Below are positions 1 to 64,000 of a stretch of DNA of 64,000 nucleotides, piece after piece. How positions within the stretch are numbered: position 1 is the first letter of the stretch; each line of letters starts with the position of its first letter. A program made the translations under genes and the position numbers. Source of the stretch: Arcicella rosea (GTDB lineage Bacteria > Bacteroidota > Bacteroidia > Cytophagales > Spirosomataceae); contig NZ_JACHKT010000025.1 in the NCBI RefSeq assembly GCF_014204325.1, positions 1 through 64,000 of the forward strand, given 5' to 3'. Below the pieces are notes generated by a model. The model worked only from the letters and a program-made list of their open reading frames with translations, ran no database searches and had not been told where the DNA came from.

Positions 1-95
1 AGTAGGAATTCATTGCTCATCAATCACAAAAAAGCGGTCAAAAACTAATTTTGACCGCTTTTTTGTGATTTTAAAATTCGGGATGACTCATGTTT
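1..95 (-). mobile_element. Truncated copy of a MITE-like repeat element (terminal 95 bp)
   Basis: This stretch is the reverse complement of 33417-33511, the left 95 bp of the complete element at 33.4 kb. It contains a hairpin at 22-70 with a perfect 22-bp stem and a 5-nt loop (ACTAA). The terminal inverted repeat lies at 73-95 and contains TTCGGGATGACTCATG. The element continues beyond the left edge of the window. The loop reads ACTAA on the plus strand in both copies although the flanks are inverted, so the loop is flipped relative to its flanks. No coding capacity is visible. Confidence 0.75.
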
Positions 96-101
96 TTATC
101 T

Positions 102-512
102 TTAAAAAATCGAAATGTCGTCTTTAAAAGTATCAGTTTTTTTGTCTTTTTTTACTTTTTCAAAAGTTACTTTCTTGGTTTTACATTCTGTTTTTAAGCC
201 TTTTTGAATTTGTAAATTATGTTCAAAAAATTCAATGGCTCTTTGTACTTTCTTTTTATTGATTGTCAAGAAATACGGTTGACGACCATTCTTTTGAATC
301 AAACGAGCGTCTAATTTATAAATAGTTCCTTCAGGGAAATCAGCGATAATTTTTGTGGGGCAACCAATTTTCAAATCACAGGGAATCGCTTGTCCATCAA
401 TGGTTTTTAATCTTGGGCGATTACGGCGAGTATCAAAGTACACCTTAGCGTAAATGTCCAAGAAAATTTTCTTTTCTAATTCGGGCATTTCAGAAATTAG
501 CGAAAGTTGCAT
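102..512 (-). CDS. Hypothetical small basic protein, 136 aa
   Basis: I do not recognise a family. The protein has no signal peptide or membrane segment and is probably cytoplasmic. The first ~85 residues look like a compact mostly-beta domain, with a Gly-Cys-Pro at about 50 and a Lys/Arg-rich middle. The tail from residue ~100 is strongly Lys/Thr-rich and probably disordered, which would suit nucleic-acid or ribosome contact, but that is inference. The gene lies 6 bp from the repeat element at the window edge and downstream of the lipase-like gene, from which a hairpin separates it. No clear ribosome-binding site is seen, as is usual in Bacteroidota. Confidence 0.6.
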   Translation of the reverse strand: MQLSLISEMPELEKKIFLDIYAKVYFDTRRNRPRLKTIDGQAIPCDLKIGCPTKIIADFPEGTIYKLDARLIQKNGRQPYFLTINKKKVQRAIEFFEHNLQIQKGLKTECKTKKVTFEKVKKDKKTDTFKDDISIF

Positions 513-570
513 TGATTTTTCAGGGATTTTAATGGTTTTGATAAAATTATAAACAATAATTCAAATTTTC

Positions 571-599
571 AATAGCCTAAGCAATTTTACTAGGCTATT
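571..599 (-). terminator. Stem-loop downstream of the secreted hydrolase gene
   Basis: A 9-bp perfect stem (AATAGCCTA / TAGGCTATT) with an 11-nt loop lies 22 bp past the stop codon of the minus-strand hydrolase. It is followed on that strand only by a short A/T-rich run, so it is a weak terminator or a 3'-end stabilising hairpin. Confidence 0.45.
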
Positions 600-621
600 C
601 AAAACCATTTTCGGCGTTTAT

Positions 622-1845
622 TTATTTTTTGCCATTGAAAAAGTTGAAAGTTCCGATGGCATAATCTTGTAAAGTTGAACCATGCGTTCCACCAGCCTTT
701 GTAATTAAAGTAACATTGCCACCTTTTGCTTTCATGGCAGTAACTGCTGTCGATGAATTTAAGTAAAATACTTGTTGATCAGCATTGCCATGATACAATT
801 GCGTTTCTGTTTTTGGTGCCCAATCAAAAACGTCATTGTCTTTTACAGCATTCAAAAATTGAGTATCTGTTCCATCATTGATATTCTTCTTGAAAGCATC
901 TGCAAAGGTAAGATTGAAACTTACAGGTACATTTGCAGTATTTCCATTGTTTTGAATGTCTGTGGCATAAGGCTCCTTGAAATAAGTATTCATTGCTCTG
1001 TTGAGTCCATAAATACGGTTATAAGTTTGTACTACCCAAATGTAAAGTTGATTGTATTCTGAAATCGCATGAGTGGTTTCGTTAATCAAATACTTCATGA
1101 AAGCCGTTTTATTATAAGCACCAGCACCACAAGAGGAAGCGACTAAATTGAATTCCGTTGGGAATTGTTCTTCAATTTTCTTTTGTAAAGACATCGTAGC
1201 AAAACCTCCTTGAGAGTAGCCTGTAATCATCAATTTTTTACTCCAGTTTAATTTTTCAGTCGTGATAAATTCTTTAGAAGCACGAATCATATCTAAACTG
1301 GCTTGTGCTAAACTTTCACGATGTTCATAAGGGTGAACAATGCTTTTTGAAGCTCCATAGCCAATGTAATCTGGGCAGGAAATGATATAACCATTTGAAG
1401 CGAAAAGGGAGGCAATTGTATAAGATTCACTACTTGTTCCATAGTTTGATGGAGCGGCACTATCAGAACGAATGGTACCATGTTGTTGGCTGATTAATGG
1501 AACCGCTTCTGTGGTTTGTGGTACAATCAAAGCACCCGAAGCTTGAATTTCAGTGCCATCTGTATTTTTTGTTTTATAAATAATTTTATAAGCCTTCACG
1601 TCATACTTAAGTAAACCGCTAATAAAAATAGCCACCAATGGGTCATTTATTCCCCCAGTTAAAACATCAGTTCTGGTTTTTAGTACATCTTTTGAATAGG
1701 TACCAATCAATGTGCTGCTTACTAGATACTGATTACTTGGGATTGGGTCTGGGTCACTTATTTTATTCTTACAACTTGCAAACCAAATACCTATGCAAGT
1801 CATTAAGAAGTATAATACTATTTTGTGTTGTTGAGGTTTATTCAT
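622..1845 (-). CDS. Secreted alpha/beta-hydrolase lipoprotein (lipase/esterase-like)
   Basis: This is a 407-residue alpha/beta-hydrolase exported as a lipoprotein: a hydrophobic N-terminus ends in a lipobox (WFASC) with the lipidated Cys at 25. The nucleophile elbow GYSQGG places the catalytic Ser at 211. The likely acid is Asp356 (in HGNADQQ) and the likely base is His388 (in GGTHGS), giving a complete triad in the normal order. An HG motif at 122-123 (QQHGT) probably contributes the oxyanion hole. The length and layout resemble secretory lipases and prolyl-oligopeptidase-like esterases; the substrate cannot be told. It stands alone, transcribed away from the outer-membrane gene at 2145, with which it shares a 299-bp divergent intergenic region. 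Confidence 0.8.
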   Translation of the reverse strand: MNKPQQHKIVLYFLMTCIGIWFASCKNKISDPDPIPSNQYLVSSTLIGTYSKDVLKTRTDVLTGGINDPLVAIFISGLLKYDVKAYKIIYKTKNTDGTEIQASGALIVPQTTEAVPLISQQHGTIRSDSAAPSNYGTSSESYTIASLFASNGYIISCPDYIGYGASKSIVHPYEHRESLAQASLDMIRASKEFITTEKLNWSKKLMITGYSQGGFATMSLQKKIEEQFPTEFNLVASSCGAGAYNKTAFMKYLINETTHAISEYNQLYIWVVQTYNRIYGLNRAMNTYFKEPYATDIQNNGNTANVPVSFNLTFADAFKKNINDGTDTQFLNAVKDNDVFDWAPKTETQLYHGNADQQVFYLNSSTAVTAMKAKGGNVTLITKAGGTHGSTLQDYAIGTFNFFNGKK

Positions 1846-2144
1846 TTTGTTGTTTTTGATTTACTAACGAAGAGGACAAAGAATTATTTAAGAAATGAGG
1901 TTCAAAATTTGGCATTTATTTAAAGGATTCAAAATAAATAAAATTTATGATTAAACCATTATCATTAGACTTAATCTAAAGCATTTATATGAATTATCAA
2001 AGATAGATAATCCATATAAACTCAAATTTACCATAAAAGAAATTAATTACAGATAAGTCGCACAATAATTCGTGCTTGTCTCAAATCAGAGTGCTTCAGC
2101 TACGTTTTTTTTAATTTGTGTTAAAATAAAAACAAACCTTCGTT
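1846..2144. other. Divergent intergenic region, no gene seen
   Basis: This 299-bp A/T-rich spacer separates the divergent hydrolase and outer-membrane protein genes and must hold both promoters. I see no convincing TAnnTTTG box, strong dyad or short open reading frame. Confidence 0.5.
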
Positions 2145-4952
2145 ATGAAAAAAATATTTTTCCTCTTAGCCCTAATCCTATCTTGTACCAAATTCTATGC
2201 TCAAACTGTAATTAGCGGAGAAATTAGAGAGATGGCTACCCAAAAGACATTAAAAAGTGCCTATGTTTCACTTGTTAATCTTGCAGACTCTACTCGAAAA
2301 AGAACTATACCTACCAATGATTTAGGAAAGTTTCAGTTTCAGCAAGTAAGGAAAGGCAATTATTCTATCCGTGTAAGCTTCTTAGGATATAAAGAACTCA
2401 GACAAAATATTACTGTTGCAGACGAGCCAACCGTTGCGTTAGGTACATTGCTTTTGATTGAAGATAGTCAGACACTTAACGAAGTAAAAGTAGTCGGGCA
2501 AGTAGCCGCTGTAATTCAGAAAAAAGATACTTTGGAATTCAACGCTAGAGCTTATAAAGTAAATCCTGATGCTAATGCAGATGAATTAATCGAAAAATTG
2601 CCAGGTGCGGTTGTTGAAAATGGTAAAATGCAAATTCAAGGTGAAGAAGTAAAACAAGTAATGATTGATGGAAAACTTTTCTTCGGAAAAGACGCAACCG
2701 CAGCCATGAAAAATATTCCAGCTGAAGTAATTGATAAAATTCAGGTATTTGACCAATTGAGTGAACAATCTCAACTAACAGGATTGGATGATGGTAATAC
2801 GACTAAAACCGTAAACATTACTACTCGTCCTGATATGAGAAATGGTGTTTTCGGTAGAAATTCTGCTGGTATTGGTACAAACGATTCATACAGAGTAGGT
2901 TCAAGTATTAATCGTTTCAAAGGAAATAGTCGTTTGACAGTCTTGTTTCAATCGAATAATATTAATCAACAAAATTTTTCTTCGGAAGATCTTACAGGTG
3001 TTGCCAGCGGTAGTGCACAGTCACGCAGAGGTGGCGGTGGTGGTGGAAACCGTGGCGGAGGCGGCGGTGCTGGTGGCGGCGGTGACAACTCTGGGAATTT
3101 TTTGGTTAATAATCAACCCGGTTATAACACAACGAATGCTTTTGGTTTAAACTATTCTAACGAATGGGGAACAAAATTGAAATTACAAGGAAGTTATTTC
3201 TTGAATCAATCAAGTAATTCTATTGTAGAAAACAGTTTTCAACAATATATCCAAAGTTCAAATGCTGGACAAACATATACTGAAAATAGTAATTCAAGTA
3301 CGAAAAGCTTGAATCACCGTGCATATTTTAGATTAGAATATAAAATTGATGATAATAATTCATTAGTAATGACACCTAATTTAAGTTTTCAAACTACTGA
3401 TGCAAGTTCTGGCTACGATGGTGTTACCAACTTGAAAGGTAGTAAACTGAATGATGTTTTGAATAAAAACGCAAGTAATAATAATGCTATTAATTTCTCT
3501 AACAATATACTTTTCAGACATCGATTTGCTAAAATGGGGCGTTCATTAACGTTTAATGTGACTACTACTTATAACGACAGAAATGCAGAAGGTTCATTGA
3601 ATTCAGTTAATAATTTTTATGGAACAAATCCTTCAGCTAGAATTTTGAATCAACGTTCCAATACCGATGCCAATGGTTTGGGACTTTCAACAAGTTTATA
3701 TTATTCAGAACCTATCAGTAAGCAAAGTGCGGTTTTCTTGAGTACAAGTTTTGGTTATAATGAAAGCCAGTCAGAAAAATATGCGTATAATTTTTCTGAT
3801 TCAGAACAAACTTACAACCGTTTAGATACTTTGTTAAGTAACGTTTTCAACAGTGATTATTATAACTACAGAATTGGAACTGGTTTCCGTCAGTTCTCAA
3901 GAAATATGAATATTTCTGCGGAAGTACGCTATCAGAATGCACATTTGATGAATGAGCAGATTTTTCCTAAAGTGTATAACTTGGACAAAAGCTTTAACAA
4001 TATTTTGCCTTCTTTCTCAATGCGTTATAATATCAATGGTAATGCTAAATCTGTGCGTTTTAATTATCAAACACAAACGCAACAGCCAAGTATAAGCCAA
4101 TTGCAAGAAGTAGTAAATAACAATAATCCATTGAGGTTATCAACCGGTAACTCTGGATTAACACAAGAATATCAACACCAGCTTTCTCTACGTTATACAG
4201 CGACTAGTCCAACTACTTTCTCGAATTTTGTTACTTTAATGAGTGCCAACTTTGTAGTAGGAAATATTACAAATAGCAGTTTTATCGCAACAAGAGATAC
4301 TGTAATTAGCAAAGACATCATCTTAAAGTCAGGCTCTCAGCTTTCTCGTCCTGTTAATTTAGATGGACAGTATTCGGTGAGAGGTTTTATTTCTTATGGT
4401 TTTCCTGTGAAAGCTATCAAGTCAAACATCAATACCAATCTTACGGCTAGTTTTTCAAGAACACCCGGCTTAATTAACAGTGCTTTGAATTATAGCGATT
4501 CTCAACGTTATGCTTTTGGTTTAGTGTTAAGTAGTAATATTAGCCAAAATGTTGACTTTACGATTTCGTCAAACTCAAATATTAGCTTTGTTCAAAATAC
4601 CATTTCAAATACTTTGAATAATAATTACTTTAATCAAAATGTAAAGTTGCGTTTAAATATTATTTTCTGGAAAGGAATTGTATTTAATACAGATGCTACT
4701 TATTATTCAAACTCTGGACTTTCGTCTTCGTTCAATCAATCTTATACATTATGGAATATGGCTGTAGCGAAGAAATTGTTTGATAAACAACAAGGAGAAA
4801 TTCGCCTGTCTGTATTCGATTTATTGAAATTAAACACCAGTATTCAAAGAAACATAACAACAACTTATATCGAAGACAATCAATCGAATGTTCTTCAACA
4901 ATATTTTATGTTAACGTTTAGTTATAATTTGAAGAAATATTGGAAAAGCTAG
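2145..4952 (+). CDS. Outer-membrane beta-barrel protein with carboxypeptidase-regulatory N-domain (TonB-receptor-like)
   Basis: The protein has 935 residues. A Sec signal peptide (residues 1-20, ending FYAQ) is followed by a carboxypeptidase-regulatory-like Ig-type domain (~22-108) that begins TVISGEIRE. A plug-like region (~110-240) follows, then a long Asn/Ser/Tyr-rich barrel ending in a hydrophobic strand. This matches the Bacteroidota outer-membrane barrel family related to TonB-dependent receptors; a TonB box is not obvious. A Gly-rich stretch at about 295-320 is coded by a locally GC-rich run of GGT/GGC codons, unlike its surroundings, and probably forms a flexible loop. There is no SusD-like partner, so it is not a classical Sus pair. 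The cargo is unknown. Confidence 0.85.
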   Translation: MKKIFFLLALILSCTKFYAQTVISGEIREMATQKTLKSAYVSLVNLADSTRKRTIPTNDLGKFQFQQVRKGNYSIRVSFLGYKELRQNITVADEPTVALGTLLLIEDSQTLNEVKVVGQVAAVIQKKDTLEFNARAYKVNPDANADELIEKLPGAVVENGKMQIQGEEVKQVMIDGKLFFGKDATAAMKNIPAEVIDKIQVFDQLSEQSQLTGLDDGNTTKTVNITTRPDMRNGVFGRNSAGIGTNDSYRVGSSINRFKGNSRLTVLFQSNNINQQNFSSEDLTGVASGSAQSRRGGGGGGNRGGGGGAGGGGDNSGNFLVNNQPGYNTTNAFGLNYSNEWGTKLKLQGSYFLNQSSNSIVENSFQQYIQSSNAGQTYTENSNSSTKSLNHRAYFRLEYKIDDNNSLVMTPNLSFQTTDASSGYDGVTNLKGSKLNDVLNKNASNNNAINFSNNILFRHRFAKMGRSLTFNVTTTYNDRNAEGSLNSVNNFYGTNPSARILNQRSNTDANGLGLSTSLYYSEPISKQSAVFLSTSFGYNESQSEKYAYNFSDSEQTYNRLDTLLSNVFNSDYYNYRIGTGFRQFSRNMNISAEVRYQNAHLMNEQIFPKVYNLDKSFNNILPSFSMRYNINGNAKSVRFNYQTQTQQPSISQLQEVVNNNNPLRLSTGNSGLTQEYQHQLSLRYTATSPTTFSNFVTLMSANFVVGNITNSSFIATRDTVISKDIILKSGSQLSRPVNLDGQYSVRGFISYGFPVKAIKSNINTNLTASFSRTPGLINSALNYSDSQRYAFGLVLSSNISQNVDFTISSNSNISFVQNTISNTLNNNYFNQNVKLRLNIIFWKGIVFNTDATYYSNSGLSSSFNQSYTLWNMAVAKKLFDKQQGEIRLSVFDLLKLNTSIQRNITTTYIEDNQSNVLQQYFMLTFSYNLKKYWKS

Positions 4953-4958
4953 AAATAA

Positions 4959-5070
4959 TTGTGAGTTGTGAATTATGAGTGATGAGTTGTGAATTTTATT
5001 CGCTGAAACTGTTGGAATAATACAGTATCTATGAACTTGTTTTAAAGAAAAGAATTTTTTTAACTCACAA
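4959..5070. repeat. Spaced inverted repeat made of GAGTTGTGAATT-like words
   Basis: The left arm contains repeated words (TTGTGAGTTGTGAATTATGAG and a second GAGTTGTGAATT) at 4959-4996. The right arm AACTCACAA lies at 5062-5070, directly after the stop codon of the minus-strand SDR. The paired 9-mers are separated by 94 nt. The element sits between two convergent genes and may act as a bidirectional 3'-end structure. Related words recur at 26.4 kb, 34.65 kb and 48.0 kb. Confidence 0.5.
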
Positions 5071-5838
5071 CTAATAAGGCGAAGGACCAACAGAAGTCCA
5101 GCCGCCATCTACTACGATACTTTGACCAGTGATTTGTCTGGAAAGTGGAGAAACTAAGAAAAGTGCTGCATTGGCAATGTCTTGAACAGTAGCTGGGCGA
5201 CCAGTAGGAGTAATTCTGGACCAAGTTTCAAGATAATTAGCATCGCTTAAAGTCCGTTCAGTAAGCGTTGCACCCGGAGCAACAGTATTGATATTAATTT
5301 GATGCGGGGATAAATCAACCACTAAATTTTTAGCCAGTTGTTCTATCCCCGCTTTTGTCATTCCATAAGCTGCTAAATATTTATGTGCCTGATGTCCCGT
5401 CACAGAAGACGTTAGTAAAATACTTCCGCCATGTCCTTGTTTTAGCATTTGTTTACTTGCTGCTTGGGTCAAGAAGAAAGTGCCAAACAAGTTTACTTGT
5501 AAGATTTTCTGCATTGATTCAGGCTGATATTCCCAGAAATCGCCAAAAGTTGTGATACCAGCATTGGCAATTAAAATATCTATTTTATCAAAGCTTTTTA
5601 TTGTTTTTTGAACTAAATGCTGAATGATTCCCAAGTCAGCTACATCTCCACCAAAAGCTTCACAAATTCCTCCATTTTCTCGAATTGTTTTTGCCGAAGA
5701 GTCCGCCAAACCCTCATCAATATCGTTCAACATCACTTTAGCACCCTGCTCTGCTAGTTGTTTCGCAATTTCAAAACCGATGCCAATACCTGCACCAGTG
5801 ACAATCGCTACTTGGTTTTGGAAACGTTGTTCAAGCAT
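5071..5838 (-). CDS. SDR-family NAD(P)-dependent oxidoreductase, 255 aa
   Basis: This is a classical short-chain dehydrogenase/reductase. It has the Rossmann nucleotide-binding motif TGAGIGIG near residue 15, the NAG motif (NAGIT), the catalytic Ser of TSSVTG, and the YxxxK pair (YGMTK). The C-terminus VDGGW is typical of the FabG/glucose-1-dehydrogenase-like branch. The start is the ATG at 5838, which gives a normal N-terminus just before the Rossmann fold. A 14-residue upstream extension would need a TTG and overlaps the preceding gene. It lies 38 bp downstream of the signal-peptide protein gene, so the two may be co-transcribed. The substrate is unknown. Confidence 0.85.
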   Translation of the reverse strand: MLEQRFQNQVAIVTGAGIGIGFEIAKQLAEQGAKVMLNDIDEGLADSSAKTIRENGGICEAFGGDVADLGIIQHLVQKTIKSFDKIDILIANAGITTFGDFWEYQPESMQKILQVNLFGTFFLTQAASKQMLKQGHGGSILLTSSVTGHQAHKYLAAYGMTKAGIEQLAKNLVVDLSPHQININTVAPGATLTERTLSDANYLETWSRITPTGRPATVQDIANAALFLVSPLSRQITGQSIVVDGGWTSVGPSPY

Positions 5839-5876
5839 ATTCTTCTGTTTTGTTTCGTACTGTTTTAAAAATTTTA

Positions 5877-6962
5877 TCAAGGCTCATAATCGGAAGGTAA
5901 AGCCATTCCAATGCGATAATTCCCCATACTCCCAAAAAATTTTAAGGATTGCGGAGGATACAATTCTCCTTGTGAAGTTAAGTATTTTATGTCATCTTTA
6001 TTGGAAAGGTAAATACTTGTGTGCTCAAAGCGTAAATATCGATAACGATAATTGGCTTGTTGATTATTTTTTCCTTCATAAACAATTTCGATAGGAGAGT
6101 TGAGCTTAAAAAAATATTGATGATTTACAGAATCTGGCTCAATCATTTTATCTAAATCTATCTGAAAAGCTTTGTTTGCCAATTTTTGATAAAAATCATT
6201 AATGCGATAATTGAACAAAGTATCTTTTACGACTAAAAACTTATTTTCTTTTAGTTGATGTCTTATCAATGATTTGAAAAAATGGTTTGGAGAACCTAAA
6301 TAAGCTTCTTTTCGGTTTTGTTCCCAAGTATTTTGTTCTGTTTGGTTTTGTGCTTTCAAAGGTTCGAAACGAGTAATACCTAAATAAGAAACATCGCCAT
6401 TGGTTGTGTATTGAAACTCTTGCAAAGTACTAAATACTTTGTAACCAAGCTTGTGATTGATGATAACAAGCGGTTCATCACAACTGGCAAAGAGTTTGTT
6501 TTCTTCCCAAAACAATCGAATTTTATTCCGATTTTCAATTTCATAATCTCCATCTTTATCACTTTCTCCTAGAAATTCTTTTTTGAAAACTTTAAAATCT
6601 CTGAGCCACTGTTTGCTTACTTTGCCTTCAATTTTTACTTCAAGTAATTCTTTGCTGACTGGCATCAACTTGAAAGTAAGTGTTTTGGCAATCAATTGTT
6701 TACTTTCAAAAACGGAGCTGACTGTTGTATAACCAATAAATGAAGCCCCGATTTGTATGGTTCCGAAAGATACTTTTAGGATGAAATCTCCGTTTTCATT
6801 AGCAATTGTTCCAATGGATGAGCCTACCACAAAAACCGTTGAAAAAGGTAATGGCTTATTATTTTCTTCGTCAATTACTTTGCCTTTAATCGTCACTTGA
6901 CTAAACGACGCAAAGGAGTAAAAAAGGAGTAAAAAAATACATTGATAAAATATTTTTTTCAT
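5877..6962 (-). CDS. Exported protein with carboxypeptidase-regulatory-like domain
   Basis: The protein has about 361 residues. An N-terminal signal peptide (MKKIFYQCIFLLLFYSFASF) is followed by a carboxypeptidase D regulatory-like domain (roughly residues 22-105) starting VTIKGKVIDEENNKPLPFS, with the usual GTIANENGDF turn. The remaining ~250 residues are rich in aromatic and charged residues and look beta-rich; they belong to no family I can name. Such proteins are generally periplasmic or surface-anchored in Bacteroidota. I chose the ATG at 6962 because MKK begins the signal peptide; an in-frame ATG at 6977 is also possible. Confidence 0.7.
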   Translation of the reverse strand: MKKIFYQCIFLLLFYSFASFSQVTIKGKVIDEENNKPLPFSTVFVVGSSIGTIANENGDFILKVSFGTIQIGASFIGYTTVSSVFESKQLIAKTLTFKLMPVSKELLEVKIEGKVSKQWLRDFKVFKKEFLGESDKDGDYEIENRNKIRLFWEENKLFASCDEPLVIINHKLGYKVFSTLQEFQYTTNGDVSYLGITRFEPLKAQNQTEQNTWEQNRKEAYLGSPNHFFKSLIRHQLKENKFLVVKDTLFNYRINDFYQKLANKAFQIDLDKMIEPDSVNHQYFFKLNSPIEIVYEGKNNQQANYRYRYLRFEHTSIYLSNKDDIKYLTSQGELYPPQSLKFFGSMGNYRIGMALPSDYEP

Positions 6963-7065
6963 GAAGTATTCTATCATTTGGAACTGATTGTATGTGTTTA
7001 TGGAAAACCAAAAAAAATCTGAAATCCTACAGCCGAAATCCGAAGACCGATAGCTGACAGCTATT

Positions 7066-9048
7066 TTACTTCTTCAAATACTTCCCAAACCATTTCAAGT
7101 AACGCTCAAAGCGGTCGATTTGGAAAATGGGGTTGGTGATGCCATGAAATTGTCCCGGATAAATAATCAATTCCGTTGGAATTCCTACTGATTTGAACGC
7201 TTGATACATTTGTTCACTACCGATGGCTGGTACATTAAAATCACTTTCACCGACCATAAACTGTGTTGGTGTTTTGATTTTTTCTACTTTCAAGAATGGA
7301 TACGAAAGTGCGATATATTTATCAAAATTTTTCCACGGCGCCCCTAATTCATGTTCGTATTGTAAAATATATTGGTCTGCACCATACATTGATGAAATCA
7401 TTGCTACGCCTGCACCACTTGATGCTACTTTAAAACGAGTATCCGTTGCAATGGTATAATCTGTCAAGATTCCGCCATAACTCCAGCCACCAATTCCTAA
7501 TTTCTCTGGGTCAGCAATGCCATTATTGACTACATAATCGGTTGCACCCAAAATGTCCAATACTTCTTTGTTGCCCCAATCACCCGAAATTACTTTACAA
7601 TATGCTAAACCTCTACCGTTTGAACCACGATAATTTACCGCCACCACATTATAACCAGCGGCAGCCAACATTTGGCGACTTAAATCAAAACTGAATTCAT
7701 CTTGTGCTACTGGCCCACCGTGAATAAAGAAAATCGTAGGCAATTTTTCTGTTTTTGAAGCATTCGCTGGGCGATACAAAAGGTTTGAAACCAAAGCACC
7801 ATCTTTACTTTTTGAGGTAAAACCTTCAACGCTTGCCAATGCCAAAGGTGCAAGGAAAGCTTCATGATGTTTAGTCAATCTTCTAATGGCATTATTTTCA
7901 AAAACATATAGTTCCGCAGGCGTTTGCGGGTTACTCATCGTCGTTAAAAAAGTGCCACTAGGATGTCTTTCTAATGCTGTAAAGCTTCTTTCTCCATCGA
8001 TTAGTTTAGTGATTTTTCCGTCAATAGCGTTGAATTGTGCAATGTATCTTGTACGGTCGTCGGTTACTAAAGCGATTAATGCCGTACCGTCTTTTGTCCA
8101 TTTGTGTGAAGAAACAGGTCTGTCTAATGTTTTCGTCAAGAGTTTTGGTTCGCCTCCATCTTTTGAAATCGTGCATAAAATAGACTGGTCGTACATGATG
8201 TAGGCTTCAGAAGAAGTAGTTCTCAAATAGGCAATTTGTTTGCCATCTGGACTCCAAACGGGTGAATAATCTCTTCCCGTCCAAGTTGTTAATTGCTTTA
8301 CTGGAGCATTGGCTTTCGCATCCATCACAAAAATATCACTGTTTGAGTTTTTGTCTGGATTTTCAGAATGATTACTCAAAAAGGCAATCTGTGTTCCATC
8401 GGGTGACCAAACTGGTGATTCTTCTTCAAAATTTCCTTTGGTTAAAGTATCAATCTTTTTGGTTTCAATGTCAAATAAATAGAGATGCGTCGAGCTTCGG
8501 GTAATATAACCTTCAACATCTCTTTTAAACTGAAAACGGTCAATTACGATGGGTTTGGGTACTTTTGATTTAGAAGTATCAGCCGAAACCTTAATGACCA
8601 AAGCAATTTTTTTCCCATCTGGCGACCAAGCATATTCTTCTAAATCACCTTTTTTCAAATCTGTCAATTGTTTGGCTTCGCCACCTCTTCTGTCCATTAA
8701 CCAGATTTGACCACTTGTTAAACCATTTCTTGATGAAATGAAGGACAAGTATTTCCCGTCTGGACTCCAACGAGCTTGAGATTCACCGTCAGGCGTGTGC
8801 GTGAGTTGAACGGTTTCTTTTCCATCCCAAGAAACCATGTAAACATCGGCATTTCTTTTATTTTTGGCAGAATCAACCGTTGAAAGCGTGTAACTTACCC
8901 AATTCCCATCAGGTGAAATTTTAGCATCTGAAATTGTTTTTAAACGATAAACATCAGAGGGTTTTAAAGCACGTTTGACAGGATTTTGAGCAGATAAATT
9001 AAAACTCGCCCAAAAACAAAGCGAGATTAAGAGTAAATGTTTTTTCAT
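7066..9048 (-). CDS. S9-family serine peptidase (prolyl-oligopeptidase/DPP-type), secreted
   Basis: The protein has 660 residues with a signal peptide at 1-20 (ending NLSA). Residues ~25-400 form a seven-bladed-propeller-like region with repeated WSPDGK motifs (TolB/PD40 type). The C-terminal alpha/beta-hydrolase domain carries the S9 nucleophile motif GGWSYGG with Ser523, and probable Asp603 (GESDFNVP) and His635 (GQFHG). HGGP near 443 is the expected oxyanion-hole element. The enzyme would cleave oligopeptides in the periplasm. It is a single gene with no obvious operon partner; a 30-bp hairpin lies upstream of its start. Confidence 0.9.
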   Translation of the reverse strand: MKKHLLLISLCFWASFNLSAQNPVKRALKPSDVYRLKTISDAKISPDGNWVSYTLSTVDSAKNKRNADVYMVSWDGKETVQLTHTPDGESQARWSPDGKYLSFISSRNGLTSGQIWLMDRRGGEAKQLTDLKKGDLEEYAWSPDGKKIALVIKVSADTSKSKVPKPIVIDRFQFKRDVEGYITRSSTHLYLFDIETKKIDTLTKGNFEEESPVWSPDGTQIAFLSNHSENPDKNSNSDIFVMDAKANAPVKQLTTWTGRDYSPVWSPDGKQIAYLRTTSSEAYIMYDQSILCTISKDGGEPKLLTKTLDRPVSSHKWTKDGTALIALVTDDRTRYIAQFNAIDGKITKLIDGERSFTALERHPSGTFLTTMSNPQTPAELYVFENNAIRRLTKHHEAFLAPLALASVEGFTSKSKDGALVSNLLYRPANASKTEKLPTIFFIHGGPVAQDEFSFDLSRQMLAAAGYNVVAVNYRGSNGRGLAYCKVISGDWGNKEVLDILGATDYVVNNGIADPEKLGIGGWSYGGILTDYTIATDTRFKVASSGAGVAMISSMYGADQYILQYEHELGAPWKNFDKYIALSYPFLKVEKIKTPTQFMVGESDFNVPAIGSEQMYQAFKSVGIPTELIIYPGQFHGITNPIFQIDRFERYLKWFGKYLKK

Positions 9049-9179
9049 GTTGTTGTTGAAGATTTTTGAATGAAATCGAAGATAAGAAAATTCCCCAAAA
9101 GATTTTTTGAGAGATATGAATTTTGAATTAGTACTTTATGAAAGATTCAATTTGGTACAACTTCTCAAAACCGTATTTT

Positions 9180-9248
9180 TTTTGTAGCGGCAAACCCTTG
9201 CGGTTGCCGCACTCAGAACGGCAACCGCAAGGGTTTGCCGCTACAAAA
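9180..9248. repeat. Perfect 30-bp palindromic hairpin (REP-like)
   Basis: Two perfectly complementary 30-nt arms (9180-9209 and 9219-9248) enclose a 9-nt loop. The arms are GC-rich (core GGCAAACCCTTGCGGTTGCC), in sharp contrast to the surrounding A/T-rich DNA. The element sits in the 420-bp gap between the IlvD-type gene and the S9 peptidase. It resembles a REP/MITE-type intergenic palindrome; no second copy was seen in this window. Confidence 0.8.
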
Positions 9249-9277
9249 TCTGTTTTTTGACACAGTGTCACATTTTA

Positions 9278-9487
9278 ATACTCAAGAGTCTCGTTTTGCT
9301 ACTCGTGAGCATCGTTTTGCTACTCGTGAGCATCGTTTTGATACTCGTGAGCATCGTTTTGATACTCGTGAGCATCATTTTGATACTCATGAGCATCGTT
9401 TTAATACTCGTGAGCATCGTTTTAATACTCGTGAGTATCGTTTTGATACTCACGAGCATCATTTTGGTACTAATGAGAATCTCTGGT
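9278..9487. repeat. 21-bp tandem repeat array, nine full units plus a degenerate tenth
   Basis: Units of exactly 21 bp with core ACTCGTGAGCATCGTTTT run from 9278 to 9466. A degenerate unit at 9467-9487 overlaps the last codons and the stop (9470-9472) of the minus-strand dehydratase gene. Variation is confined to a few positions (G/A, C/T). Neighbouring units can pair as GAGTATC-GTTTT-GATACTC hairpins. Because 21 is a multiple of 3, the array is open in several frames (a 7-residue repeat such as HRFDTRE), but there is no gene signal. About 1.4 related units recur at 33695-33723. Confidence 0.85.
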
Positions 9488-11200
9488 AACGATACTTCCA
9501 GATTTTCCTTTCAAGAAATCCATATCAGCTCCTAAGTGAGCTTGTTCAACGTGATTGATATAAAGATTTACATAACCACGAGTAATATTCATGTCGATAG
9601 CTTCCCAATTTTTACGTCTTTCAGCCAATTCTTCGTCTGATACTTCTAAGTTTAGCGTTCTGTTTGGCACATCCAAACTGATATAATCGCCATTTTGAAC
9701 CAAAGCTAAATTTCCACCAGCGGCAGCTTCTGGCGAAACGTGCAATACAACCGTTCCAAAACCTGTACCTGACATTCTTCCGTCAGAAATTCTAACTAAA
9801 TCATGAACACCTTTTTCTAAAAGCTTCTTTGGAATACCCATATTGCCAACTTCTGCCATGCCTGGATAACCTTTTGGCCCAACATTTTTCAAGACCATCA
9901 CAGAATTTTCGTCGATGTCTAAATTCGGGTCTTCAATTCTGGCGTGATAATCTTCAATGGTTTCAAAAACTACTGCTTTACCACGGTGAACCATTAATTC
10001 AGGCGTAGCTGCTGAAGGTTTCAACACAGCTCCATTCGGAGAAAGATTTCCTTTTACTACAGCAATGCCAGAATTGGGTTTGAAAGGATTTTCCATCGTA
10101 GCCACAATGTTTCTGTTATATACCTCAGCATCTGCACAGTTTTCACCAATTGTTTTTCCGTTTACTGTCAAAGCATCATTATGAAGTACTTCACGCATTT
10201 CTTTAATTACCGCTGGCAAACCACCAGAATAATACAAATCTTCCATAAAATGTTCACCAGATGGTTGAAGATTGGCTAATAATGGAATATTTTGAGAGAA
10301 TTTGTCGAAATCTTCAATGTTTAAATCAACGCCAATTCTACCTGCAATCGCCAATAAGTGAATCACAAAATTGGTTGAACCGCCAATCGCAGCGTTGACC
10401 ATAATCGCATTTTCAAAGGCTTCACGAGTAAGAATTTTTGAAAGGGTTAAATTTTCTTTCACCATTTCTACGATACGTCTTCCCGAAAACTGAGAAATTA
10501 CTTTTCTACGAGCATCCGCCGCAGGAATCGAAGCATTATTGGGAAGAGATAAACCCAATGCCTCAACCATCGTTGCCATTGTAGAAGCCGTTCCCATCAC
10601 AGCACAGTGTCCTTGAGTACGAGCCATACAAGCCTCAGCTTCCACAAATTCCGACTGTGAAATTTGTCCTAATTTATAGGCTTCAGCAAAACGCCAAACA
10701 TCAGAAGTACCAATATCTTTTCCTTTAAAATGTCCTTTCAACATCGGCCCGCCAGAAATAACCAAGGTTGGAATATCTACACTACAAGCACCCATCACTA
10801 AAGAAGGAGTTGTTTTATCGCAACCACAAAGCAATACTACACCATCAACAGGATTGGCACGAATTGATTCTTCTACATCCATACTTGCCAAATTTCTGTA
10901 CAACATGGCAGTAGGTTTTATCAAAGTTTCGCCCAAAGACATTACTGGAAACTCCACAGGAAAACCACCTGCTTCATACACGCCAATCTTTACGGCTTCT
11001 GCCAAATCACGGAAATGAGCGTTGCAAGGGGTAAGTTCCGACCAAGTATTACAAATTCCGATGACAGGGCGACCATCAAATTGGTCGTGCGGAATACCTT
11101 GATTTTTCATCCAAGCACGATAAATAAAACCATCTTTTCCTGTTTTCCCAAACCAATTTTGTGAGCGTAAAGCTTTATTTTCTTCCATATTATTTTCCAT
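9470..11200 (-). CDS. IlvD/Edd-family dehydratase, probably a sugar-acid (aldonate) dehydratase
   Basis: A 576-residue Fe-S dehydratase. The N-terminal motif NTWSELTPCNAHFRDLAE and the GCDKTTP motif are characteristic of the pentonate/hexonate branch (L-arabinonate, D-xylonate dehydratase type) rather than branched-chain-amino-acid IlvD. The likely [2Fe-2S] ligands are Cys59, Cys127 and Cys199; Lys129 is the probable Mg-binding carbamylated Lys, and the DGRMSGT motif supplies the catalytic Ser. The reaction would be conversion of an aldonate to its 2-keto-3-deoxy acid. Neighbours give no sugar-acid pathway, so the substrate is inference; automatic annotation will probably say dihydroxy-acid dehydratase. 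The stop codon lies inside the last unit of the 21-bp repeat array. Confidence 0.85.
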   Translation of the reverse strand: MENNMEENKALRSQNWFGKTGKDGFIYRAWMKNQGIPHDQFDGRPVIGICNTWSELTPCNAHFRDLAEAVKIGVYEAGGFPVEFPVMSLGETLIKPTAMLYRNLASMDVEESIRANPVDGVVLLCGCDKTTPSLVMGACSVDIPTLVISGGPMLKGHFKGKDIGTSDVWRFAEAYKLGQISQSEFVEAEACMARTQGHCAVMGTASTMATMVEALGLSLPNNASIPAADARRKVISQFSGRRIVEMVKENLTLSKILTREAFENAIMVNAAIGGSTNFVIHLLAIAGRIGVDLNIEDFDKFSQNIPLLANLQPSGEHFMEDLYYSGGLPAVIKEMREVLHNDALTVNGKTIGENCADAEVYNRNIVATMENPFKPNSGIAVVKGNLSPNGAVLKPSAATPELMVHRGKAVVFETIEDYHARIEDPNLDIDENSVMVLKNVGPKGYPGMAEVGNMGIPKKLLEKGVHDLVRISDGRMSGTGFGTVVLHVSPEAAAGGNLALVQNGDYISLDVPNRTLNLEVSDEELAERRKNWEAIDMNITRGYVNLYINHVEQAHLGADMDFLKGKSGSIVTRDSH

Positions 11201-11282
11201 GTAAATAGTTTATTTTCCAAAGTGGAAATTATTAAAATTATACCGAATTTTATCCTGATATTTTGAAATGGGATTGTAAGGT

Positions 11283-11324
11283 AAAAAAAATCCCTCCAAA
11301 CTATCAAAAATTGGAGGGATTTTT
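11283..11324 (-). terminator. Rho-independent terminator after the MalY/PatB-type gene
   Basis: A 14-bp perfect stem (core ATCCCTCCAA / TTGGAGGGAT) with an 11-nt loop is followed on the minus strand by a run of eight T. It begins 3 bp beyond the stop codon of the C-S lyase gene and separates it from the dehydratase gene downstream. Confidence 0.85.
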
Positions 11325-11327
11325 AAT

Positions 11328-12470
11328 TTATTCTGCCAAAGCACTTTTAATTCTTTCAATGGCTTCGATGAGTGTGGCTTTCGGACAAGCGAAGTTTAAT
11401 CTAAAAAATCCTTCGCCTTTGAAAATCTTTCCGTCCATTATTCTTACGCCCGCTTTAAGGAATTTCTCTTGGATATTTTCGATACCTGTTTCTCTGGCAT
11501 CAATCCAAGCCAAATATGTAGCTTCTAAAGGAAGGAGTTTTAATCCTTTGTAGCCATTCAAGGCTTCGTATAAATAATCATGATTTTCTTTCAGATAATC
11601 AACTAAAGCCAAACGCCAATCTTCACAATCACGATAAGCCACAAAAGCAGCTTCTTGTGAGTAACGAGTAAGCGGTGGAAAAAATCCATGTTTGGCTTTT
11701 TCAAATTTCTGACGAAGTTCAGGATTAGGGATAATCGCAACCGAACAACCCAATCCCGCAATGTTAAAAGTTTTGGAAGGAGCCATCAAAGTAATGGTTC
11801 TGTCGGCTGCCTTTTTACTTAAACTTGCAGTGGGAATATGTTTTTTATGAATATCTAAAATTAAATCAGCGTGAATTTCATCTGAACAAATCACTATGTC
11901 ATGTTTTTCACAGATGTCAATCAATTTTTGTAGTTCTTCCTTCGTGAAAACTGTTCCAGCAGGATTATGTGGATTACACAACATAAACAATTTTGTGTCA
12001 GAAGTAATCGTCGCTTCCAAAGCTTCAAAATCGAAAGTCCATCGTCCATCCGCTTCAATCATCGGGAACGTCTGCAACTTTTTATCGACATAAGCAGGTG
12101 CTAAATGGAAAGGATGATACACAGGAATAGCAGTGATAATAGCATCACCAGCTTCTCCGATTGCTTTACAAGTAGCATAAATAGCAGGAACTAAACCGGG
12201 AATCCATACTTGCCATTCTTTTTCAGTTTCCCAATTATAAAGATTTTTCAGACGGTCTTGAAAAAGGTCTTTCAACTTTTCAGGAACAATAGAGTAACCA
12301 AATACTCCGTGCTCTGTAATATTATTAAGTACTTCTAAAATAGGTTCAGGACATCTAAAATCCATATCAGCCACAGGCATTGGAATTACATTCTCTGGGT
12401 CATTAAACATATCCCATTTCTGAGAATCGGTGTTTTTTCGGTTGATGATTTCGTCAAAATTATATTTCAT
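11328..12470 (-). CDS. PLP-dependent aminotransferase/C-S lyase of the MalY/PatB family
   Basis: The 380-residue protein is a fold-type I PLP enzyme of the MalY/PatB (cystathionine beta-lyase-like) group. The signature PVADMDFRCPEPI lies near the N-terminus, CNPHNPAGTVF is the substrate/PLP loop, SDEIHADL contains the PLP-binding Asp, and the Schiff-base Lys is in APSKTFNIAGL. Such enzymes split C-S bonds of cystathionine or cysteine conjugates, releasing a thiol, pyruvate and ammonia. Its start is only 5 bp after the stop codon of the MFS gene upstream, so the two form an operon, which suggests that the transporter moves its substrate or product. Confidence 0.85.
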   Translation of the reverse strand: MKYNFDEIINRKNTDSQKWDMFNDPENVIPMPVADMDFRCPEPILEVLNNITEHGVFGYSIVPEKLKDLFQDRLKNLYNWETEKEWQVWIPGLVPAIYATCKAIGEAGDAIITAIPVYHPFHLAPAYVDKKLQTFPMIEADGRWTFDFEALEATITSDTKLFMLCNPHNPAGTVFTKEELQKLIDICEKHDIVICSDEIHADLILDIHKKHIPTASLSKKAADRTITLMAPSKTFNIAGLGCSVAIIPNPELRQKFEKAKHGFFPPLTRYSQEAAFVAYRDCEDWRLALVDYLKENHDYLYEALNGYKGLKLLPLEATYLAWIDARETGIENIQEKFLKAGVRIMDGKIFKGEGFFRLNFACPKATLIEAIERIKSALAE

Positions 12471-12475
12471 GTATT

Positions 12476-13720
12476 TTATTGAGGGGAGATTGGTTTCTGG
12501 AGTTTTAGCATAAATGCCTTGAATCTCAAAGAAAGAATTAATACGACAAACATTAATCCTGCATTGATGGTGAATGCTAATTGATATGAATGATTGATAC
12601 TAAAAACGAATCCTGTCATGACGGGACCTAATAACGAACCACCACCTTCAAACATGTTAATAGTACCGTTAATTTTTCCTGCGGAGGCTAAGCCAAATGT
12701 TTTGATAGCGATAAGATTATACAAAGAATAAATTCCGCCCCAACTTACAGCCATGAGGGCGATTGAAGGAAATACAAATTGAATATTCATCATGGAAAGA
12801 CCAAAACAGCCCATCATCATCATGATACAGCAAATTGAAAATACCCAATATGGATTGATATAATCTGAAAAAATAGAAACAAATAGCTTCGCCAAACCAG
12901 CCATGATAAAGTATAAACTAAGATAAAAACTCGCACGAGTTTCAGTAAATCCTAGTCCCACTAAATGCAAGAAAACATTGGCAATGGTGCCAACCAAACA
13001 GTAAAAAGTAATAAAGCCACAAAGACAAATTAGCCAAAAAAGATGTGTTCTAGTAGCTTCTTGATAAGTCATTCCTTCGATGAGTAAATCGTTCGTTATG
13101 TTTTCATTACCCAGTGCTTTAATGGAAATATCGCTTGGTGAATTTTCAACTACGAAGTAAATATAGAAGAAAATTAAAGTAGGAAAAGCTGCTAAAATCA
13201 TAAATGATTGTCGCCAACCAAATTCGGATAATAAATAATGATTAAAAGGAGAGAAGATAGCACTTCCTAAACTTGTGCCAATTAATACAATGCCTAAAGC
13301 CAATCCCTTTTTTTCTTGAAACCATGAGGAAACCAAAATGATACAAGCAACAGAACCAGCGGTAATCATGGATAAACCTAACAGGAAATGAATAAAATAA
13401 GCTTGGTACTTGTTGGTAACAAAACTATATGAAAACAAAGCGATTGTTAAAACGAAACTGCCAAAAAGCATCATCTTTTTCACCCTGATTCTATCAATAA
13501 TTACTCCTGAAATAAGTATAAAAAAGAGTGTCACGCTATTGGTTATAGATTCTCGCAGTTTTAATTCATCTCGTTTCCAATGAAATTCATTGATAAAAAC
13601 TTTATCGAAAACTGAAAGCGAAGTGGTGGTTAGTCCGTTGATGACAACTAAAATCAATAATCCAGAAAAACATATAAGCCAAGGGTAATAATTATTCTTT
13701 TCGTAAAAGATTTTGTTCAT
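12476..13720 (-). CDS. MFS transporter (OFA/monocarboxylate-like)
   Basis: A polytopic inner-membrane protein of 414 residues with about 12 hydrophobic segments. The half-transporter motif between TM2 and TM3 (GVIIDRIRVKKMM) and the TM4-5 stretch WFQEKKGLALGIVLIGTSLG are typical of the oxalate/formate antiporter and monocarboxylate branch of the MFS. I prefer the ATG at 13720 (MNKIFYEKNN) to the in-frame ATG at 13747, since the extra nine residues precede the first membrane segment without a family match. The gene is the first of a two-gene operon with the MalY/PatB-type lyase, so an amino-acid or thiol-acid substrate is conceivable. Confidence 0.8.
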   Translation of the reverse strand: MNKIFYEKNNYYPWLICFSGLLILVVINGLTTTSLSVFDKVFINEFHWKRDELKLRESITNSVTLFFILISGVIIDRIRVKKMMLFGSFVLTIALFSYSFVTNKYQAYFIHFLLGLSMITAGSVACIILVSSWFQEKKGLALGIVLIGTSLGSAIFSPFNHYLLSEFGWRQSFMILAAFPTLIFFYIYFVVENSPSDISIKALGNENITNDLLIEGMTYQEATRTHLFWLICLCGFITFYCLVGTIANVFLHLVGLGFTETRASFYLSLYFIMAGLAKLFVSIFSDYINPYWVFSICCIMMMMGCFGLSMMNIQFVFPSIALMAVSWGGIYSLYNLIAIKTFGLASAGKINGTINMFEGGGSLLGPVMTGFVFSINHSYQLAFTINAGLMFVVLILSLRFKAFMLKLQKPISPQ

Positions 13721-14217
13721 CGTTTCTGAATTTATGGAGATACCCAAATTTAATGTATGTACATCATATCAGTAAACTATTCCCTTGTAACACAGGTTCA
13801 TTTTTGATGGTGAAAAGCCATAAATAAGACAAATGCTTAAAAAGTAAAAAAATATTCTTGGAAAATACATAAACAGATTTGCGAACTTATGGTAATTTTT
13901 ACACATTGCTTCATATTTTAAAATACTAACCACAACCGATTATATTGTACATCAGTTGATCAATTGATACGTCAGTCAAAAAGTCAACGCTTGTTGAAGA
14001 GTCTTTGATTTTAAAATCACATGAAGAGGTGATTCTATGAAAGAAATTATGTTTAAAATGTTAAATTGTACCAGTTTTTTTAATTAAAAAACAATATTCA
14101 ATCTATCTTTTAGTGTTTTCTTTTAAAACTGCCATTTTTATCTGAATTTGCTTTTTCATAGATTTACAGATAATTAATTCATCAACAGCATATAATCCTT
14201 AATTTTTTATAACCGCC
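13721..14217. other. Divergent intergenic region between MFS and S8 protease genes
   Basis: A 497-bp A/T-rich gap. It contains two TGTACATCA sequences (near 13756 and 13947) and a dyad-rich stretch around TTGATCAATTGAT near 13957, which could be regulatory sites. A 16-codon open frame at 14037-14087 is preceded at 14026-14033 by GAGGTGAT, an exact complement of the anti-Shine-Dalgarno; it may be chance. No other gene is seen. Confidence 0.5.
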
Positions 14218-15840
14218 ATGAATATTTTACCAAAACTCAGTTTGATTTGGCTGCTTTTCCTTTTCAATACTTCTAATGCCCAATATCTTGAACCTTCACT
14301 AGAACATGCTCCTTCCAATTGGTTTAATTTAGATTTTTCTGATGATAAAGTACGTGGAATCAGTACTGAAAAAGCTTATCGTGATATTTTGAAAAATAAA
14401 AAATCAAAGCCTGTTATCGTCGCAATTATTGATTCAGGCGTTGATATTCTTCATGAAGATTTAACCAATAAAATTTGGGTTAATGCTAAGGAAATTCCTA
14501 ATAATGGCATTGATGACGATAAGAATGGCTACATTGATGATATTCATGGATGGGATTTTTTAGGAGGAAAAAACGGAGAAGACATTGCAAAAGAAAGCTT
14601 GGAAATTACCAGAGAATTTGCTCGTCTTCAAAAAAAATATGAGTATTATAACGAGACAACAGCTCTTTCTGTAGAGGAAAAAAAGGAGTACGATTTGTAC
14701 AAAAAATACAAACAAGAATACGAGAACAAGTTAAAAGAAGCAAAAGAGCAAGGGGTTTTTGTGATTAACCTTTATCATAAATTTATAGATGCCAAGCTTC
14801 AATTGACTCAATATTTGGGTGTAAAAGAAATAACTAAAGCCGATTTAAGTAAAATTACAAATAAGGATAGCGAAGAATTAAAGAAAGCTAAAAGAGTATT
14901 TGAATTGATTTTGGATTTAGGACAAGATGAAACCAAGCTTCAAGAAGCTTATGAATATTATGATACTCAACTGAATTATGGTGTGAATCTTACTTATAAT
15001 CCTAGAGCAATCGTTGGTGATGATGTAAATAATATTCAAGATAGAAATTATGGGAATAATGAGGTAAAAGGCCCAGATGCTCGTCACGGTACTCATGTCG
15101 CTGGAATTGTTGCTGCGAATCGCAATAATGATTTTGGTATTGCTGGCGTGGCTGATAATGTTCAAATTATGGTGATTAGAGCTTTGCCTGATGGCGATGA
15201 ACGTGATAAAGATGTTGTAAATGCTATTTTGTATGCTGTTGAAAATGGAGCGAAAGTAATTAATATGAGTTTTGGGAAAACTGTTTCACCTCAAAAATCT
15301 GCGGTTGATGAAGCCGTTAAGTTTGCACAATCAAAAGGAGTTTTATTGATTCATGCGGCAGGAAACGAAAACCAAGATATTGATACCAAAGAAAATTATC
15401 CAACAAAACATTTATTAGATGGTACCGAGGCTGATAATTGGATTGAAGTAGGAGCAACTTCATGGATGCAGTCAACCAATACAGTCGCTGAATTTTCTAA
15501 TTATGGACAAAAAACAGTGGATGTTTTTGCTCCTGGAGTAGATATTCAATCGACGGTTGTGGGTTCAAAATATGAAGATTTGAGTGGCACAAGTATGGCT
15601 GCACCAGTTGTTTCAGGTTTAGCCGCTTTATTGATTTCATATTATCCAACTTTTACTTACAAGCAAGTAAAGCAAATTATTTTAGAATCTTCTATCAAAT
15701 TAGCACAATTAAAAGTTGCTCGTCCGGGTTCATCTGAATTAATTGAATTTGGAAAACTTTCATTAAGCGGAGGCATTGTGAATGCTTATGAAGCCGTTAA
15801 ATTGGCGGAAAAATTACAAAAAGATTCATTGAAAAATTAG
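14218..15840 (+). CDS. Subtilisin-like serine peptidase (S8), secreted
   Basis: A 540-residue protease with a signal peptide (residues 1-21, ending SNA). The subtilase triad is complete: Asp72 (IIDSGVD), His290 (HGTHVAG) and Ser459 (SGTSMAAP); the oxyanion Asn is in HAAGNEN near 383. The spacing between Asp and His is about 218 residues, far above the ~35 of subtilisin, because of a charged, Lys/Glu/Tyr-rich, probably helical insertion at about 120-250. The family acts outside the cytoplasm. It ends shortly before a stem-loop and is monocistronic. The insertion could be a protein-recognition arm or a self-regulatory element (inference). Confidence 0.9.
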   Translation: MNILPKLSLIWLLFLFNTSNAQYLEPSLEHAPSNWFNLDFSDDKVRGISTEKAYRDILKNKKSKPVIVAIIDSGVDILHEDLTNKIWVNAKEIPNNGIDDDKNGYIDDIHGWDFLGGKNGEDIAKESLEITREFARLQKKYEYYNETTALSVEEKKEYDLYKKYKQEYENKLKEAKEQGVFVINLYHKFIDAKLQLTQYLGVKEITKADLSKITNKDSEELKKAKRVFELILDLGQDETKLQEAYEYYDTQLNYGVNLTYNPRAIVGDDVNNIQDRNYGNNEVKGPDARHGTHVAGIVAANRNNDFGIAGVADNVQIMVIRALPDGDERDKDVVNAILYAVENGAKVINMSFGKTVSPQKSAVDEAVKFAQSKGVLLIHAAGNENQDIDTKENYPTKHLLDGTEADNWIEVGATSWMQSTNTVAEFSNYGQKTVDVFAPGVDIQSTVVGSKYEDLSGTSMAAPVVSGLAALLISYYPTFTYKQVKQIILESSIKLAQLKVARPGSSELIEFGKLSLSGGIVNAYEAVKLAEKLQKDSLKN

Positions 15841-15849
15841 GCAGTATAG

Positions 15850-15880
15850 ATGCCAATTATTCTCTATCCATAATTGGCAT
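15850..15880 (+). terminator. Stem-loop after the S8 peptidase gene
   Basis: An 11-bp perfect stem (ATGCCAATTAT / ATAATTGGCAT) with a 9-nt loop lies 10 bp past the stop codon. It is not followed by a clear T tract, so it may protect the 3' end rather than terminate efficiently. Confidence 0.55.
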
Positions 15881-16044
15881 TCTACTTAAATTATCGTTAT
15901 TTTACGAAAATATTTATCCAATATTTTTAAAAAAATCGTTGAAAATTTACTTGAATATTTTTAATCACAGAAAAAATATTTCTTAAGCTATTGCCTTGCA
16001 AAATGATTCATTGAGACAAGCGCTAGTGATTTAACCGTCAAACC

Positions 16045-17019
16045 ATGTCTATCGTTAGCAATAATATAAAGTATCTTCGTCGATTGAATGGGCTTACTCA
16101 AGAACAGTTCTCTCGCAGAATTGGGATTAAACGCTCATTATTAGGGGCTTATGAAGAAGCCAGAGCCAATCCGAATTTAGAAAACCTCAAAACCATTGCA
16201 CAAGTATTTGGTACTTCTGTAGATTCTTTGATTAAGACTGATATTAGAAAAATTCGTGAAACACCCGGCATTAGTTTAGGACAAAGTACTACAGGTATTA
16301 TTGAGCAAGTAAAAATGCCAGTGAATGATGCTGTAAATACTTTTCAGAAGAAAGAAGCTGAACCGCAACCAATTGCTAAAATTATTGATGATTATTTTCA
16401 AGAAGAGAAGGAAGAACAACCTGTTAGAAGCGAAAATCAATTTGTTCATAATCGAGTAAATTATACTATTCCTGAGCAAAATTTTAAGTCATTTTCTGAA
16501 AATCAGCATAATAATAAATCGCTGAATGAAAGTCTGCATAAAAACTTTGAAATCAGAATTCCTTATGTAAAAAGGTCACAGATAAAAGACTATTTGGCGA
16601 ATTATACTAAAACAGAATACATCAAAACGTTAACTACTTTTTCCATGCCTTTTGTGAATTCTGAAAAGAGTAGGGCGTTTGAAATGGGAAGTGATTTTCC
16701 TTTGCAAAATTCAATTGTCATTGGCAATGCCATTGACCATTGGACGAATATTTTGGATGGAAAATTTTATATTTTAATTACCCCGCAACAGGGTGTTATT
16801 TATAGAAGAGTTTATAATCAGATTAAAGTAAAAGGTACTTTATTGCTCAGTTCTGATGATTCTTCGATTCCAAGTTTTGAAATTTCATTGAAATCAATTG
16901 CAGAAATTTGGGAAGTATCTGCTTTTATGAGTAAAGAATTACCAGAACCGAGAATATCGCTAGAAAGAGCCAAATCACTCATAGAAGAATTGAGTTTAGA
17001 GCTTAATCAATTGAAGTAA
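16045..17019 (+). CDS. XRE-family regulator with C-terminal S24/LexA-like domain
   Basis: The 324-residue protein starts with a helix-turn-helix of the XRE type (residues ~5-65: LRRLNGLTQEQFSRRIGIKR... NLENLKTIAQVFG). A long polar linker (~70-185) rich in Gln/Glu/Asn follows. The C-terminal half (~195-290) has the layout of an S24 LexA/CI-like beta domain, including the MGSDFPLQNSIVIG turn and a region resembling the G-D/E-Y-V segment, but I cannot point to a certain Ser-Lys dyad. It is probably a DNA-binding repressor that may or may not self-cleave. It stands alone and converges on mogA. Confidence 0.75.
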   Translation: MSIVSNNIKYLRRLNGLTQEQFSRRIGIKRSLLGAYEEARANPNLENLKTIAQVFGTSVDSLIKTDIRKIRETPGISLGQSTTGIIEQVKMPVNDAVNTFQKKEAEPQPIAKIIDDYFQEEKEEQPVRSENQFVHNRVNYTIPEQNFKSFSENQHNNKSLNESLHKNFEIRIPYVKRSQIKDYLANYTKTEYIKTLTTFSMPFVNSEKSRAFEMGSDFPLQNSIVIGNAIDHWTNILDGKFYILITPQQGVIYRRVYNQIKVKGTLLLSSDDSSIPSFEISLKSIAEIWEVSAFMSKELPEPRISLERAKSLIEELSLELNQLK

Positions 17020-17020
17020 A

Positions 17021-17057
17021 ATAAAAAATCCACAAATCAACTTTGTGGATTTTTTAT
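17021..17057. terminator. Bidirectional terminator between XRE regulator and mogA
   Basis: A 16-bp stem with core AAATCCACAAA / TTTGTGGATTT and a 5-nt loop, A-rich on the left and T-rich on the right, fills the 38-bp gap between two convergent stop codons. It is well suited to end transcription from both sides. Confidence 0.9.
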
Positions 17058-17594
17058 TTATTGTTTAGGTCTGAATTCTTTCATAATTTCTTGATTACAA
17101 ATTAGATATGGACCTTCAAGTAAGTCAATGCAATATGGAACGGCGGGAAATACTGCATCCAAACATTGACGAATAGCCTTTGGTTTTCCGGGTAAATTGA
17201 TAATCAAAGATTTACCTCTGAGACCAGCCGTTTGCCTTGATAAAATAGCAGTGGGAACATATTTTAAGCTTTCGGCTCTCATCAATTCCCCAAAACCGGG
17301 CATCATTTTGTCACAAACGGCTTCTGTAGCTTCAGGTGTTACGTCTCTTTTGCTTGGGCCTGTTCCTCCAGTTGTTACAATTAAACAACAATTTTCAACA
17401 TCAGCCATTTCGATTAAAGTTGCTGAAATTAAGTCTTGTTCATCAGGAATTACTTTATAAACAGTTTCAAAAGTAGAAACTAAGTAATCCTTTAAAGTTT
17501 CAACTACTGCTTTTCCCGGAATGTCTTCATAAATTCCAGCACTAGCCCTGTCTGAAATATTGATTACTCCAATTTTAATAAGTTCTTGCATCAA
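17058..17594 (-). CDS. mog: Molybdopterin adenylyltransferase (MogA/MoaB family)
   Basis: A 178-residue cytoplasmic enzyme that adenylylates molybdopterin before molybdenum insertion. Signature motifs are TTGGTGPSKRDVTPEA (about 75-90), the conserved PGFGELMR, SRQTAGLRGKSLIINLPGKPKA and the C-terminal cysteine-rich strand. The length is close to that of E. coli Mog. No other molybdenum-cofactor genes lie nearby, so the pathway would be scattered. Two adjacent ATG codons occur at the start and either may be used. Confidence 0.9.
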   Translation of the reverse strand: MMQELIKIGVINISDRASAGIYEDIPGKAVVETLKDYLVSTFETVYKVIPDEQDLISATLIEMADVENCCLIVTTGGTGPSKRDVTPEATEAVCDKMMPGFGELMRAESLKYVPTAILSRQTAGLRGKSLIINLPGKPKAIRQCLDAVFPAVPYCIDLLEGPYLICNQEIMKEFRPKQ

Positions 17595-17736
17595 TTTTAG
17601 ATATGCTTATCAAAGCGTTTTCTTTCAAAATTTTAAATATAGTGTAAAATTCTTTGTGGAATAACGTTTGATGAGTTAATTTGTAGATTACGCATTAGAA
17701 TTTTGCTTTTTATATTTTAAACTACTCAACAACGAT

Positions 17737-17859
17737 ATGATTTTATTACAATCAAAACTGCCTGAAGGTGCCGAGAAACTATTCTCATTATTGTTTCTAA
17801 TTTTACTCTTGGGTGCTTTGTATTTTGCTTTCAAGATTTTCAATAAAAATAAAGAGTAA
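17737..17859 (+). CDS. Small single-pass membrane peptide, 40 aa
   Basis: An open frame of 40 codons begins at an ATG and ends with TAA. The peptide has a short polar N-terminus (QSKLPEGAEK), one strong hydrophobic segment (FSLLFLILLLGALYFAF) and a positively charged tail (KIFNKNKE), the layout of a type-I small membrane protein with the tail in the cytoplasm. Its composition is not that of random A/T-rich DNA. It ends 2 bp before the stop of the convergent TetR gene. The family is not recognised; small subunits of respiratory or transport complexes look like this. Confidence 0.55.
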   Translation: MILLQSKLPEGAEKLFSLLFLILLLGALYFAFKIFNKNKE

Positions 17860-17861
17860 AG

Positions 17862-18440
17862 TTAAGGTTTTTTAATACCGTCCCAACAAGTAAAAAAAGC
17901 CATTTCTAGGTCAGAAGATGTCATTAGAAATTCTCCTGACAAACGAAGTTTAATCAAAGAGCTTGCACTTCCAGTAACCATCGCAATTAGTATTTTAGGA
18001 GGAATATCTCTTACTACTTGGGTGAAAACTGCTTTTCTAAGAAAATCATAAATGGGTTGTTCAAGTCGAGTAATATCCTCTTTTTTGAGCATCCCGATAT
18101 ATGGCGAATTCATGAATTGTTCTAAGAAATAAAACTCTTTGGGATTTGTAAAGTAGTAGTTAATCATTTGTAGATAGAAACTACGAAAACGATCTTTAAA
18201 TGGCTTAGTTGTGTCGTCGTTTTTGAAAATACTCTGAATAGATTTTTCACGTTTGTAAACGTACAGAGCACAGATAAGTTCATCTTTACTTTTGAAGTAG
18301 TGATAAATGGTTCCTGCGGCCACATTTGCTTTTTTAGCTACCTCAGACATGGGCGAGCTGTGGAATCCATGTTTTGAAATTAGTTCTAGTGTTGCTTGAA
18401 AGATGGCTTCTTTTTTGTCGAAATCTTTAACAGTATTCAT
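17862..18440 (-). CDS. TetR-family transcriptional regulator
   Basis: The 192-residue protein has the TetR DNA-binding domain at ~10-57 (ATLELISKHGFHSSPMSEVAKKANVAAGTIYHYFKSKDEL), including the family motif GTIYHYFKSKDEL. The rest is a helical ligand-binding and dimerisation domain rich in aromatics. It is divergent from the aldehyde-dehydrogenase-like gene with a 279-bp spacer containing a dyad, so it probably controls that gene and itself. The inducer is unknown. Confidence 0.88.
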   Translation of the reverse strand: MNTVKDFDKKEAIFQATLELISKHGFHSSPMSEVAKKANVAAGTIYHYFKSKDELICALYVYKREKSIQSIFKNDDTTKPFKDRFRSFYLQMINYYFTNPKEFYFLEQFMNSPYIGMLKKEDITRLEQPIYDFLRKAVFTQVVRDIPPKILIAMVTGSASSLIKLRLSGEFLMTSSDLEMAFFTCWDGIKKP

Positions 18441-18671
18441 AAAATAGTGGAAGGAAGGTAAAATTATATTTTAAGCGTGTGTGAGTGATTTTTGAAATTT
18501 GGCATTAAATATAGATTAAAATTGGGAATAATTAAGTAATTCTAGGAATTTCTTAATATTGATCTAGGGTAATTTAATATTTTTTGCTTGTTGCATAATC
18601 TTTTGCGTAAAACTTACATTAAAATTACCCATAACACAACTAAAAACTAATCAAAACAGTAAATTTAAAAA

Positions 18672-18697
18672 ATGCAATTTCGTAAATTGTGTTGCAT
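18672..18697. promoter_or_regulatory. Candidate operator dyad upstream of the ALDH-like gene
   Basis: The outer arms ATGCAA and TTGCAT enclose the shorter palindrome CAATTT-CGT-AAATTG (18675-18689). It lies about 25-50 bp upstream of the start at 18720 in the divergent TetR/ALDH spacer, a typical place for a TetR-family operator. The assignment is by position and symmetry only. Confidence 0.35.
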
Positions 18698-18719
18698 GAA
18701 TCTTAAGCCTTATAATTAA

Positions 18720-20096
18720 ATGAAAGTAAGAAATCCAAGAACAGGTATATATGATTATGAAATCTCTCTACTCTCTTTTGAAACGCTTCAAATAAAAGCC
18801 GATGTAATGCGTCAGGCTCAGAAAAACTGGCAAGTAATTGGTATTGAGCAAAGAATAAAAACTATTCAGCGTTGGAAAAAAGCATTAGAAAGACATCTTG
18901 AAGAAATTACAGAAGCATTAACGATTGATACTGGTAGAAAAATTGAAACCGAATCGGAAGTCAATTTAGTAATGGCTTCAATTGATCAGTTTTGTGATTT
19001 CGCTAATACTTATTTCAAACCCGAAGCACAAACAATTCTTCATAATAATACTTATCACATCGAAGAGTTTTCAGAGCCTTTTGAACTTGTTGGAATCATT
19101 GGATCTTGGCAATTTCCTTTACAGAATGTTATGATGCAAGTCATACCTGCTTTATTAGCTGGTAGTGCTGTCATCGTAAAACCTTCTGAAAAAACGCCAA
19201 GATTTATCAAAGTTATTGAAAAAACAATTAGTCAAATTTTACATTTCAATAATCTTGTGGACTTTGTGGAAGGTGGAAAAGAGACTGGAGAAATGCTTTG
19301 TGCCATTACTGATTCTGTTTGTTATGTAGGTTCTGAAGTAAATGCACGAAAAATTTATGAGATAAGTGCCAAGCATTTTATCCCAGCCACATTATTATTT
19401 GCAGGAAAAGGAGCGGCTATCGTTACGGAAACAGCAGATATAGAACACGCTTCATCAGCAATTTTGTGGGCTGGTGTTTTCAATGCAGGTCAGTCGGCTG
19501 ATGCCATCGAAAGAGTTTACGTGCATCGTAATATTCACTCTCAGTTTTTATCGAGATTAGTTGGTAAAAGTAATTTGTTGACACTAGCTTATCCGAATAT
19601 TAATCATGGAGAAATCGGGCCAATTATTTCAGAAAAACAAGCTACTTTGATTAATGAACAATTGGCTGATGCGGTTAAAAAAGGAGCAGTGATTGTAGCA
19701 GGAGCAGCCAAATGCCTTGTACAAAAAGGAGGATATTATTGTCGCCCAACGATTTTGACGAACTTAAATCATCAAATGAAAATCATGAAAGAGAAGACTT
19801 ATGGCCCAATTTTGCCCGTAAAGTCATTTTTAAATGAAGCACAAGCTTTGGATTTAGTCAATGATTCTGCCAGTCCGTTTACTTGTTCAGTTTTTGCAGG
19901 AAAAGATAGCGAAACAATGAAAATTGCCCATAAACTGAAAAGTAAAACAGTCACTATCAATGATGTTTACTTAGAAAATAGGTTTTACGGAAATCAAAAA
20001 AGTTCCAATACTTCGCTTGAAATCAAAGCTGAAAATATTGGAACTAATTCATTTAAGAAATTCTTGAAAAATAAGGATTTGATTTTTAAGAAGTAA
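18720..20096 (+). CDS. Aldehyde-dehydrogenase-fold protein lacking catalytic residues
   Basis: The 458-residue protein aligns along its length with NAD(P)-dependent aldehyde dehydrogenases: the cofactor-site Lys of GSAVIVKPSE (Lys154), the FVEGGKETGE loop, FNAGQ and the TYGPILPVKSF region are present. However, the catalytic Cys of the NAGQxC motif is Ala260 (NAGQSADA), the general-base Glu of LELGGK is Leu226 (LLFAGK), and the oxyanion Asn of PWNFP is Gln131 (SWQFP). All three substitutions are read directly from the DNA. It is therefore probably not an active dehydrogenase; a binding, regulatory or different enzymatic role is likely. It is divergent from a TetR regulator. The frame is intact, so this is not a decaying pseudogene. 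Confidence 0.8.
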   Translation: MKVRNPRTGIYDYEISLLSFETLQIKADVMRQAQKNWQVIGIEQRIKTIQRWKKALERHLEEITEALTIDTGRKIETESEVNLVMASIDQFCDFANTYFKPEAQTILHNNTYHIEEFSEPFELVGIIGSWQFPLQNVMMQVIPALLAGSAVIVKPSEKTPRFIKVIEKTISQILHFNNLVDFVEGGKETGEMLCAITDSVCYVGSEVNARKIYEISAKHFIPATLLFAGKGAAIVTETADIEHASSAILWAGVFNAGQSADAIERVYVHRNIHSQFLSRLVGKSNLLTLAYPNINHGEIGPIISEKQATLINEQLADAVKKGAVIVAGAAKCLVQKGGYYCRPTILTNLNHQMKIMKEKTYGPILPVKSFLNEAQALDLVNDSASPFTCSVFAGKDSETMKIAHKLKSKTVTINDVYLENRFYGNQKSSNTSLEIKAENIGTNSFKKFLKNKDLIFKK

Positions 20097-20120
20097 TACT
20101 GAAACTGGAAGATTGGTTGG

Positions 20121-21002
20121 TTATTCAATTTTGAACCTAGCAACCATGATTCCAGTTTGTGTTTTTTTCGGAGCCATATATTCTGCCAGTGGCTTATCGC
20201 TCACCATTACTCTTTTGAATTCTGACGAGGCGTGTATTAAATATACTCGTTTGTCTTGTAATCTAATCGCAAAACCTTCGTGCGTGATGTCCAAACCATC
20301 AATATTGGTAGTAATACCGATAATGTCACCATTCAGTAATTTATCTTCAATACTTCTAATTTTGGCTTTAGGAATGTAATAAAAATCTTGATTACTAATT
20401 TTATTTTCTACTTTACTGATTTTTTCTTGAAGTGCAGTATTGCCTGCATTTGGGTTTTTATCCCAGTTTGTACTGATGAAATTAATATCTTTCTTCAATG
20501 GGATTCCTCCTAAACTATGCGTAATATCTTCTAAAAGTCCGTCTTGATTGTGCGTATAAATCCAGTCTGAAAAGTAATGGATTCTCGACTCATAGCCTTT
20601 GATTTGCCCTTTATTGTAATATCTCAAACGCTTCAAGTAATACTGAAATTTATCGAATGAAGTATCATTTTTTCGGTAGGTCAAGCCCATTGCTACACAA
20701 CTTTCTACGAAGGTTGAACAATCAAACTCCTTGAGGTTTACCACTAATTTCTCCTCATCTTTACTTTCAAGCGTATAAGCTTTATAAGGTCTATTTAGGA
20801 AACCCTTCGCAATATTCAGCGTGTATTCGTGCATATTGCTACCTTGTGCTTGCTGAATTTTCTTTTGATAAATTTCTTCATCTGATAATGGTTGTTGAAA
20901 ACTACTTCCCATCACCAATACTGATGAAAACACAAAAACCTTGCAAGGTTTTATCAAGCTTGCAAGGTTTTGATTTAAGCTACTAAAATTAATTTTTCTC
21001 AT
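20121..21002 (-). CDS. DUF1460 protein, NlpC/P60-like amidase
   Basis: About 293 residues with an exported N-terminus. The core has the DUF1460 signature FDCSTFVE with the probable catalytic Cys, a later DITHEGFAI with the probable His, and LIHASS. These proteins have a papain-like NlpC/P60 fold and are related to N-acetylmuramoyl-L-alanine amidases. I chose the ATG at 21002, which follows the MFS stop by 7 bp; an ATG at 21026 would overlap that gene. It is the last gene of the minus-strand maltodextrin arm, although its link to sugar use is not obvious. The signal-peptide region contains a duplicated CTTGCAAGGTTTT repeat. Confidence 0.8.
   Translation of the reverse strand: MRKINFSSLNQNLASLIKPCKVFVFSSVLVMGSSFQQPLSDEEIYQKKIQQAQGSNMHEYTLNIAKGFLNRPYKAYTLESKDEEKLVVNLKEFDCSTFVESCVAMGLTYRKNDTSFDKFQYYLKRLRYYNKGQIKGYESRIHYFSDWIYTHNQDGLLEDITHSLGGIPLKKDINFISTNWDKNPNAGNTALQEKISKVENKISNQDFYYIPKAKIRSIEDKLLNGDIIGITTNIDGLDITHEGFAIRLQDKRVYLIHASSEFKRVMVSDKPLAEYMAPKKTQTGIMVARFKIE
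20935..20971. repeat. AACCTTGCAAGGTT palindrome repeat inside a coding region
   Basis: An 18-bp perfect palindrome (AAAACCTTGCAAGGTTTT, 20935-20952) is followed by a second TTGCAAGGTTTT at 20960-20971. Both lie inside the 5' part of the DUF1460 gene and encode part of the signal-peptide region. The sequence looks like a piece of an intergenic palindromic repeat that entered the gene in frame. Confidence 0.6.
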
Positions 21003-21009
21003 GTAATAT

Positions 21010-22311
21010 TTAATCGTTATCATCAACTCGAAGGCTGAACAAGCCAGCCAAAATCATCAATACTCCTCCCAAAGTAACGATATGTATAGGCTCTAATTGC
21101 GTTAAATTCATGAATTTTTTCAGTCCCAAACTTGCAACAACTTGTGGTATTACAATAAAAAAATTGAAAACACCCATAAAATAGCCCATTTTGTTGGCAG
21201 GTAAACTTCCTGAAAGCATGGCATAAGGCATAGCTAAAATACTTGCCCAAGCTAATCCAATTCCTACAAAAGAAGGTAATAGAGCATACTTTGAAGTAAC
21301 AAACATAACAGAGATAAGCCCTAATCCACCTGCTGTTAAACAGATTAAATGCGTTACTTTACGACCAAACTTTTTTGCCATACTCGGAAGTAAAAGTGCA
21401 AAAAGCATTGCAGTACCATTATAAACCAAGAAACAAATACCAACAAAGTTTGCTCCTTCATTATAAATCGCAGATTTAGTATCTGTTGAGCCGAAAATAT
21501 TTTTTGTTACCGCATCAGTCATAAAAAGCCACATACAAAATAAAGCAAACCAAGTAAAGAACTGAACAAGAGCCAATTGCTGCATTACTTGTGGCATTTT
21601 AAACAATCCGTTTACGGTTTCTTTGATGCCGTGTAAGAAACTCATTTCATCTTTTTCTCTTTGAAATGCTTCCATATCTTCTGGTGGGTATTCTTCTGTT
21701 TTTAGAATTGTCCAGAGAATACAAGCAAAGTAAGCAAAAGCTCCAATATAAAACGACCATCTAACAGTATCTGGCACAATTCCTTCTGGGGCAGTATTTT
21801 GTACGCCAAAGTAATCTAAAATAGAAGGAAGTCCAGACGCAATCATCGCTCCGACACCAATAAAGAAGGTTTGTACCGAAAAGCCAGTAGTTCTTTGCTC
21901 TTTTGGAAGCATATCGCCCACAAATGCTCTAAATGGTTCCATTGAAATATTGATAGAAGCGTCCATCATCCAAAGTATAGCCCCAGCCATCCAAAGTACT
22001 GATGATTGTGGCATAGCAATCAATGCAATCGTGGCTAAAATGGCTCCTGCAAAAAAGAATGGTCGGCGACGCCCCCATTTGTGATGCCAAGTGCGGTCGC
22101 TCATGTAGCCAATAATTGGCTGAACTAATAATCCTGTAAGTGGTGCTGCTATCCAAAGAATTGGAATATCGTCTGGATTAGCACCTAAAGTTGCGAATAT
22201 ACGGCTTGTATTTGCATTTTGCAGGGCAAAACCAAATTGAATACCCATAAAGCCTATGCTCATGTTGATGATTTGACCAAGGCTAAGGCGGGGTTTGTTT
22301 TCTTTTGTCAT
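21010..22311 (-). CDS. MFS sugar transporter (SLC45-like, probable maltose/maltodextrin permease)
   Basis: A 433-residue inner-membrane protein with about 12 membrane segments. It has the family motif GYMSDRTWHHKWGRRRPFFF between TM2 and TM3 and SMEPFRAFVGDMLP in TM4-5, both characteristic of the SLC45/sucrose-maltose branch of the MFS. The gene sits 58 bp downstream of a GH13 amylase and opposite a maltose-phosphorylase arm, so maltose or short maltodextrins are the expected cargo. The next gene (DUF1460) follows closely. Confidence 0.87.
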   Translation of the reverse strand: MTKENKPRLSLGQIINMSIGFMGIQFGFALQNANTSRIFATLGANPDDIPILWIAAPLTGLLVQPIIGYMSDRTWHHKWGRRRPFFFAGAILATIALIAMPQSSVLWMAGAILWMMDASINISMEPFRAFVGDMLPKEQRTTGFSVQTFFIGVGAMIASGLPSILDYFGVQNTAPEGIVPDTVRWSFYIGAFAYFACILWTILKTEEYPPEDMEAFQREKDEMSFLHGIKETVNGLFKMPQVMQQLALVQFFTWFALFCMWLFMTDAVTKNIFGSTDTKSAIYNEGANFVGICFLVYNGTAMLFALLLPSMAKKFGRKVTHLICLTAGGLGLISVMFVTSKYALLPSFVGIGLAWASILAMPYAMLSGSLPANKMGYFMGVFNFFIVIPQVVASLGLKKFMNLTQLEPIHIVTLGGVLMILAGLFSLRVDDND

Positions 22312-22369
22312 AAAATGGTTAATGATGTAATTTTAATTCCTCAAATTAATGAAATGCTGAAGATATATT

Positions 22370-24277
22370 CTATTTTTTCTGAGAAATTTCATAAATAAGT
22401 ACTGAGTTGGGTTGGATTGTTACAGGAAATGTTTGATTTGCATTTTGACTAAATTGTTCTTTCTGATTGAATTTTCCTTTAAATGTTGATTCTTTACTTG
22501 GGTTTAGTCCCATGGCTGTCCAAGCACCTTCTGGAATCACTAAATCAAATGTTTTACTTTGGAAATGGTCGAAATTACAAACGAATAAAAGTTTATGTTT
22601 ACCAGTATGACGGAGGTAGCTATACACTTTTTTGCGGTCGTAATTACCTTGTTGGATATACTGTAAATCAAAGAAAGAACCAGTTTTTACAGCTTCTGAA
22701 ATATTCACAAATTTGATTAAATCGCCATAGAATTTTCTTAAATTCTTTTGTTCATCAGTCAAAAGTTTTCCATCAAATTTGCCATTGTTCATCCAAGCTT
22801 GATGCGATTTTACTCCCCAGAAATCGAACATAGAAGTACGGTCGTCGGCAGTATTGAAACCTTCTGGTTCATTGGCAGATTCTCCTAATTCTTGTCCGAA
22901 GTAAATCATCATTGGTCCAGTATGAAGTGTAGCCGTTACAACCATTGCTGGCACTGCCGAAAAAGGATATCCTTTTGCAAAAGCAGGAGTGTTAATTCTT
23001 ACTTCATCATGATTTTCTAAAAACCTTAACATGTGTTCTGAAATATCACCAGATTCATGTTGCCAAACTCTTGTAATACTTTCCACACTGGCATCATGTT
23101 TATTTTCTACCAAATGACGAAGTCCATCATACAAACCTACTTTATCGTACAAATAATCAAAACCACCGATTTTGATGTAATTGTGGTATTCATTCGGATT
23201 ATAAATTTCTGCAATGAAAATAATGTCTGGATAGCTTTTCTTTACTTCTGCAATTGCATATTGCCAGAATTCATAAGGAACCATTTCTGCCATATCGCAA
23301 CGGAAGCCGTCTGTACCTTTATCAGCCCAGTATTTCAAAATGTCAACCATTTTCAACCAAGTATTTGGAATTGGGTCGAAATGTTTTTGTCTGCCATGTT
23401 GAATATCCACACCATAATTCAATTTTACTGTTTCAAACCAATCATCAATGGTTGGATGAGAAGAGAAAACATCATTCCCTGAAACTTTCGCAGGACTTTC
23501 TACATAAGGAACATCAGCTTTTACAGGTGAATTTACGCCTGCTGGAATTTGAAATTGGGTATTGGGTAAGTAATAGAAATTATTTTGTGGGTCGAATGAT
23601 TTTGTTGTATCATCTGTTTCTGCAAAATCTTTTACTCCTTTCGGTTTCATGTCAGAATGATACACTCTTGCCACGTGATTTGGTACAAAATCCATGATTA
23701 ATTTCAAATCATTTTGGTGGATTCTATCAACCATCGCCGAAAATTCTTCCATCCTTTTTTTAGGCTTTTCAGCAAAAAATGGATTGACATCATAATAATC
23801 TTTAATGGCAAAGGGTGAACCACTTCTCCCTTTTACAACATCAGGATGATCTTTTGGAATACCATAAGCAGTTAAATCTTCCATCGTGGCATGTTCAATC
23901 AAACCTGTCATGTACAAATGCGAGTAACCAAAATCCTTGAGTTTTTTCAAGGCCACATCATTAATATCAGAAAATTTAGTAACGCCATTTTCGGCTGCCG
24001 AACCATTGAATTTGTTGGTTGTATTCTTGTTTCCCCAAAGGTGAAACATCATTTGTAAAATTACTAATTTGTCGTTTTTGCTATTTGTCATATTTTTCGG
24101 GACTATTTTTTTGCTTTTTTTCGGGTCAATATTTTTGAATTTACTATAATTCTTGGTTTTGGCAATAGCGTTTTGTTTGGCACTTGTTGAAACAGGATTG
24201 TTCGTCTGTGCATTCGTGCTTAAAAAGGCAAAAAGGAAGCCTAATAAAGTTGCGACTTTGATTGTATTTTTAGACAT
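22370..24277 (-). CDS. Exported GH13 alpha-amylase-family protein
   Basis: A 635-residue protein with a signal peptide (1-23) followed by a Lys/Asn-rich linker to ~70. The (beta/alpha)8 domain has all GH13 regions: region I DFVPNH (196-201), region II DGFRCDMAE with nucleophile Asp328, region III FIAEIYN with acid Glu357, and region IV ENHDE with Asp424. A small C-terminal beta domain follows. It would hydrolyse alpha-1,4-glucans in the periplasm or at the surface. It is first in the minus-strand operon with the MFS and DUF1460 genes, and divergent from the SusA-like gene. The amylase subfamily cannot be fixed. Confidence 0.9.
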   Translation of the reverse strand: MSKNTIKVATLLGFLFAFLSTNAQTNNPVSTSAKQNAIAKTKNYSKFKNIDPKKSKKIVPKNMTNSKNDKLVILQMMFHLWGNKNTTNKFNGSAAENGVTKFSDINDVALKKLKDFGYSHLYMTGLIEHATMEDLTAYGIPKDHPDVVKGRSGSPFAIKDYYDVNPFFAEKPKKRMEEFSAMVDRIHQNDLKLIMDFVPNHVARVYHSDMKPKGVKDFAETDDTTKSFDPQNNFYYLPNTQFQIPAGVNSPVKADVPYVESPAKVSGNDVFSSHPTIDDWFETVKLNYGVDIQHGRQKHFDPIPNTWLKMVDILKYWADKGTDGFRCDMAEMVPYEFWQYAIAEVKKSYPDIIFIAEIYNPNEYHNYIKIGGFDYLYDKVGLYDGLRHLVENKHDASVESITRVWQHESGDISEHMLRFLENHDEVRINTPAFAKGYPFSAVPAMVVTATLHTGPMMIYFGQELGESANEPEGFNTADDRTSMFDFWGVKSHQAWMNNGKFDGKLLTDEQKNLRKFYGDLIKFVNISEAVKTGSFFDLQYIQQGNYDRKKVYSYLRHTGKHKLLFVCNFDHFQSKTFDLVIPEGAWTAMGLNPSKESTFKGKFNQKEQFSQNANQTFPVTIQPNSVLIYEISQKK

Positions 24278-24318
24278 TTTTAGAATAAAATTTGGGTATT
24301 AGGACAGATTAGCACAGA

Positions 24319-24348
24319 TTCGTTTCTTTTGGCTTTCTTTTATCTTTG
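24319..24348 (+). promoter_or_regulatory. Bacteroidota-type promoter for the SusA-like operon
   Basis: A TATCTTTG box (24341-24348) matches the -7 consensus TAnnTTTG, with a degenerate TTCG at 24319-24322, 18 nt upstream, in place of TTTG. It lies 166 bp before the GH13 start, leaving a long leader. Spacing and sequence fit; use is inference. Confidence 0.5.
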
Positions 24349-24514
24349 CATAAAATTGCTCATAATTTATGATTTTATTATTAGGAAATTCTTGAAATTA
24401 TTTGAAAAATTGCATCAATGATACTCTTTTAAACTAAGAATCCTGAATGTTAAAATCCTTTTTTGTCTGTATTTCTTCGGTTTCATTGTATATCCATTAA
24501 CCATTTCAAAACAC

Positions 24515-26419
24515 ATGAAAAAAACTATTTTCTTTATTCTTTTTACGTGCTTGCAGATAAGTATTTTGGCACAAACGCCAAGTGTTCAGCGTATTAATCC
24601 AAGTAATTGGTGGGTTGGCATGAAAAATCCTAAACTACAATTATTGGTTTATGGAAAAAACATAGCTGGCAGTGAAGTAAAAATTAATTATCAAGGAGTA
24701 ACCCTAGAAAAAGTTAATCAAGTTGAAAATCCCAATTACTTATTTCTTGATTTGAATATTGCGTCCAATACACAGGCTGGACAAATGTTTATCGAATTGT
24801 CAAAAACAATTAAAGTTCAAAAAGGAAAGAAATCAATCGTTGACCAAATGGTGAAAATTACCTATCCATTTCAACTAAAAGTTCGTGACCAAAAGCCCCA
24901 AGAAATTAATTCAAAAGATTTTATTTACTTAATTCTGCCAGATCGTTTTTCTAACGGAGACCCTAATAACGATAAATTTGCCGACATGGCTGACCTAGCA
25001 TCCGACCGAAAAAATCCATTTTTACGTCACGGTGGAGATTTATTAGGCGTACAAAATCATTTAGATTATATAAAAGAATTAGGAGCAACAACCATTTGGT
25101 TGAATCCTGTGGTTGAAAATAACCAACCACAAACCAATGAGGGAGGAGCAATGCGTTCGGCTTACCACGGTTATGGTTTTACAGACCATTATAATGTAGA
25201 TAAACGTTTGGGTGGAAATGAGGCTTATAAAAAACTAATCGAAGCGGCTCATGCCAAAGGTTTGAAAATTATTCAAGATGCGGTTTATAACCACGTTGGT
25301 ATTAATCACTGGATTTTGAAAGATTTACCGATGAAAAATTGGTTGAATCAATGGGATACTTATACTAATACTTCTTATCGTGATGAACCCGTGGTTGATA
25401 TTTTACATGGTTCGGCTGCTGATTTTAAAGTACAACAAAATGGCTGGTTTGTAGCTTTCTTGCCAGATTTGAATCATAAAAATGAATTTGTTGCCAACTT
25501 TTTAATTCAACATGCACTCTGGACGGTTGAAAATTTTGGTATTGATGGCTGGAGAATTGATACGTATCAATACAACGATTTGAATTTTATGAATCGTTGC
25601 AATGCCGCTTTAGTAGAAGAATATCCAAAAATGTTTATCACAGGTGAAAATTCTGTACAAAGTGCTTATTCGCAAGCGTATTTTGCTAAAAACAATTTGA
25701 ATGTTCCCTTTAAAAGTACTTTACCTTCTGCGAACGACTTTGTACTTTTCAACGCAATCAACGATGCCCTGAATCAAGGTTTTGATTGGGGAAAAGGTTT
25801 TAATCGCCTGTATTCAACTTTAGCGATGGATGCTTTGTATGAAGATGCGAATTTGAACATGACTTTCTTGGATAATCATGACATGGACAGATTTTACTCC
25901 GTAATTGGTGAAGATTTCAATAAATACAAATTAGGTGTTGGCTTTTTATTGACTACTCGTGGCGTGCCACATTTATATTATGGCACTGAAAATTTGACGA
26001 AAAATTTTAAAAATCCATCGGATGCAGAAGTACGCAAAGATTTTGAAGGCGGTTGGGCAGACGATAAAGTAAACAAATTTTTATCTTCTGGTAGAACTGA
26101 AAAAGAAAATGAAGCTTTTGATTTTGTAAAGAAACTAGCTAATTATAGAAAAACTAGCGAAGCCATTACGGAAGGAAAACTAACTCAATTTTTACCACAA
26201 GACGGAATTTATGTGTACTTTAGATATACCAATAACCAAAGTGTGATGGTAATTATGAGTCAAAATAAGGAAGATAAAAACCTTGATACACAAAGATTTG
26301 TTGAAAGAATATCAGGTTTTACTTCAGCAAAAAATATCATGACAGATTCATCGGTTGGAGATTTGAAAAGCCTGAAAATTCCTGCAATGTCAATTACGAT
26401 ACTTGAATTACAAAAATAA
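24515..26419 (+). CDS. SusA-like GH13 neopullulanase/cyclomaltodextrinase, exported
   Basis: The 634-residue protein starts with a signal peptide (1-19). An N-terminal Ig-like cyclomaltodextrinase-N domain (~20-125) is followed by the catalytic barrel. GH13 regions are DAVYNHVG (255-262), GWRIDTYQY with nucleophile Asp349, ITGENS with acid Glu378 and FLDNHDMDRF with Asp456. The architecture matches Bacteroides SusA-type neopullulanases, which cut maltodextrins and cyclodextrins in the periplasm. It leads the plus-strand arm ahead of beta-phosphoglucomutase and a GH65 phosphorylase. A spaced inverted repeat separates it from pgmB. Confidence 0.92.
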   Translation: MKKTIFFILFTCLQISILAQTPSVQRINPSNWWVGMKNPKLQLLVYGKNIAGSEVKINYQGVTLEKVNQVENPNYLFLDLNIASNTQAGQMFIELSKTIKVQKGKKSIVDQMVKITYPFQLKVRDQKPQEINSKDFIYLILPDRFSNGDPNNDKFADMADLASDRKNPFLRHGGDLLGVQNHLDYIKELGATTIWLNPVVENNQPQTNEGGAMRSAYHGYGFTDHYNVDKRLGGNEAYKKLIEAAHAKGLKIIQDAVYNHVGINHWILKDLPMKNWLNQWDTYTNTSYRDEPVVDILHGSAADFKVQQNGWFVAFLPDLNHKNEFVANFLIQHALWTVENFGIDGWRIDTYQYNDLNFMNRCNAALVEEYPKMFITGENSVQSAYSQAYFAKNNLNVPFKSTLPSANDFVLFNAINDALNQGFDWGKGFNRLYSTLAMDALYEDANLNMTFLDNHDMDRFYSVIGEDFNKYKLGVGFLLTTRGVPHLYYGTENLTKNFKNPSDAEVRKDFEGGWADDKVNKFLSSGRTEKENEAFDFVKKLANYRKTSEAITEGKLTQFLPQDGIYVYFRYTNNQSVMVIMSQNKEDKNLDTQRFVERISGFTSAKNIMTDSSVGDLKSLKIPAMSITILELQK

Positions 26420-26449
26420 AATATATCCTTACAAATATAATTGTGAATT

Positions 26450-26566
26450 AGTGATTGAGTGAGTTGTGATTAAGGTGTGTTAAAATTTTTATTTGGTTTA
26501 TTTCTTAAAATATATTTTCATGAAAGAAATAACATATTCGAAAGTCCGATAATTCACTCAATCACT
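26450..26566. repeat. Spaced inverted repeat between GH13 and pgmB
   Basis: The arms AGTGATTGAGTGA (26450-26462) and TCACTCAATCACT (26554-26566) are perfectly complementary over 13 nt and separated by 91 nt. Further GTGAATT/AATTCAC words flank them. It is one of several intergenic elements here with arm spacing of about 90 nt. It may attenuate or process the operon transcript. Confidence 0.6.
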
Positions 26567-26597
26567 AACTCACAATTCACTAACTAAAAAAATCCAC

Positions 26598-27245
26598 ATG
26601 ACAAATATTAAAGCTTGCCTTTTCGATTTAGATGGCGTAATTGTAGATACCGCAGTATATCATTTTCAAGCTTGGAGACGCTTGGCAAACGAATTAGGGT
26701 TTGATTTTACCGAACATCAGAATGAACAATTAAAAGGTATTTCAAGAATGGAATCCTTAGAATTGATTCTCAATTGGGGAAATGTTAGCTTAACAGAAGC
26801 GGAAAAAGTGGAATGGGCAACTCGTAAAAATGATTGGTATTTAGATTTAGTGAAGTTGATGACACCCAATGAAGTATTGCCAGGAGTAGCCAAATTTTTA
26901 ACTGACCTTCGTGAAGCAGGGATTAAAATTGCTTTAGGTTCGGCAAGTAAAAATTCTAAATTGATTTTAGAAAGAATTCAAATGTTGGATTATTTCGATG
27001 CCATTATTGATGGAAATAATATTACAAAAGGAAAACCAGACCCACAAGTATTTTTGATGGGAGCAGAAGCAACCAATGCTTTACCAAGCGAATGTGTTGT
27101 TTTTGAAGATGCCGTAGCAGGCGTTCAAGCAGCAAAAGCTGGCGGAATGAAAGCGATAGGAGTAGGTTCAGCCGATGTTTTAACAGAAGCAGATTTAGTA
27201 ATTACTACTTTTGAAGAAATGACTTTGGAAAGATTAAACTTTTAA
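26598..27245 (+). CDS. pgmB: Beta-phosphoglucomutase
   Basis: A 215-residue cytoplasmic HAD-superfamily enzyme that converts beta-glucose-1-phosphate to glucose-6-phosphate. Motif I is FDLDGVIVDT with the phosphorylated Asp, followed by the cap domain (HFQAWRRLANELGF), motif II GSASKN, motif III Lys in KGKPDPQVF and motif IV FEDAVAGVQAAKAGG. The gene lies between two glycan enzymes and just upstream of a GH65 phosphorylase, whose product it would use. That pairing is the strongest support for the specific call. Confidence 0.93.
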   Translation: MTNIKACLFDLDGVIVDTAVYHFQAWRRLANELGFDFTEHQNEQLKGISRMESLELILNWGNVSLTEAEKVEWATRKNDWYLDLVKLMTPNEVLPGVAKFLTDLREAGIKIALGSASKNSKLILERIQMLDYFDAIIDGNNITKGKPDPQVFLMGAEATNALPSECVVFEDAVAGVQAAKAGGMKAIGVGSADVLTEADLVITTFEEMTLERLNF

Positions 27246-27527
27246 TTTTCCTAAAAAGACAGCTTAGCATAGTGAATTGAATGTTTCTTTTCTCTTCTAA
27301 ATTGCAAGGCTGAATAAAAATTATTATGACTATAATTGTACTATTCTAATTACTTTTCTAAATAATAATGTTGGTTTTAGTGAAAAGTCAAGAATAGTTC
27401 TTTAATTTACCATCAACCATTTTTATTAATTAAATATTAAGCTATTGATAATCAGTTGATTCTGATTGGTGATATTGAAAAAGAAAGAATCCTTTCTTTT
27501 ATAAACAAAAACAGCATACGACGTAAT

Positions 27528-29849
27528 ATGAAAAATTATCTTAAACACGATGAATGGTGTATCATCGAAGAAGGTTTCAATAGAGAGTTCAACGAAATTA
27601 CAGAATCTGTTTGCTCATTAGGTAATGGACGAATGGGGCAGCGTGGAAATTTTGAAGAGACTTTTACAGGAAAAACACTTCAAGGCAATTATGTAGCTGG
27701 CGTATATTATCCTGACAAAACTCGTGTAGGTTGGTGGAAAAACGGTTATCCTGAATACTTTGCCAAAGTATTGAATGCTGCCAATTGGATTGGTATTAAA
27801 GTTGAAATAGAAGAAGAAATTCTTGATTTACATAAAGCAGAAGTGTCTGATTTTAAGCGTGTTTTGAACATGAAAGAAGGATACTTACAACGTACTTTTA
27901 CTGCTACTTTACCTTCTGGCAAACAAGTGAAAGTTGATGCAAAGCGTTTTAATTCAATTGTGGATGATGAAGCTGGTGCTATTTCTTACTCAATTACGCC
28001 ACTTAATTTTGATGGAAAAATCGTTCTGACTCCTTTTATTGATGGTGACATTAAAAATAAGGATGCCAATTACGATGAAAAATTCTGGGATGAAGTACAC
28101 AAAGAAACAGCTTTTGCCGAAGGTTATGTAGAAATGGTTACGAAGAAAACAGGATTTCATGTTGTAACTGGTCAGAAATTTCAAATTTTCCAAAATGGCA
28201 AAGCCATTGAATTTACAAGCTTCCCACAAAAAGCTGAAAAATACGTAGCAAGTCAAGTTACTTTATCTGCAAAAGCAAATGAAGCTACCGTTTTAGTAAA
28301 ATATGCTTGTAACCTTTCTTCCGAAAATCATGCAATATCAGAATTACTTCCTAAAGCAAAAGCTTATTTAGCAAGAATTGAGGCTAAAGGTTTTGATAAA
28401 ATGCTAGAAGAACAAGCTGAAAAGTGGGCTTCAAAATGGGAAACTAATGATATTGTAATTGAAGGAGATGTTGCAGCGCAACAAGGTATTCGTTTCAATA
28501 TTTTTCAAATGAACCAAACCTATACGGGTGAAGATGCTCGTTTGAACATTGGTCCAAAAGGTTTTACTGGTGAAAAATATGGTGGCTCAACATACTGGGA
28601 TACCGAAGCTTATTGTATTCCTTTTTACTTGGCTACAGCCGACCAACAAGTTGCTCGTAATTTATTGGTATATCGTTGGAAACAATTAGGAAAAGCCATT
28701 GAGAATGCACAGAAATTGGGCTTCAAAGATGGTGCAGCGTTGTATCCGATGGTGACGATGAATGGTGAAGAATGCCATAACGAATGGGAAATTACTTTTG
28801 AAGAAATTCACCGTAACGGAGCAATTGCCTATGCCATTTACGATTACGTAAATTATACTGGCGATGAAGCATATTTAGCCGAATACGGATTTGAAGTACT
28901 TCTTGGTATTGCTCGTTTTTGGTCGCAAAGAGTAAACTGGTCGGAAGCGAAAAAACAATACGTAATGTTAGGCGTAACCGGACCTAACGAGTACGAAAAT
29001 AACGTCAATAATAACTGGTACACAAGTTATTTTGCGGTTTGGTGTATGAAGTATTTGATTGAAGTAAGTGAGAAAATCAAGGCTTCAAATCCTGAACGTT
29101 TTCAAGAATTAGCAAGCTTGACCAATCTCAACGAAACAGATGAGTTTGATAGATTCAACCATATTATTCGTAATATGTATTTGGGTGAAGATAAAGAATT
29201 GGGTATTTTCTTACAACAAGATGGTTTCTTGGATAAAGAATTAATCAAAGTAAGTAATTTGCCAACTCAAGAAAGACCAATCAACCAAAAATGGTCTTGG
29301 GATAGGATTTTACGTTCTTGCTTTATCAAACAAGCAGACGTTTTACAAGGAATTTATTTCTTTGAAGATGATTTCGATGCTGAAACTATCAAACGGAATT
29401 ATGATTTCTATGAACCAATGACGGTACATGAATCGTCATTGAGTCCATGTGTACATTCAATCATTGCAGCGAAGTTAGGCGATAAAGCTCGTTCTTACGA
29501 ATTCTATCAACGTTCTGCTCGTTTAGATTTAGATGATTATAACAATGATACTGAAGACGGTTGTCATATTACTTCAATGGCAGGAACTTGGATGTCGATT
29601 GTAAAAGGTTTTGGAGGAATGAGAGTTCGCAACGGACAAGTATATTTAGCACCATTTGTACCTGAAAATTGGACTTCATTCTCGTTTAAAATCCGTTTTA
29701 AAGGCAATTTGTTGAACATCAAAACTTATGCTCATGAAGTATTGATTGAAAATATATTGGGTGATGATACCACAATTTTTGTACATGGTAATACTGTTGA
29801 ATTAAAAGAAAAGTCAACTGTAAGTATTGAACAAAAATTGTTGAATTAA
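27528..29849 (+). CDS. GH65 disaccharide phosphorylase (probable maltose phosphorylase)
   Basis: A cytoplasmic glycoside phosphorylase of 773 residues. It has an N-terminal beta-sandwich domain, an (alpha/alpha)6 barrel and a small C-terminal beta domain. The catalytic acid Glu is expected in the conserved motif NGEECHNEWEI; other family landmarks are GGSTYWDTE and TGPNEYENNVNNNWYT. It would split maltose with phosphate into beta-glucose-1-phosphate and glucose, which PgmB then isomerises. Trehalose or kojibiose are alternatives, but the amylase context favours maltose. The start at 27528 (MKNYLKHDEW) is preferred because upstream codons have no family match. A strong terminator follows. Confidence 0.9.
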   Translation: MKNYLKHDEWCIIEEGFNREFNEITESVCSLGNGRMGQRGNFEETFTGKTLQGNYVAGVYYPDKTRVGWWKNGYPEYFAKVLNAANWIGIKVEIEEEILDLHKAEVSDFKRVLNMKEGYLQRTFTATLPSGKQVKVDAKRFNSIVDDEAGAISYSITPLNFDGKIVLTPFIDGDIKNKDANYDEKFWDEVHKETAFAEGYVEMVTKKTGFHVVTGQKFQIFQNGKAIEFTSFPQKAEKYVASQVTLSAKANEATVLVKYACNLSSENHAISELLPKAKAYLARIEAKGFDKMLEEQAEKWASKWETNDIVIEGDVAAQQGIRFNIFQMNQTYTGEDARLNIGPKGFTGEKYGGSTYWDTEAYCIPFYLATADQQVARNLLVYRWKQLGKAIENAQKLGFKDGAALYPMVTMNGEECHNEWEITFEEIHRNGAIAYAIYDYVNYTGDEAYLAEYGFEVLLGIARFWSQRVNWSEAKKQYVMLGVTGPNEYENNVNNNWYTSYFAVWCMKYLIEVSEKIKASNPERFQELASLTNLNETDEFDRFNHIIRNMYLGEDKELGIFLQQDGFLDKELIKVSNLPTQERPINQKWSWDRILRSCFIKQADVLQGIYFFEDDFDAETIKRNYDFYEPMTVHESSLSPCVHSIIAAKLGDKARSYEFYQRSARLDLDDYNNDTEDGCHITSMAGTWMSIVKGFGGMRVRNGQVYLAPFVPENWTSFSFKIRFKGNLLNIKTYAHEVLIENILGDDTTIFVHGNTVELKEKSTVSIEQKLLN

Positions 29850-29876
29850 TAAATTTAAAGTAAAAACTAATTTTTT

Positions 29877-29912
29877 AAGCCTTCAGAAGAAAATCTTCTG
29901 AAGGCTTTTTTG
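29877..29912 (+). terminator. Strong terminator ending the maltodextrin operon
   Basis: A 14-bp perfect stem (AAGCCTTCAGAAGA / TCTTCTGAAGGCTT) with a 3-nt loop is followed by a T run. It lies 28 bp past the GH65 stop codon. Confidence 0.92.
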
Positions 29913-30267
29913 TTTTCTATCTTGTCCTTTGCACATAAAATAGCTTTCAAAGAATACATCGTTCCTGTATCATTAATAGTGAGTATTTAATAGATTATAG
30001 TTTTGTCAATGGTTATGTAATTCTGAGTAATACAATTAAAGCCTCAATATCTAGGAGATGCAAAAACCAGTTTAAAATGTACTACGTTCAACGAAAGAAA
30101 AGAATGGCTAAACCCCAATAAGTTAAGATTAAAGAGTAATATTTGAATGTAAAGTCTTATTATCATCCCAAGTTTAGATGTAAGTAAACGACTCATAATT
30201 CTCCAAAATTTAATTGAAAGACTACCCTAACAAGGGTTGTCTTTCAATTTTTTAATGAAATCTGGTC
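29913..30267. other. Intergenic region with a hairpin before the convergent SDR gene
   Basis: About 355 bp without a credible gene; only open frames of 14 codons or less occur. A stem-loop at 30214-30246 (TTGAAAGAC / GTCTTTCAA with an imperfect inner stem and T-rich right side) probably terminates transcription between the convergent operon and the SDR gene. Confidence 0.55.
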
Positions 30268-30984
30268 TTAATAATCTTGACTCATTGGATGAATCATCAA
30301 TTCATCAATTACTACGTGTTTTGGGGCTTCAAGAATATAAGTAATCGTATCAGCAATATTTTGTGAAGTTAAATATTGTGCTTGGTAAGGGTCTCCTTCT
30401 TCACGAGCATGGAAATATGTATCTACTAATCCTGAATATACTACCGATACTTTGATACCATCTTTACGAACTTCTTTTCTCAATGCCATCGAAAAGGCAT
30501 CTTGTGCATATTTCGAAGAACAATATAAAGAACCGCCATCAAAAACACGTTTGGCAACGTCTGAGGCAATGTTGATAATATGACCTTCACCAGCAGATTT
30601 CATGAATGGAATGGTTTCACGACAAAATAGAAACGTACCTTTTACATTGGTTTCATAAATTGAATCCCATTCTTCAGTACTGATTTCGCTTGCTTGTTTG
30701 AAAATTCCAAACCCCGCATTGTTTACTAAAGCATCAATTTTGCCAAAAGCTTCAATTGTTGAAGTAATAGTTTTTTTAACAAAAGCTTCGTCGCCTACAG
30801 AACCTACAAATATTTCAGCTTTAGCTCCTTTAGCTTCGATTTCACTTTTTAACGTAACGAGTTCTGCTTCGCTTCTGGCTACTAAACTTAGGTTTACGCC
30901 TTTGTCTGCTAATAATAAAGCTAATGCTCTACCAATGCCTTTACTTGCTCCGGTTACTAAAATGGTTTTATTTTGAAGTGACAT
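30268..30984 (-). CDS. SDR-family oxidoreductase (3-ketoacyl reductase-like), 238 aa
   Basis: A classical short-chain dehydrogenase/reductase. The cofactor motif TGASKGIG is at residues 11-18, NNAGFG follows near 90, and the catalytic Ser (IASD) and Tyr-Lys pair (YCSSKYA) are present. Arg38 in LVARSEAEL favours NADP(H). It resembles 3-ketoacyl-ACP reductase-like and sepiapterin-reductase-like proteins widespread in Bacteroidota; the substrate is unknown. It is a single gene, divergent from a UMF1-type MFS gene across a 328-bp region with two inverted repeats. Confidence 0.85.
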   Translation of the reverse strand: MSLQNKTILVTGASKGIGRALALLLADKGVNLSLVARSEAELVTLKSEIEAKGAKAEIFVGSVGDEAFVKKTITSTIEAFGKIDALVNNAGFGIFKQASEISTEEWDSIYETNVKGTFLFCRETIPFMKSAGEGHIINIASDVAKRVFDGGSLYCSSKYAQDAFSMALRKEVRKDGIKVSVVYSGLVDTYFHAREEGDPYQAQYLTSQNIADTITYILEAPKHVVIDELMIHPMSQDY

Positions 30985-31096
30985 ATTTTGTTTTTGTTTA
31001 TAAAAGTTAGTTGAAAGAGATTTACTCCATCGTATAAAATTAATAGAAGCGAAAATTCTTCTTGTCCTTCTTGCCTAGATAAATTTACAGTTCAAT

Positions 31097-31183
31097 CAAT
31101 TTGACTTTTTTTAAGTCAAATTGTAATGATTTCGGTCAATAGTTAATCACGTAAAAATTTTACAAAAATCATTTTACGTGATT
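31097..31183. promoter_or_regulatory. Two inverted repeats in the SDR/MFS divergent spacer
   Basis: The 328-bp spacer 30985-31312 holds no gene. It contains an 11-bp inverted repeat CAATTTGACTT / AAGTCAAATTG (31097-31123) and a 12-bp one AATCACGTAAAA / TTTTACGTGATT (31145-31183). They may be regulator-binding sites or structured leader elements of the SDR mRNA. Confidence 0.45.
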
Positions 31184-31254
31184 ATTTAAAGACATTACGG
31201 ATTAAATTAACGAATAGACTAAGCTTGTTTTAAGTAAAACTTATGGGATTCAAC

Positions 31255-31262
31255 TATATTTG
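31255..31262 (+). promoter_or_regulatory. TAnnTTTG -7 box for the UMF1-type MFS gene
   Basis: The sequence TATATTTG matches the Bacteroidota -7 consensus and lies 50 bp upstream of the start at 31313. No TTTG was found at the expected -33 position, so the call rests on one box. Confidence 0.4.
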
Positions 31263-31312
31263 CCATACACTCCATAAAAATCAAGCAGTTTATATTATAT
31301 TTTAATTGAACC

Positions 31313-32602
31313 ATGAAAAATAATCCTAAAACCTTAACCGCCTGGACAATGTACGACTGGGCAAATTCGGTTCATTCACTTACCATTACTTCCGCTATTT
31401 TTCCGATTTATTATCCCATTGCAGCGGTGATGCTTCCTTCAAAAAGCAGACAATTAGATTTTTTCGGTTTTCAGCTTGAAAATACTGTATTGTATTCTTA
31501 TGCTGTTTCTATTGGTTTTTTATTATTGGCGTTTTCTGTGCCACTTGTTTCAGCTATTTCTGATTACACTGGTAAGAAGAAAGTGTTCATGAAAATGTAT
31601 TGTTATCTGGGCGCTATCAGTTGTATGTTGATGTACTTTTTTGAAGAAGGAAGATACTACCTAGGTACTTTTGCTTTTCTGTTTTCGATAGTAGGCTGGG
31701 GAGGAAGTATCGTTTTTTATAATTCATATTTACCTGAAATTGCTACTGAAGACCAATACGATAGATTATCTGCCAGAGGTTTTACGATGGGATATTTAGG
31801 AAGTGTTATTTTGCTGATTCAGAATTTAACGATGGTTTTAAAACCTGAATGGTACGGTGGAATTAGCGGAGGAGAGGCTTCAAGAATTTCCTTTTTAACC
31901 GTTGGTATTTGGTGGATAGTTTTTGCACAGTATTCATTTTTACATTTACCTAAAGATACTAAAGTACAAAAACAAGGAGGAAGTTGGATTTTCAATGGCT
32001 TTAAAGAATTAAAGAAAGTATTCCATGAATTAGAAAATCTGAAAACCACGAAGCAATTTCTAATGTCTTTCTTTTTTTATAACATGGGTGCCCAAACTGT
32101 TATGTATTTAGGGGCATTGTTTGGAAGTGAGGAATTAAAATTGCCTTCTGATGCGCTGATTGTAACGGTTTTATTGATTCAATTAGTTGCGATTGTTGGA
32201 GCATATTTGTTTGCTAAAATCTCTGAAATTGTAGGGAATACAAAATCGTTGGCTATCATCGTCATCAGTTGGGTATTTATTTGTATTGCTGCTTATTTTG
32301 TAACGACTCGCAATGAGTTTTACTTTTTAGCGACTGGTATTGGTTTTGTAATGGGTGGAATTCAATCACTCTCACGTTCTACTTATGCAAAATTAATTCC
32401 AGAAGAAACACACGATACTGCTTCCTACTTTAGTTTTTACGATGTTTGTGACCGACTTTCAACCGTTATTGGTACGTTTATGTTTGGTTTGGTGAATCAA
32501 TTAACAGGAAGTATGCGTATGAGTGTACTTTTCTTGACGGTTTTCTTTATTATCGGCTTAATAATTTTATCAAGAGTACCATCCCAAAAGATTTACCGAT
32601 AG
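31313..32602 (+). CDS. UMF1/Atg22-type MFS transporter
   Basis: A 429-residue inner-membrane protein with about 12 membrane segments. The N-terminus TAWTMYDWANSVHSLTITSAIFP is the hallmark of the UMF1 (BtlA/Atg22-like) branch of the MFS, and the loop SDYTGKKKVFMK follows. The C-terminal half ends with GSMRMSVLFLTVFFIIG and a short tail. Atg22 exports amino acids from vacuoles in yeast, but bacterial substrates are largely unknown. The gene is followed by a repeat-rich spacer and is probably monocistronic. Confidence 0.85.
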   Translation: MKNNPKTLTAWTMYDWANSVHSLTITSAIFPIYYPIAAVMLPSKSRQLDFFGFQLENTVLYSYAVSIGFLLLAFSVPLVSAISDYTGKKKVFMKMYCYLGAISCMLMYFFEEGRYYLGTFAFLFSIVGWGGSIVFYNSYLPEIATEDQYDRLSARGFTMGYLGSVILLIQNLTMVLKPEWYGGISGGEASRISFLTVGIWWIVFAQYSFLHLPKDTKVQKQGGSWIFNGFKELKKVFHELENLKTTKQFLMSFFFYNMGAQTVMYLGALFGSEELKLPSDALIVTVLLIQLVAIVGAYLFAKISEIVGNTKSLAIIVISWVFICIAAYFVTTRNEFYFLATGIGFVMGGIQSLSRSTYAKLIPEETHDTASYFSFYDVCDRLSTVIGTFMFGLVNQLTGSMRMSVLFLTVFFIIGLIILSRVPSQKIYR

Positions 32603-32790
32603 AGGTGTTAGACTTTAGGACTCTGGACTTAAAGACTCTGGACTTTAAGATTTTAGACACTAGACTTTAGATATAAGATTTTAGCCTTTAAGACGTTAGA
32701 CTTTAAGATTTTGATGAAAAAAGATACTATGTAAAAATCCTAGAGTCCAGATTCCTAAAGTCTAGCGTCTAAAATCTCAAAATCTTTTGT
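32603..32790. repeat. Diverged GACTTTAG-word repeats forming a spaced inverted repeat
   Basis: The gap between the MFS and msrB genes is full of degenerate GACTTTAG/GACTCTGG words on the left and their complements on the right. The best pair is 32649-32670 with 32755-32776, 20 of 22 positions complementary or nearly so, spaced by 84 nt. It is a diverged relative of the clean 8-bp array at 57669. Confidence 0.55.
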
Positions 32791-32878
32791 TAAAAGTCTT
32801 TTTTCTGACATTCCAACAAACTATTTCATCGCATTTTTACGTAGTTAAATTGAATGACATTTAAACACAAAAAAGGAA

Positions 32879-33379
32879 ATGAAAATCGTCTTAATAACAT
32901 TAATTACTTGCTTGGCTGTATTGACAAATTGTACTGCACAAGATGAAAAAGCTGGAGTTACTCATCATAAATTTACCGTCGTGAAAACAGATGCTGAATG
33001 GATGAAAATATTAACACCCGAACAATTTAAAGTAACCAGAAGAAAAAGTACTGAATTAGCTTGTTCTGGTGCATATTGGAAGAATCACGAAAAAGGTATT
33101 TATAAATGTGTATGCTGTAAATTGCCTCTTTTTGATTCTCAAACAAAGTTTGAATCTGGTACAGGCTGGCCATCATTTTACAAGGCTATTCACAAAGATG
33201 CTATTTTGGAAGTAGCCGACAATAGTTTTGGTATGGAAAGAGTAGAAATCCTCTGTAGTCGTTGTGGAGCCCATTTAGGTCACGTTTTTGAAGATGGCCC
33301 TAAACCAACAGGTTTGCGTTATTGCTTAAACTCATTATCGCTGGATTTTGAGAAAGATGAGAAAATGAGTAAGAAATAA
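32879..33379 (+). CDS. msrB: Peptide-methionine (R)-S-oxide reductase MsrB, lipoprotein form
   Basis: A 166-residue protein that reduces methionine-R-sulfoxide in oxidised proteins. The N-terminus looks like a lipoprotein signal (LTNC, Cys18), so it probably acts in the periplasm. The zinc-binding pairs are Cys77/Cys80 and Cys126/Cys129, the substrate motif is GTGWPSF, and the catalytic Cys149 is in LRYCLNSLSL. An AAGGA sequence directly precedes the ATG. The MITE-like element begins 37 bp after the stop. Confidence 0.93.
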   Translation: MKIVLITLITCLAVLTNCTAQDEKAGVTHHKFTVVKTDAEWMKILTPEQFKVTRRKSTELACSGAYWKNHEKGIYKCVCCKLPLFDSQTKFESGTGWPSFYKAIHKDAILEVADNSFGMERVEILCSRCGAHLGHVFEDGPKPTGLRYCLNSLSLDFEKDEKMSKK

Positions 33380-33416
33380 TCAAGAGCTTTCAGCAATGAG
33401 CTTTTAGATTTTTATG

Positions 33417-33669
33417 AAACATGAGTCATCCCGAATTTTAAAATCACAAAAAAGCGGTCAAAAACTAATTTTGACCGCTTTTTTGTGATTGATGAGCAAT
33501 GAATTCCTACTGTTTGAGCGAAGCGAGTTTAGGAATTCTTGAATTTCTTTTGTTACTTTTCTTGTTTCAAGACAAGAAAAGTAAGGATTGTACAATAATA
33601 AAGATAAAAACCTCTCAAATCGTCCTAAACCTCACTATTCTAAGAAAAAATTCGGGATGACTCATGTTT
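33417..33669 (+). mobile_element. MITE-like element, complete, 253 bp
   Basis: Perfect 23-bp terminal inverted repeats (33417-33439 and 33647-33669; core CATGAGTCATCCCGAA) bound a non-coding element. Inside are a hairpin with 22-bp stem and ACTAA loop (33442-33490), a GAATTCCTA / TAGGAATTC hairpin (33501-33539 region) and a 13-bp palindrome with arms TTACTTTTCTTGT / ACAAGAAAAGTAA (near 33553-33584). No transposase is encoded. A second copy, cut by the window edge, is at 1-95. A possible target duplication of TATGAAA-like sequence flanks it, but the right copy has extra bases, so I am not sure. Confidence 0.75.
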
Positions 33670-33694
33670 TTGTTTTCATACCTCTGATTCAATG

Positions 33695-33723
33695 GAGCAT
33701 TAAAACGATACTCACGAGCATTA
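33695..33723. repeat. Solitary copy of the 21-bp repeat motif
   Basis: GAGCATTAAAACGATACTCACGAG, about 1.4 units of the 21-bp array at 9278-9487 in reverse orientation, lies 26 bp outside the MITE-like element. It shows that the motif is dispersed. The surrounding 200 bp (33670-33871) contain no gene. Confidence 0.5.
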
Positions 33724-33829
33724 ATTGAATGGAAAATTAAAATAAAACTTGAGGTGAGAGAGAGTCAAGAATTTGAGCGATAAATATGTCCTTATCGCTA
33801 GATTAATTTTTAGATAGATTTATTAGAAA

Positions 33830-33863
33830 AAAAGGGACGTCTGAATTGTCAAACGTCCCTTTT
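33830..33863 (-). terminator. Terminator after the minus-strand lipoprotein gene
   Basis: An 11-bp stem (AAAAGGGACGT / ACGTCCCTTTT) with a 12-nt loop, followed on the minus strand by T-rich sequence. It lies 8 bp beyond the stop at 33872. Confidence 0.8.
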
Positions 33864-33871
33864 AAACAATC

Positions 33872-34360
33872 TTAGTTTTCTCTGGCACTTCTTTTTAAAA
33901 CATATTTAAAAGCGGTGCCTGTTAATATATAACCAGAAGTAGTTGCTGTTGAAAATACTTTGTAATTTACTTTCATCAATCCACTTGCACCTAAATCTTG
34001 TGCTTGTGCTACCATTCTAGCTAAAATTGCTTCTTTTTCCTGTTGGTCATTTCCACGTTTCAGCATTGTGCCTTTATATTCTTGCTTGGCTGTTAATGGA
34101 AATTCTTCTGAAATGGTTAATTTATCCATTTCTTCAAAGCTTTCTTTAGGCTGTTCATCTCCCTGCAATACATCAATTGCATATTTATCAGGAACTTTAA
34201 AACCTAAACCTGTATGTTGATCATAACCACCACTTTGGTAGTTTGGGCTATAGTAAGAAGTAGGTTGAAAGGTTTTGGTTGGCTGACAATTTGTTAAAAA
34301 AAATGACAAACAAACAAAACCTACCGCTGTCTTAGTCCACTTAGATACTTTCCGAATCAT
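33872..34360 (-). CDS. Lipoprotein of unknown function, 162 aa
   Basis: The N-terminus ends in a lipobox (FLTNC), so the mature protein is lipid-anchored. Residues ~28-55 are rich in Tyr, Ser, Gly and Gln. The C-terminal half, with ILARMVAQAQDLGASGLMKVNYKV and GYILTGTAFKYV, resembles the short alpha-beta domains of YbjQ/heavy-metal-binding-like proteins, but the similarity is weak. Its start overlaps the end of the Dabb-domain gene by 20 bp, which suggests translational coupling. Confidence 0.65.
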   Translation of the reverse strand: MIRKVSKWTKTAVGFVCLSFFLTNCQPTKTFQPTSYYSPNYQSGGYDQHTGLGFKVPDKYAIDVLQGDEQPKESFEEMDKLTISEEFPLTAKQEYKGTMLKRGNDQQEKEAILARMVAQAQDLGASGLMKVNYKVFSTATTSGYILTGTAFKYVLKRSAREN

Positions 34361-34643
34361 AAATTAATACCTTTTCCCAAAGATGTTTACAATCATCTAT
34401 AAACTTTAGATGAAGGGGATGTACTTGATATTCGTCGTGTCCAGCCGCATCATCAAAAACAGTAAGCTCGCAGAAATCATAACTACGGTCGATTACTGGG
34501 CGGTCTGTAGCAGCAGGAGGACCTACACTAAACGTTTTAATACTTTCGATATTGCCAAGAGTTTTTACTCCTTCTACAAATTTCTGACGGTCAGCTTCTG
34601 ACAAGTCTTTCTTTAACCAAAAATTTACTACGTGAACAAACAT
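34341..34643 (-). CDS. Dabb-family (stress-responsive alpha/beta barrel) protein
   Basis: About 100 residues starting MFVHVVNFWLKKDLSEADRQKF, a typical opening of the dimeric alpha/beta-barrel (Dabb) family, with SYDFCELTVFDD and YQVHPLHLKFI as later landmarks. Dabb proteins are small cytoplasmic ferredoxin-like folds whose roles are mostly unknown. I chose the ATG at 34643: the longer frame from 34703 would translate an intergenic TTGTGAGTGATGAG repeat stretch. It overlaps the downstream lipoprotein gene. Confidence 0.82.
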   Translation of the reverse strand: MFVHVVNFWLKKDLSEADRQKFVEGVKTLGNIESIKTFSVGPPAATDRPVIDRSYDFCELTVFDDAAGHDEYQVHPLHLKFIDDCKHLWEKVLIYDSESI

Positions 34644-34818
34644 GAGTAAGAGTTGTGAGCGGTTCGCCGCTGCGATTGTGAGTGATGAGTTTTGAGCTGT
34701 CACTGCCTAAAAGAGTTATTACTTCAGTTTAAACAGAACAGCAACTTCGTTTATTTTATATAGATTACTTAATTTAATTTTGAGTAAAAATAAGATTAAG
34801 TAATCCTAAAATTAATAA

Positions 34819-35700
34819 TTATAAATTGTCTTTATCAATTATAACTGCCATTCTTTCGCCTAATTCATCAGATGCTTTCATTAATGGCAAGCGTACATCT
34901 GAACCACTAATTCCTTTTAGTTCAAGAATTTTTTTCACGCCAACAGGATTACCTTCTTCATATAAAAGAGGGTCAATCGCTAAGAAATGTCCTAGCAAAT
35001 TACGAGCAGTCGAAAAATCTCCATCCAAAGCCGCATGAATCATTTTAGTGAATTTTGCAGGAACAGCATTAGCAATTACCGACATTACGCCAACACCACC
35101 GCAAGCAATGATTGGCACAGCCTGAACATCGTCGCCAGAGATTAATAAGAAATCTTCAGGCTTATCTTTATAAATTTCCATACACTGTTCGATGATACAA
35201 GAAGCTTCTTTTACACCGATAATGTTTGGATGTTCTGCTAATTTTAAAGTAGTTGCTGCCGACATATTGATGCCCGAACGACCAGGAATATTATACATAA
35301 TTACTGGTACTGGCGAAGCATCAGCAATGGCAGAATAATGAGCAATTACGCCACGAGCTCCTGGCTTGTTATAATAAGGACATACCGAAAGGATTGCATC
35401 AATACCTGTAAAATCGGTAGCTTGCATCGCTTTAATTACTTCTGGCGTATTGTTTCCGCCAAGCCCAAATACGATTGGTAAATTCTTAGAATTATTTTCC
35501 TTGATGAATTCTAAAATCGCAATTTTTTCTTTGGTACTTGTCGTGGCAGATTCACCAGTTGTTCCTTGAACTACCAAGTAATCAACGCCACCGTCGCTTA
35601 CGTGCTGTACTAATCTTTTTAACCCTTCATAATCAATACTTCCATCTTCAAACATTGGGGTTACTAAAGCTGGAGCTACGCCGTGGAATTTTGGTCTCAT
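34819..35700 (-). CDS. dapA: 4-hydroxy-tetrahydrodipicolinate synthase
   Basis: A 293-residue class I aldolase that condenses pyruvate with aspartate semialdehyde in lysine and diaminopimelate synthesis. The family landmarks are the GTTGES motif (46-51), Tyr136 in MYNIPGRSG, the Schiff-base Lys164 in IIGVKEAS and YYNKPGARG. Length and motifs match DapA rather than NanA or KdgA-type relatives. It is transcribed with the same orientation as ligA, 163 bp downstream of it; no other lysine genes are adjacent. Confidence 0.93.
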   Translation of the reverse strand: MRPKFHGVAPALVTPMFEDGSIDYEGLKRLVQHVSDGGVDYLVVQGTTGESATTSTKEKIAILEFIKENNSKNLPIVFGLGGNNTPEVIKAMQATDFTGIDAILSVCPYYNKPGARGVIAHYSAIADASPVPVIMYNIPGRSGINMSAATTLKLAEHPNIIGVKEASCIIEQCMEIYKDKPEDFLLISGDDVQAVPIIACGGVGVMSVIANAVPAKFTKMIHAALDGDFSTARNLLGHFLAIDPLLYEEGNPVGVKKILELKGISGSDVRLPLMKASDELGERMAVIIDKDNL

Positions 35701-35863
35701 TTTTGGAAATTTTACGATTATGCAATCGTCTATATTTAAAAACTATTGGTCTGTATGGTAATTTGAAAATTTGAAAGTGTGGTAATTTGAAAATGAGAAA
35801 GGGTTATTAATATTTATATGAATAAATAAAAAATCTCATAGCTCATCGCTCACATCTCAAAGC

Positions 35864-37918
<2,055 letters not shown>

Positions 37919-38060
37919 TTAAACTTTTCGGCTAAAATTCTCTTTTTGTTTAATGATGAGAGAAACTAAATTATCATACGGATCATTCTAACTACGAGTT
38001 GACTGAAAAAAATCGAAATAAACATTTATTCAAACAAAGTTTAAAAGTGCCTATTTTTTG

Positions 38061-38068
38061 TAATTTTG
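38061..38068 (+). promoter_or_regulatory. TAnnTTTG -7 box before the first GT-C-like gene
   Basis: TAATTTTG matches the Bacteroidota -7 consensus and lies 50 bp upstream of the GTG start at 38119, in the 251-bp divergent spacer with ligA. The -33 TTTG is not clear. Confidence 0.4.
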
Positions 38069-38118
38069 TTAGCTTTAACTAATTTCTCAACTGACAAAAG
38101 AGAGATTAAAATATCTTT

Positions 38119-39825
38119 GTGAAATTTGGGCTTACTTATTTAAAATTATTCAAATTGTTGAAAACTAAATTATCAAACAACTTTTTTGGGATTCTCCTCT
38201 CGATTACTCCAATCGCATTATATTTCTATTTTTTATCGAAATACGCTGTTAATATTCCTAAATGGGATGATCATGCTTTGAAAGCTTTCTTACTTGAATT
38301 TCATGATGGTAAAGGCATTTTTGCCAAAAGTCTTCCTTTTTTTAAGCAACACAACGAGCATAGAATTGCTTTTGACAGAATAATAACGCTATTAGTAAGT
38401 GAGGTTCATGGTCACATTGAGTACAGATGGTTGATGTGGATTGGGAACTTAACTTTAGTAGGAGTAATTGGCATTTTTTTTAAAATTTTCCAAAAGAATA
38501 AACTGTCATTCATCTCTTTTGTGCCGATTCCGTTTATTATTTTTCAACTTGAACTTTGGGAAAACACCTTTTGGGGAATGGCATCTCTTCAAAATTTCGG
38601 CATTTTGTTATTTGTATTTGCTTTAATATATTTCGTAAGTATAAATAATCAGCGTAGCTTTTTATGGTCGATATTTTTTGCTGTTCTGGCCACATACACA
38701 AGTGGAAATGGAATGCTTGCTTTTCCTGTTTGTGTGTGTATTTTGGCATTGCAAAAAAGGTGGAAGGATGTGACTATATTTACATTAACTGCTTTGGTTT
38801 TAATTATCCTATATTTCTATCATTTTCACTTTCCAGATAATGGTGTCAAAGAACTCCTTAGTAATAACATTCAAAAGCTTATTGTAGGTTTTTTCTGTTT
38901 TAATGGTGCTATAGCTGATTTATTTCCTCTTTCTTCTACTCGTCTTCAAATTACTGCTGTTTCAGGAATACTATTAACTTTTTTTGCATTTGGACTAAGT
39001 TTTTACTGGATTTTAAATAGCTCATTGTTTGCAAAAAAAGAAAAGACAAGCAGTACAGAATACTTTATTTTAGGCTGTTTTATGTTTTTAATAGCATCTT
39101 CAATAGTCGTTAGTGTAACTAGAATCAATCTAGGTGAAATGGGATTGTTGACCAGTAGATATAAAATTTATTCAGTGATGATGGTCGTTTGTATTCATAT
39201 TGGTTTATTGTTGAATCTTAAGCAAGACAAAGTAAAGATATTTATTTATTCTACGCTTTTGATAAGTATAGGGTTTAACATACTTGCTAATTTCACTTGT
39301 TTTGATGAAATGGTTAATCTTCGGAAACAGCTTCTAACTCTTTCAGCCAATTGGGATTTAGAGACTATACAGACTAACAATAAATCCCAGATTACCTTTT
39401 ATCAAAAACCATCAACGATTTTTGATAATATAAAATCCAAACTATCGAAGGATATAAAACAATTACCTGCTTGGGAGGGATATAAAAACCTGAAAATGGA
39501 GCATACAAACAATATTTCAATTCAAAACTCAAACTTTGAACGTACAGAAGATATAGATGATGGTGCTTATTTGATTATTCAATCTACTTCTAAAACCTTT
39601 CTAGTACCAGCTTTACAGCATTCATTTTCTGTAAGAAGTTTTTTGAAACATGGAAAGTACTGGGCTAAAGGGTTTGATATAGATATTGATAAAATTGAGT
39701 TGACAAAAGGGGTAAACCATTTGGGAATATGGATTCAGGAAGGTAAAAGTAGCCAGCAGTTCTATTTAAACGATTCATTAGTGATACAAAATTCCCCAGT
39801 TCGTGTAGTAAATAGTAACTGGTAA
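38119..39825 (+). CDS. Polytopic GT-C-like membrane protein with C-terminal soluble domain (paralogue A)
   Basis: The 568-residue protein has roughly ten membrane segments up to ~410 and a soluble tail of ~150 residues. Directly after TM1, in a predicted outer loop, is NIPKWDD (Asp50-Asp51), then FFKQHNEHRIAFDRI (~74-88). An acidic pair in the first external loop is the usual catalytic signature of GT-C glycosyltransferases that use lipid-linked donors. A 544-residue paralogue at 45106 shares these motifs, the FWGM, SGNG and TRIN segments and the tail (FLK.GHxW..GF, YLNDSLxI). I do not recognise a named family. The start is a GTG. The gene opens the surface-polysaccharide region. Confidence 0.7.
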   Translation: MKFGLTYLKLFKLLKTKLSNNFFGILLSITPIALYFYFLSKYAVNIPKWDDHALKAFLLEFHDGKGIFAKSLPFFKQHNEHRIAFDRIITLLVSEVHGHIEYRWLMWIGNLTLVGVIGIFFKIFQKNKLSFISFVPIPFIIFQLELWENTFWGMASLQNFGILLFVFALIYFVSINNQRSFLWSIFFAVLATYTSGNGMLAFPVCVCILALQKRWKDVTIFTLTALVLIILYFYHFHFPDNGVKELLSNNIQKLIVGFFCFNGAIADLFPLSSTRLQITAVSGILLTFFAFGLSFYWILNSSLFAKKEKTSSTEYFILGCFMFLIASSIVVSVTRINLGEMGLLTSRYKIYSVMMVVCIHIGLLLNLKQDKVKIFIYSTLLISIGFNILANFTCFDEMVNLRKQLLTLSANWDLETIQTNNKSQITFYQKPSTIFDNIKSKLSKDIKQLPAWEGYKNLKMEHTNNISIQNSNFERTEDIDDGAYLIIQSTSKTFLVPALQHSFSVRSFLKHGKYWAKGFDIDIDKIELTKGVNHLGIWIQEGKSSQQFYLNDSLVIQNSPVRVVNSNW

Positions 39826-39881
39826 TATTTAATTAATTTTGTTTTGAATATAATAAGTTTTCAAGCCTTTTTACTTTTGCC

Positions 39882-39913
39882 TTTGTGCTTAAGTATATTA
39901 TATGGTAATTTTG
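39882..39913 (+). promoter_or_regulatory. Full Bacteroidota-type promoter for rpe
   Basis: TTTG (39882-39885), a 20-nt spacer and TAATTTTG (39906-39913) match the TTTG-N19-21-TAnnTTTG consensus exactly. The start codon of rpe lies 109 bp downstream. Confidence 0.75.
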
Positions 39914-40022
39914 CAAGGATACTTTAAATGAGTATCAAGCCAAAAACAAAAATTAATTTAAAGAAAAAGACGGACGTTTGATTGAAATCTTTGAAAATAC
40001 ATCAACGTTTCGCTATTAATTC

Positions 40023-40679
40023 ATGAATAATATCCTTATTGCCCCTTCTTTGCTTGCAGCAGACTTCGCAAATCTTCAGAGAGATATTGAAATGGTAAAT
40101 GCCTCTGATGCTGATTGGTTTCATATTGATGTAATGGACGGTCACTTTGTGCCGAATATTTCTTTTGGAATGCCTGTAATTGAAGCCATTAATCGCCATG
40201 CTAAAAAACCACTGGATGTTCACTTAATGATTGAAAAACCTGAACGTTATTTAGCTGAATTCAAAAAGTTAGGAGCTACCAATATCACTGTTCATTACGA
40301 AGCTTGTACACATTTGCATCGTACACTTCAGCAAATCAAAGACTTAGGTTGTTTGGCAGGAGTTGTGTTAAATCCAGCTACGCCAGTTTCTGTTTTGGAA
40401 GAAATTTTACCAGATTGCGAAATGGTATTGTTGATGTCGGTGAATCCCGGTTATGGTGGACAAAAATTTATCGAATCTACTTATGATAAAGTTCGTAAAC
40501 TTCGTACTATGATTCAGGAAAAAGGATTGAATACTTTGATTGAAATTGATGGTGGAGTAAACCAAGAAACTGGACAGAAATTAGTAGATGCTGGTGCCGA
40601 TATTTTGATTGCAGGAAGCTATGTTTTTGGTGCGAAAGACCCAATTGAAACAATTGCAAATCTAAAAAAAATCAAATAA
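40023..40679 (+). CDS. rpe: Ribulose-phosphate 3-epimerase
   Basis: A 218-residue TIM-barrel enzyme interconverting ribulose-5-phosphate and xylulose-5-phosphate. The motifs IAPSLLAADFANL, HIDVMDGHFVPNISFG (metal and catalytic Asp), LDVHLMIEKPE, VNPGYGGQKF and EIDGGVN are all present. It has its own promoter and is a housekeeping gene placed between the first GT-C-like gene and the PD40-OmpA pair, perhaps by chance. Confidence 0.95.
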   Translation: MNNILIAPSLLAADFANLQRDIEMVNASDADWFHIDVMDGHFVPNISFGMPVIEAINRHAKKPLDVHLMIEKPERYLAEFKKLGATNITVHYEACTHLHRTLQQIKDLGCLAGVVLNPATPVSVLEEILPDCEMVLLMSVNPGYGGQKFIESTYDKVRKLRTMIQEKGLNTLIEIDGGVNQETGQKLVDAGADILIAGSYVFGAKDPIETIANLKKIK

Positions 40680-40780
40680 TACTTTGCTTTTTGTAGCAAA
40701 TTTTAGAAAGAATAATAAAAAAAGACAATTTTCGTTTAATTTTATCAGTAAAAACTAATCGCTTCATTAAACTATTGATA

Positions 40781-42796
40781 ATGAGAATATTCATTTTTTT
40801 ATTATTCTTTCTCATTTCCTACATTGCTACTGCACAAAAAACTTTTTGGGCTAGCAAGGTAGTTGCTTTTTCTTCTGAATATTATGACGCTAAAACAACC
40901 AAAGAGAATCGTGCTATTCAGGCATTAGGAAAACCAAGCAAATTACCGATGGCTGGTACTTCTGCTTGTGCTTGGCAACCGCTCACACAAGATAATCCTC
41001 AAGAAGAATTTTTAATTGTAAGTTTTGATACACTTATGTCAATTCAGCAAGTAGCCATTGCCGAAAATTATGGGCAAGGTTGTATTGTACGTGTTGAAGC
41101 TTTTGACGAACAAGATAATTTAAAATTGTTATGGACAAACAAAACTGCACCCAGTTTTGAAATGGGTAAAATGTTGAATTTAATCCTTCCAAAACCTACA
41201 TTATATAAAGTAAGAAGTATAAAATTAGTCCTAAACACTGCAAGAGTAAAAGGTTGGAATCAGATTGATGCCATCGGTATTTCGCAATCTACGACACCAA
41301 TCAGGGCTACTATAAATCTTGCCAAAAATCTTCCTCCTCAAGTTATCAAAGAAAACCTTGGTTCAAATATTAATTCTCCTTATCGTGAAATTGCTCCGGT
41401 GATTTCTCCAGATGGCAAAACTTTATATTTTACTCGTTGGGAGCATCCAGAAAACCTTGGAAAAGATAAAAATCAAGATGTTTGGTATTCAGAATTGCAA
41501 AAAGATAACAAATGGGGGATGGCTCGTTCTATGCCTGCACCTATAAACAATACCGAACACAATGCACTTTGTGCAATTTCTCCTGATGGTAAAACGATTT
41601 TATTAAATAATGTTTATCTGAAAGATGGAGGAATGTCAACTGGCGTTTCAATTGCTAAAAAGAGTGAAAAAGGTTGGAATTTTCCTGAAGCATTATCAAT
41701 CAAAAACTTTAAAAATAAATCTGAATTCTCTGAATATAGTTTTTCTGCGAATGGAAGAGTACTCATTCTGACTGGTCAGTTCAAAGAAACACAAGGTGGA
41801 AAAGATATTTACTTGTCTTTTTTACAAGCTGATGGAAAATGGTCAGAACCTATCAATGCTGGAAACACGATTAATACTGCCGACGATGAAAGTTCTCCGT
41901 TTTTGGCGGCAGATGGCACTACTTTATACTTTTCATCTTATGGTTTTAGTGGTTATGGGAGTAGTGATATTTTTGTGACTCGCCGTTTAGATGATACTTG
42001 GATGAAATGGTCGGAACCAGAAAACGTAGGTTCTAGCATTAATACTGCCGATTGGGATGGCTATTTCTCAATTTCAGCTTTAAGTGATTTTGCCTATTAT
42101 AGTTCCAGAGAAAATGCTATTGGACAAGAAGATATTTTCAAATTCAAAGTGCCAGAATCTATCAAACCAAATGTAGTAGTGCAGTTAACAGGTAATGTGT
42201 TTAATATGGTTACCAATAAACCGATTCAGGCAAAAATCAGCGTCCAATCAACTGTTAATAAAGCTGATACCGTTTGTGTAACTTTTGATCCAGAAACAGG
42301 TGATTATAAATTAATGCTTCCAGTACAAAAAACTTATACATTAACTGCTTCACAAAAAGGTTTTTTGACGTTTTCAGAACCGTTAGATTTATCAAAAGAA
42401 AATTCATTCAAAGAAATTAAGAAGAATATTTATTTAGTTCCGATTGAACCTGGACAGAGAATGACGCTAAATAGTGTGTTTTTTGAACAAAGTAAATATG
42501 ATATTCTGCCGAACTCATATCCAGAACTTGATAGAATTGTAGCAGTAATGAAAGAAAATGCTACCATGGAAATTATGTTGGAAGGACATACCGACAATCA
42601 AGGCGATTGGAATGCCAATTTAACGTTGTCAAAGCAAAGAGTAGAAGAAGTAAAAAAATATTTGGCAAGTAAAGGCGTTGACATGAAGCGAATTCAAACC
42701 CAAGGTTATGGTTCTATTAAGCCAGTTTCAAGTAATAATTCGGAAGAAAAAAGGAAACTAAATAGGAGAGTAGAGTTCTTAATCATTAAAAACTAA
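40781..42796 (+). CDS. PD40-OmpA outer-membrane protein (paralogue 1)
   Basis: About 671 residues. A signal peptide (MRIFIFLLFFLISYIATAQ) is followed by a ~150-residue domain (ASKVVAFSSEYY ... IDAIGIS) that resembles discoidin/galactose-binding domains. A propeller with PD40 repeats (ISPDGKTLYF, ISPDGKTILL, LAADGTTLYF) spans ~190-450, then a carboxypeptidase-regulatory-like domain (~460-550) and an OmpA domain with GHTDNQGDWNANLTLSKQR and LNRRVEFLI, which binds peptidoglycan. The start is the ATG at 40781; the frame opens at a TTG six bases earlier. A paralogue of the same architecture follows directly. The ligand is unknown; the N-domain suggests a glycan. Confidence 0.85.
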   Translation: MRIFIFLLFFLISYIATAQKTFWASKVVAFSSEYYDAKTTKENRAIQALGKPSKLPMAGTSACAWQPLTQDNPQEEFLIVSFDTLMSIQQVAIAENYGQGCIVRVEAFDEQDNLKLLWTNKTAPSFEMGKMLNLILPKPTLYKVRSIKLVLNTARVKGWNQIDAIGISQSTTPIRATINLAKNLPPQVIKENLGSNINSPYREIAPVISPDGKTLYFTRWEHPENLGKDKNQDVWYSELQKDNKWGMARSMPAPINNTEHNALCAISPDGKTILLNNVYLKDGGMSTGVSIAKKSEKGWNFPEALSIKNFKNKSEFSEYSFSANGRVLILTGQFKETQGGKDIYLSFLQADGKWSEPINAGNTINTADDESSPFLAADGTTLYFSSYGFSGYGSSDIFVTRRLDDTWMKWSEPENVGSSINTADWDGYFSISALSDFAYYSSRENAIGQEDIFKFKVPESIKPNVVVQLTGNVFNMVTNKPIQAKISVQSTVNKADTVCVTFDPETGDYKLMLPVQKTYTLTASQKGFLTFSEPLDLSKENSFKEIKKNIYLVPIEPGQRMTLNSVFFEQSKYDILPNSYPELDRIVAVMKENATMEIMLEGHTDNQGDWNANLTLSKQRVEEVKKYLASKGVDMKRIQTQGYGSIKPVSSNNSEEKRKLNRRVEFLIIKN

Positions 42797-42972
42797 TCTG
42801 CTTCATAGTAGTAAACAATGAAATCTTTTTTCGTTAGTATTTCTAATGGGAAAAGATTTTGTATTTTATTGAGGATTTAAAAGATTTTTTACAGACAAGT
42901 CGTTAGTATATCTATTTTATTTCTGCAAATTGGTATTGTTTTTGTTTTAGAAAAGGAATAAATAGCTTTTAA

Positions 42973-44994
42973 ATGAAAAGTAAATCATTAGCCATTCTTT
43001 TATTATTATATTCTTTTTCATTCAGAATTACAGCCCAACAAGTATTTTGGGCAAGCAAAGTATTGGAATTTTCTTCCGAAAACATCGTTCCTTTCCAATC
43101 ATCTGCAAACAAAGCCAATCAAATACTCGGCAAGCCCAATGTGCTACCTCAATTCGTAAGGAGTGGTTTAGCTTGGCAACCTGCTTTCAAAACATTAGAT
43201 AGTCAAGAGTTTATCAAAGTAAGTTTTGATACCACAATCGCCATTCAGCAAATAAGTATAGCCCAAAATTTTGGAGAAGCAACAATCGAAAAAGTCATAG
43301 CTTTTGATTCTTTGATACAAACTCATGTACTTTTTCAACAAATAGATTCTTTACAAGCTCCCGAAAAAGGAGAAATGTTCAATATAATACTGTCAGAAAA
43401 AACTTCTTTCAAGGTCTTTGGCATTGGCGTATTTATCAGTAAAAGAAAACATAATGAGCAAATTCAGTTGGATGCCATTGGTATTTCAACGCTTGAAAAT
43501 CCAGTTCAAATCAATATCAATGTTGCTAAAGATGCACCAATAGCAGTAATTCGAGAAAATCTTGGTAAAGGAGTAAATTCAAGACATCAGGAATTTGCCC
43601 CAGTGATTTCTAGCGATGGGAATACTTTATATTTTGCTAGAAACTATGTGAGTTTTTTTGGCAAAGAAAAAGATCAGGATGTTTGGTTAAGTAAATTGAA
43701 TGAAAGTAAAGAATGGACTAAAGCCAAAAATATTGGATTACCAATCAATACCAAAGATAAAAATGCTGTTTTTGCCATTTCTACAGATGGGACAGAAATG
43801 TTGTTGATGAATAAATACCATAAAAATGGGAGATTATCATCTGGTATTTCTCGTTCTTTCAAAAATGGAGGAAATTGGACTTTTCCCGAAGAAGTAAAAA
43901 TCGACAATTATTATAATCAAAGTCAGAATGCAGAGTTTACTTTATCGGTTGATGGAAACATCATGATTATGTCTATTCAACGGAAAAATACAGTTGGGAA
44001 AAGAGATTTATATGTTTCTTTCAAAAAAAGTAATAGTACTTGGACAGAACCCAAAAGTCTTGGAAACATAGTCAATAGCATTGAACATGAAATGACTCCC
44101 TTCTTAGCTGCAGATACTAAAACATTATATTTTTCTACTCGTGGTTTTCCTGGTTTTGGTGATAATGACGTTTTTAAAAGCCAGCGGTTAGATGATACTT
44201 GGACAAACTGGACAGAGCCTGAAAACCTAGGTGAAGCCATCAATACTCCTTATTGGGATGGATATTTTACTTTACCAGCTTCTGGCGAATTTGCTTATGT
44301 ATGTTCTTATAATGGTAATAATAAGGAGGACATTTATAAATTGACTTTACCTAAAAAAGCTCAGCCTGAACCTGTAGCAATTATTTCAGGAAATGTTTTG
44401 ACGAGTACTGATAAACAAACAATTGCTAGTACAATTATGATGATTCCAAGAAATGCTAGTTTAAAATCAGAAAAAAAGACGTATGAACCAGCAAATGGAA
44501 ATTTTAAATTCATTTTGCCTTTACATGAAACAGTAGATTTTGTGGCGGTAGCAAGAGGTTACTTAGGTATCAGTGAAACAATTGATTTGACAAATGTAAA
44601 AAGCTATCGAGAAATTAATATAAACTTGTACTTATTACCATTAGAAATTGGAAATAAAGGCATATTAAATAGTTTGACTTTTCAGCAAGGTGATGCCAAA
44701 TTACAGGCTTCTGCGATGAAAGATTTAGACAGAATCATTCAAGCGATGAATGAATTTCCTGATTTAGAAATTCTATTTGAAGGACATACTGATAATCAAG
44801 GAGATTTTCAATTAAACCTTCAATTATCAGAAGACAGAGTAAATGCTGTAAAAAAATACATTACTAGCAAAGGGATTACACCGAATAGAATCACTACAAA
44901 AGGCTGGGGACAAACTCGTCCATTAGCTAGTAACGCTACCGAAGAACGTCGTCGGTTGAATAGAAGAGTAGAATTTACAATCACTAAGAAATAG
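42973..44994 (+). CDS. PD40-OmpA outer-membrane protein (paralogue 2)
   Basis: A 673-residue paralogue of the preceding gene with the same four-part architecture: signal peptide (ending ITAQ), discoidin-like N-domain (WASKVLEFSSEN), PD40 propeller (ISSDGNTLYFAR, LAADTKTLYFSTRGF), carboxypeptidase-regulatory-like domain and OmpA peptidoglycan-binding domain (GHTDNQGDFQLNLQLSEDR, LNRRVEFTI). The propeller blades and the sequence RLDDTW/WTEPENLG are strongly shared, while the N-domain differs more. The tandem arrangement indicates duplication followed by divergence, perhaps for different ligands. Confidence 0.85.
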   Translation: MKSKSLAILLLLYSFSFRITAQQVFWASKVLEFSSENIVPFQSSANKANQILGKPNVLPQFVRSGLAWQPAFKTLDSQEFIKVSFDTTIAIQQISIAQNFGEATIEKVIAFDSLIQTHVLFQQIDSLQAPEKGEMFNIILSEKTSFKVFGIGVFISKRKHNEQIQLDAIGISTLENPVQININVAKDAPIAVIRENLGKGVNSRHQEFAPVISSDGNTLYFARNYVSFFGKEKDQDVWLSKLNESKEWTKAKNIGLPINTKDKNAVFAISTDGTEMLLMNKYHKNGRLSSGISRSFKNGGNWTFPEEVKIDNYYNQSQNAEFTLSVDGNIMIMSIQRKNTVGKRDLYVSFKKSNSTWTEPKSLGNIVNSIEHEMTPFLAADTKTLYFSTRGFPGFGDNDVFKSQRLDDTWTNWTEPENLGEAINTPYWDGYFTLPASGEFAYVCSYNGNNKEDIYKLTLPKKAQPEPVAIISGNVLTSTDKQTIASTIMMIPRNASLKSEKKTYEPANGNFKFILPLHETVDFVAVARGYLGISETIDLTNVKSYREININLYLLPLEIGNKGILNSLTFQQGDAKLQASAMKDLDRIIQAMNEFPDLEILFEGHTDNQGDFQLNLQLSEDRVNAVKKYITSKGITPNRITTKGWGQTRPLASNATEERRRLNRRVEFTITKK

Positions 44995-45105
44995 CCTATT
45001 TCTTTGGGTAAGGTTTAAAAAGGAGCTACTTTTGTAAGTAGTTGAATGAATAATTACATCTAAACTTTATTCATTTAGGAAGAACATCATATAATAATAC
45101 AGACT

Positions 45106-46740
45106 ATGATTTTTAAATATATTAGGAATTCCAATATATTTTGGGTTTTATCAGCCTTCACACCAGTTATCTTTTTTTTTAGCATTTTTAATGAGTACGC
45201 TATCAATATCCCCTTTTTAGACGATTTCACTTTTTACTCTACTATTTCCACTTTTTACGGAAAATCTGATTTTTGGACAAAAATTGCTTTGTTTTTTGCT
45301 CAACACAATGAACATAGAATTTTGTTAGACCGCATTGTCGCAATTATTATATATTTTTTTGAAGGGCATTTAGATTATCGCCTAATGATGCTAATTGGTA
45401 ATTTATTATTAGTTGGAATTGTAGTTGTTTACTTTGTTATATTCTTTACCCTTAAATTGAAATTCAAGTATTTTGTACCAATCCCATTTTTGGTTTTTCA
45501 TACTCAATTATTTGAAAATTCCTTTTGGGGAATGGCTGCAATACAAAATTATGGAGTGATTTTATTAGCTTATATTTTGTTTTATCTAATTAGTACTAAT
45601 AAGCGGCTACATTTTTATTTATCTTTTTTAGTTGCTTTTTTAGCAATTTATTCAAGTGGGAATGGAGTTTTGTGTTTGATTGTCACTTTGATTTTACTAC
45701 TTCTGCAAAATAGAATTAAATATTTTATTCTATTTAGTATCTATACTTTGATTTTGATTGGTGGATATTTTTATGAATATAATTCTCCTTCAACAAAAGA
45801 TTATTTAGATGGAATCGTAGTCAAAGATATAATATTTGGTCATTTTGTATTTATAGGATCAATTGCTGACATTTACAATAGTTCTCCACTTAGATATACA
45901 TTTACAGCTATTGTTGGTTTAACTTTATTTATTGGAGCTTTATTAATTATTTTTAGGTTAATCATTAAAAGCAAATTGTTTTCTTCTACGAAATCGTTGA
46001 ATAGCACTGAGATTTTTTTATTGGGAGGTGTTTTGTTTGTTTTTTTTACCAGCATCATAGTTGTAGTAACTAGAATTAATTACGGTATGAATTCATTATT
46101 AGTTAGTAGGTATAGATTGTATTCAATATTATTTTTTATTAATCTTTACTATTATTTATTATTATATCTTAATGCCAATGTAACTAACAAATTGTTCTAT
46201 CCACTATTGTTGATGGCTGTTTGTTATAATTTAATAAGTGATTTTCAAAGCTATAATGATGTAGTGAGTTTAAATAAAGCTCGTATATGTGGACTTGCAA
46301 ATGATATTATGGCAAAAAAGAATGATGGATTAGTTGGCAATATACTTGTGTATAAAAAACCTCCTTTATGGTTTGATCAATCACTAAGTACTTTTAATAA
46401 GCCAATAAACAAAGCTCCCATTTGGGAAAAAGATTTCAGTATACATAAATTTTCTGATTTTTTATATTCAATTGAAAATAAAACTGAAGATTTTACAAAA
46501 AAGAATTACAATGTGTATTTAATCATGCAATCAGACCAAAAAAAATATATTTTTCCAACAAATCAACGTAGAAATAGTTTGAAAACCTTTTTGAAAACTG
46601 GACATTTATGGACTAGAGGATTTATTGGTAATTTTACTAGACGCCAGATTGATGTTGGTAGTTACCAATTAGGCTTATTGATTAAAGAAGAATCTAAAGG
46701 ACAAACATATTATTTAAACGATTCATTGTTAATCAAGTAA
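45106..46740 (+). CDS. Polytopic GT-C-like membrane protein (paralogue B)
   Basis: The 544-residue protein is a paralogue of the product at 38119. It has about ten membrane segments and a soluble C-terminal domain. The outer-loop motifs are NIPFLDD (Asp39-Asp40) and FFAQHNEHRILLDRI (His67, Glu69, His70, Arg71). Also shared are FENSFWGMAAIQN, SSGNGVL, the VVTRINYG...SRYRLYS segment and the terminal YYLNDSLLIK. It ends exactly one base before the acyltransferase start, so the two are translationally coupled. The role is inferred to be transfer of a sugar from a lipid donor during surface-glycan assembly. No characterised homologue is known to me. Confidence 0.7.
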   Translation: MIFKYIRNSNIFWVLSAFTPVIFFFSIFNEYAINIPFLDDFTFYSTISTFYGKSDFWTKIALFFAQHNEHRILLDRIVAIIIYFFEGHLDYRLMMLIGNLLLVGIVVVYFVIFFTLKLKFKYFVPIPFLVFHTQLFENSFWGMAAIQNYGVILLAYILFYLISTNKRLHFYLSFLVAFLAIYSSGNGVLCLIVTLILLLLQNRIKYFILFSIYTLILIGGYFYEYNSPSTKDYLDGIVVKDIIFGHFVFIGSIADIYNSSPLRYTFTAIVGLTLFIGALLIIFRLIIKSKLFSSTKSLNSTEIFLLGGVLFVFFTSIIVVVTRINYGMNSLLVSRYRLYSILFFINLYYYLLLYLNANVTNKLFYPLLLMAVCYNLISDFQSYNDVVSLNKARICGLANDIMAKKNDGLVGNILVYKKPPLWFDQSLSTFNKPINKAPIWEKDFSIHKFSDFLYSIENKTEDFTKKNYNVYLIMQSDQKKYIFPTNQRRNSLKTFLKTGHLWTRGFIGNFTRRQIDVGSYQLGLLIKEESKGQTYYLNDSLLIK

Positions 46741-47865
46741 ATGGCTAATAAAATAACAAAAGAAACCTATTTTTCGCAATTAGATGGAGTACGCTTTTTA
46801 GCAGTAGCTTTAGTGCTAGTAGATCATTGGTTGGCTGAGCGAAACCCATTTCCTCTAGGACATCTTGGTGTAACAATGTTTTTTGTTTTGAGTGGATTTT
46901 TGATAACAAGAATTTTGATTCAAAGTAAACTAAAAGATGACAAGTTTGGTAGAAGTCATTGGTTTTCTGTAAAGCAGTTTATCATCCGTCGTAGCATAAG
47001 AATTTTTCCCATTTACTTCTTGTCGATTTTTGCTTTGTATTATTTTGATGTTCCCCCCGTTCGTGAAACTCTCGTTTGGTGCCTCACTTACAGTACTAAT
47101 TTGTACATTGCCATCAATCAGCATTGGATGGGAACAATCGACCACCTTTGGTCTCTAGCTGTTGAAGAACAGTATTATTTAGTTTTTCCTTATTTAATTC
47201 TTTTTCTTCCGACTCACAATTATCTGAAATTGTTATGGATAATGATAGCCATTTCAATTGGATTCAGACTTTACTTTTATTTTCATGGAAGTCCGTGGTT
47301 AATTCAATATGTATTGATGCCTACTGCACTTGATTGTTTTGGTTTGGGAGGTTTAATGGCTTATTATTTCACTTTTAAGAAGGATGAAGTATTCGCCCAA
47401 ATTGCAGATACTAAATGGCTAATCATAAGTTTCATCATTTACTGTATTTGTGTAGCTTTGATTATTTTTCAGCAAAAACAAACACAACAAGTTGATAATT
47501 TTGGAAAGCTAGTCGTAGAAAGATTTTTGGGTGCATTGTTCTGCTTTTTCCTAATTGCCAAAGCTGTTGCAGGATATTCTGGTTTTGTAAAATGGTTTTT
47601 TGAAAACTCGGTTTGTCAATATCTAGGACGTATAAGCTATGGAATTTATTTGTATCATAATTTTGTCTATAATTATTATCATACGCCACAGACAAGTATA
47701 GTGTTGAGAGGTCTTCATAAAATTCAAAGAATTATTCCATACTTCACCCTTAATTTAGGCTTTGAATTATTATACTTTCTAATGCTCACCGTAATTCTCG
47801 CAAGTTTGTCTTGGTATTGTGTAGAGAAGCCAATTAATCATTTGAAAAAATATTTTACTTATTAA
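46741..47865 (+). CDS. Acyltransferase-3 family membrane protein
   Basis: A 374-residue, about ten-TM inner-membrane protein. The opening QLDGVRFLAVALVLVDHW contains the catalytic-site His, followed by VTMFFVLSGFLITRIL and the loop RRSIRIFPIYFL, all typical of the acyltransferase-3 (OafA/NodX) family. These proteins O-acylate sugars of O-antigen, peptidoglycan or capsule. The start codon follows the stop of the GT-C-like gene without a gap, so the two are coupled and may act on the same glycan. Confidence 0.9.
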   Translation: MANKITKETYFSQLDGVRFLAVALVLVDHWLAERNPFPLGHLGVTMFFVLSGFLITRILIQSKLKDDKFGRSHWFSVKQFIIRRSIRIFPIYFLSIFALYYFDVPPVRETLVWCLTYSTNLYIAINQHWMGTIDHLWSLAVEEQYYLVFPYLILFLPTHNYLKLLWIMIAISIGFRLYFYFHGSPWLIQYVLMPTALDCFGLGGLMAYYFTFKKDEVFAQIADTKWLIISFIIYCICVALIIFQQKQTQQVDNFGKLVVERFLGALFCFFLIAKAVAGYSGFVKWFFENSVCQYLGRISYGIYLYHNFVYNYYHTPQTSIVLRGLHKIQRIIPYFTLNLGFELLYFLMLTVILASLSWYCVEKPINHLKKYFTY

Positions 47866-48010
47866 TTGATAAAAAATCATCAAAAATGGCTTATTAACAA
47901 TAAAGTATTAAACTAAAATCGGTTTTGTGCCTAGCTTTAGATATTTTTGTGGTTTGAAAGCTTAGCTTTGTTGATATACTTAGATAAGAGTTGTGTATTG
48001 TATGTCAAAG

Positions 48011-48051
48011 TTGTGAATTTAAAGTGCTGATTTACACTGACTAATTCACAA
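48011..48051. repeat. Nested hairpin in the acyltransferase/GT2 spacer
   Basis: TTGTGAATT (48011-48019) and AATTCACAA (48043-48051) pair around an inner short AGTG/CACT stem. The words belong to the same GTTGTGAATT family as the repeats at 4.96 kb and 26.4 kb. It may be a terminator between two transcription units. Confidence 0.45.
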
Positions 48052-48129
48052 AAGGAGATTGCCATCCTACTCATTTATATTAGCTTTTTAAATTTTAATT
48101 TCTTAATCTAGCTTTACCCCAATAACTGA

Positions 48130-48870
48130 ATGAGTATCAAATTAGCGATTGTCATGCCTGCTTACAATGAACAAGATTGTATGGCTGATGTAGTAAAAAT
48201 CTGGTCGAATCTTTTAGAAAATGGATTTGCAACAGAAAATACTCGTCTTATTGTAGTGAATGACGGTTCCAAAGATAATACTGGTAAAATTTTAGATGAA
48301 CTAAAACTTTTCTATCCTAAACTTATTGTTGTTCATCAACCTAATGGAGGCCATGGTAATGCCGTAGTTCATGCCTATCGTAAAGCTGTTGAATTGGAGG
48401 CTGAATATATTTTTCAAACAGATTCGGATGATCAGTTTATTCCTGAGGATGTAAAACTACTTTGGGAAAAACGCCACCAATCTAAATTTATTCTAGGTCA
48501 TAGAGAAGTGCGTCATGACGATCCCTTCAGATTATTAATTACTAGAATTTTAAGATATAGTATGTTTTTTGTTTATGGTACTTTTATCATGGACTCAAAT
48601 ATTCCTTTTAGATTAATTGAAGGTAATTTCTTGAAGAAATTATTAGCTCAATTACCAAATCCAGTGCCATTTGCCCCAAATATTTTTTTAGCAATTATGG
48701 CTAAAAAGGCTGGACAAGAATTATTTAATATTCCAATTGTACATAAAGAAAGAGCTACTGGTGAGGTTTCAATCCGTAAAATGAAATTGCTTAAAGTTTG
48801 TTGGCAATCGTTCAATGAATTATTAGATTTCCGCCTTACGCTCAATACTAAAATTAAAAACTTGAAATAG
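48130..48870 (+). CDS. GT2-family glycosyltransferase (polyprenyl-phosphate mannosyl/glucosyltransferase-like)
   Basis: A 246-residue GT-A enzyme beginning LAIVMPAYNEQD. The donor motifs are VVNDGSKDNT and QTDSDDQF (acidic DxD-like). HQPNGGHGNAVVHAYR is typical of dolichol-phosphate-mannose-synthase-like proteins. There is no membrane segment in the C-terminus, so it probably acts at the cytoplasmic face. Such enzymes charge undecaprenyl phosphate with a sugar, which would provide donors for the two GT-C-like proteins, an attractive but unproven link. UGM follows after 15 bp. Confidence 0.85.
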   Translation: MSIKLAIVMPAYNEQDCMADVVKIWSNLLENGFATENTRLIVVNDGSKDNTGKILDELKLFYPKLIVVHQPNGGHGNAVVHAYRKAVELEAEYIFQTDSDDQFIPEDVKLLWEKRHQSKFILGHREVRHDDPFRLLITRILRYSMFFVYGTFIMDSNIPFRLIEGNFLKKLLAQLPNPVPFAPNIFLAIMAKKAGQELFNIPIVHKERATGEVSIRKMKLLKVCWQSFNELLDFRLTLNTKIKNLK

Positions 48871-48885
48871 AACAGCAGAGAAATT

Positions 48886-49989
48886 ATGAAACAATACGAT
48901 TTTGTGATAGTTGGTGCTGGATTGTTTGGTGCTGTTTTTGCTCATGAAGCTAATAAGAGAGGCAAAAAATGTCTTGTAATTGATAAAAGAACTCACCTTG
49001 GCGGGAATATTTATTGTGAGGAAATAGAAGGCATCAATGTTCATAAATATGGTGCACATATTTTTCATACCAATGATAAAGCTATTTGGGATTATGTAAA
49101 TTCATTCGTTGAATTTAATCGTTATACTAACTCTCCCTTGGCTAATTTTGAAGGTGAATTGTACAATTTACCTTTCAATATGAATACTTTTTATCAATTA
49201 TGGAAAGTAAAAACACCGCAAGAGGCTCAAGATAAAATCAACGAACAAGTAGCTGCTTCAGGTATTACTGATCCGCAAAATCTTGAAGAACAAGCAATTT
49301 CTTTAGTTGGCACAGATATTTACCATAAATTAATAAAAGGTTATACCGAAAAACAGTGGGGAAGAAAAGCTACCGAACTTCCTGCATTTATCATCAAAAG
49401 GCTTCCACTTAGATTTACTTTTGATAACAATTATTTTAACGATAAATATCAAGGTATTCCGATTGGTGGTTATAATAAATTGACTGAAGGTTTATTAAAG
49501 GGAATAGAAGTAAAAACTTCAACAGATTTTTTTGCAAATCGTGAAGCATTTCAAGCAATTGCCGATAAAATTGTATTTACGGGTCATATCGACGAGTATT
49601 ATGATTATTGTTTCGGGAAATTAGAGTACAGAAGTTTACGTTTTGAAAATGAAGTACTCGACCAGGAGAATTACCAAGGAAATGCCGTTGTCAATTATAC
49701 AGAAGCAGATATTCCTTTCACAAGAATCATTGAACACAAGCACTTTGAATTTGGTAAACAGTCTAAAACCGTAGTCACGAAAGAATATCCATGCGAATGG
49801 GATTCAGGTATGGAAGCCTATTATCCAATCAACGATGATAAAAATACGGAAATGTTCAAGCGGTATCGTACCTTGGCTTCTGAGGAAAAGGAAGTGATTT
49901 TTGGTGGTCGCTTGGCTGAATATAAATATTATGACATGCACCAAGTGGTGGCTTCTGCTTTAGTGAGAGTGAAATCAATTTTTGGATAA
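48886..49989 (+). CDS. glf: UDP-galactopyranose mutase
   Basis: A 367-residue flavoenzyme converting UDP-galactopyranose to UDP-galactofuranose. The FAD-binding GxGxxG motif is in VIVGAGLFGAVFAHE, followed by LVIDKRTHLGGNIY and HKYGAHIFHTND. The conserved EKQWG sequence, the PIGGYNKLT segment, and the tail FGGRLAEYKYYDMHQV complete the pattern. It shows that the organism makes galactofuranose for a surface glycan. The spacing of 15 bp from the GT2 indicates an operon. Confidence 0.95.
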   Translation: MKQYDFVIVGAGLFGAVFAHEANKRGKKCLVIDKRTHLGGNIYCEEIEGINVHKYGAHIFHTNDKAIWDYVNSFVEFNRYTNSPLANFEGELYNLPFNMNTFYQLWKVKTPQEAQDKINEQVAASGITDPQNLEEQAISLVGTDIYHKLIKGYTEKQWGRKATELPAFIIKRLPLRFTFDNNYFNDKYQGIPIGGYNKLTEGLLKGIEVKTSTDFFANREAFQAIADKIVFTGHIDEYYDYCFGKLEYRSLRFENEVLDQENYQGNAVVNYTEADIPFTRIIEHKHFEFGKQSKTVVTKEYPCEWDSGMEAYYPINDDKNTEMFKRYRTLASEEKEVIFGGRLAEYKYYDMHQVVASALVRVKSIFG

Positions 49990-50016
49990 TTCTTTGTCCA
50001 TTAAAATGTTAAAACT

Positions 50017-52668
50017 ATGAAAAATAAGGCAATACTTTTCCTTGCATTAGCCATTTTAGGAATTGCTACTTATCTTTTTTTTCAAAAGAAAAACCCTTAT
50101 CTAAGCACGCTAAAACGCTTTGTGCCTGATAATACTTTGTTGTTATTAGAAACAAATGAGATGACAGATAATCCTCAATCTCATGTTTTTACTCAGATTC
50201 CTTTACTCTCTCGTATTGAAAATCAGTTTTATTTGTTACAGAAAATTGGACTTTCTAAAGAAGAGATTCAAAATTTAATTCAAGATAAAACCTTATATTT
50301 TGCCTTACTGCCCGAAGCAAAAGAAGATTTGAATTATATCACTTATTTACCACTAAATCAAAGTGATTCTGCTTTAGTAAATAAAATTAAAAGACTGCAA
50401 GAAAATATTTCAGGTAGTCGCATTATTTATCATACTACTCGTGGACAAAGAATTGCTGAAGTAATAGATAGTGCTACCAAATCTGTTTTGTCTTTTTTTA
50501 TTCAGAATGATATTATCATTTTTAGCTCTTCAAGCATTTTAATTGAAGAAGCTATTTTGCCTAGCGAAAACTCTTGGATTAAAGAAATTGCAGATGAACT
50601 TACGCTGCAAAACGATTCTACAATAACAGCTACTCATCTAAACAAACAGGCAATTGCTAGATTTATTAATAAAATTTCGGTTGATAAAAGCAAAATAGCC
50701 AAGCAGTTTGTCAATTTACTTTCCGATAATTTCACGGGTTTTCAGTCAGATGAATCTGTTATTAAGGCCTTTGGTGTACTGAAAGATAACAATCTTTTTG
50801 AAGGACAAAGTCCTAAAAAACTGGAAGATTTAAGTATGATTCCTAATACTTCTTCATTTTTACTGCACATTCCTTTTGATAATACTACAAAATTTGAAGA
50901 AAGTCTTCAACAATATTTCTCTAAAAATAAGGAGTTGAATGTGCTGAGAAATACGGTTAAAGCTGCTTTCAAACTAAATTTTAGTGATATTTATCAAAAT
51001 CTTGAAGGTGAAATACTTTTTACAGGTTTTGACGAAGGCGATGAAACTTTCAATGGCAAAGCTTTAGTACTTAGAAATAAATTACTTTTCAATATTTTAA
51101 AAAACACTTCTGCTGAAGTTTCAAAAGAAGAAAATGCCAATGTTGTAAGTGTTGAATATGGCGGTTATACCATTAAATCTTTAGGAATCAGAGAATTCCC
51201 CACAATGCTTTTTGGTGAATATTTTGCTGGCTTTGAAGAATGTTATTTTACAGAATATAAAAATTATTTAATCATCACGAATAGTTTGTCGGCAATGCAG
51301 AGCTATTTATTGACAATTAGTAAAGGTGATGTTTGGAGTAATTCTGCTAAAAATCAAGCACTGGTTAAAAAGTGCAAAGCTTCTAATTTAACCTTAATTT
51401 CAGAAACGAATCGAGCTTTATTAGGCTTCAAAAAATCTTTAGTAAATGCTTGGGCGAATAGATTTTCTGAGAATGAAAGTCAGCTAAACCGTATTCAAGT
51501 AAGTATTTTTGAAATACTTCAGGACAAAACAGAACTTAGCTTATTTAAGAATATTTCTTTGGTAGAATCTTCAAAGAAATATTCAAATAAATGGATAAAA
51601 CTGGCAAGTATTCAGGTTGATTCTTTGTCAAAACCATTTTACTTTACCAATCCTTTAACCAAAAAGCAAGAAACTTTTGTGCAAGGAACTGATAATCAAA
51701 TTCATTATGTGAAAGCGGGTAAAAAAGTTTGGTCGTATCAATTGTCTGGAAGAATTGTGGGTGAAATTAAAAATGTTAACGTTTTACCAAATACTCAGCA
51801 ACAATTGTTGATAGCGAGTGCTAATAAAGTGTATATTCTTAGCAGAAATGCTCAAGGATTTGAGGTAAAAACGATTTCAAATAATACAGGATTAGCCATT
51901 CATGATTTTATTGTTTTTGATGCAGAGGATGATAAAAAACAAAATCTGACATTATTTTCTTCTAATTCAGCTTCTTATAAAATTGATAAAACATCGCTTA
52001 CTTTAAGTTTATATCATAAACCCAAAAATAGTACGCCACACATTTTGCCGATTTCAACTGTTATCATCAAAGGAATTGAATATGCTATTTTATTGGATAA
52101 AAAAGGAAAGCTGATTTTGCAAGATGCTAGTGGAAATGTGGCGAGTGGTTTTCCGATTACACTGAATCGTACTTTTAATGCCCCAGCTTTATTGGAAGGT
52201 TCAAATGAACGAATTCACATTAAAGTACTCAGTGAAAACGGTGAATTGTTTTCTGTAAATTTATCAGGTAAAATCGTCGAAAAGAAACAATTATTACGTC
52301 CGAATTTTGAAAGTAAATTCTTCCTTTGTGCCGATCAACGCAATACAGATTGGGTAATTATGAGAAGTGATGGCAAAGATGTGACAGTCATTGATAAATC
52401 AGAAAGAGAAATGTTTACGATTAAAGAGGAAACCTTTGGCGTAAAACGTTTGAAATATTATAATTTGGGTGTTGGAGGAAAGTATTTTGCTTTAACAAAC
52501 AGCTATACTACTTATCGTTTTTTTGATGAAAATGGAGGTTATGTTGGCGGTATGCCAATAATTTCAAGCTATCATCCAGTACTTACTTATTCAGAATCGT
52601 ATCAAAAATTAATCATTGACATAACAACGCCTGCTGCTTTAGAAAATTGGTCGGTGAAACTTCGTTAA
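50017..52668 (+). CDS. Large membrane-anchored protein of unknown function, 883 aa
   Basis: The N-terminus has one hydrophobic segment (residues ~4-22, AILFLALAILGIATYLFF) with no lipobox or clear cleavage site, so the rest is probably anchored at the periplasmic side. Residues ~30-530 resemble the DUF3352-type domain of cyanobacterial and Bacteroidota proteins, by general pattern only. Residues ~545-860 are a beta-rich region with repeated short segments (VYILSRN, AILLDKKGKLIL) suggesting a propeller. It overlaps no gene but ends 1 bp before the AlgI-like start, and so is coupled to it. It may be a scaffold of the O-acetylation machinery (inference). Confidence 0.6.
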   Translation: MKNKAILFLALAILGIATYLFFQKKNPYLSTLKRFVPDNTLLLLETNEMTDNPQSHVFTQIPLLSRIENQFYLLQKIGLSKEEIQNLIQDKTLYFALLPEAKEDLNYITYLPLNQSDSALVNKIKRLQENISGSRIIYHTTRGQRIAEVIDSATKSVLSFFIQNDIIIFSSSSILIEEAILPSENSWIKEIADELTLQNDSTITATHLNKQAIARFINKISVDKSKIAKQFVNLLSDNFTGFQSDESVIKAFGVLKDNNLFEGQSPKKLEDLSMIPNTSSFLLHIPFDNTTKFEESLQQYFSKNKELNVLRNTVKAAFKLNFSDIYQNLEGEILFTGFDEGDETFNGKALVLRNKLLFNILKNTSAEVSKEENANVVSVEYGGYTIKSLGIREFPTMLFGEYFAGFEECYFTEYKNYLIITNSLSAMQSYLLTISKGDVWSNSAKNQALVKKCKASNLTLISETNRALLGFKKSLVNAWANRFSENESQLNRIQVSIFEILQDKTELSLFKNISLVESSKKYSNKWIKLASIQVDSLSKPFYFTNPLTKKQETFVQGTDNQIHYVKAGKKVWSYQLSGRIVGEIKNVNVLPNTQQQLLIASANKVYILSRNAQGFEVKTISNNTGLAIHDFIVFDAEDDKKQNLTLFSSNSASYKIDKTSLTLSLYHKPKNSTPHILPISTVIIKGIEYAILLDKKGKLILQDASGNVASGFPITLNRTFNAPALLEGSNERIHIKVLSENGELFSVNLSGKIVEKKQLLRPNFESKFFLCADQRNTDWVIMRSDGKDVTVIDKSEREMFTIKEETFGVKRLKYYNLGVGGKYFALTNSYTTYRFFDENGGYVGGMPIISSYHPVLTYSESYQKLIIDITTPAALENWSVKLR

Positions 52669-52669
52669 T

Positions 52670-54073
52670 ATGCTTTTTAATTCTATTCATTTTTTAATTT
52701 TCTTTATCATTGTTACACTTGGCTATTGGTCTTTGGGTTGGAGTGGTCGCTGGCGATTATTACTTTTTGCGAGTTGCTATTTCTACATGGTTTTTATGCC
52801 AATCTATATTTTAATACTCTTTTTTACGATTGTCATTGATTATTTTGCTGGAATTTATATTGAACAATCGAAAGGTTCAAACAGAAAATTATTGCTGATA
52901 GTCAGCTTGATTTCTAACATTGGAATTCTAGCGATTTTCAAATATTATAATTTCTTCAATACCAATCTTTCTTATCTTTTACATTTGATTGAGGTCAGAA
53001 ATCCAGCGCCTTATCTCAAGATTTTATTGCCAATTGGACTTTCTTTCCATACTTTTCAGGCGATGAGTTATACCATTGAAGTATATCGTGGTAATCAAAA
53101 AGCAGAACGGCATTTTGGGATTTATGCACTTTATGTAATGTTTTATCCGCAATTGGTTGCTGGGCCTATCGAAAGACCGCAAAATGTAATTCATCAGTTT
53201 TATGAAAAACATCAATTCAATTGGGAAAAAACTAAAAGTGGATTGATGATGATGGCTTGGGGTTTATTTAAGAAAGTAGTCATTGCTGATAGACTGGCGA
53301 TGGTTGTAGATTCGGCTTATAACAATCCCTCCGAAAAAAATGGATTGTCACTTTTAGTAGCTACTTTTTTCTATACTTTTCAGATTTACTGTGACTTTTC
53401 TGGTTACTCAGAAATTGCTCTGGGTTCGGCTAGAGTGATGGGTTTTGAATTGATGGAAAATTTTAAAAGTCCTTATTTTTCTAAATCCATTTCTGAATTT
53501 TGGCGTAGATGGCACATTTCACTTTCTACTTGGTTTCGTGACTATTTGTATATCCCGATTGGCGGAAATAGAGTAGCCGAATGGCGAAGATATTTTAACC
53601 AATTTATTGTTTTTATGATTAGTGGGTTGTGGCATGGTGCTCAGTGGACTTTCGTGATTTGGGGGTCTTTGCATGGTTTTTACTTGATTATCGCATCCGC
53701 TAGAAATAAGTATTTTCCAAAGTTGATTTTGCCAGACAATACTTTAGGAAAAACGATTAATCTAATTTCAACTTTTGTATTGGTGATGTTGGCTTGGGTG
53801 TTTTTCAGAGCAAAAGATACTAGAGATGCTTTATTGATTTTGAAAAAAATATCACTCTTTTCAGTAAATGATTCGTTAGAATCTCCATTGAATAATATCG
53901 AAATACTGTTTTCATTAGGATTGATTGGATTATTATTATGGAAGGAATTGAAATGTTTTTACATCAACACCGAAAGTAATGCTAGATTTTACAGTTTAAT
54001 CTCTCTGTTGATGATTTTAGTCTATTTCTTTGGAGTATTCAATACCAATAATTTTATCTATTTTCAATTTTAA
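52670..54073 (+). CDS. AlgI-type MBOAT O-acyltransferase
   Basis: A 467-residue polytopic inner-membrane protein. It carries the MBOAT family motifs FWRRWHISLSTWFRDYLYIPIGG and GLWHGAQWTFVIWGSLHG, including the catalytic His. The order GYWSLGW ... FHTFQAMSYTIEVYRG matches AlgI, which passes acetyl groups from the cytoplasm to periplasmic sugars in alginate and related polymers. The start codon follows the upstream stop by 1 bp, so it is translationally coupled. Its periplasmic partner is probably the AlgJ/AlgX-like protein downstream. Confidence 0.92.
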   Translation: MLFNSIHFLIFFIIVTLGYWSLGWSGRWRLLLFASCYFYMVFMPIYILILFFTIVIDYFAGIYIEQSKGSNRKLLLIVSLISNIGILAIFKYYNFFNTNLSYLLHLIEVRNPAPYLKILLPIGLSFHTFQAMSYTIEVYRGNQKAERHFGIYALYVMFYPQLVAGPIERPQNVIHQFYEKHQFNWEKTKSGLMMMAWGLFKKVVIADRLAMVVDSAYNNPSEKNGLSLLVATFFYTFQIYCDFSGYSEIALGSARVMGFELMENFKSPYFSKSISEFWRRWHISLSTWFRDYLYIPIGGNRVAEWRRYFNQFIVFMISGLWHGAQWTFVIWGSLHGFYLIIASARNKYFPKLILPDNTLGKTINLISTFVLVMLAWVFFRAKDTRDALLILKKISLFSVNDSLESPLNNIEILFSLGLIGLLLWKELKCFYINTESNARFYSLISLLMILVYFFGVFNTNNFIYFQF

Positions 54074-54076
54074 ATG

Positions 54077-54227
54077 GGCTTTCGGAAATCGGATTGCAGC
54101 TTTCGGATGTCAGACTTCTGATGATATAAATAAAAATAAAATCTTGCATCCCCAAACCAACAACTGAGGACTGAATACATAGCTTTAAAACCAAAACCCG
54201 AAAGCTGAAATCCGATTTCCGAAAGCC
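54077..54227. repeat. 30-bp inverted repeat with 91-nt spacer before the AlgJ-like gene
   Basis: The arms at 54077-54106 and 54198-54227 (core GGCTTTCGGAAATCGGATT / AATCCGATTTCCGAAAGCC type) are complementary at 29 of 30 positions. The 91-nt spacer contains no gene. The element lies between the AlgI-like stop and the AlgJ-like start, so it may affect their relative expression. Related words occur at about 7015-7060. Confidence 0.8.
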
Positions 54228-54241
54228 TAATTAATATAGTT

Positions 54242-55282
54242 ATGTTAAAAAGTGCATTAAAATATATTGTATTACTTGTTGCCATTTTCTTGTGGTTGCA
54301 AGCTTACTTTCCTGTTATTTACTTCAATACAAAATTGTTTCCAGACGATTACCGTTTTGGAGATTTATATCGACTTTCTTATTTACCTCAGTTTAAAGAA
54401 CGAACTACTAATTGTCATGAAGAAGGAAAGTCATTGGCAAATGATACTTCTAAGGTGAATTTGTATATTATTGGTGATAGTTTTGCCGAAGAAGCGAGAG
54501 TCAATAAAACCGATTTTAATGCTAGTAAATACCTTTACACACATTGGGCAAACGAAGCAAATATTCAATTAGACAGTACAAAAAGAAATATTTTAATTTT
54601 AGAATCGGTAGAAAGAGCAGCGAAAGAACATCTTTCAGAAGATGTTGATAATTTTAGCATTGAAAAACCAGTAATAAATACAGAGAATACTAACCTTAGT
54701 TTTCGTAAAAAAATAGTTCGTGGATGGGAAAAAATGAGTTCCGTGTTATTTCCTCCAGGAACTGAAGAACGACTAGAACATACGCTTTTCAATTACGATA
54801 TTTTCCTTTGGTTTAGAGAATTAAAAGCAAAAATGAATTTAATTTTATTCGACAGAATTGAAACAAAAGTGATTCTATCAAAAGATAAACAGCATTTATA
54901 TTACATGGAAGAAGCCGACAGTACGCATGGACGCTCAGCTTTTTTTCCTGTTACAGATGCACTGATTGACACTTTTGTTACTCATGCGAATCGAAGTAGA
55001 GCAAAGTATTTAAAAGCAGGTTTCGATGAAGTTTATTTATCAATTATTCCGAATAAAGTAAGTGTACAGTCGCCCGATTTGGGGAAATATAATCATTTGA
55101 TTGAGCGAATTCAAAATCATTCAGCTTTGGAAGTTCCTGTGATTGATACTTATACTATCTTCAAAAAGTCACCTGAAAAGTATTATTTAAAAAGTGATAC
55201 GCATTGGAATTGTACAGGAAGAAATGTTTGGTTAGATATTATCAATCAGCAGATTATCGTAGAAAATAATCTAAAAAAATAA
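54242..55282 (+). CDS. AlgJ/AlgX-like SGNH-type protein, probable O-acetyltransferase
   Basis: A 346-residue protein with an N-terminal membrane anchor (~7-25) and a periplasmic domain. The GDSF motif puts a nucleophile at Ser80, and the SDTHWN motif provides Asp319 and His321, the triad pattern of AlgX/AlgJ. These enzymes transfer acetyl groups brought by AlgI onto polymer hydroxyls. There is no long uronic-acid-binding domain, so the polymer is not necessarily alginate. It follows the AlgI-like gene and the 54-kb inverted repeat and is the last gene of the plus-strand cluster. Confidence 0.82.
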   Translation: MLKSALKYIVLLVAIFLWLQAYFPVIYFNTKLFPDDYRFGDLYRLSYLPQFKERTTNCHEEGKSLANDTSKVNLYIIGDSFAEEARVNKTDFNASKYLYTHWANEANIQLDSTKRNILILESVERAAKEHLSEDVDNFSIEKPVINTENTNLSFRKKIVRGWEKMSSVLFPPGTEERLEHTLFNYDIFLWFRELKAKMNLILFDRIETKVILSKDKQHLYYMEEADSTHGRSAFFPVTDALIDTFVTHANRSRAKYLKAGFDEVYLSIIPNKVSVQSPDLGKYNHLIERIQNHSALEVPVIDTYTIFKKSPEKYYLKSDTHWNCTGRNVWLDIINQQIIVENNLKK

Positions 55283-55337
55283 AGAGCCAAACTTTAGTCT
55301 GACTCCTATTTAGCGGTTATTAAAGTGGTTATAGCAA

Positions 55338-55922
55338 TTACAATAAAGTAATAAAGCTTTTGATAACGGCTCCTAATCGAACGGCATCAAATATACGCTG
55401 TTCGGTAGCACCATGAGATTTTACGGATGCTTCGTGTGAAGTAACACACATTTCGCAACCATTAATCGCTGAAATGACCAAGCTCAATAATTCAAAGAAT
55501 TCTTTACCAAGCACAGGATTCATCATGATTGACATCCTAACGCCCGCAGGAATATTGTTATAAGATTCTTTATCCATAAAATGGCGGAAACGATACAATA
55601 CATTGTTTGCATTCATCAAAGACACACAAGAAGCAACTTCCAAAAGTTCTTTTTCTTCAGCTCCTTTGCTTTTTGCAAGCTCTTCCAATGCGGTAATCAA
55701 AGTACTTGATTTTTCGTTGATAGCCACAGAAAGTGCTAACAAGATTGCTTCTTTTTCTTTCAAAGTTTGTGCTTTTAAAGCATTAGAAACATTGATTTTA
55801 AGATCTTTGATATAACGGTGGTCGGCTGTGTTTAAGCGATCAAGGAATAGACTTTCAAATGTTGAAGGAAGATTTACTTCAGCCAACAAATTATTTTTAG
55901 TTTCACTAACTGTTCCGAACAT
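55338..55922 (-). CDS. ahpD: AhpD-type alkylhydroperoxidase (carboxymuconolactone decarboxylase fold)
   Basis: A 194-residue all-helical protein with the AhpD active-site pattern CxxCxxxH: Cys156, Cys159 and His163 in GCEMCVTSHEA. In mycobacteria AhpD reduces AhpC, using electrons relayed from dihydrolipoamide. The adjacent ahpC on the same strand, 63 bp upstream, supports that role. The start at 55922 (MFGTVSETKN) is typical of the family. A 13-bp hairpin lies between the two genes. Confidence 0.88.
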   Translation of the reverse strand: MFGTVSETKNNLLAEVNLPSTFESLFLDRLNTADHRYIKDLKINVSNALKAQTLKEKEAILLALSVAINEKSSTLITALEELAKSKGAEEKELLEVASCVSLMNANNVLYRFRHFMDKESYNNIPAGVRMSIMMNPVLGKEFFELLSLVISAINGCEMCVTSHEASVKSHGATEQRIFDAVRLGAVIKSFITLL

Positions 55923-55946
55923 GATTTTTATTTGAAGGGATGAAAA

Positions 55947-55977
55947 TTAAGAGGCTTTAATCAATAAAGCCTCTTAA
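55947..55977 (-). terminator. Hairpin between ahpC and ahpD
   Basis: A 13-bp perfect stem (TTAAGAGGCTTTA / TAAAGCCTCTTAA) with a 5-nt loop fills the ahpC-ahpD gap. It lacks a strong T tract on the minus strand, so it may lower ahpD expression or mark a processing site rather than end all transcription. Confidence 0.65.
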
Positions 55978-55985
55978 TCAGGAAA

Positions 55986-56528
55986 TTAAGCTGATAAAGT
56001 TTCTTCGCCTTGTTTCCAGTTACAAGGACAAAGTTCGTCTGTTTGAAGTGCATCCAAAACTCTTAATACTTCGTCAACGTTACGGCCAACAGATAAATCG
56101 TTAGCACATACCCAACGGATAATTCCTTGTGGGTCAACAATATAAGTAACACGGTAAGCGATTTTTTCGTTTGCTTCTAAAATTCCTAATTCTTCTGCTA
56201 AAGATTTAGAAGTATCAGCTAACATTGGGAATTTTAATCCACGAAGATCATCGTGATTATTTCTCCAAGCCAAGTGAACAAATTCTGAGTCAGTAGAAGC
56301 TCCAACTAAATAAGCATCACGGTCAGAGAAATCATCGTATTTTGCATTGAAAGCAGCAATTTCTGTAGGACAAACAAAAGTAAAATCTTTTGGCCACCAG
56401 AACATTACTAACCATTTGTCAGCATTTTTGTGATCTTCTGAAGTAATATCGTGAAACTCTTTTCCTTTTTCAAGAGAAACTACAGCAGTTTTTTGGAATG
56501 TTGGAAATGTTGAACCTAATGATAACAT
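55986..56528 (-). CDS. ahpC: Alkyl hydroperoxide reductase AhpC (2-Cys peroxiredoxin)
   Basis: A 180-residue peroxiredoxin. The peroxidatic Cys53 lies in FTFVCPTE and the resolving region near the C-terminus has Cys167 and Cys169 (ELCPCNW), the three-cysteine pattern of mycobacterial-type AhpC. It reduces hydrogen peroxide and organic hydroperoxides in the cytoplasm. It is divergent from oxyR with a dyad in the 195-bp spacer, and is followed by ahpD; the unit is a self-contained peroxide response. Confidence 0.95.
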   Translation of the reverse strand: MLSLGSTFPTFQKTAVVSLEKGKEFHDITSEDHKNADKWLVMFWWPKDFTFVCPTEIAAFNAKYDDFSDRDAYLVGASTDSEFVHLAWRNNHDDLRGLKFPMLADTSKSLAEELGILEANEKIAYRVTYIVDPQGIIRWVCANDLSVGRNVDEVLRVLDALQTDELCPCNWKQGEETLSA

Positions 56529-56654
56529 CGTTTTGTTGTTTTACTGTTTAAATTAAATATTGAAATTGTACAATTTTTAGTTCTTTTAGAAAGAAATAAA
56601 GTATTTCTGTATTTGAAAAGTAATATTTTATTTTCTACTACAAAGTTGCTCACT

Positions 56655-56701
56655 AATCTCTTTGTAAACAAATTGATAATATTGATATTTACATAGAGAT
56701 T
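56655..56701. promoter_or_regulatory. Candidate OxyR operator between ahpC and oxyR
   Basis: Two 14-nt arms (AATCTCTTTGTAAA at 56655-56668 and TTTACATAGAGATT at 56688-56701) are complementary at 13 of 14 positions, with a 19-nt A/T-rich spacer. The element ends 22 bp before the oxyR start and lies about 130 bp upstream of ahpC. Position and symmetry fit a tetrameric LysR-type regulator that controls both genes. Confidence 0.65.
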
Positions 56702-56723
56702 CCTTATAACTTCTTTTAATAAC

Positions 56724-57662
56724 ATGACTATTACTCAATTAGAATATGTAATTGCTGTTGAAAATCATCGAAATTTTGTGCAAGCTGCCGACAGTTGTTT
56801 TGTGACTCAACCTACTTTGAGTATGCAAATTCAAAAACTAGAGGATGAACTTGGCGTAAAAATATTTGACAGAAGCAGACAACCTGTTGTAACCACTCAA
56901 ATTGGTTTAGAAATTATTCAACAGGCACGCATTACCATTGCTGAATTTTATAAAATCAAAGATGCTGTAAATTCTGGAAAACATGATGTAACTGGCGAAG
57001 TTCGTTTGGGCGTTATTCCTACTATTGCCCCTTATTTGTTGCCACTTTTTCTGGCTAGTTTTCTTGAAAAATATCCAAATGTTGAACTGAAAATCAAAGA
57101 GTTGACAACCGACAGAATTGTTCACGGTTTAAAAAATGATGATTTCGATTTGGGATTAATTGCAACGCCACTTCAACAACCAAATATTGTGGAATATCCA
57201 ATTTTTTATGAAGAATTAGTGTTGTATGTGTCTAAAGAAAATGCGATTTATCAAAAAAAATATGCAATTTCGGAAGATATTAATCCAAAGGAATTATGGC
57301 TTTTAGAGGAAGGACATTGTTTGCGTTCGCAAATTGAAAATCTTTGTGAATTAAAACGAAAGTCTATCGGAAGAAATCAATTTGAATATCAGGCTGGAAG
57401 TTTAGAAACACTTCGAAAAATGGTTGAAAGAAATCAAGGAATTACCATTTTACCAGAATTGGCTACGATGGATTTTGATGAAGATAGATTAAACTTAATT
57501 CGACACTTCAAATCGCCAGCTCCTGTAAGAGAAGTAAGTTTAGTCGCTCACAAAAATTTTGCAAAAATGGGTATTTTAAAAGCGTTGAAAGAAAGTATTC
57601 TTGAAGCAATCCCTAAAGAATTAACAGTTGAAAAGAAAAGAAATATAATTGAAGTTGCTTAG
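56724..57662 (+). CDS. oxyR: OxyR peroxide-sensing LysR-type regulator
   Basis: A 312-residue LysR-family regulator with an N-terminal winged helix (MTITQLEYVIAVENHRNFVQAADSCFVTQPTLSMQIQKLE). The effector domain has the redox pair Cys199 and Cys208 (EEGHCLRSQIENLCE), exactly the numbering of E. coli OxyR. Oxidation by H2O2 would form a disulfide and activate ahpC. Divergent orientation from ahpC and the dyad between them confirm the assignment. Confidence 0.95.
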   Translation: MTITQLEYVIAVENHRNFVQAADSCFVTQPTLSMQIQKLEDELGVKIFDRSRQPVVTTQIGLEIIQQARITIAEFYKIKDAVNSGKHDVTGEVRLGVIPTIAPYLLPLFLASFLEKYPNVELKIKELTTDRIVHGLKNDDFDLGLIATPLQQPNIVEYPIFYEELVLYVSKENAIYQKKYAISEDINPKELWLLEEGHCLRSQIENLCELKRKSIGRNQFEYQAGSLETLRKMVERNQGITILPELATMDFDEDRLNLIRHFKSPAPVREVSLVAHKNFAKMGILKALKESILEAIPKELTVEKKRNIIEVA

Positions 57663-57668
57663 ATTTAA

Positions 57669-57772
57669 GACTTTAGGACTTTAAGACTTTAAGACTTTAA
57701 GACTTTAAGACTTTAGGACTTTAAGACTTTAGGACTTTAGGACTTTAGGACTTTAGGACTTTAGGACTTTAG
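57669..57772. repeat. 8-bp tandem repeat array, 13 units
   Basis: Thirteen head-to-tail copies of GACTTTAR, where R is A or G, begin 7 bp after the oxyR stop. Complementary words (CTTAAAGTC, CTAAAGTC) occur at 57909-57952, so the array could fold on itself over ~140 nt. Such perfect units suggest recent slippage expansion. The rest of the 312-bp gap up to 57974 holds a possible TAATTTTG -7 box at 57835-57842 and no gene. Confidence 0.85.
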
Positions 57773-57974
57773 GACTAATTTTTTAAAAAGCAAGGTACTT
57801 ATTTATACATATAATTTGCGATTTTTTGTCATTAATTTTGCTATTTTTAGTTTTCAACTTCTACAAATTCATCGTGTAAAATAACTTTTAAAATTGTCAA
57901 TCTGGAAATCTTTTAATCTTAAAGTCCTTTAGTCTTAAAATCCTAAAGTCGCCAAAATCAATAAACTAAAAACA

Positions 57975-59606
57975 ATGAAATCTATCCTCACACTATGCTT
58001 GATACTCCAAAGTTTTTTTGGATTTTCACAGCTATTCCAACCTAAAAAAACTTATACTCGTCAAGACACACTTCGTGGGAGTATCACTCCTGAAAGAGCT
58101 TGGTGGAATTTACAGTATTATCATCTTAGCGTTAAAGTTCAACCCAATGATAGCACTATTTCTGGTAATAATTTAATTACTTATAAAGTATTGAAGCCAG
58201 CACAAACGATACAAATTGATTTGCAAAATCCTATGCAAATCACCAAAGTTGAGCAAGACGGACAAGCTTTAAAATATAAAAGAGATGGTAATGCCTTTTT
58301 TGTTGAACTTCAAAAAAAACAAGTCGTTGGCAAAACAGAATCTATCAAAGTATTTTATGAAGGAAAGCCAAGAATTGCTCGTCGTCCGCCTTGGGATGGT
58401 GGTTTTTCTTGGAAAAAAGATTCAGAAGGGAATTGGTTTATCACTACTTCCTGCCAAGGTTTGGGAGCAAGCGTTTGGTGGCCTTGTAAAGACCACATGT
58501 ACGACGAAGCCGACAGTATGCTCATTTCCATTACTGTTCCCAAAAAACTGCAAGATATTTCAAATGGCAGATTGTTGAGAGTAATTGATAATCCAGATGA
58601 TACTCGTACTTTCGATTGGTTTGTTTCAAATCCTATCAATAATTACGGTGTAAATATCAATATCGGTAATTATGTACATTTCTCAGAAAAGTATAAAGGT
58701 TTAAGAGGAGATTTAGATTGTAATTATTACGTTTTGCCAGAAGATTTAGAGAAAGCCAAAGTACAATTCAAACAAGTACCACTAATGCTTAAAGCTTTTG
58801 AACATTGGTTTGGTCCTTATCCATTTTATGAAGACGGATACAAATTAGTTCAAGTATCATATTTGGGAATGGAACACCAAAGTTCAGTTACCTATGGCAA
58901 TAAATTTGCCAATGGTTATTTAGGGAGAGATTTGTCTGGAACAGGTTGGGGATTGAAATGGGATTTTATCATCATTCACGAGTCAGGTCATGAATGGTTT
59001 GCTAATAATATTACCGACAAAGACATTGCCGACATGTGGATTCATGAAAGTTTTACCAATTATTCTGAAAGTCTTTTCACGGAATATCATTTTGGAAAAG
59101 AAGCAGGAGCGGCTTATGTAAGAGGATGTAGAAAACTAATTGGTAATCAAGAACCCATTATCGGCGATTATGGAGTGAATGAAAGTGGTTCTGGCGATAT
59201 GTATTACAAAGGCGGTAATATGTTGCATACTATTCGTCAGATTATTGATAATGATGAAAAATGGAGACAAATTTTGGTTGGACTCAATAAAGACTTTTAT
59301 CATCAAACTGTTGATACAAAGCAAATTGAAAGTTACATCAGTAAAAAAGCAGGAATTAATTTAAGTAAAGTATTCGACCAATATCTCAGAAACACTAAAA
59401 TTCCAACCTTGGAGTATAAAGTAGAAAATGGTGAAATTACTTATCGCTGGACGACTTGTATTGATGGTTTCAACATGCCAATAAAGATTGAAAATGCCAA
59501 AGGGAAATATCAATTCATTGAACCAAGTACAGAATGGAAAAGCTTAAAAAGGCTTAATGAGCTAAAAGTTGATGAGAATTTCTATGTAAATGTGAAAAAA
59601 ATATAA
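57975..59606 (+). CDS. M1-family metallopeptidase (aminopeptidase N-like), secreted
   Basis: A 543-residue zinc aminopeptidase with a signal peptide (MKSILTLCLILQSFFGFS). After an N-terminal beta domain, the exopeptidase motif region is present near GMEHQSS, which is a variant of the family GAMEN/GMEN, and the zinc site is HESGHEWF with the third ligand Glu 18 residues downstream (WIHESF). The short length, without the large C-terminal helical domain, matches Bacteroidota M1 proteins. It would act in the periplasm on oligopeptides. Confidence 0.9.
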   Translation: MKSILTLCLILQSFFGFSQLFQPKKTYTRQDTLRGSITPERAWWNLQYYHLSVKVQPNDSTISGNNLITYKVLKPAQTIQIDLQNPMQITKVEQDGQALKYKRDGNAFFVELQKKQVVGKTESIKVFYEGKPRIARRPPWDGGFSWKKDSEGNWFITTSCQGLGASVWWPCKDHMYDEADSMLISITVPKKLQDISNGRLLRVIDNPDDTRTFDWFVSNPINNYGVNINIGNYVHFSEKYKGLRGDLDCNYYVLPEDLEKAKVQFKQVPLMLKAFEHWFGPYPFYEDGYKLVQVSYLGMEHQSSVTYGNKFANGYLGRDLSGTGWGLKWDFIIIHESGHEWFANNITDKDIADMWIHESFTNYSESLFTEYHFGKEAGAAYVRGCRKLIGNQEPIIGDYGVNESGSGDMYYKGGNMLHTIRQIIDNDEKWRQILVGLNKDFYHQTVDTKQIESYISKKAGINLSKVFDQYLRNTKIPTLEYKVENGEITYRWTTCIDGFNMPIKIENAKGKYQFIEPSTEWKSLKRLNELKVDENFYVNVKKI

Positions 59607-59722
59607 ATAATTTAATTTCATTTATCAAAATTTAAAATTTGTATTCATTAACATTATTCTAATTTAATATAACTGTTAAATGTAGTTCTTACTTTTGAAA
59701 AAATATTCTTTGTTACTACAAT

Positions 59723-60373
59723 ATGGATAATAAAATAGTTATTTCTGTACTAATGTCGGTATTTAATACCGATTTTGTATTGGTAAAAAGGGCGATAGAT
59801 TCTGTACTTAATCAAGATTTTCAAGATTTTGAACTCATTATTATTGATGATGGGAGTAATAACAATATACATTACCAAGTGCTTGATTATGCAAAACAAC
59901 ATGAAGATAAAGTAGTTTACCTACGCCATAAAAATAGTGGGCAGTCAAATGCTATCAACAGAGGAATATCATATAGTCGAGGTGAATATATTACTATTCT
60001 GGATGCAGACGACGAATATAAGTTAAATCATTTACAGGCTTGTTTAAGAGAAATAAAAGGTAATGACTTAATCGCCTCTACCACGAAAACAATAGTAGAT
60101 AACGATAATGATTATTATGTACCTGATAAATACGATCTTAATAGAATTATTCATGTAGATGATTGTATTTTGTTTGCAACACTTTTCGGAAAAAAGGAGG
60201 TATTTATCAATTTAAAATTTCAAAATGTTTATTCAGCAGATTCTTATTTTTACGAGAGTGCGGCCCAAAAATATGCAGTAAAAAAAGTAGATTTAAGAAC
60301 CTATATCTATTACAGAAACATTCCGACTAGTTTCTGTTCAACTCTGAAGAATAAAATCAATGTCGTTAGCTAA
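59723..60373 (+). CDS. GT2-family glycosyltransferase
   Basis: A 216-residue GT-A enzyme beginning ISVLMSVFNTDFVLVKRAIDSVLNQDFQDFELIIIDDGS, the typical GT2 N-terminus, with HKNSGQSNAINRGISYSRGEYITILDADDEY containing the DxD-like metal/donor motif. The sugar is unknown. It overlaps the next gene by 14 bp, so the two are co-translated. Confidence 0.9.
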   Translation: MDNKIVISVLMSVFNTDFVLVKRAIDSVLNQDFQDFELIIIDDGSNNNIHYQVLDYAKQHEDKVVYLRHKNSGQSNAINRGISYSRGEYITILDADDEYKLNHLQACLREIKGNDLIASTTKTIVDNDNDYYVPDKYDLNRIIHVDDCILFATLFGKKEVFINLKFQNVYSADSYFYESAAQKYAVKKVDLRTYIYYRNIPTSFCSTLKNKINVVS

Positions 60374-61139
60374 TCCCTTTCTAAGCTATCCAGATATTAC
60401 TACTAAAGAGTTAATATTTGGTTGTCATATAACTGGAATTTTTGATGTAAATCGTAATAATACGTTGCAAGATGATGATTTTGGCTTGGTAGAAAAATGG
60501 TCAACATCTATAAAAAATCTAAATTTAAAAGCTATTTTATTTCATAATAACTTTTCAGAAAAAACTCAAAAAACTTTTGAAAGTGACCACTTAGCTTTTG
60601 TTGAAATTAAGTACGATACACGATTTAATCCAAACGTATTTCGCTATTTTGTTTACTTAGAATTCTTAAAAATACATTCAAAAGTTATAGAAAAAATTTT
60701 TGTAACAGATGTTTCAGATGTGGTAGCAGTAAAAAACCCTTTCAAAGAAAAGTTATTGCTAACAAACCCTGATACAATTTTTTGTGGTGATGAGCCTAAG
60801 TTACTCGAAAACGATTGGATGATTGAGCATGCTAGTCACTTACGGAGTAAAATACCCAGCTATTGCTTATATGAAAGTACATTTAAAGACGCTATTCTTC
60901 TAAATTGTGGTATAATTGGTGGAAATATTAAAGTTATGTTTCCATTTTTAAATAAGCTTTGGCATATACACGAAACTTATAATCATGATAATAAAACTGC
61001 ATTCACAGGAGATATGGGGGCTTTTAATTATCTTATAAGAACCGAATTCAATTCAAATTTAATTCATGGAGAACCTGTCAATACTGTATTTAAAATGTTT
61101 GAAGAACTTAGACAAGATTGTTGGTTTAGGCATAAATAG
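60360..61139 (+). CDS. Glycosyltransferase-like protein with DxSD motif, 259 aa
   Basis: A 259-residue soluble protein without signal or membrane segments. The sequence KIFVTDVSDVVAVKNPF resembles the nucleotide-sugar/metal site of GT-A transferases, and the flanking pattern (IFCGDEPKLLENDW, LLNCGIIGG, AFTGDMGAFNYLIR) is also that of GT-A enzymes that handle short glycans. I cannot name a family. The 14-bp overlap with the upstream GT2 suggests that the two work together on one glycan. Closest analogues would be small capsular or lipid-A-like sugar transferases (inference). Confidence 0.6.
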   Translation: MSLANPFLSYPDITTKELIFGCHITGIFDVNRNNTLQDDDFGLVEKWSTSIKNLNLKAILFHNNFSEKTQKTFESDHLAFVEIKYDTRFNPNVFRYFVYLEFLKIHSKVIEKIFVTDVSDVVAVKNPFKEKLLLTNPDTIFCGDEPKLLENDWMIEHASHLRSKIPSYCLYESTFKDAILLNCGIIGGNIKVMFPFLNKLWHIHETYNHDNKTAFTGDMGAFNYLIRTEFNSNLIHGEPVNTVFKMFEELRQDCWFRHK

Positions 61140-61189
61140 CTGTTTCTAAAACCGTGGATAAGTTGGTATTTAGATATTACTGTATTATT

Positions 61190-61226
61190 AAAAATGCCTT
61201 TGTTCATTACGAACAAAGGCATTTTT
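61190..61226. terminator. Bidirectional terminator between the DxSD gene and the M14 peptidase
   Basis: A 16-bp perfect stem (AAAAATGCCTTTGTTC / GAACAAAGGCATTTTT) with a 5-nt loop, A-rich on the left and T-rich on the right, lies between two convergent stop codons. Confidence 0.92.
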
Positions 61227-61244
61227 AATAAACTTATTTTAAAA

Positions 61245-63767
61245 CTAGTTCCCTACAACAAACACAGCATTACCAAATAACAACTTACCATTTTGCCAGA
61301 AACCTCTGAAAATTGGGTCGTTGGCTAAGTAAACGATTTGTCCACGACCTAAATCTTGTGTGCCAAAAATCAATGAATTTTTAAGTTTATCTTGTGCTTT
61401 TGTACCAGCATAACCTGCTACTAAATCTTTGGTTTTAGTTACACCAACATTCCAGCCATCAGCAAGATATTGGAAGTCGGATGTTTCAAGTACTAAGCTG
61501 TAATATGTTTTGTCGTAGCCAAAAGCTAAAGGATGAGTATTATCCATCGAAAGTTTATAAATACTTCCGGGTGTTTCTTCCGAAACTGATTCTCTTTCAG
61601 CATTAGCATAAACTTTTAGTTTTGCTGCTTCATTTTCCTTTTCTTTATCTTTCTTCTTGTCTTCTTCTTTATGCTTTAATTCAAAACCATCTTTGCCTGC
61701 CAACGCATTTAATGCACCTTGAACTGCTATTAATTTACCACCAGCACGAACCCAATCTTTTACTTTAGCAAGGGTTTTATCATCTAAAATTTTGTTGTAA
61801 CGACCATCTACTAAAATCAAGACATTAAATTTTGATAAATCAACTGTTCCTAAAGTATTCTCGCCAATGATGGTAGTTGGATATTCAATTTGCTTATCAA
61901 AGAAATGCCAAGTACCACCAAAAGAAGTTGGAGAAACGCCATCACCTGAAACAATTGCTACTTTTGGAGCATCCAAATAAGCTACATTGTCAGAACCAAA
62001 GTCTGAACCTTTTGTTGACATTCCTGTAGAAACAGCGTAAAGATTTACTTGTAATCTTTCTGCTTCTGCTTGCACAATTTTATCGAATGAATCTCCCAAA
62101 CGTTCATTTCCAGAACGAGTAATTACAAGCGTTCCTTCATTGTAAGTTTGATTTTCAATTTCAAAAGGTTTGGCTGCTGAACGTACTTTAATACCTTTTT
62201 TCAACAAAGAAGCTAATAATTTCAATTCGCTGAAAGCTTGCCATTTTACCAAATAAGCATAAGGTTTTTCAACTTTAGCAGCGGCTGGTGTAAATTGTGG
62301 TTTTGGTGCTGGAGTAATTTTATCTTTTACCGCAAAAGCACTTAGTCCGTAAGCATAAGGCAACGACCATGAAGTAATATCATAGGTTACAGAATCTTCT
62401 ACCATCGTTTTTGGTTCTAATAAAATCTTCAAGAAAGTAGAACGTGGTTGGAAAAGGTTAATGACAATATCGTCTGGGTCGATACTAAAACCTACATTTT
62501 TATCATCTTGATAACTATAACCAGCAGCTACTAAACCTTTGCCAGCAATTCCATATTGAAAGTTTTCACGGTCAAGGAAACTTAAAAACTCACGGGTTCT
62601 ACTTTCATTACCTTTTGTTTTGAAAACAAACGATTTGTATTGCCCAACTGGATTTTTCTGTGCGTTGTCAAAGAACTTAATGAATTCTGTTACTGCTTTA
62701 TCAGCATTAGCAGAAACGGCTTCTAAACAAGCAAAAGAAGTACTGAAGTGATGGTCAATTCTTTGCTTCAATGTAAGTGTGTCGCCATCTCTTTTAGTGA
62801 TTCCTAAACCACCTCTTCCGCCACCACCTTGTTCGTAAGTCATACCAAAAGCACCGTTGTAAGTTGGATAAGTATCGCCATAAGATGGATACAATAAATC
62901 AAAACGTTCTTTAGAGAAATACAACCAACCATTTTTATCAAAATCACGTTTGTTATAGTCACCAAGAATTTTCTGGAATTCTCTCTGCCAACCAGTAATA
63001 TCTTCATGATATGGTTTTGCAGAAGGAGCGAAGTAATATGGGTTTTCAACACCTTGTTCATGAAAATCGGCATGAAGATGTGGCATCCATTGACGATACA
63101 TTGTTAGTCTTTCTTGCGATTCTTTTTGTGTTTGCCAAGCCCAGTCACGGTTCAAATCAAATAAATAATGATTGAAACGTCCACCCGGCCAAGGTTCAGC
63201 GTGTTCAATCGCCGCAGGATTTGGATTATAAACCGCACCTACTTTTTGATTATAAAAGTTTACATAACGGTCGTATCCATCTGGATTAATACTTGGGTCA
63301 AGAATCACTACAGTATTTGCCAAAATCGCTTTTGAACGCTCGTTAGAAGCATTCATCAATTCGTATAAAGTAAAAGGAGCAGTACTTGTTCCACATGATT
63401 CATTTCCATGAACATTGTAACTCAACCAAGCAATAGCGGGTTGTTTTTTAGTTGGTTTTCCTTCTAATAAACCAATTGATTTTAAATTATTGGTTCTGAT
63501 TTCCTCTAATTGAGCAAAATTTTCTGGTGAAGCCAAGATGGCAATCATCAATGGGCGACCTTCGTTGGTTGAACCATATTGAATTAATTTTACTTGGTTT
63601 GGGTTCTGACGAGCCACATATTCGTAATAACTTACTACTTGGTGATGTCTGAGGAAGCGTTCGCCTTTTTTGAAGTTCAGGAATTCTTCAGGAGATTGTA
63701 GTTTACTTTGTGCTGATGCACAGATACTTAACAGCAAAAATACGTGAAGTAATAGATTTTTGAGCAT
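61245..63767 (-). CDS. M14-family zinc carboxypeptidase, secreted
   Basis: An 840-residue protein with a signal peptide (1-19, ending CASA). The M14 domain (~40-400) has the zinc ligands in NVHGNESCG (HxxE) and a later His in the HADFHEQGV region; LDPSINPDGYDRY and DLNRDWAWQT are further family landmarks. The C-terminal ~400 residues form a class I glutamine-amidotransferase-like or GATase1-type domain (VAIVSGDGVSPTSFGGTWHFFD ... LDDKTLAKVKDWVRAGGKL), which is frequent in this Bacteroidota subgroup. A Lys/Glu-rich linker occurs at about 695-720. It should remove C-terminal residues from peptides outside the cytoplasm. Confidence 0.9.
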   Translation of the reverse strand: MLKNLLLHVFLLLSICASAQSKLQSPEEFLNFKKGERFLRHHQVVSYYEYVARQNPNQVKLIQYGSTNEGRPLMIAILASPENFAQLEEIRTNNLKSIGLLEGKPTKKQPAIAWLSYNVHGNESCGTSTAPFTLYELMNASNERSKAILANTVVILDPSINPDGYDRYVNFYNQKVGAVYNPNPAAIEHAEPWPGGRFNHYLFDLNRDWAWQTQKESQERLTMYRQWMPHLHADFHEQGVENPYYFAPSAKPYHEDITGWQREFQKILGDYNKRDFDKNGWLYFSKERFDLLYPSYGDTYPTYNGAFGMTYEQGGGGRGGLGITKRDGDTLTLKQRIDHHFSTSFACLEAVSANADKAVTEFIKFFDNAQKNPVGQYKSFVFKTKGNESRTREFLSFLDRENFQYGIAGKGLVAAGYSYQDDKNVGFSIDPDDIVINLFQPRSTFLKILLEPKTMVEDSVTYDITSWSLPYAYGLSAFAVKDKITPAPKPQFTPAAAKVEKPYAYLVKWQAFSELKLLASLLKKGIKVRSAAKPFEIENQTYNEGTLVITRSGNERLGDSFDKIVQAEAERLQVNLYAVSTGMSTKGSDFGSDNVAYLDAPKVAIVSGDGVSPTSFGGTWHFFDKQIEYPTTIIGENTLGTVDLSKFNVLILVDGRYNKILDDKTLAKVKDWVRAGGKLIAVQGALNALAGKDGFELKHKEEDKKKDKEKENEAAKLKVYANAERESVSEETPGSIYKLSMDNTHPLAFGYDKTYYSLVLETSDFQYLADGWNVGVTKTKDLVAGYAGTKAQDKLKNSLIFGTQDLGRGQIVYLANDPIFRGFWQNGKLLFGNAVFVVGN

Positions 63768-63828
63768 GATATTAAGGTTTGATGAATGGATTCAAACCAA
63801 AAATAGAAAGAAAAAGCTTCCTAAAAAA

Positions 63829-64000
63829 TCAAATATCCTTTTTTTCACAACAAGATTTAAGCGGTACTGGGTCATGACCGCTACCGCCCCAAGGATGGCA
63901 AGAAGCAAACCGTTTCATTCCTAAACGAAAACCTTTCCAAAATCCCCAAATCTGAATGGCTTCTATCATATACTGTGAACAAGTAGGCGTATAACGACAA
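63829..64000 (-). CDS. yidD: YidD-family membrane protein insertion efficiency factor (5' end beyond window)
   Basis: Fifty-six C-terminal codons are visible and the gene runs off the right edge. The motif [11 protein letters not shown] followed by [18 protein letters not shown] is the YidD signature, with the conserved cysteines. YidD assists YidC-dependent insertion of membrane proteins. The stop TGA lies at 63829-63831. The C-terminus is slightly extended (KSCCEKKDI). It is 61 bp from the M14 peptidase start. Confidence 0.92.

Follow-up and report, generated by a model that had tools for sequence, protein, structure and literature searches.

Why should two copies of one small element, lying in opposite orientations in the same stretch of an Arcicella genome, differ only in the direction in which the loop of a hairpin reads? 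The stretch (the window, 64,000 nt, C25:1-64000) comes from a draft assembly of 5.31 Mb in 77 contigs. When positions 1-95 were reverse-complemented and compared with 33417-33511, the only five mismatches were the loop bases, ACTAA against TTAGT, which are exact reverse complements of each other. The initial annotation had described the loop as inverted relative to its flanks, and this comparison bears it out. We think it very likely that the loop is flipped by replication template switching between the arms of the hairpin, which is shaped like a terminator and sits in what appears to be an IS4-like MITE.

Table 1. Features of the two element copies and of their surroundings in the window.
Feature	Coordinates	Strand	Remarks
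Complete MITE copy, 253 bp, ORF-free	33417..33669	+	In a 492-bp gap between a convergent gene pair
Left terminal inverted repeat (TIR) AAACATGAGTCATCCCGAATTTT	33417..33439	+	21-nt core shared with the ends of 1.43-1.46-kb IS copies from other genomes
Right terminal inverted repeat	33647..33669	-	
Perfect 22-bp hairpin with bidirectional terminator shape, AAAAAAGCGGTC..GACCGCTTTTTT	33442..33490	+	22-bp stem, 5-nt loop, exact
5-nt loop ACTAA	33464..33468	+	Unflipped orientation, the majority in Arcicella
Second hairpin, weak, arms GAATTCCTA/TAGGAATTC	33501..33538	+	No flips seen
Third hairpin, 13-bp stem and 6-nt loop	33553..33584	+	Exact; flipped in one other genomic copy, L066
Second copy, inverted orientation	1..95	-	Ends at contig start (assembly break)
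Loop of the left copy	44..48	-	ACTAA on + strand, TTAGT in element orientation: flipped
msrB (peptide-methionine (R)-S-oxide reductase)	32879..33379	+	Stop 37 bp upstream of element
Convergent ORF	33872..34360	-	End 202 bp beyond element

The complete copy is MITE-like, as first described: a check of the sequence confirmed its extent (33417-33669), the lack of an ORF and the perfect TIRs, which are 23 bp each and show 100% complementarity between 33417-33439 and 33647-33669. Three internal hairpins had been reported. The 22-bp/5-nt and 13-bp/6-nt hairpins are exact, but the one at 33501-33538 is weak. Folded as DNA it reached -3.3 kcal/mol (z -1.25), barely better than shuffled sequences, against -24.5 kcal/mol (z -12.4) for the long hairpin.

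The left copy is cut, as had been noted, but the cut is the start of the contig and not a biological event, as at least nine contig ends in the assembly terminate about 90-100 nt inside the same element. Its loop orientation should be reliable, because unique flanking sequence is reached within about 50 nt. An assembly or sequencing artefact at palindromes might be suspected, since one copy abuts the end of a contig and many contigs are broken inside the element, but flipped loops were also present in copies internal to contigs (L004, L014, L020, L022, L063, L067), and the loop is no more than about 50 nt from unique flank. Flectobacillus, a different genus, shows the same mixture of orientations on a 5.4-Mb contig, which answers the objection of misassembly, and so do orthologous sites in two separately assembled species. 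With the internal copies and two other genomes against it, an artefact is extremely unlikely and was rejected. It had also been suggested that the two window copies could invert the 33 kb between them. That idea depends on the contig-edge copy, one among dozens genome-wide, and we found no indication that such an inversion has occurred.

Short, non-coding and multicopy, with 23-bp TIRs on 253 bp and at least 40 full-length copies in the Arcicella genome (and 76 exact matches to the TIR core), the element has the general properties of a MITE. Allowing one mismatch at most, 48 of the 223 genomes of the family contained the 21-nt TIR core, against none for the backward control, and the core was also present in many further Bacteroidota records; a search of viral contigs for the TIR gave no match. 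In other genomes the same core, identical at 21 of 21 nt, bounds insertion sequences of 1431-1465 bp (1.43-1.46 kb), found in Flectobacillus, Spirosoma, Lewinella and Aureispira. Those translated, one each from the first three genera, encode a single DDE transposase of 446-455 aa, which matches PF01609 (DDE_Tnp_1) above the gathering score and carries the Y-2-R-3-E-6-K pattern of the IS4 YREK signature (YMHRWNIEQAFRFAK in the L106 ORF). The curated NCBIfam IS4 cut-offs were missed, the best match scoring 50-58 bits against 152-160, with the nearest models still IS4.

As its TIRs are common to insertion sequences with a DDE transposase, the MITE is probably mobilised in trans. The sequence is best explained as a non-autonomous MITE belonging to a family of IS4-like insertion sequences of the Spirosomataceae, which the IS transposase would mobilise. 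Two queries found no transposase in the element's own Arcicella genome, where a 77-contig draft may miss a repeated IS. No target-site duplication was seen: flank identity was about 0.3 at every offset and length, with no direct repeats.

Several other features of the family were observed. In IS copies L106, L153 and L103 the transposase frame ends ...NSG-stop within the TIR, so the TIR also encodes the C-terminus. The same 21-nt TIR is present in Chloroflexota records (L121, L143, L154, L178, L179, L201, L204), far outside Bacteroidota, either because it has spread across phyla or because the contigs were mis-binned. GC-rich inserts of about 15-16 bp, GCGGCCGCCGCTGCGG and GGCGGTTCGCCGCTGCGAT, occupy fixed internal positions in the AT-rich element (L005, L013, L014, L015, L020, L066; L018, L021). 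In other Arcicella genomes (L032-L035, L043-L047) the internal module with hairpins two and three (window 33501-33586) is also present but is not bounded by these TIRs, and given this the MITE looks like a composite. In some relatives (L117, L145, L175) the element is enclosed by an almost perfect inverted repeat (12-22 bp), as though it had inserted mid-palindrome. Insertion into pre-existing palindromes was considered and set aside: the Arcicella flanks carried no such signal, and the few cases were all in other genomes.

The copies are not spread evenly among gene arrangements. Among the 30 Arcicella copies examined, 25 are flanked by convergent genes and 5 by tandem genes, with none intragenic or flanked by divergent genes, while convergent pairs make up 7 of the 44 neighbouring gene pairs in the window. 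Most copies are a few tens of bp away from stop codons. Convergent placement in 25 of 30, often tens of bp off both stops, hints at target choice or strong selection.

A GC stem with a T-tract downstream of genes is the sequence shape of an intrinsic terminator, and from this shape and the convergent placement the long hairpin AAAAAAGCGGTC..GACCGCTTTTTT would fit a putative bidirectional terminator. A consensus terminator scan did not list it, probably since the T-tract sits in the stem. We also considered an uptake sequence, as GCGGTC is similar to Pasteurellaceae uptake cores; AAAGCGGTC was not enriched in the window (9 matches against 9.0 expected) and the idea was dropped.

Scoring the loop across copies, the check originally proposed, revealed both orientations in both genera. 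In Arcicella, with the remainder of the element used to orient each copy, the loop was flipped in 9 of the 41 complete copies that were scored. A tree made without the hairpin columns required at least seven changes of orientation, so the flips recur. Stems were perfect in all nine flipped copies, and none of the 17 copies with imperfect stems was flipped. The Fisher p of about 0.005 for this association is too strong, because the copies are related, and as the imperfect-stem copies come mostly from one recent burst the association is phylogenetically confounded.

The other hairpins of the element provide a comparison within the same copies. Flips were seen in 9 of 41 long hairpins, 1 of 43 13-bp hairpins (L066 against L061, L062 and L065) and 0 of 42 weak ones; flipping declines as hairpin strength falls, inside the same element. 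In copy L065 a flip is accompanied by a paired change in the stem. The inverted segment also lies in different A/T registers in L016/L019 and, in Flectobacillus, L303/L329.

The second genus gave a more even picture. Flectobacillus genome G008 has 46 AAGGCGGTC..GACCGCCTT hairpins, nearly all on the single 5.4-Mb contig, and of those that could be oriented by their flanks with a clear margin 20 were forward and 21 flipped, often with flanks that are alike. The outer stem bases vary among these copies yet remain paired (CATACAA/TTGTATG, ACCCAAA/TTTGGGT, CAAAG/CTTTG). The outer stems thus covary while the flanks diverge, and the hairpin is more conserved than the element body. GCGGTC hairpins number about 100 per genome in G160 (Flectobacillus longus LYT7W), G161 (deposited as Cellulophaga sp. 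BC115SP) and G162 (very probably Flectobacillus sp. BAB-3569), and in many of these hairpins the loop, GGAAAATATTTTCC, is itself a perfect palindrome. Separately, G161, although submitted under the name Cellulophaga, falls with Flectobacillus, sharing the genus code of F. longus and flanks that are mostly 80-98% identical (L108, L112, L140), and appears to be misnamed.

Copies at different sites show that both orientations exist; orthologous sites show what happens at one site. We used the flanks of 30 hairpins of G160 to locate the same sites in G161, these being two close Flectobacillus species. Twenty pairs had a readable hairpin, of which 6 were flipped, 8 had the same orientation and 6 were ambiguous. 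Three pairs (L297/L326, L290/L342, L289/L325) are clean flips in place. At the flipped sites the neighbouring DNA is conserved and the outer-stem bases are continuous, and in L297/L326 the flip is the sole change in the hairpin. The calls for L307/L332 and L308/L270 depend on an edit-distance difference of only 2, in hairpins that carry further changes.

These pairs bear on another possibility, that the hairpin is an independent short module which entered the site, or was exchanged there, in either direction instead of being inverted in place. The hairpin is indeed found outside complete elements (L087, L095, L096) and is better conserved than the body around it. Replacement seems very unlikely all the same, because outer stem and flanks run on unbroken through flipped pairs, with no further hairpin change in L297/L326, and the unique loop of L290/L342 stays at the same site.

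That unique loop also bears on the source of the flips. It occurs once in each of the two genomes, in opposite orientations, and nothing else in four Flectobacillus genomes matched it within one mismatch. As the loop is unique in both genomes, no other copy donated the flip, although this is a single such case. Dispersed copies might otherwise have paired in inverted orientation through the stem and swapped loops by short gene conversion or recombination. Each genome holds dozens of near-identical hairpins with at least 26 bp in common, and short exchange may apply to common loops such as ACTAA and ACAAT, which have many potential donors. However, the L290/L342 loop flipped although neither genome contains another copy of it within one mismatch, and the flips end within the stem of about 20 bp, leaving outer stem and flanks unaltered. 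Conversion is thus an unlikely general explanation. The initial annotation had raised recombination between the two window copies; a flipped loop elsewhere in the family with no possible donor makes such conversion unneeded, and it is excluded for the unique-loop case.

Template switching, in contrast to exchange between copies, needs no donor. It should reverse-complement the loop in place while keeping stem and flanks, as seen in L297/L326 and L290/L342, and it should homogenise the arms or produce compensatory stem changes. In L302/L338 the flip was accompanied by matching changes in the two arms of the stem, from GCGGTC/GACCGC to GCGTTC/GAACGC. The flip in L307/L332 likewise came with a paired change, and L065 and the covarying outer stems show the same kind of change. 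That a donor is unnecessary is seen in one case, L290/L342.

The orthologous pairs also give an approximate rate. With a flank divergence of about 10.5%, the rough mean from G160/G161 flank identities, 4-6 flips in 14 scored pairs correspond to about 4-9 flips per hairpin per substitution per site, from a small sample. Read from these alignments, this is the estimated rate of a mutational hotspot. Enzymatic phase switches are generally far faster.

A site-specific recombinase or a cruciform-resolving enzyme inverting the loop as phase variation, the former having been proposed at the outset, would account for the coexistence of both orientations among copies, at about 1:1 in Flectobacillus. 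Such a switch does not fit with 8 of the 14 scored pairs keeping their orientation at about 10% flank divergence, a slow and mutational rate, nor with the varied A/T registers of the inverted segments, and on these two observations we set it aside. A second hairpin of unrelated sequence has also flipped once (L066), the 5-nt loop carries neither promoter nor coding content, and the analysis linked no recombinase to the element. We regard an enzyme-driven switch as highly improbable.

We favour template switching because it predicts what was seen: loops flipped in place, stems left intact or repaired, flips that depend on how good the stem is, A/T registers that vary and no donor. A polymerase reaching the perfect inverted repeat would jump to the other strand within one arm, copy across the loop and return to the original strand in the opposite arm. 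The loop would be left reverse-complemented and the stem either unaltered or repaired to perfect pairing. A symmetric terminator should still work with a flipped loop, so flips look neutral, and neutral flips would recur and approach about 1:1 in old families.

This touches on the question of whether paired changes in RNA stems arise by one-step template switching or by two selected mutations. As each Flectobacillus genome offers about 100 hairpins and each Arcicella genome dozens, with loops that are apparently unconstrained and an orientation that can be read, the flip rate, its dependence on stem length and its coupling to stem changes become measurable in nature. A broader reading, which we put forward tentatively and think somewhat less probable than its opposite, is that one type of replication error keeps rewriting terminator hairpins in these bacteria, with single template-switch events both flipping the loop and producing the paired stem changes. 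Stem covariation would then be partly mutational rather than the product of RNA selection, and loop orientation would act as a neutral clock with two states, readable at hundreds of scattered sites.

The element resembles several known systems. Like other prokaryotic MITEs, for example MITEAba12 (PMC6382973; reviewed in PMC10969869), it is short, gene-free and present in many copies with TIRs common to an IS, but it differs in having no detected target-site duplication, a strong bias to convergent gaps and a flip-prone hairpin. Its putative transposase source resembles IS4-family insertion sequences in DDE_Tnp_1, the Y-2-R-3-E-6-K pattern and best NCBIfam matches, but falls below every NCBIfam IS4 cut-off, shows no detected duplication and has its transposase stop inside the TIR. 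REP/BIME and REPIN sequences (PMC2817692, PMC3116915) are likewise dispersed intergenic palindromes in many copies, whereas the element here has full TIRs and a DDE-type IS partner, not Y1/RAYT.

The closest likenesses are to hairpins whose loops invert. In the minute inversions of plastid trnH-psbA (PMC2903610) a loop flanked by inverted repeats of 18 bp or more flips recurrently, with the two forms near equal at 19:16, but these are single loci with longer loops (25-27 bp) and no repeat family; hairpin-associated plastid inversions go back to Kelchner and Wendel 1996, as cited there. PMC8604942 describes template switching as homogenising the arms of inverted repeats and inverting spacers. 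In a study of how template-switch mutations generate and maintain RNA hairpins, loop inversions have been reported for bacterial rRNA hairpins (PMC8794818, Moenttinen and Loeytynoja 2022), which like those described here combine a loop inverted in an intact stem, compensatory stem changes and an inferred interstrand switch. Its authors describe what they have on stem maintenance as circumstantial evidence, and the study names a compensatory change combined with loop inversion as what would be the strongest support (PMC8794818). Loop inversions are rare in rRNA (69 inversion-only, 6 with a compensatory change), which was attributed to loop conservation (PMC8794818), whereas they are common in the present case, where the hairpins are terminator-like and dispersed with a mobile element. 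The class of mechanism is already known; what is unusual, and gives the finding its value, is how many natural replicates there are, some of them flips coupled with paired changes in the stem.
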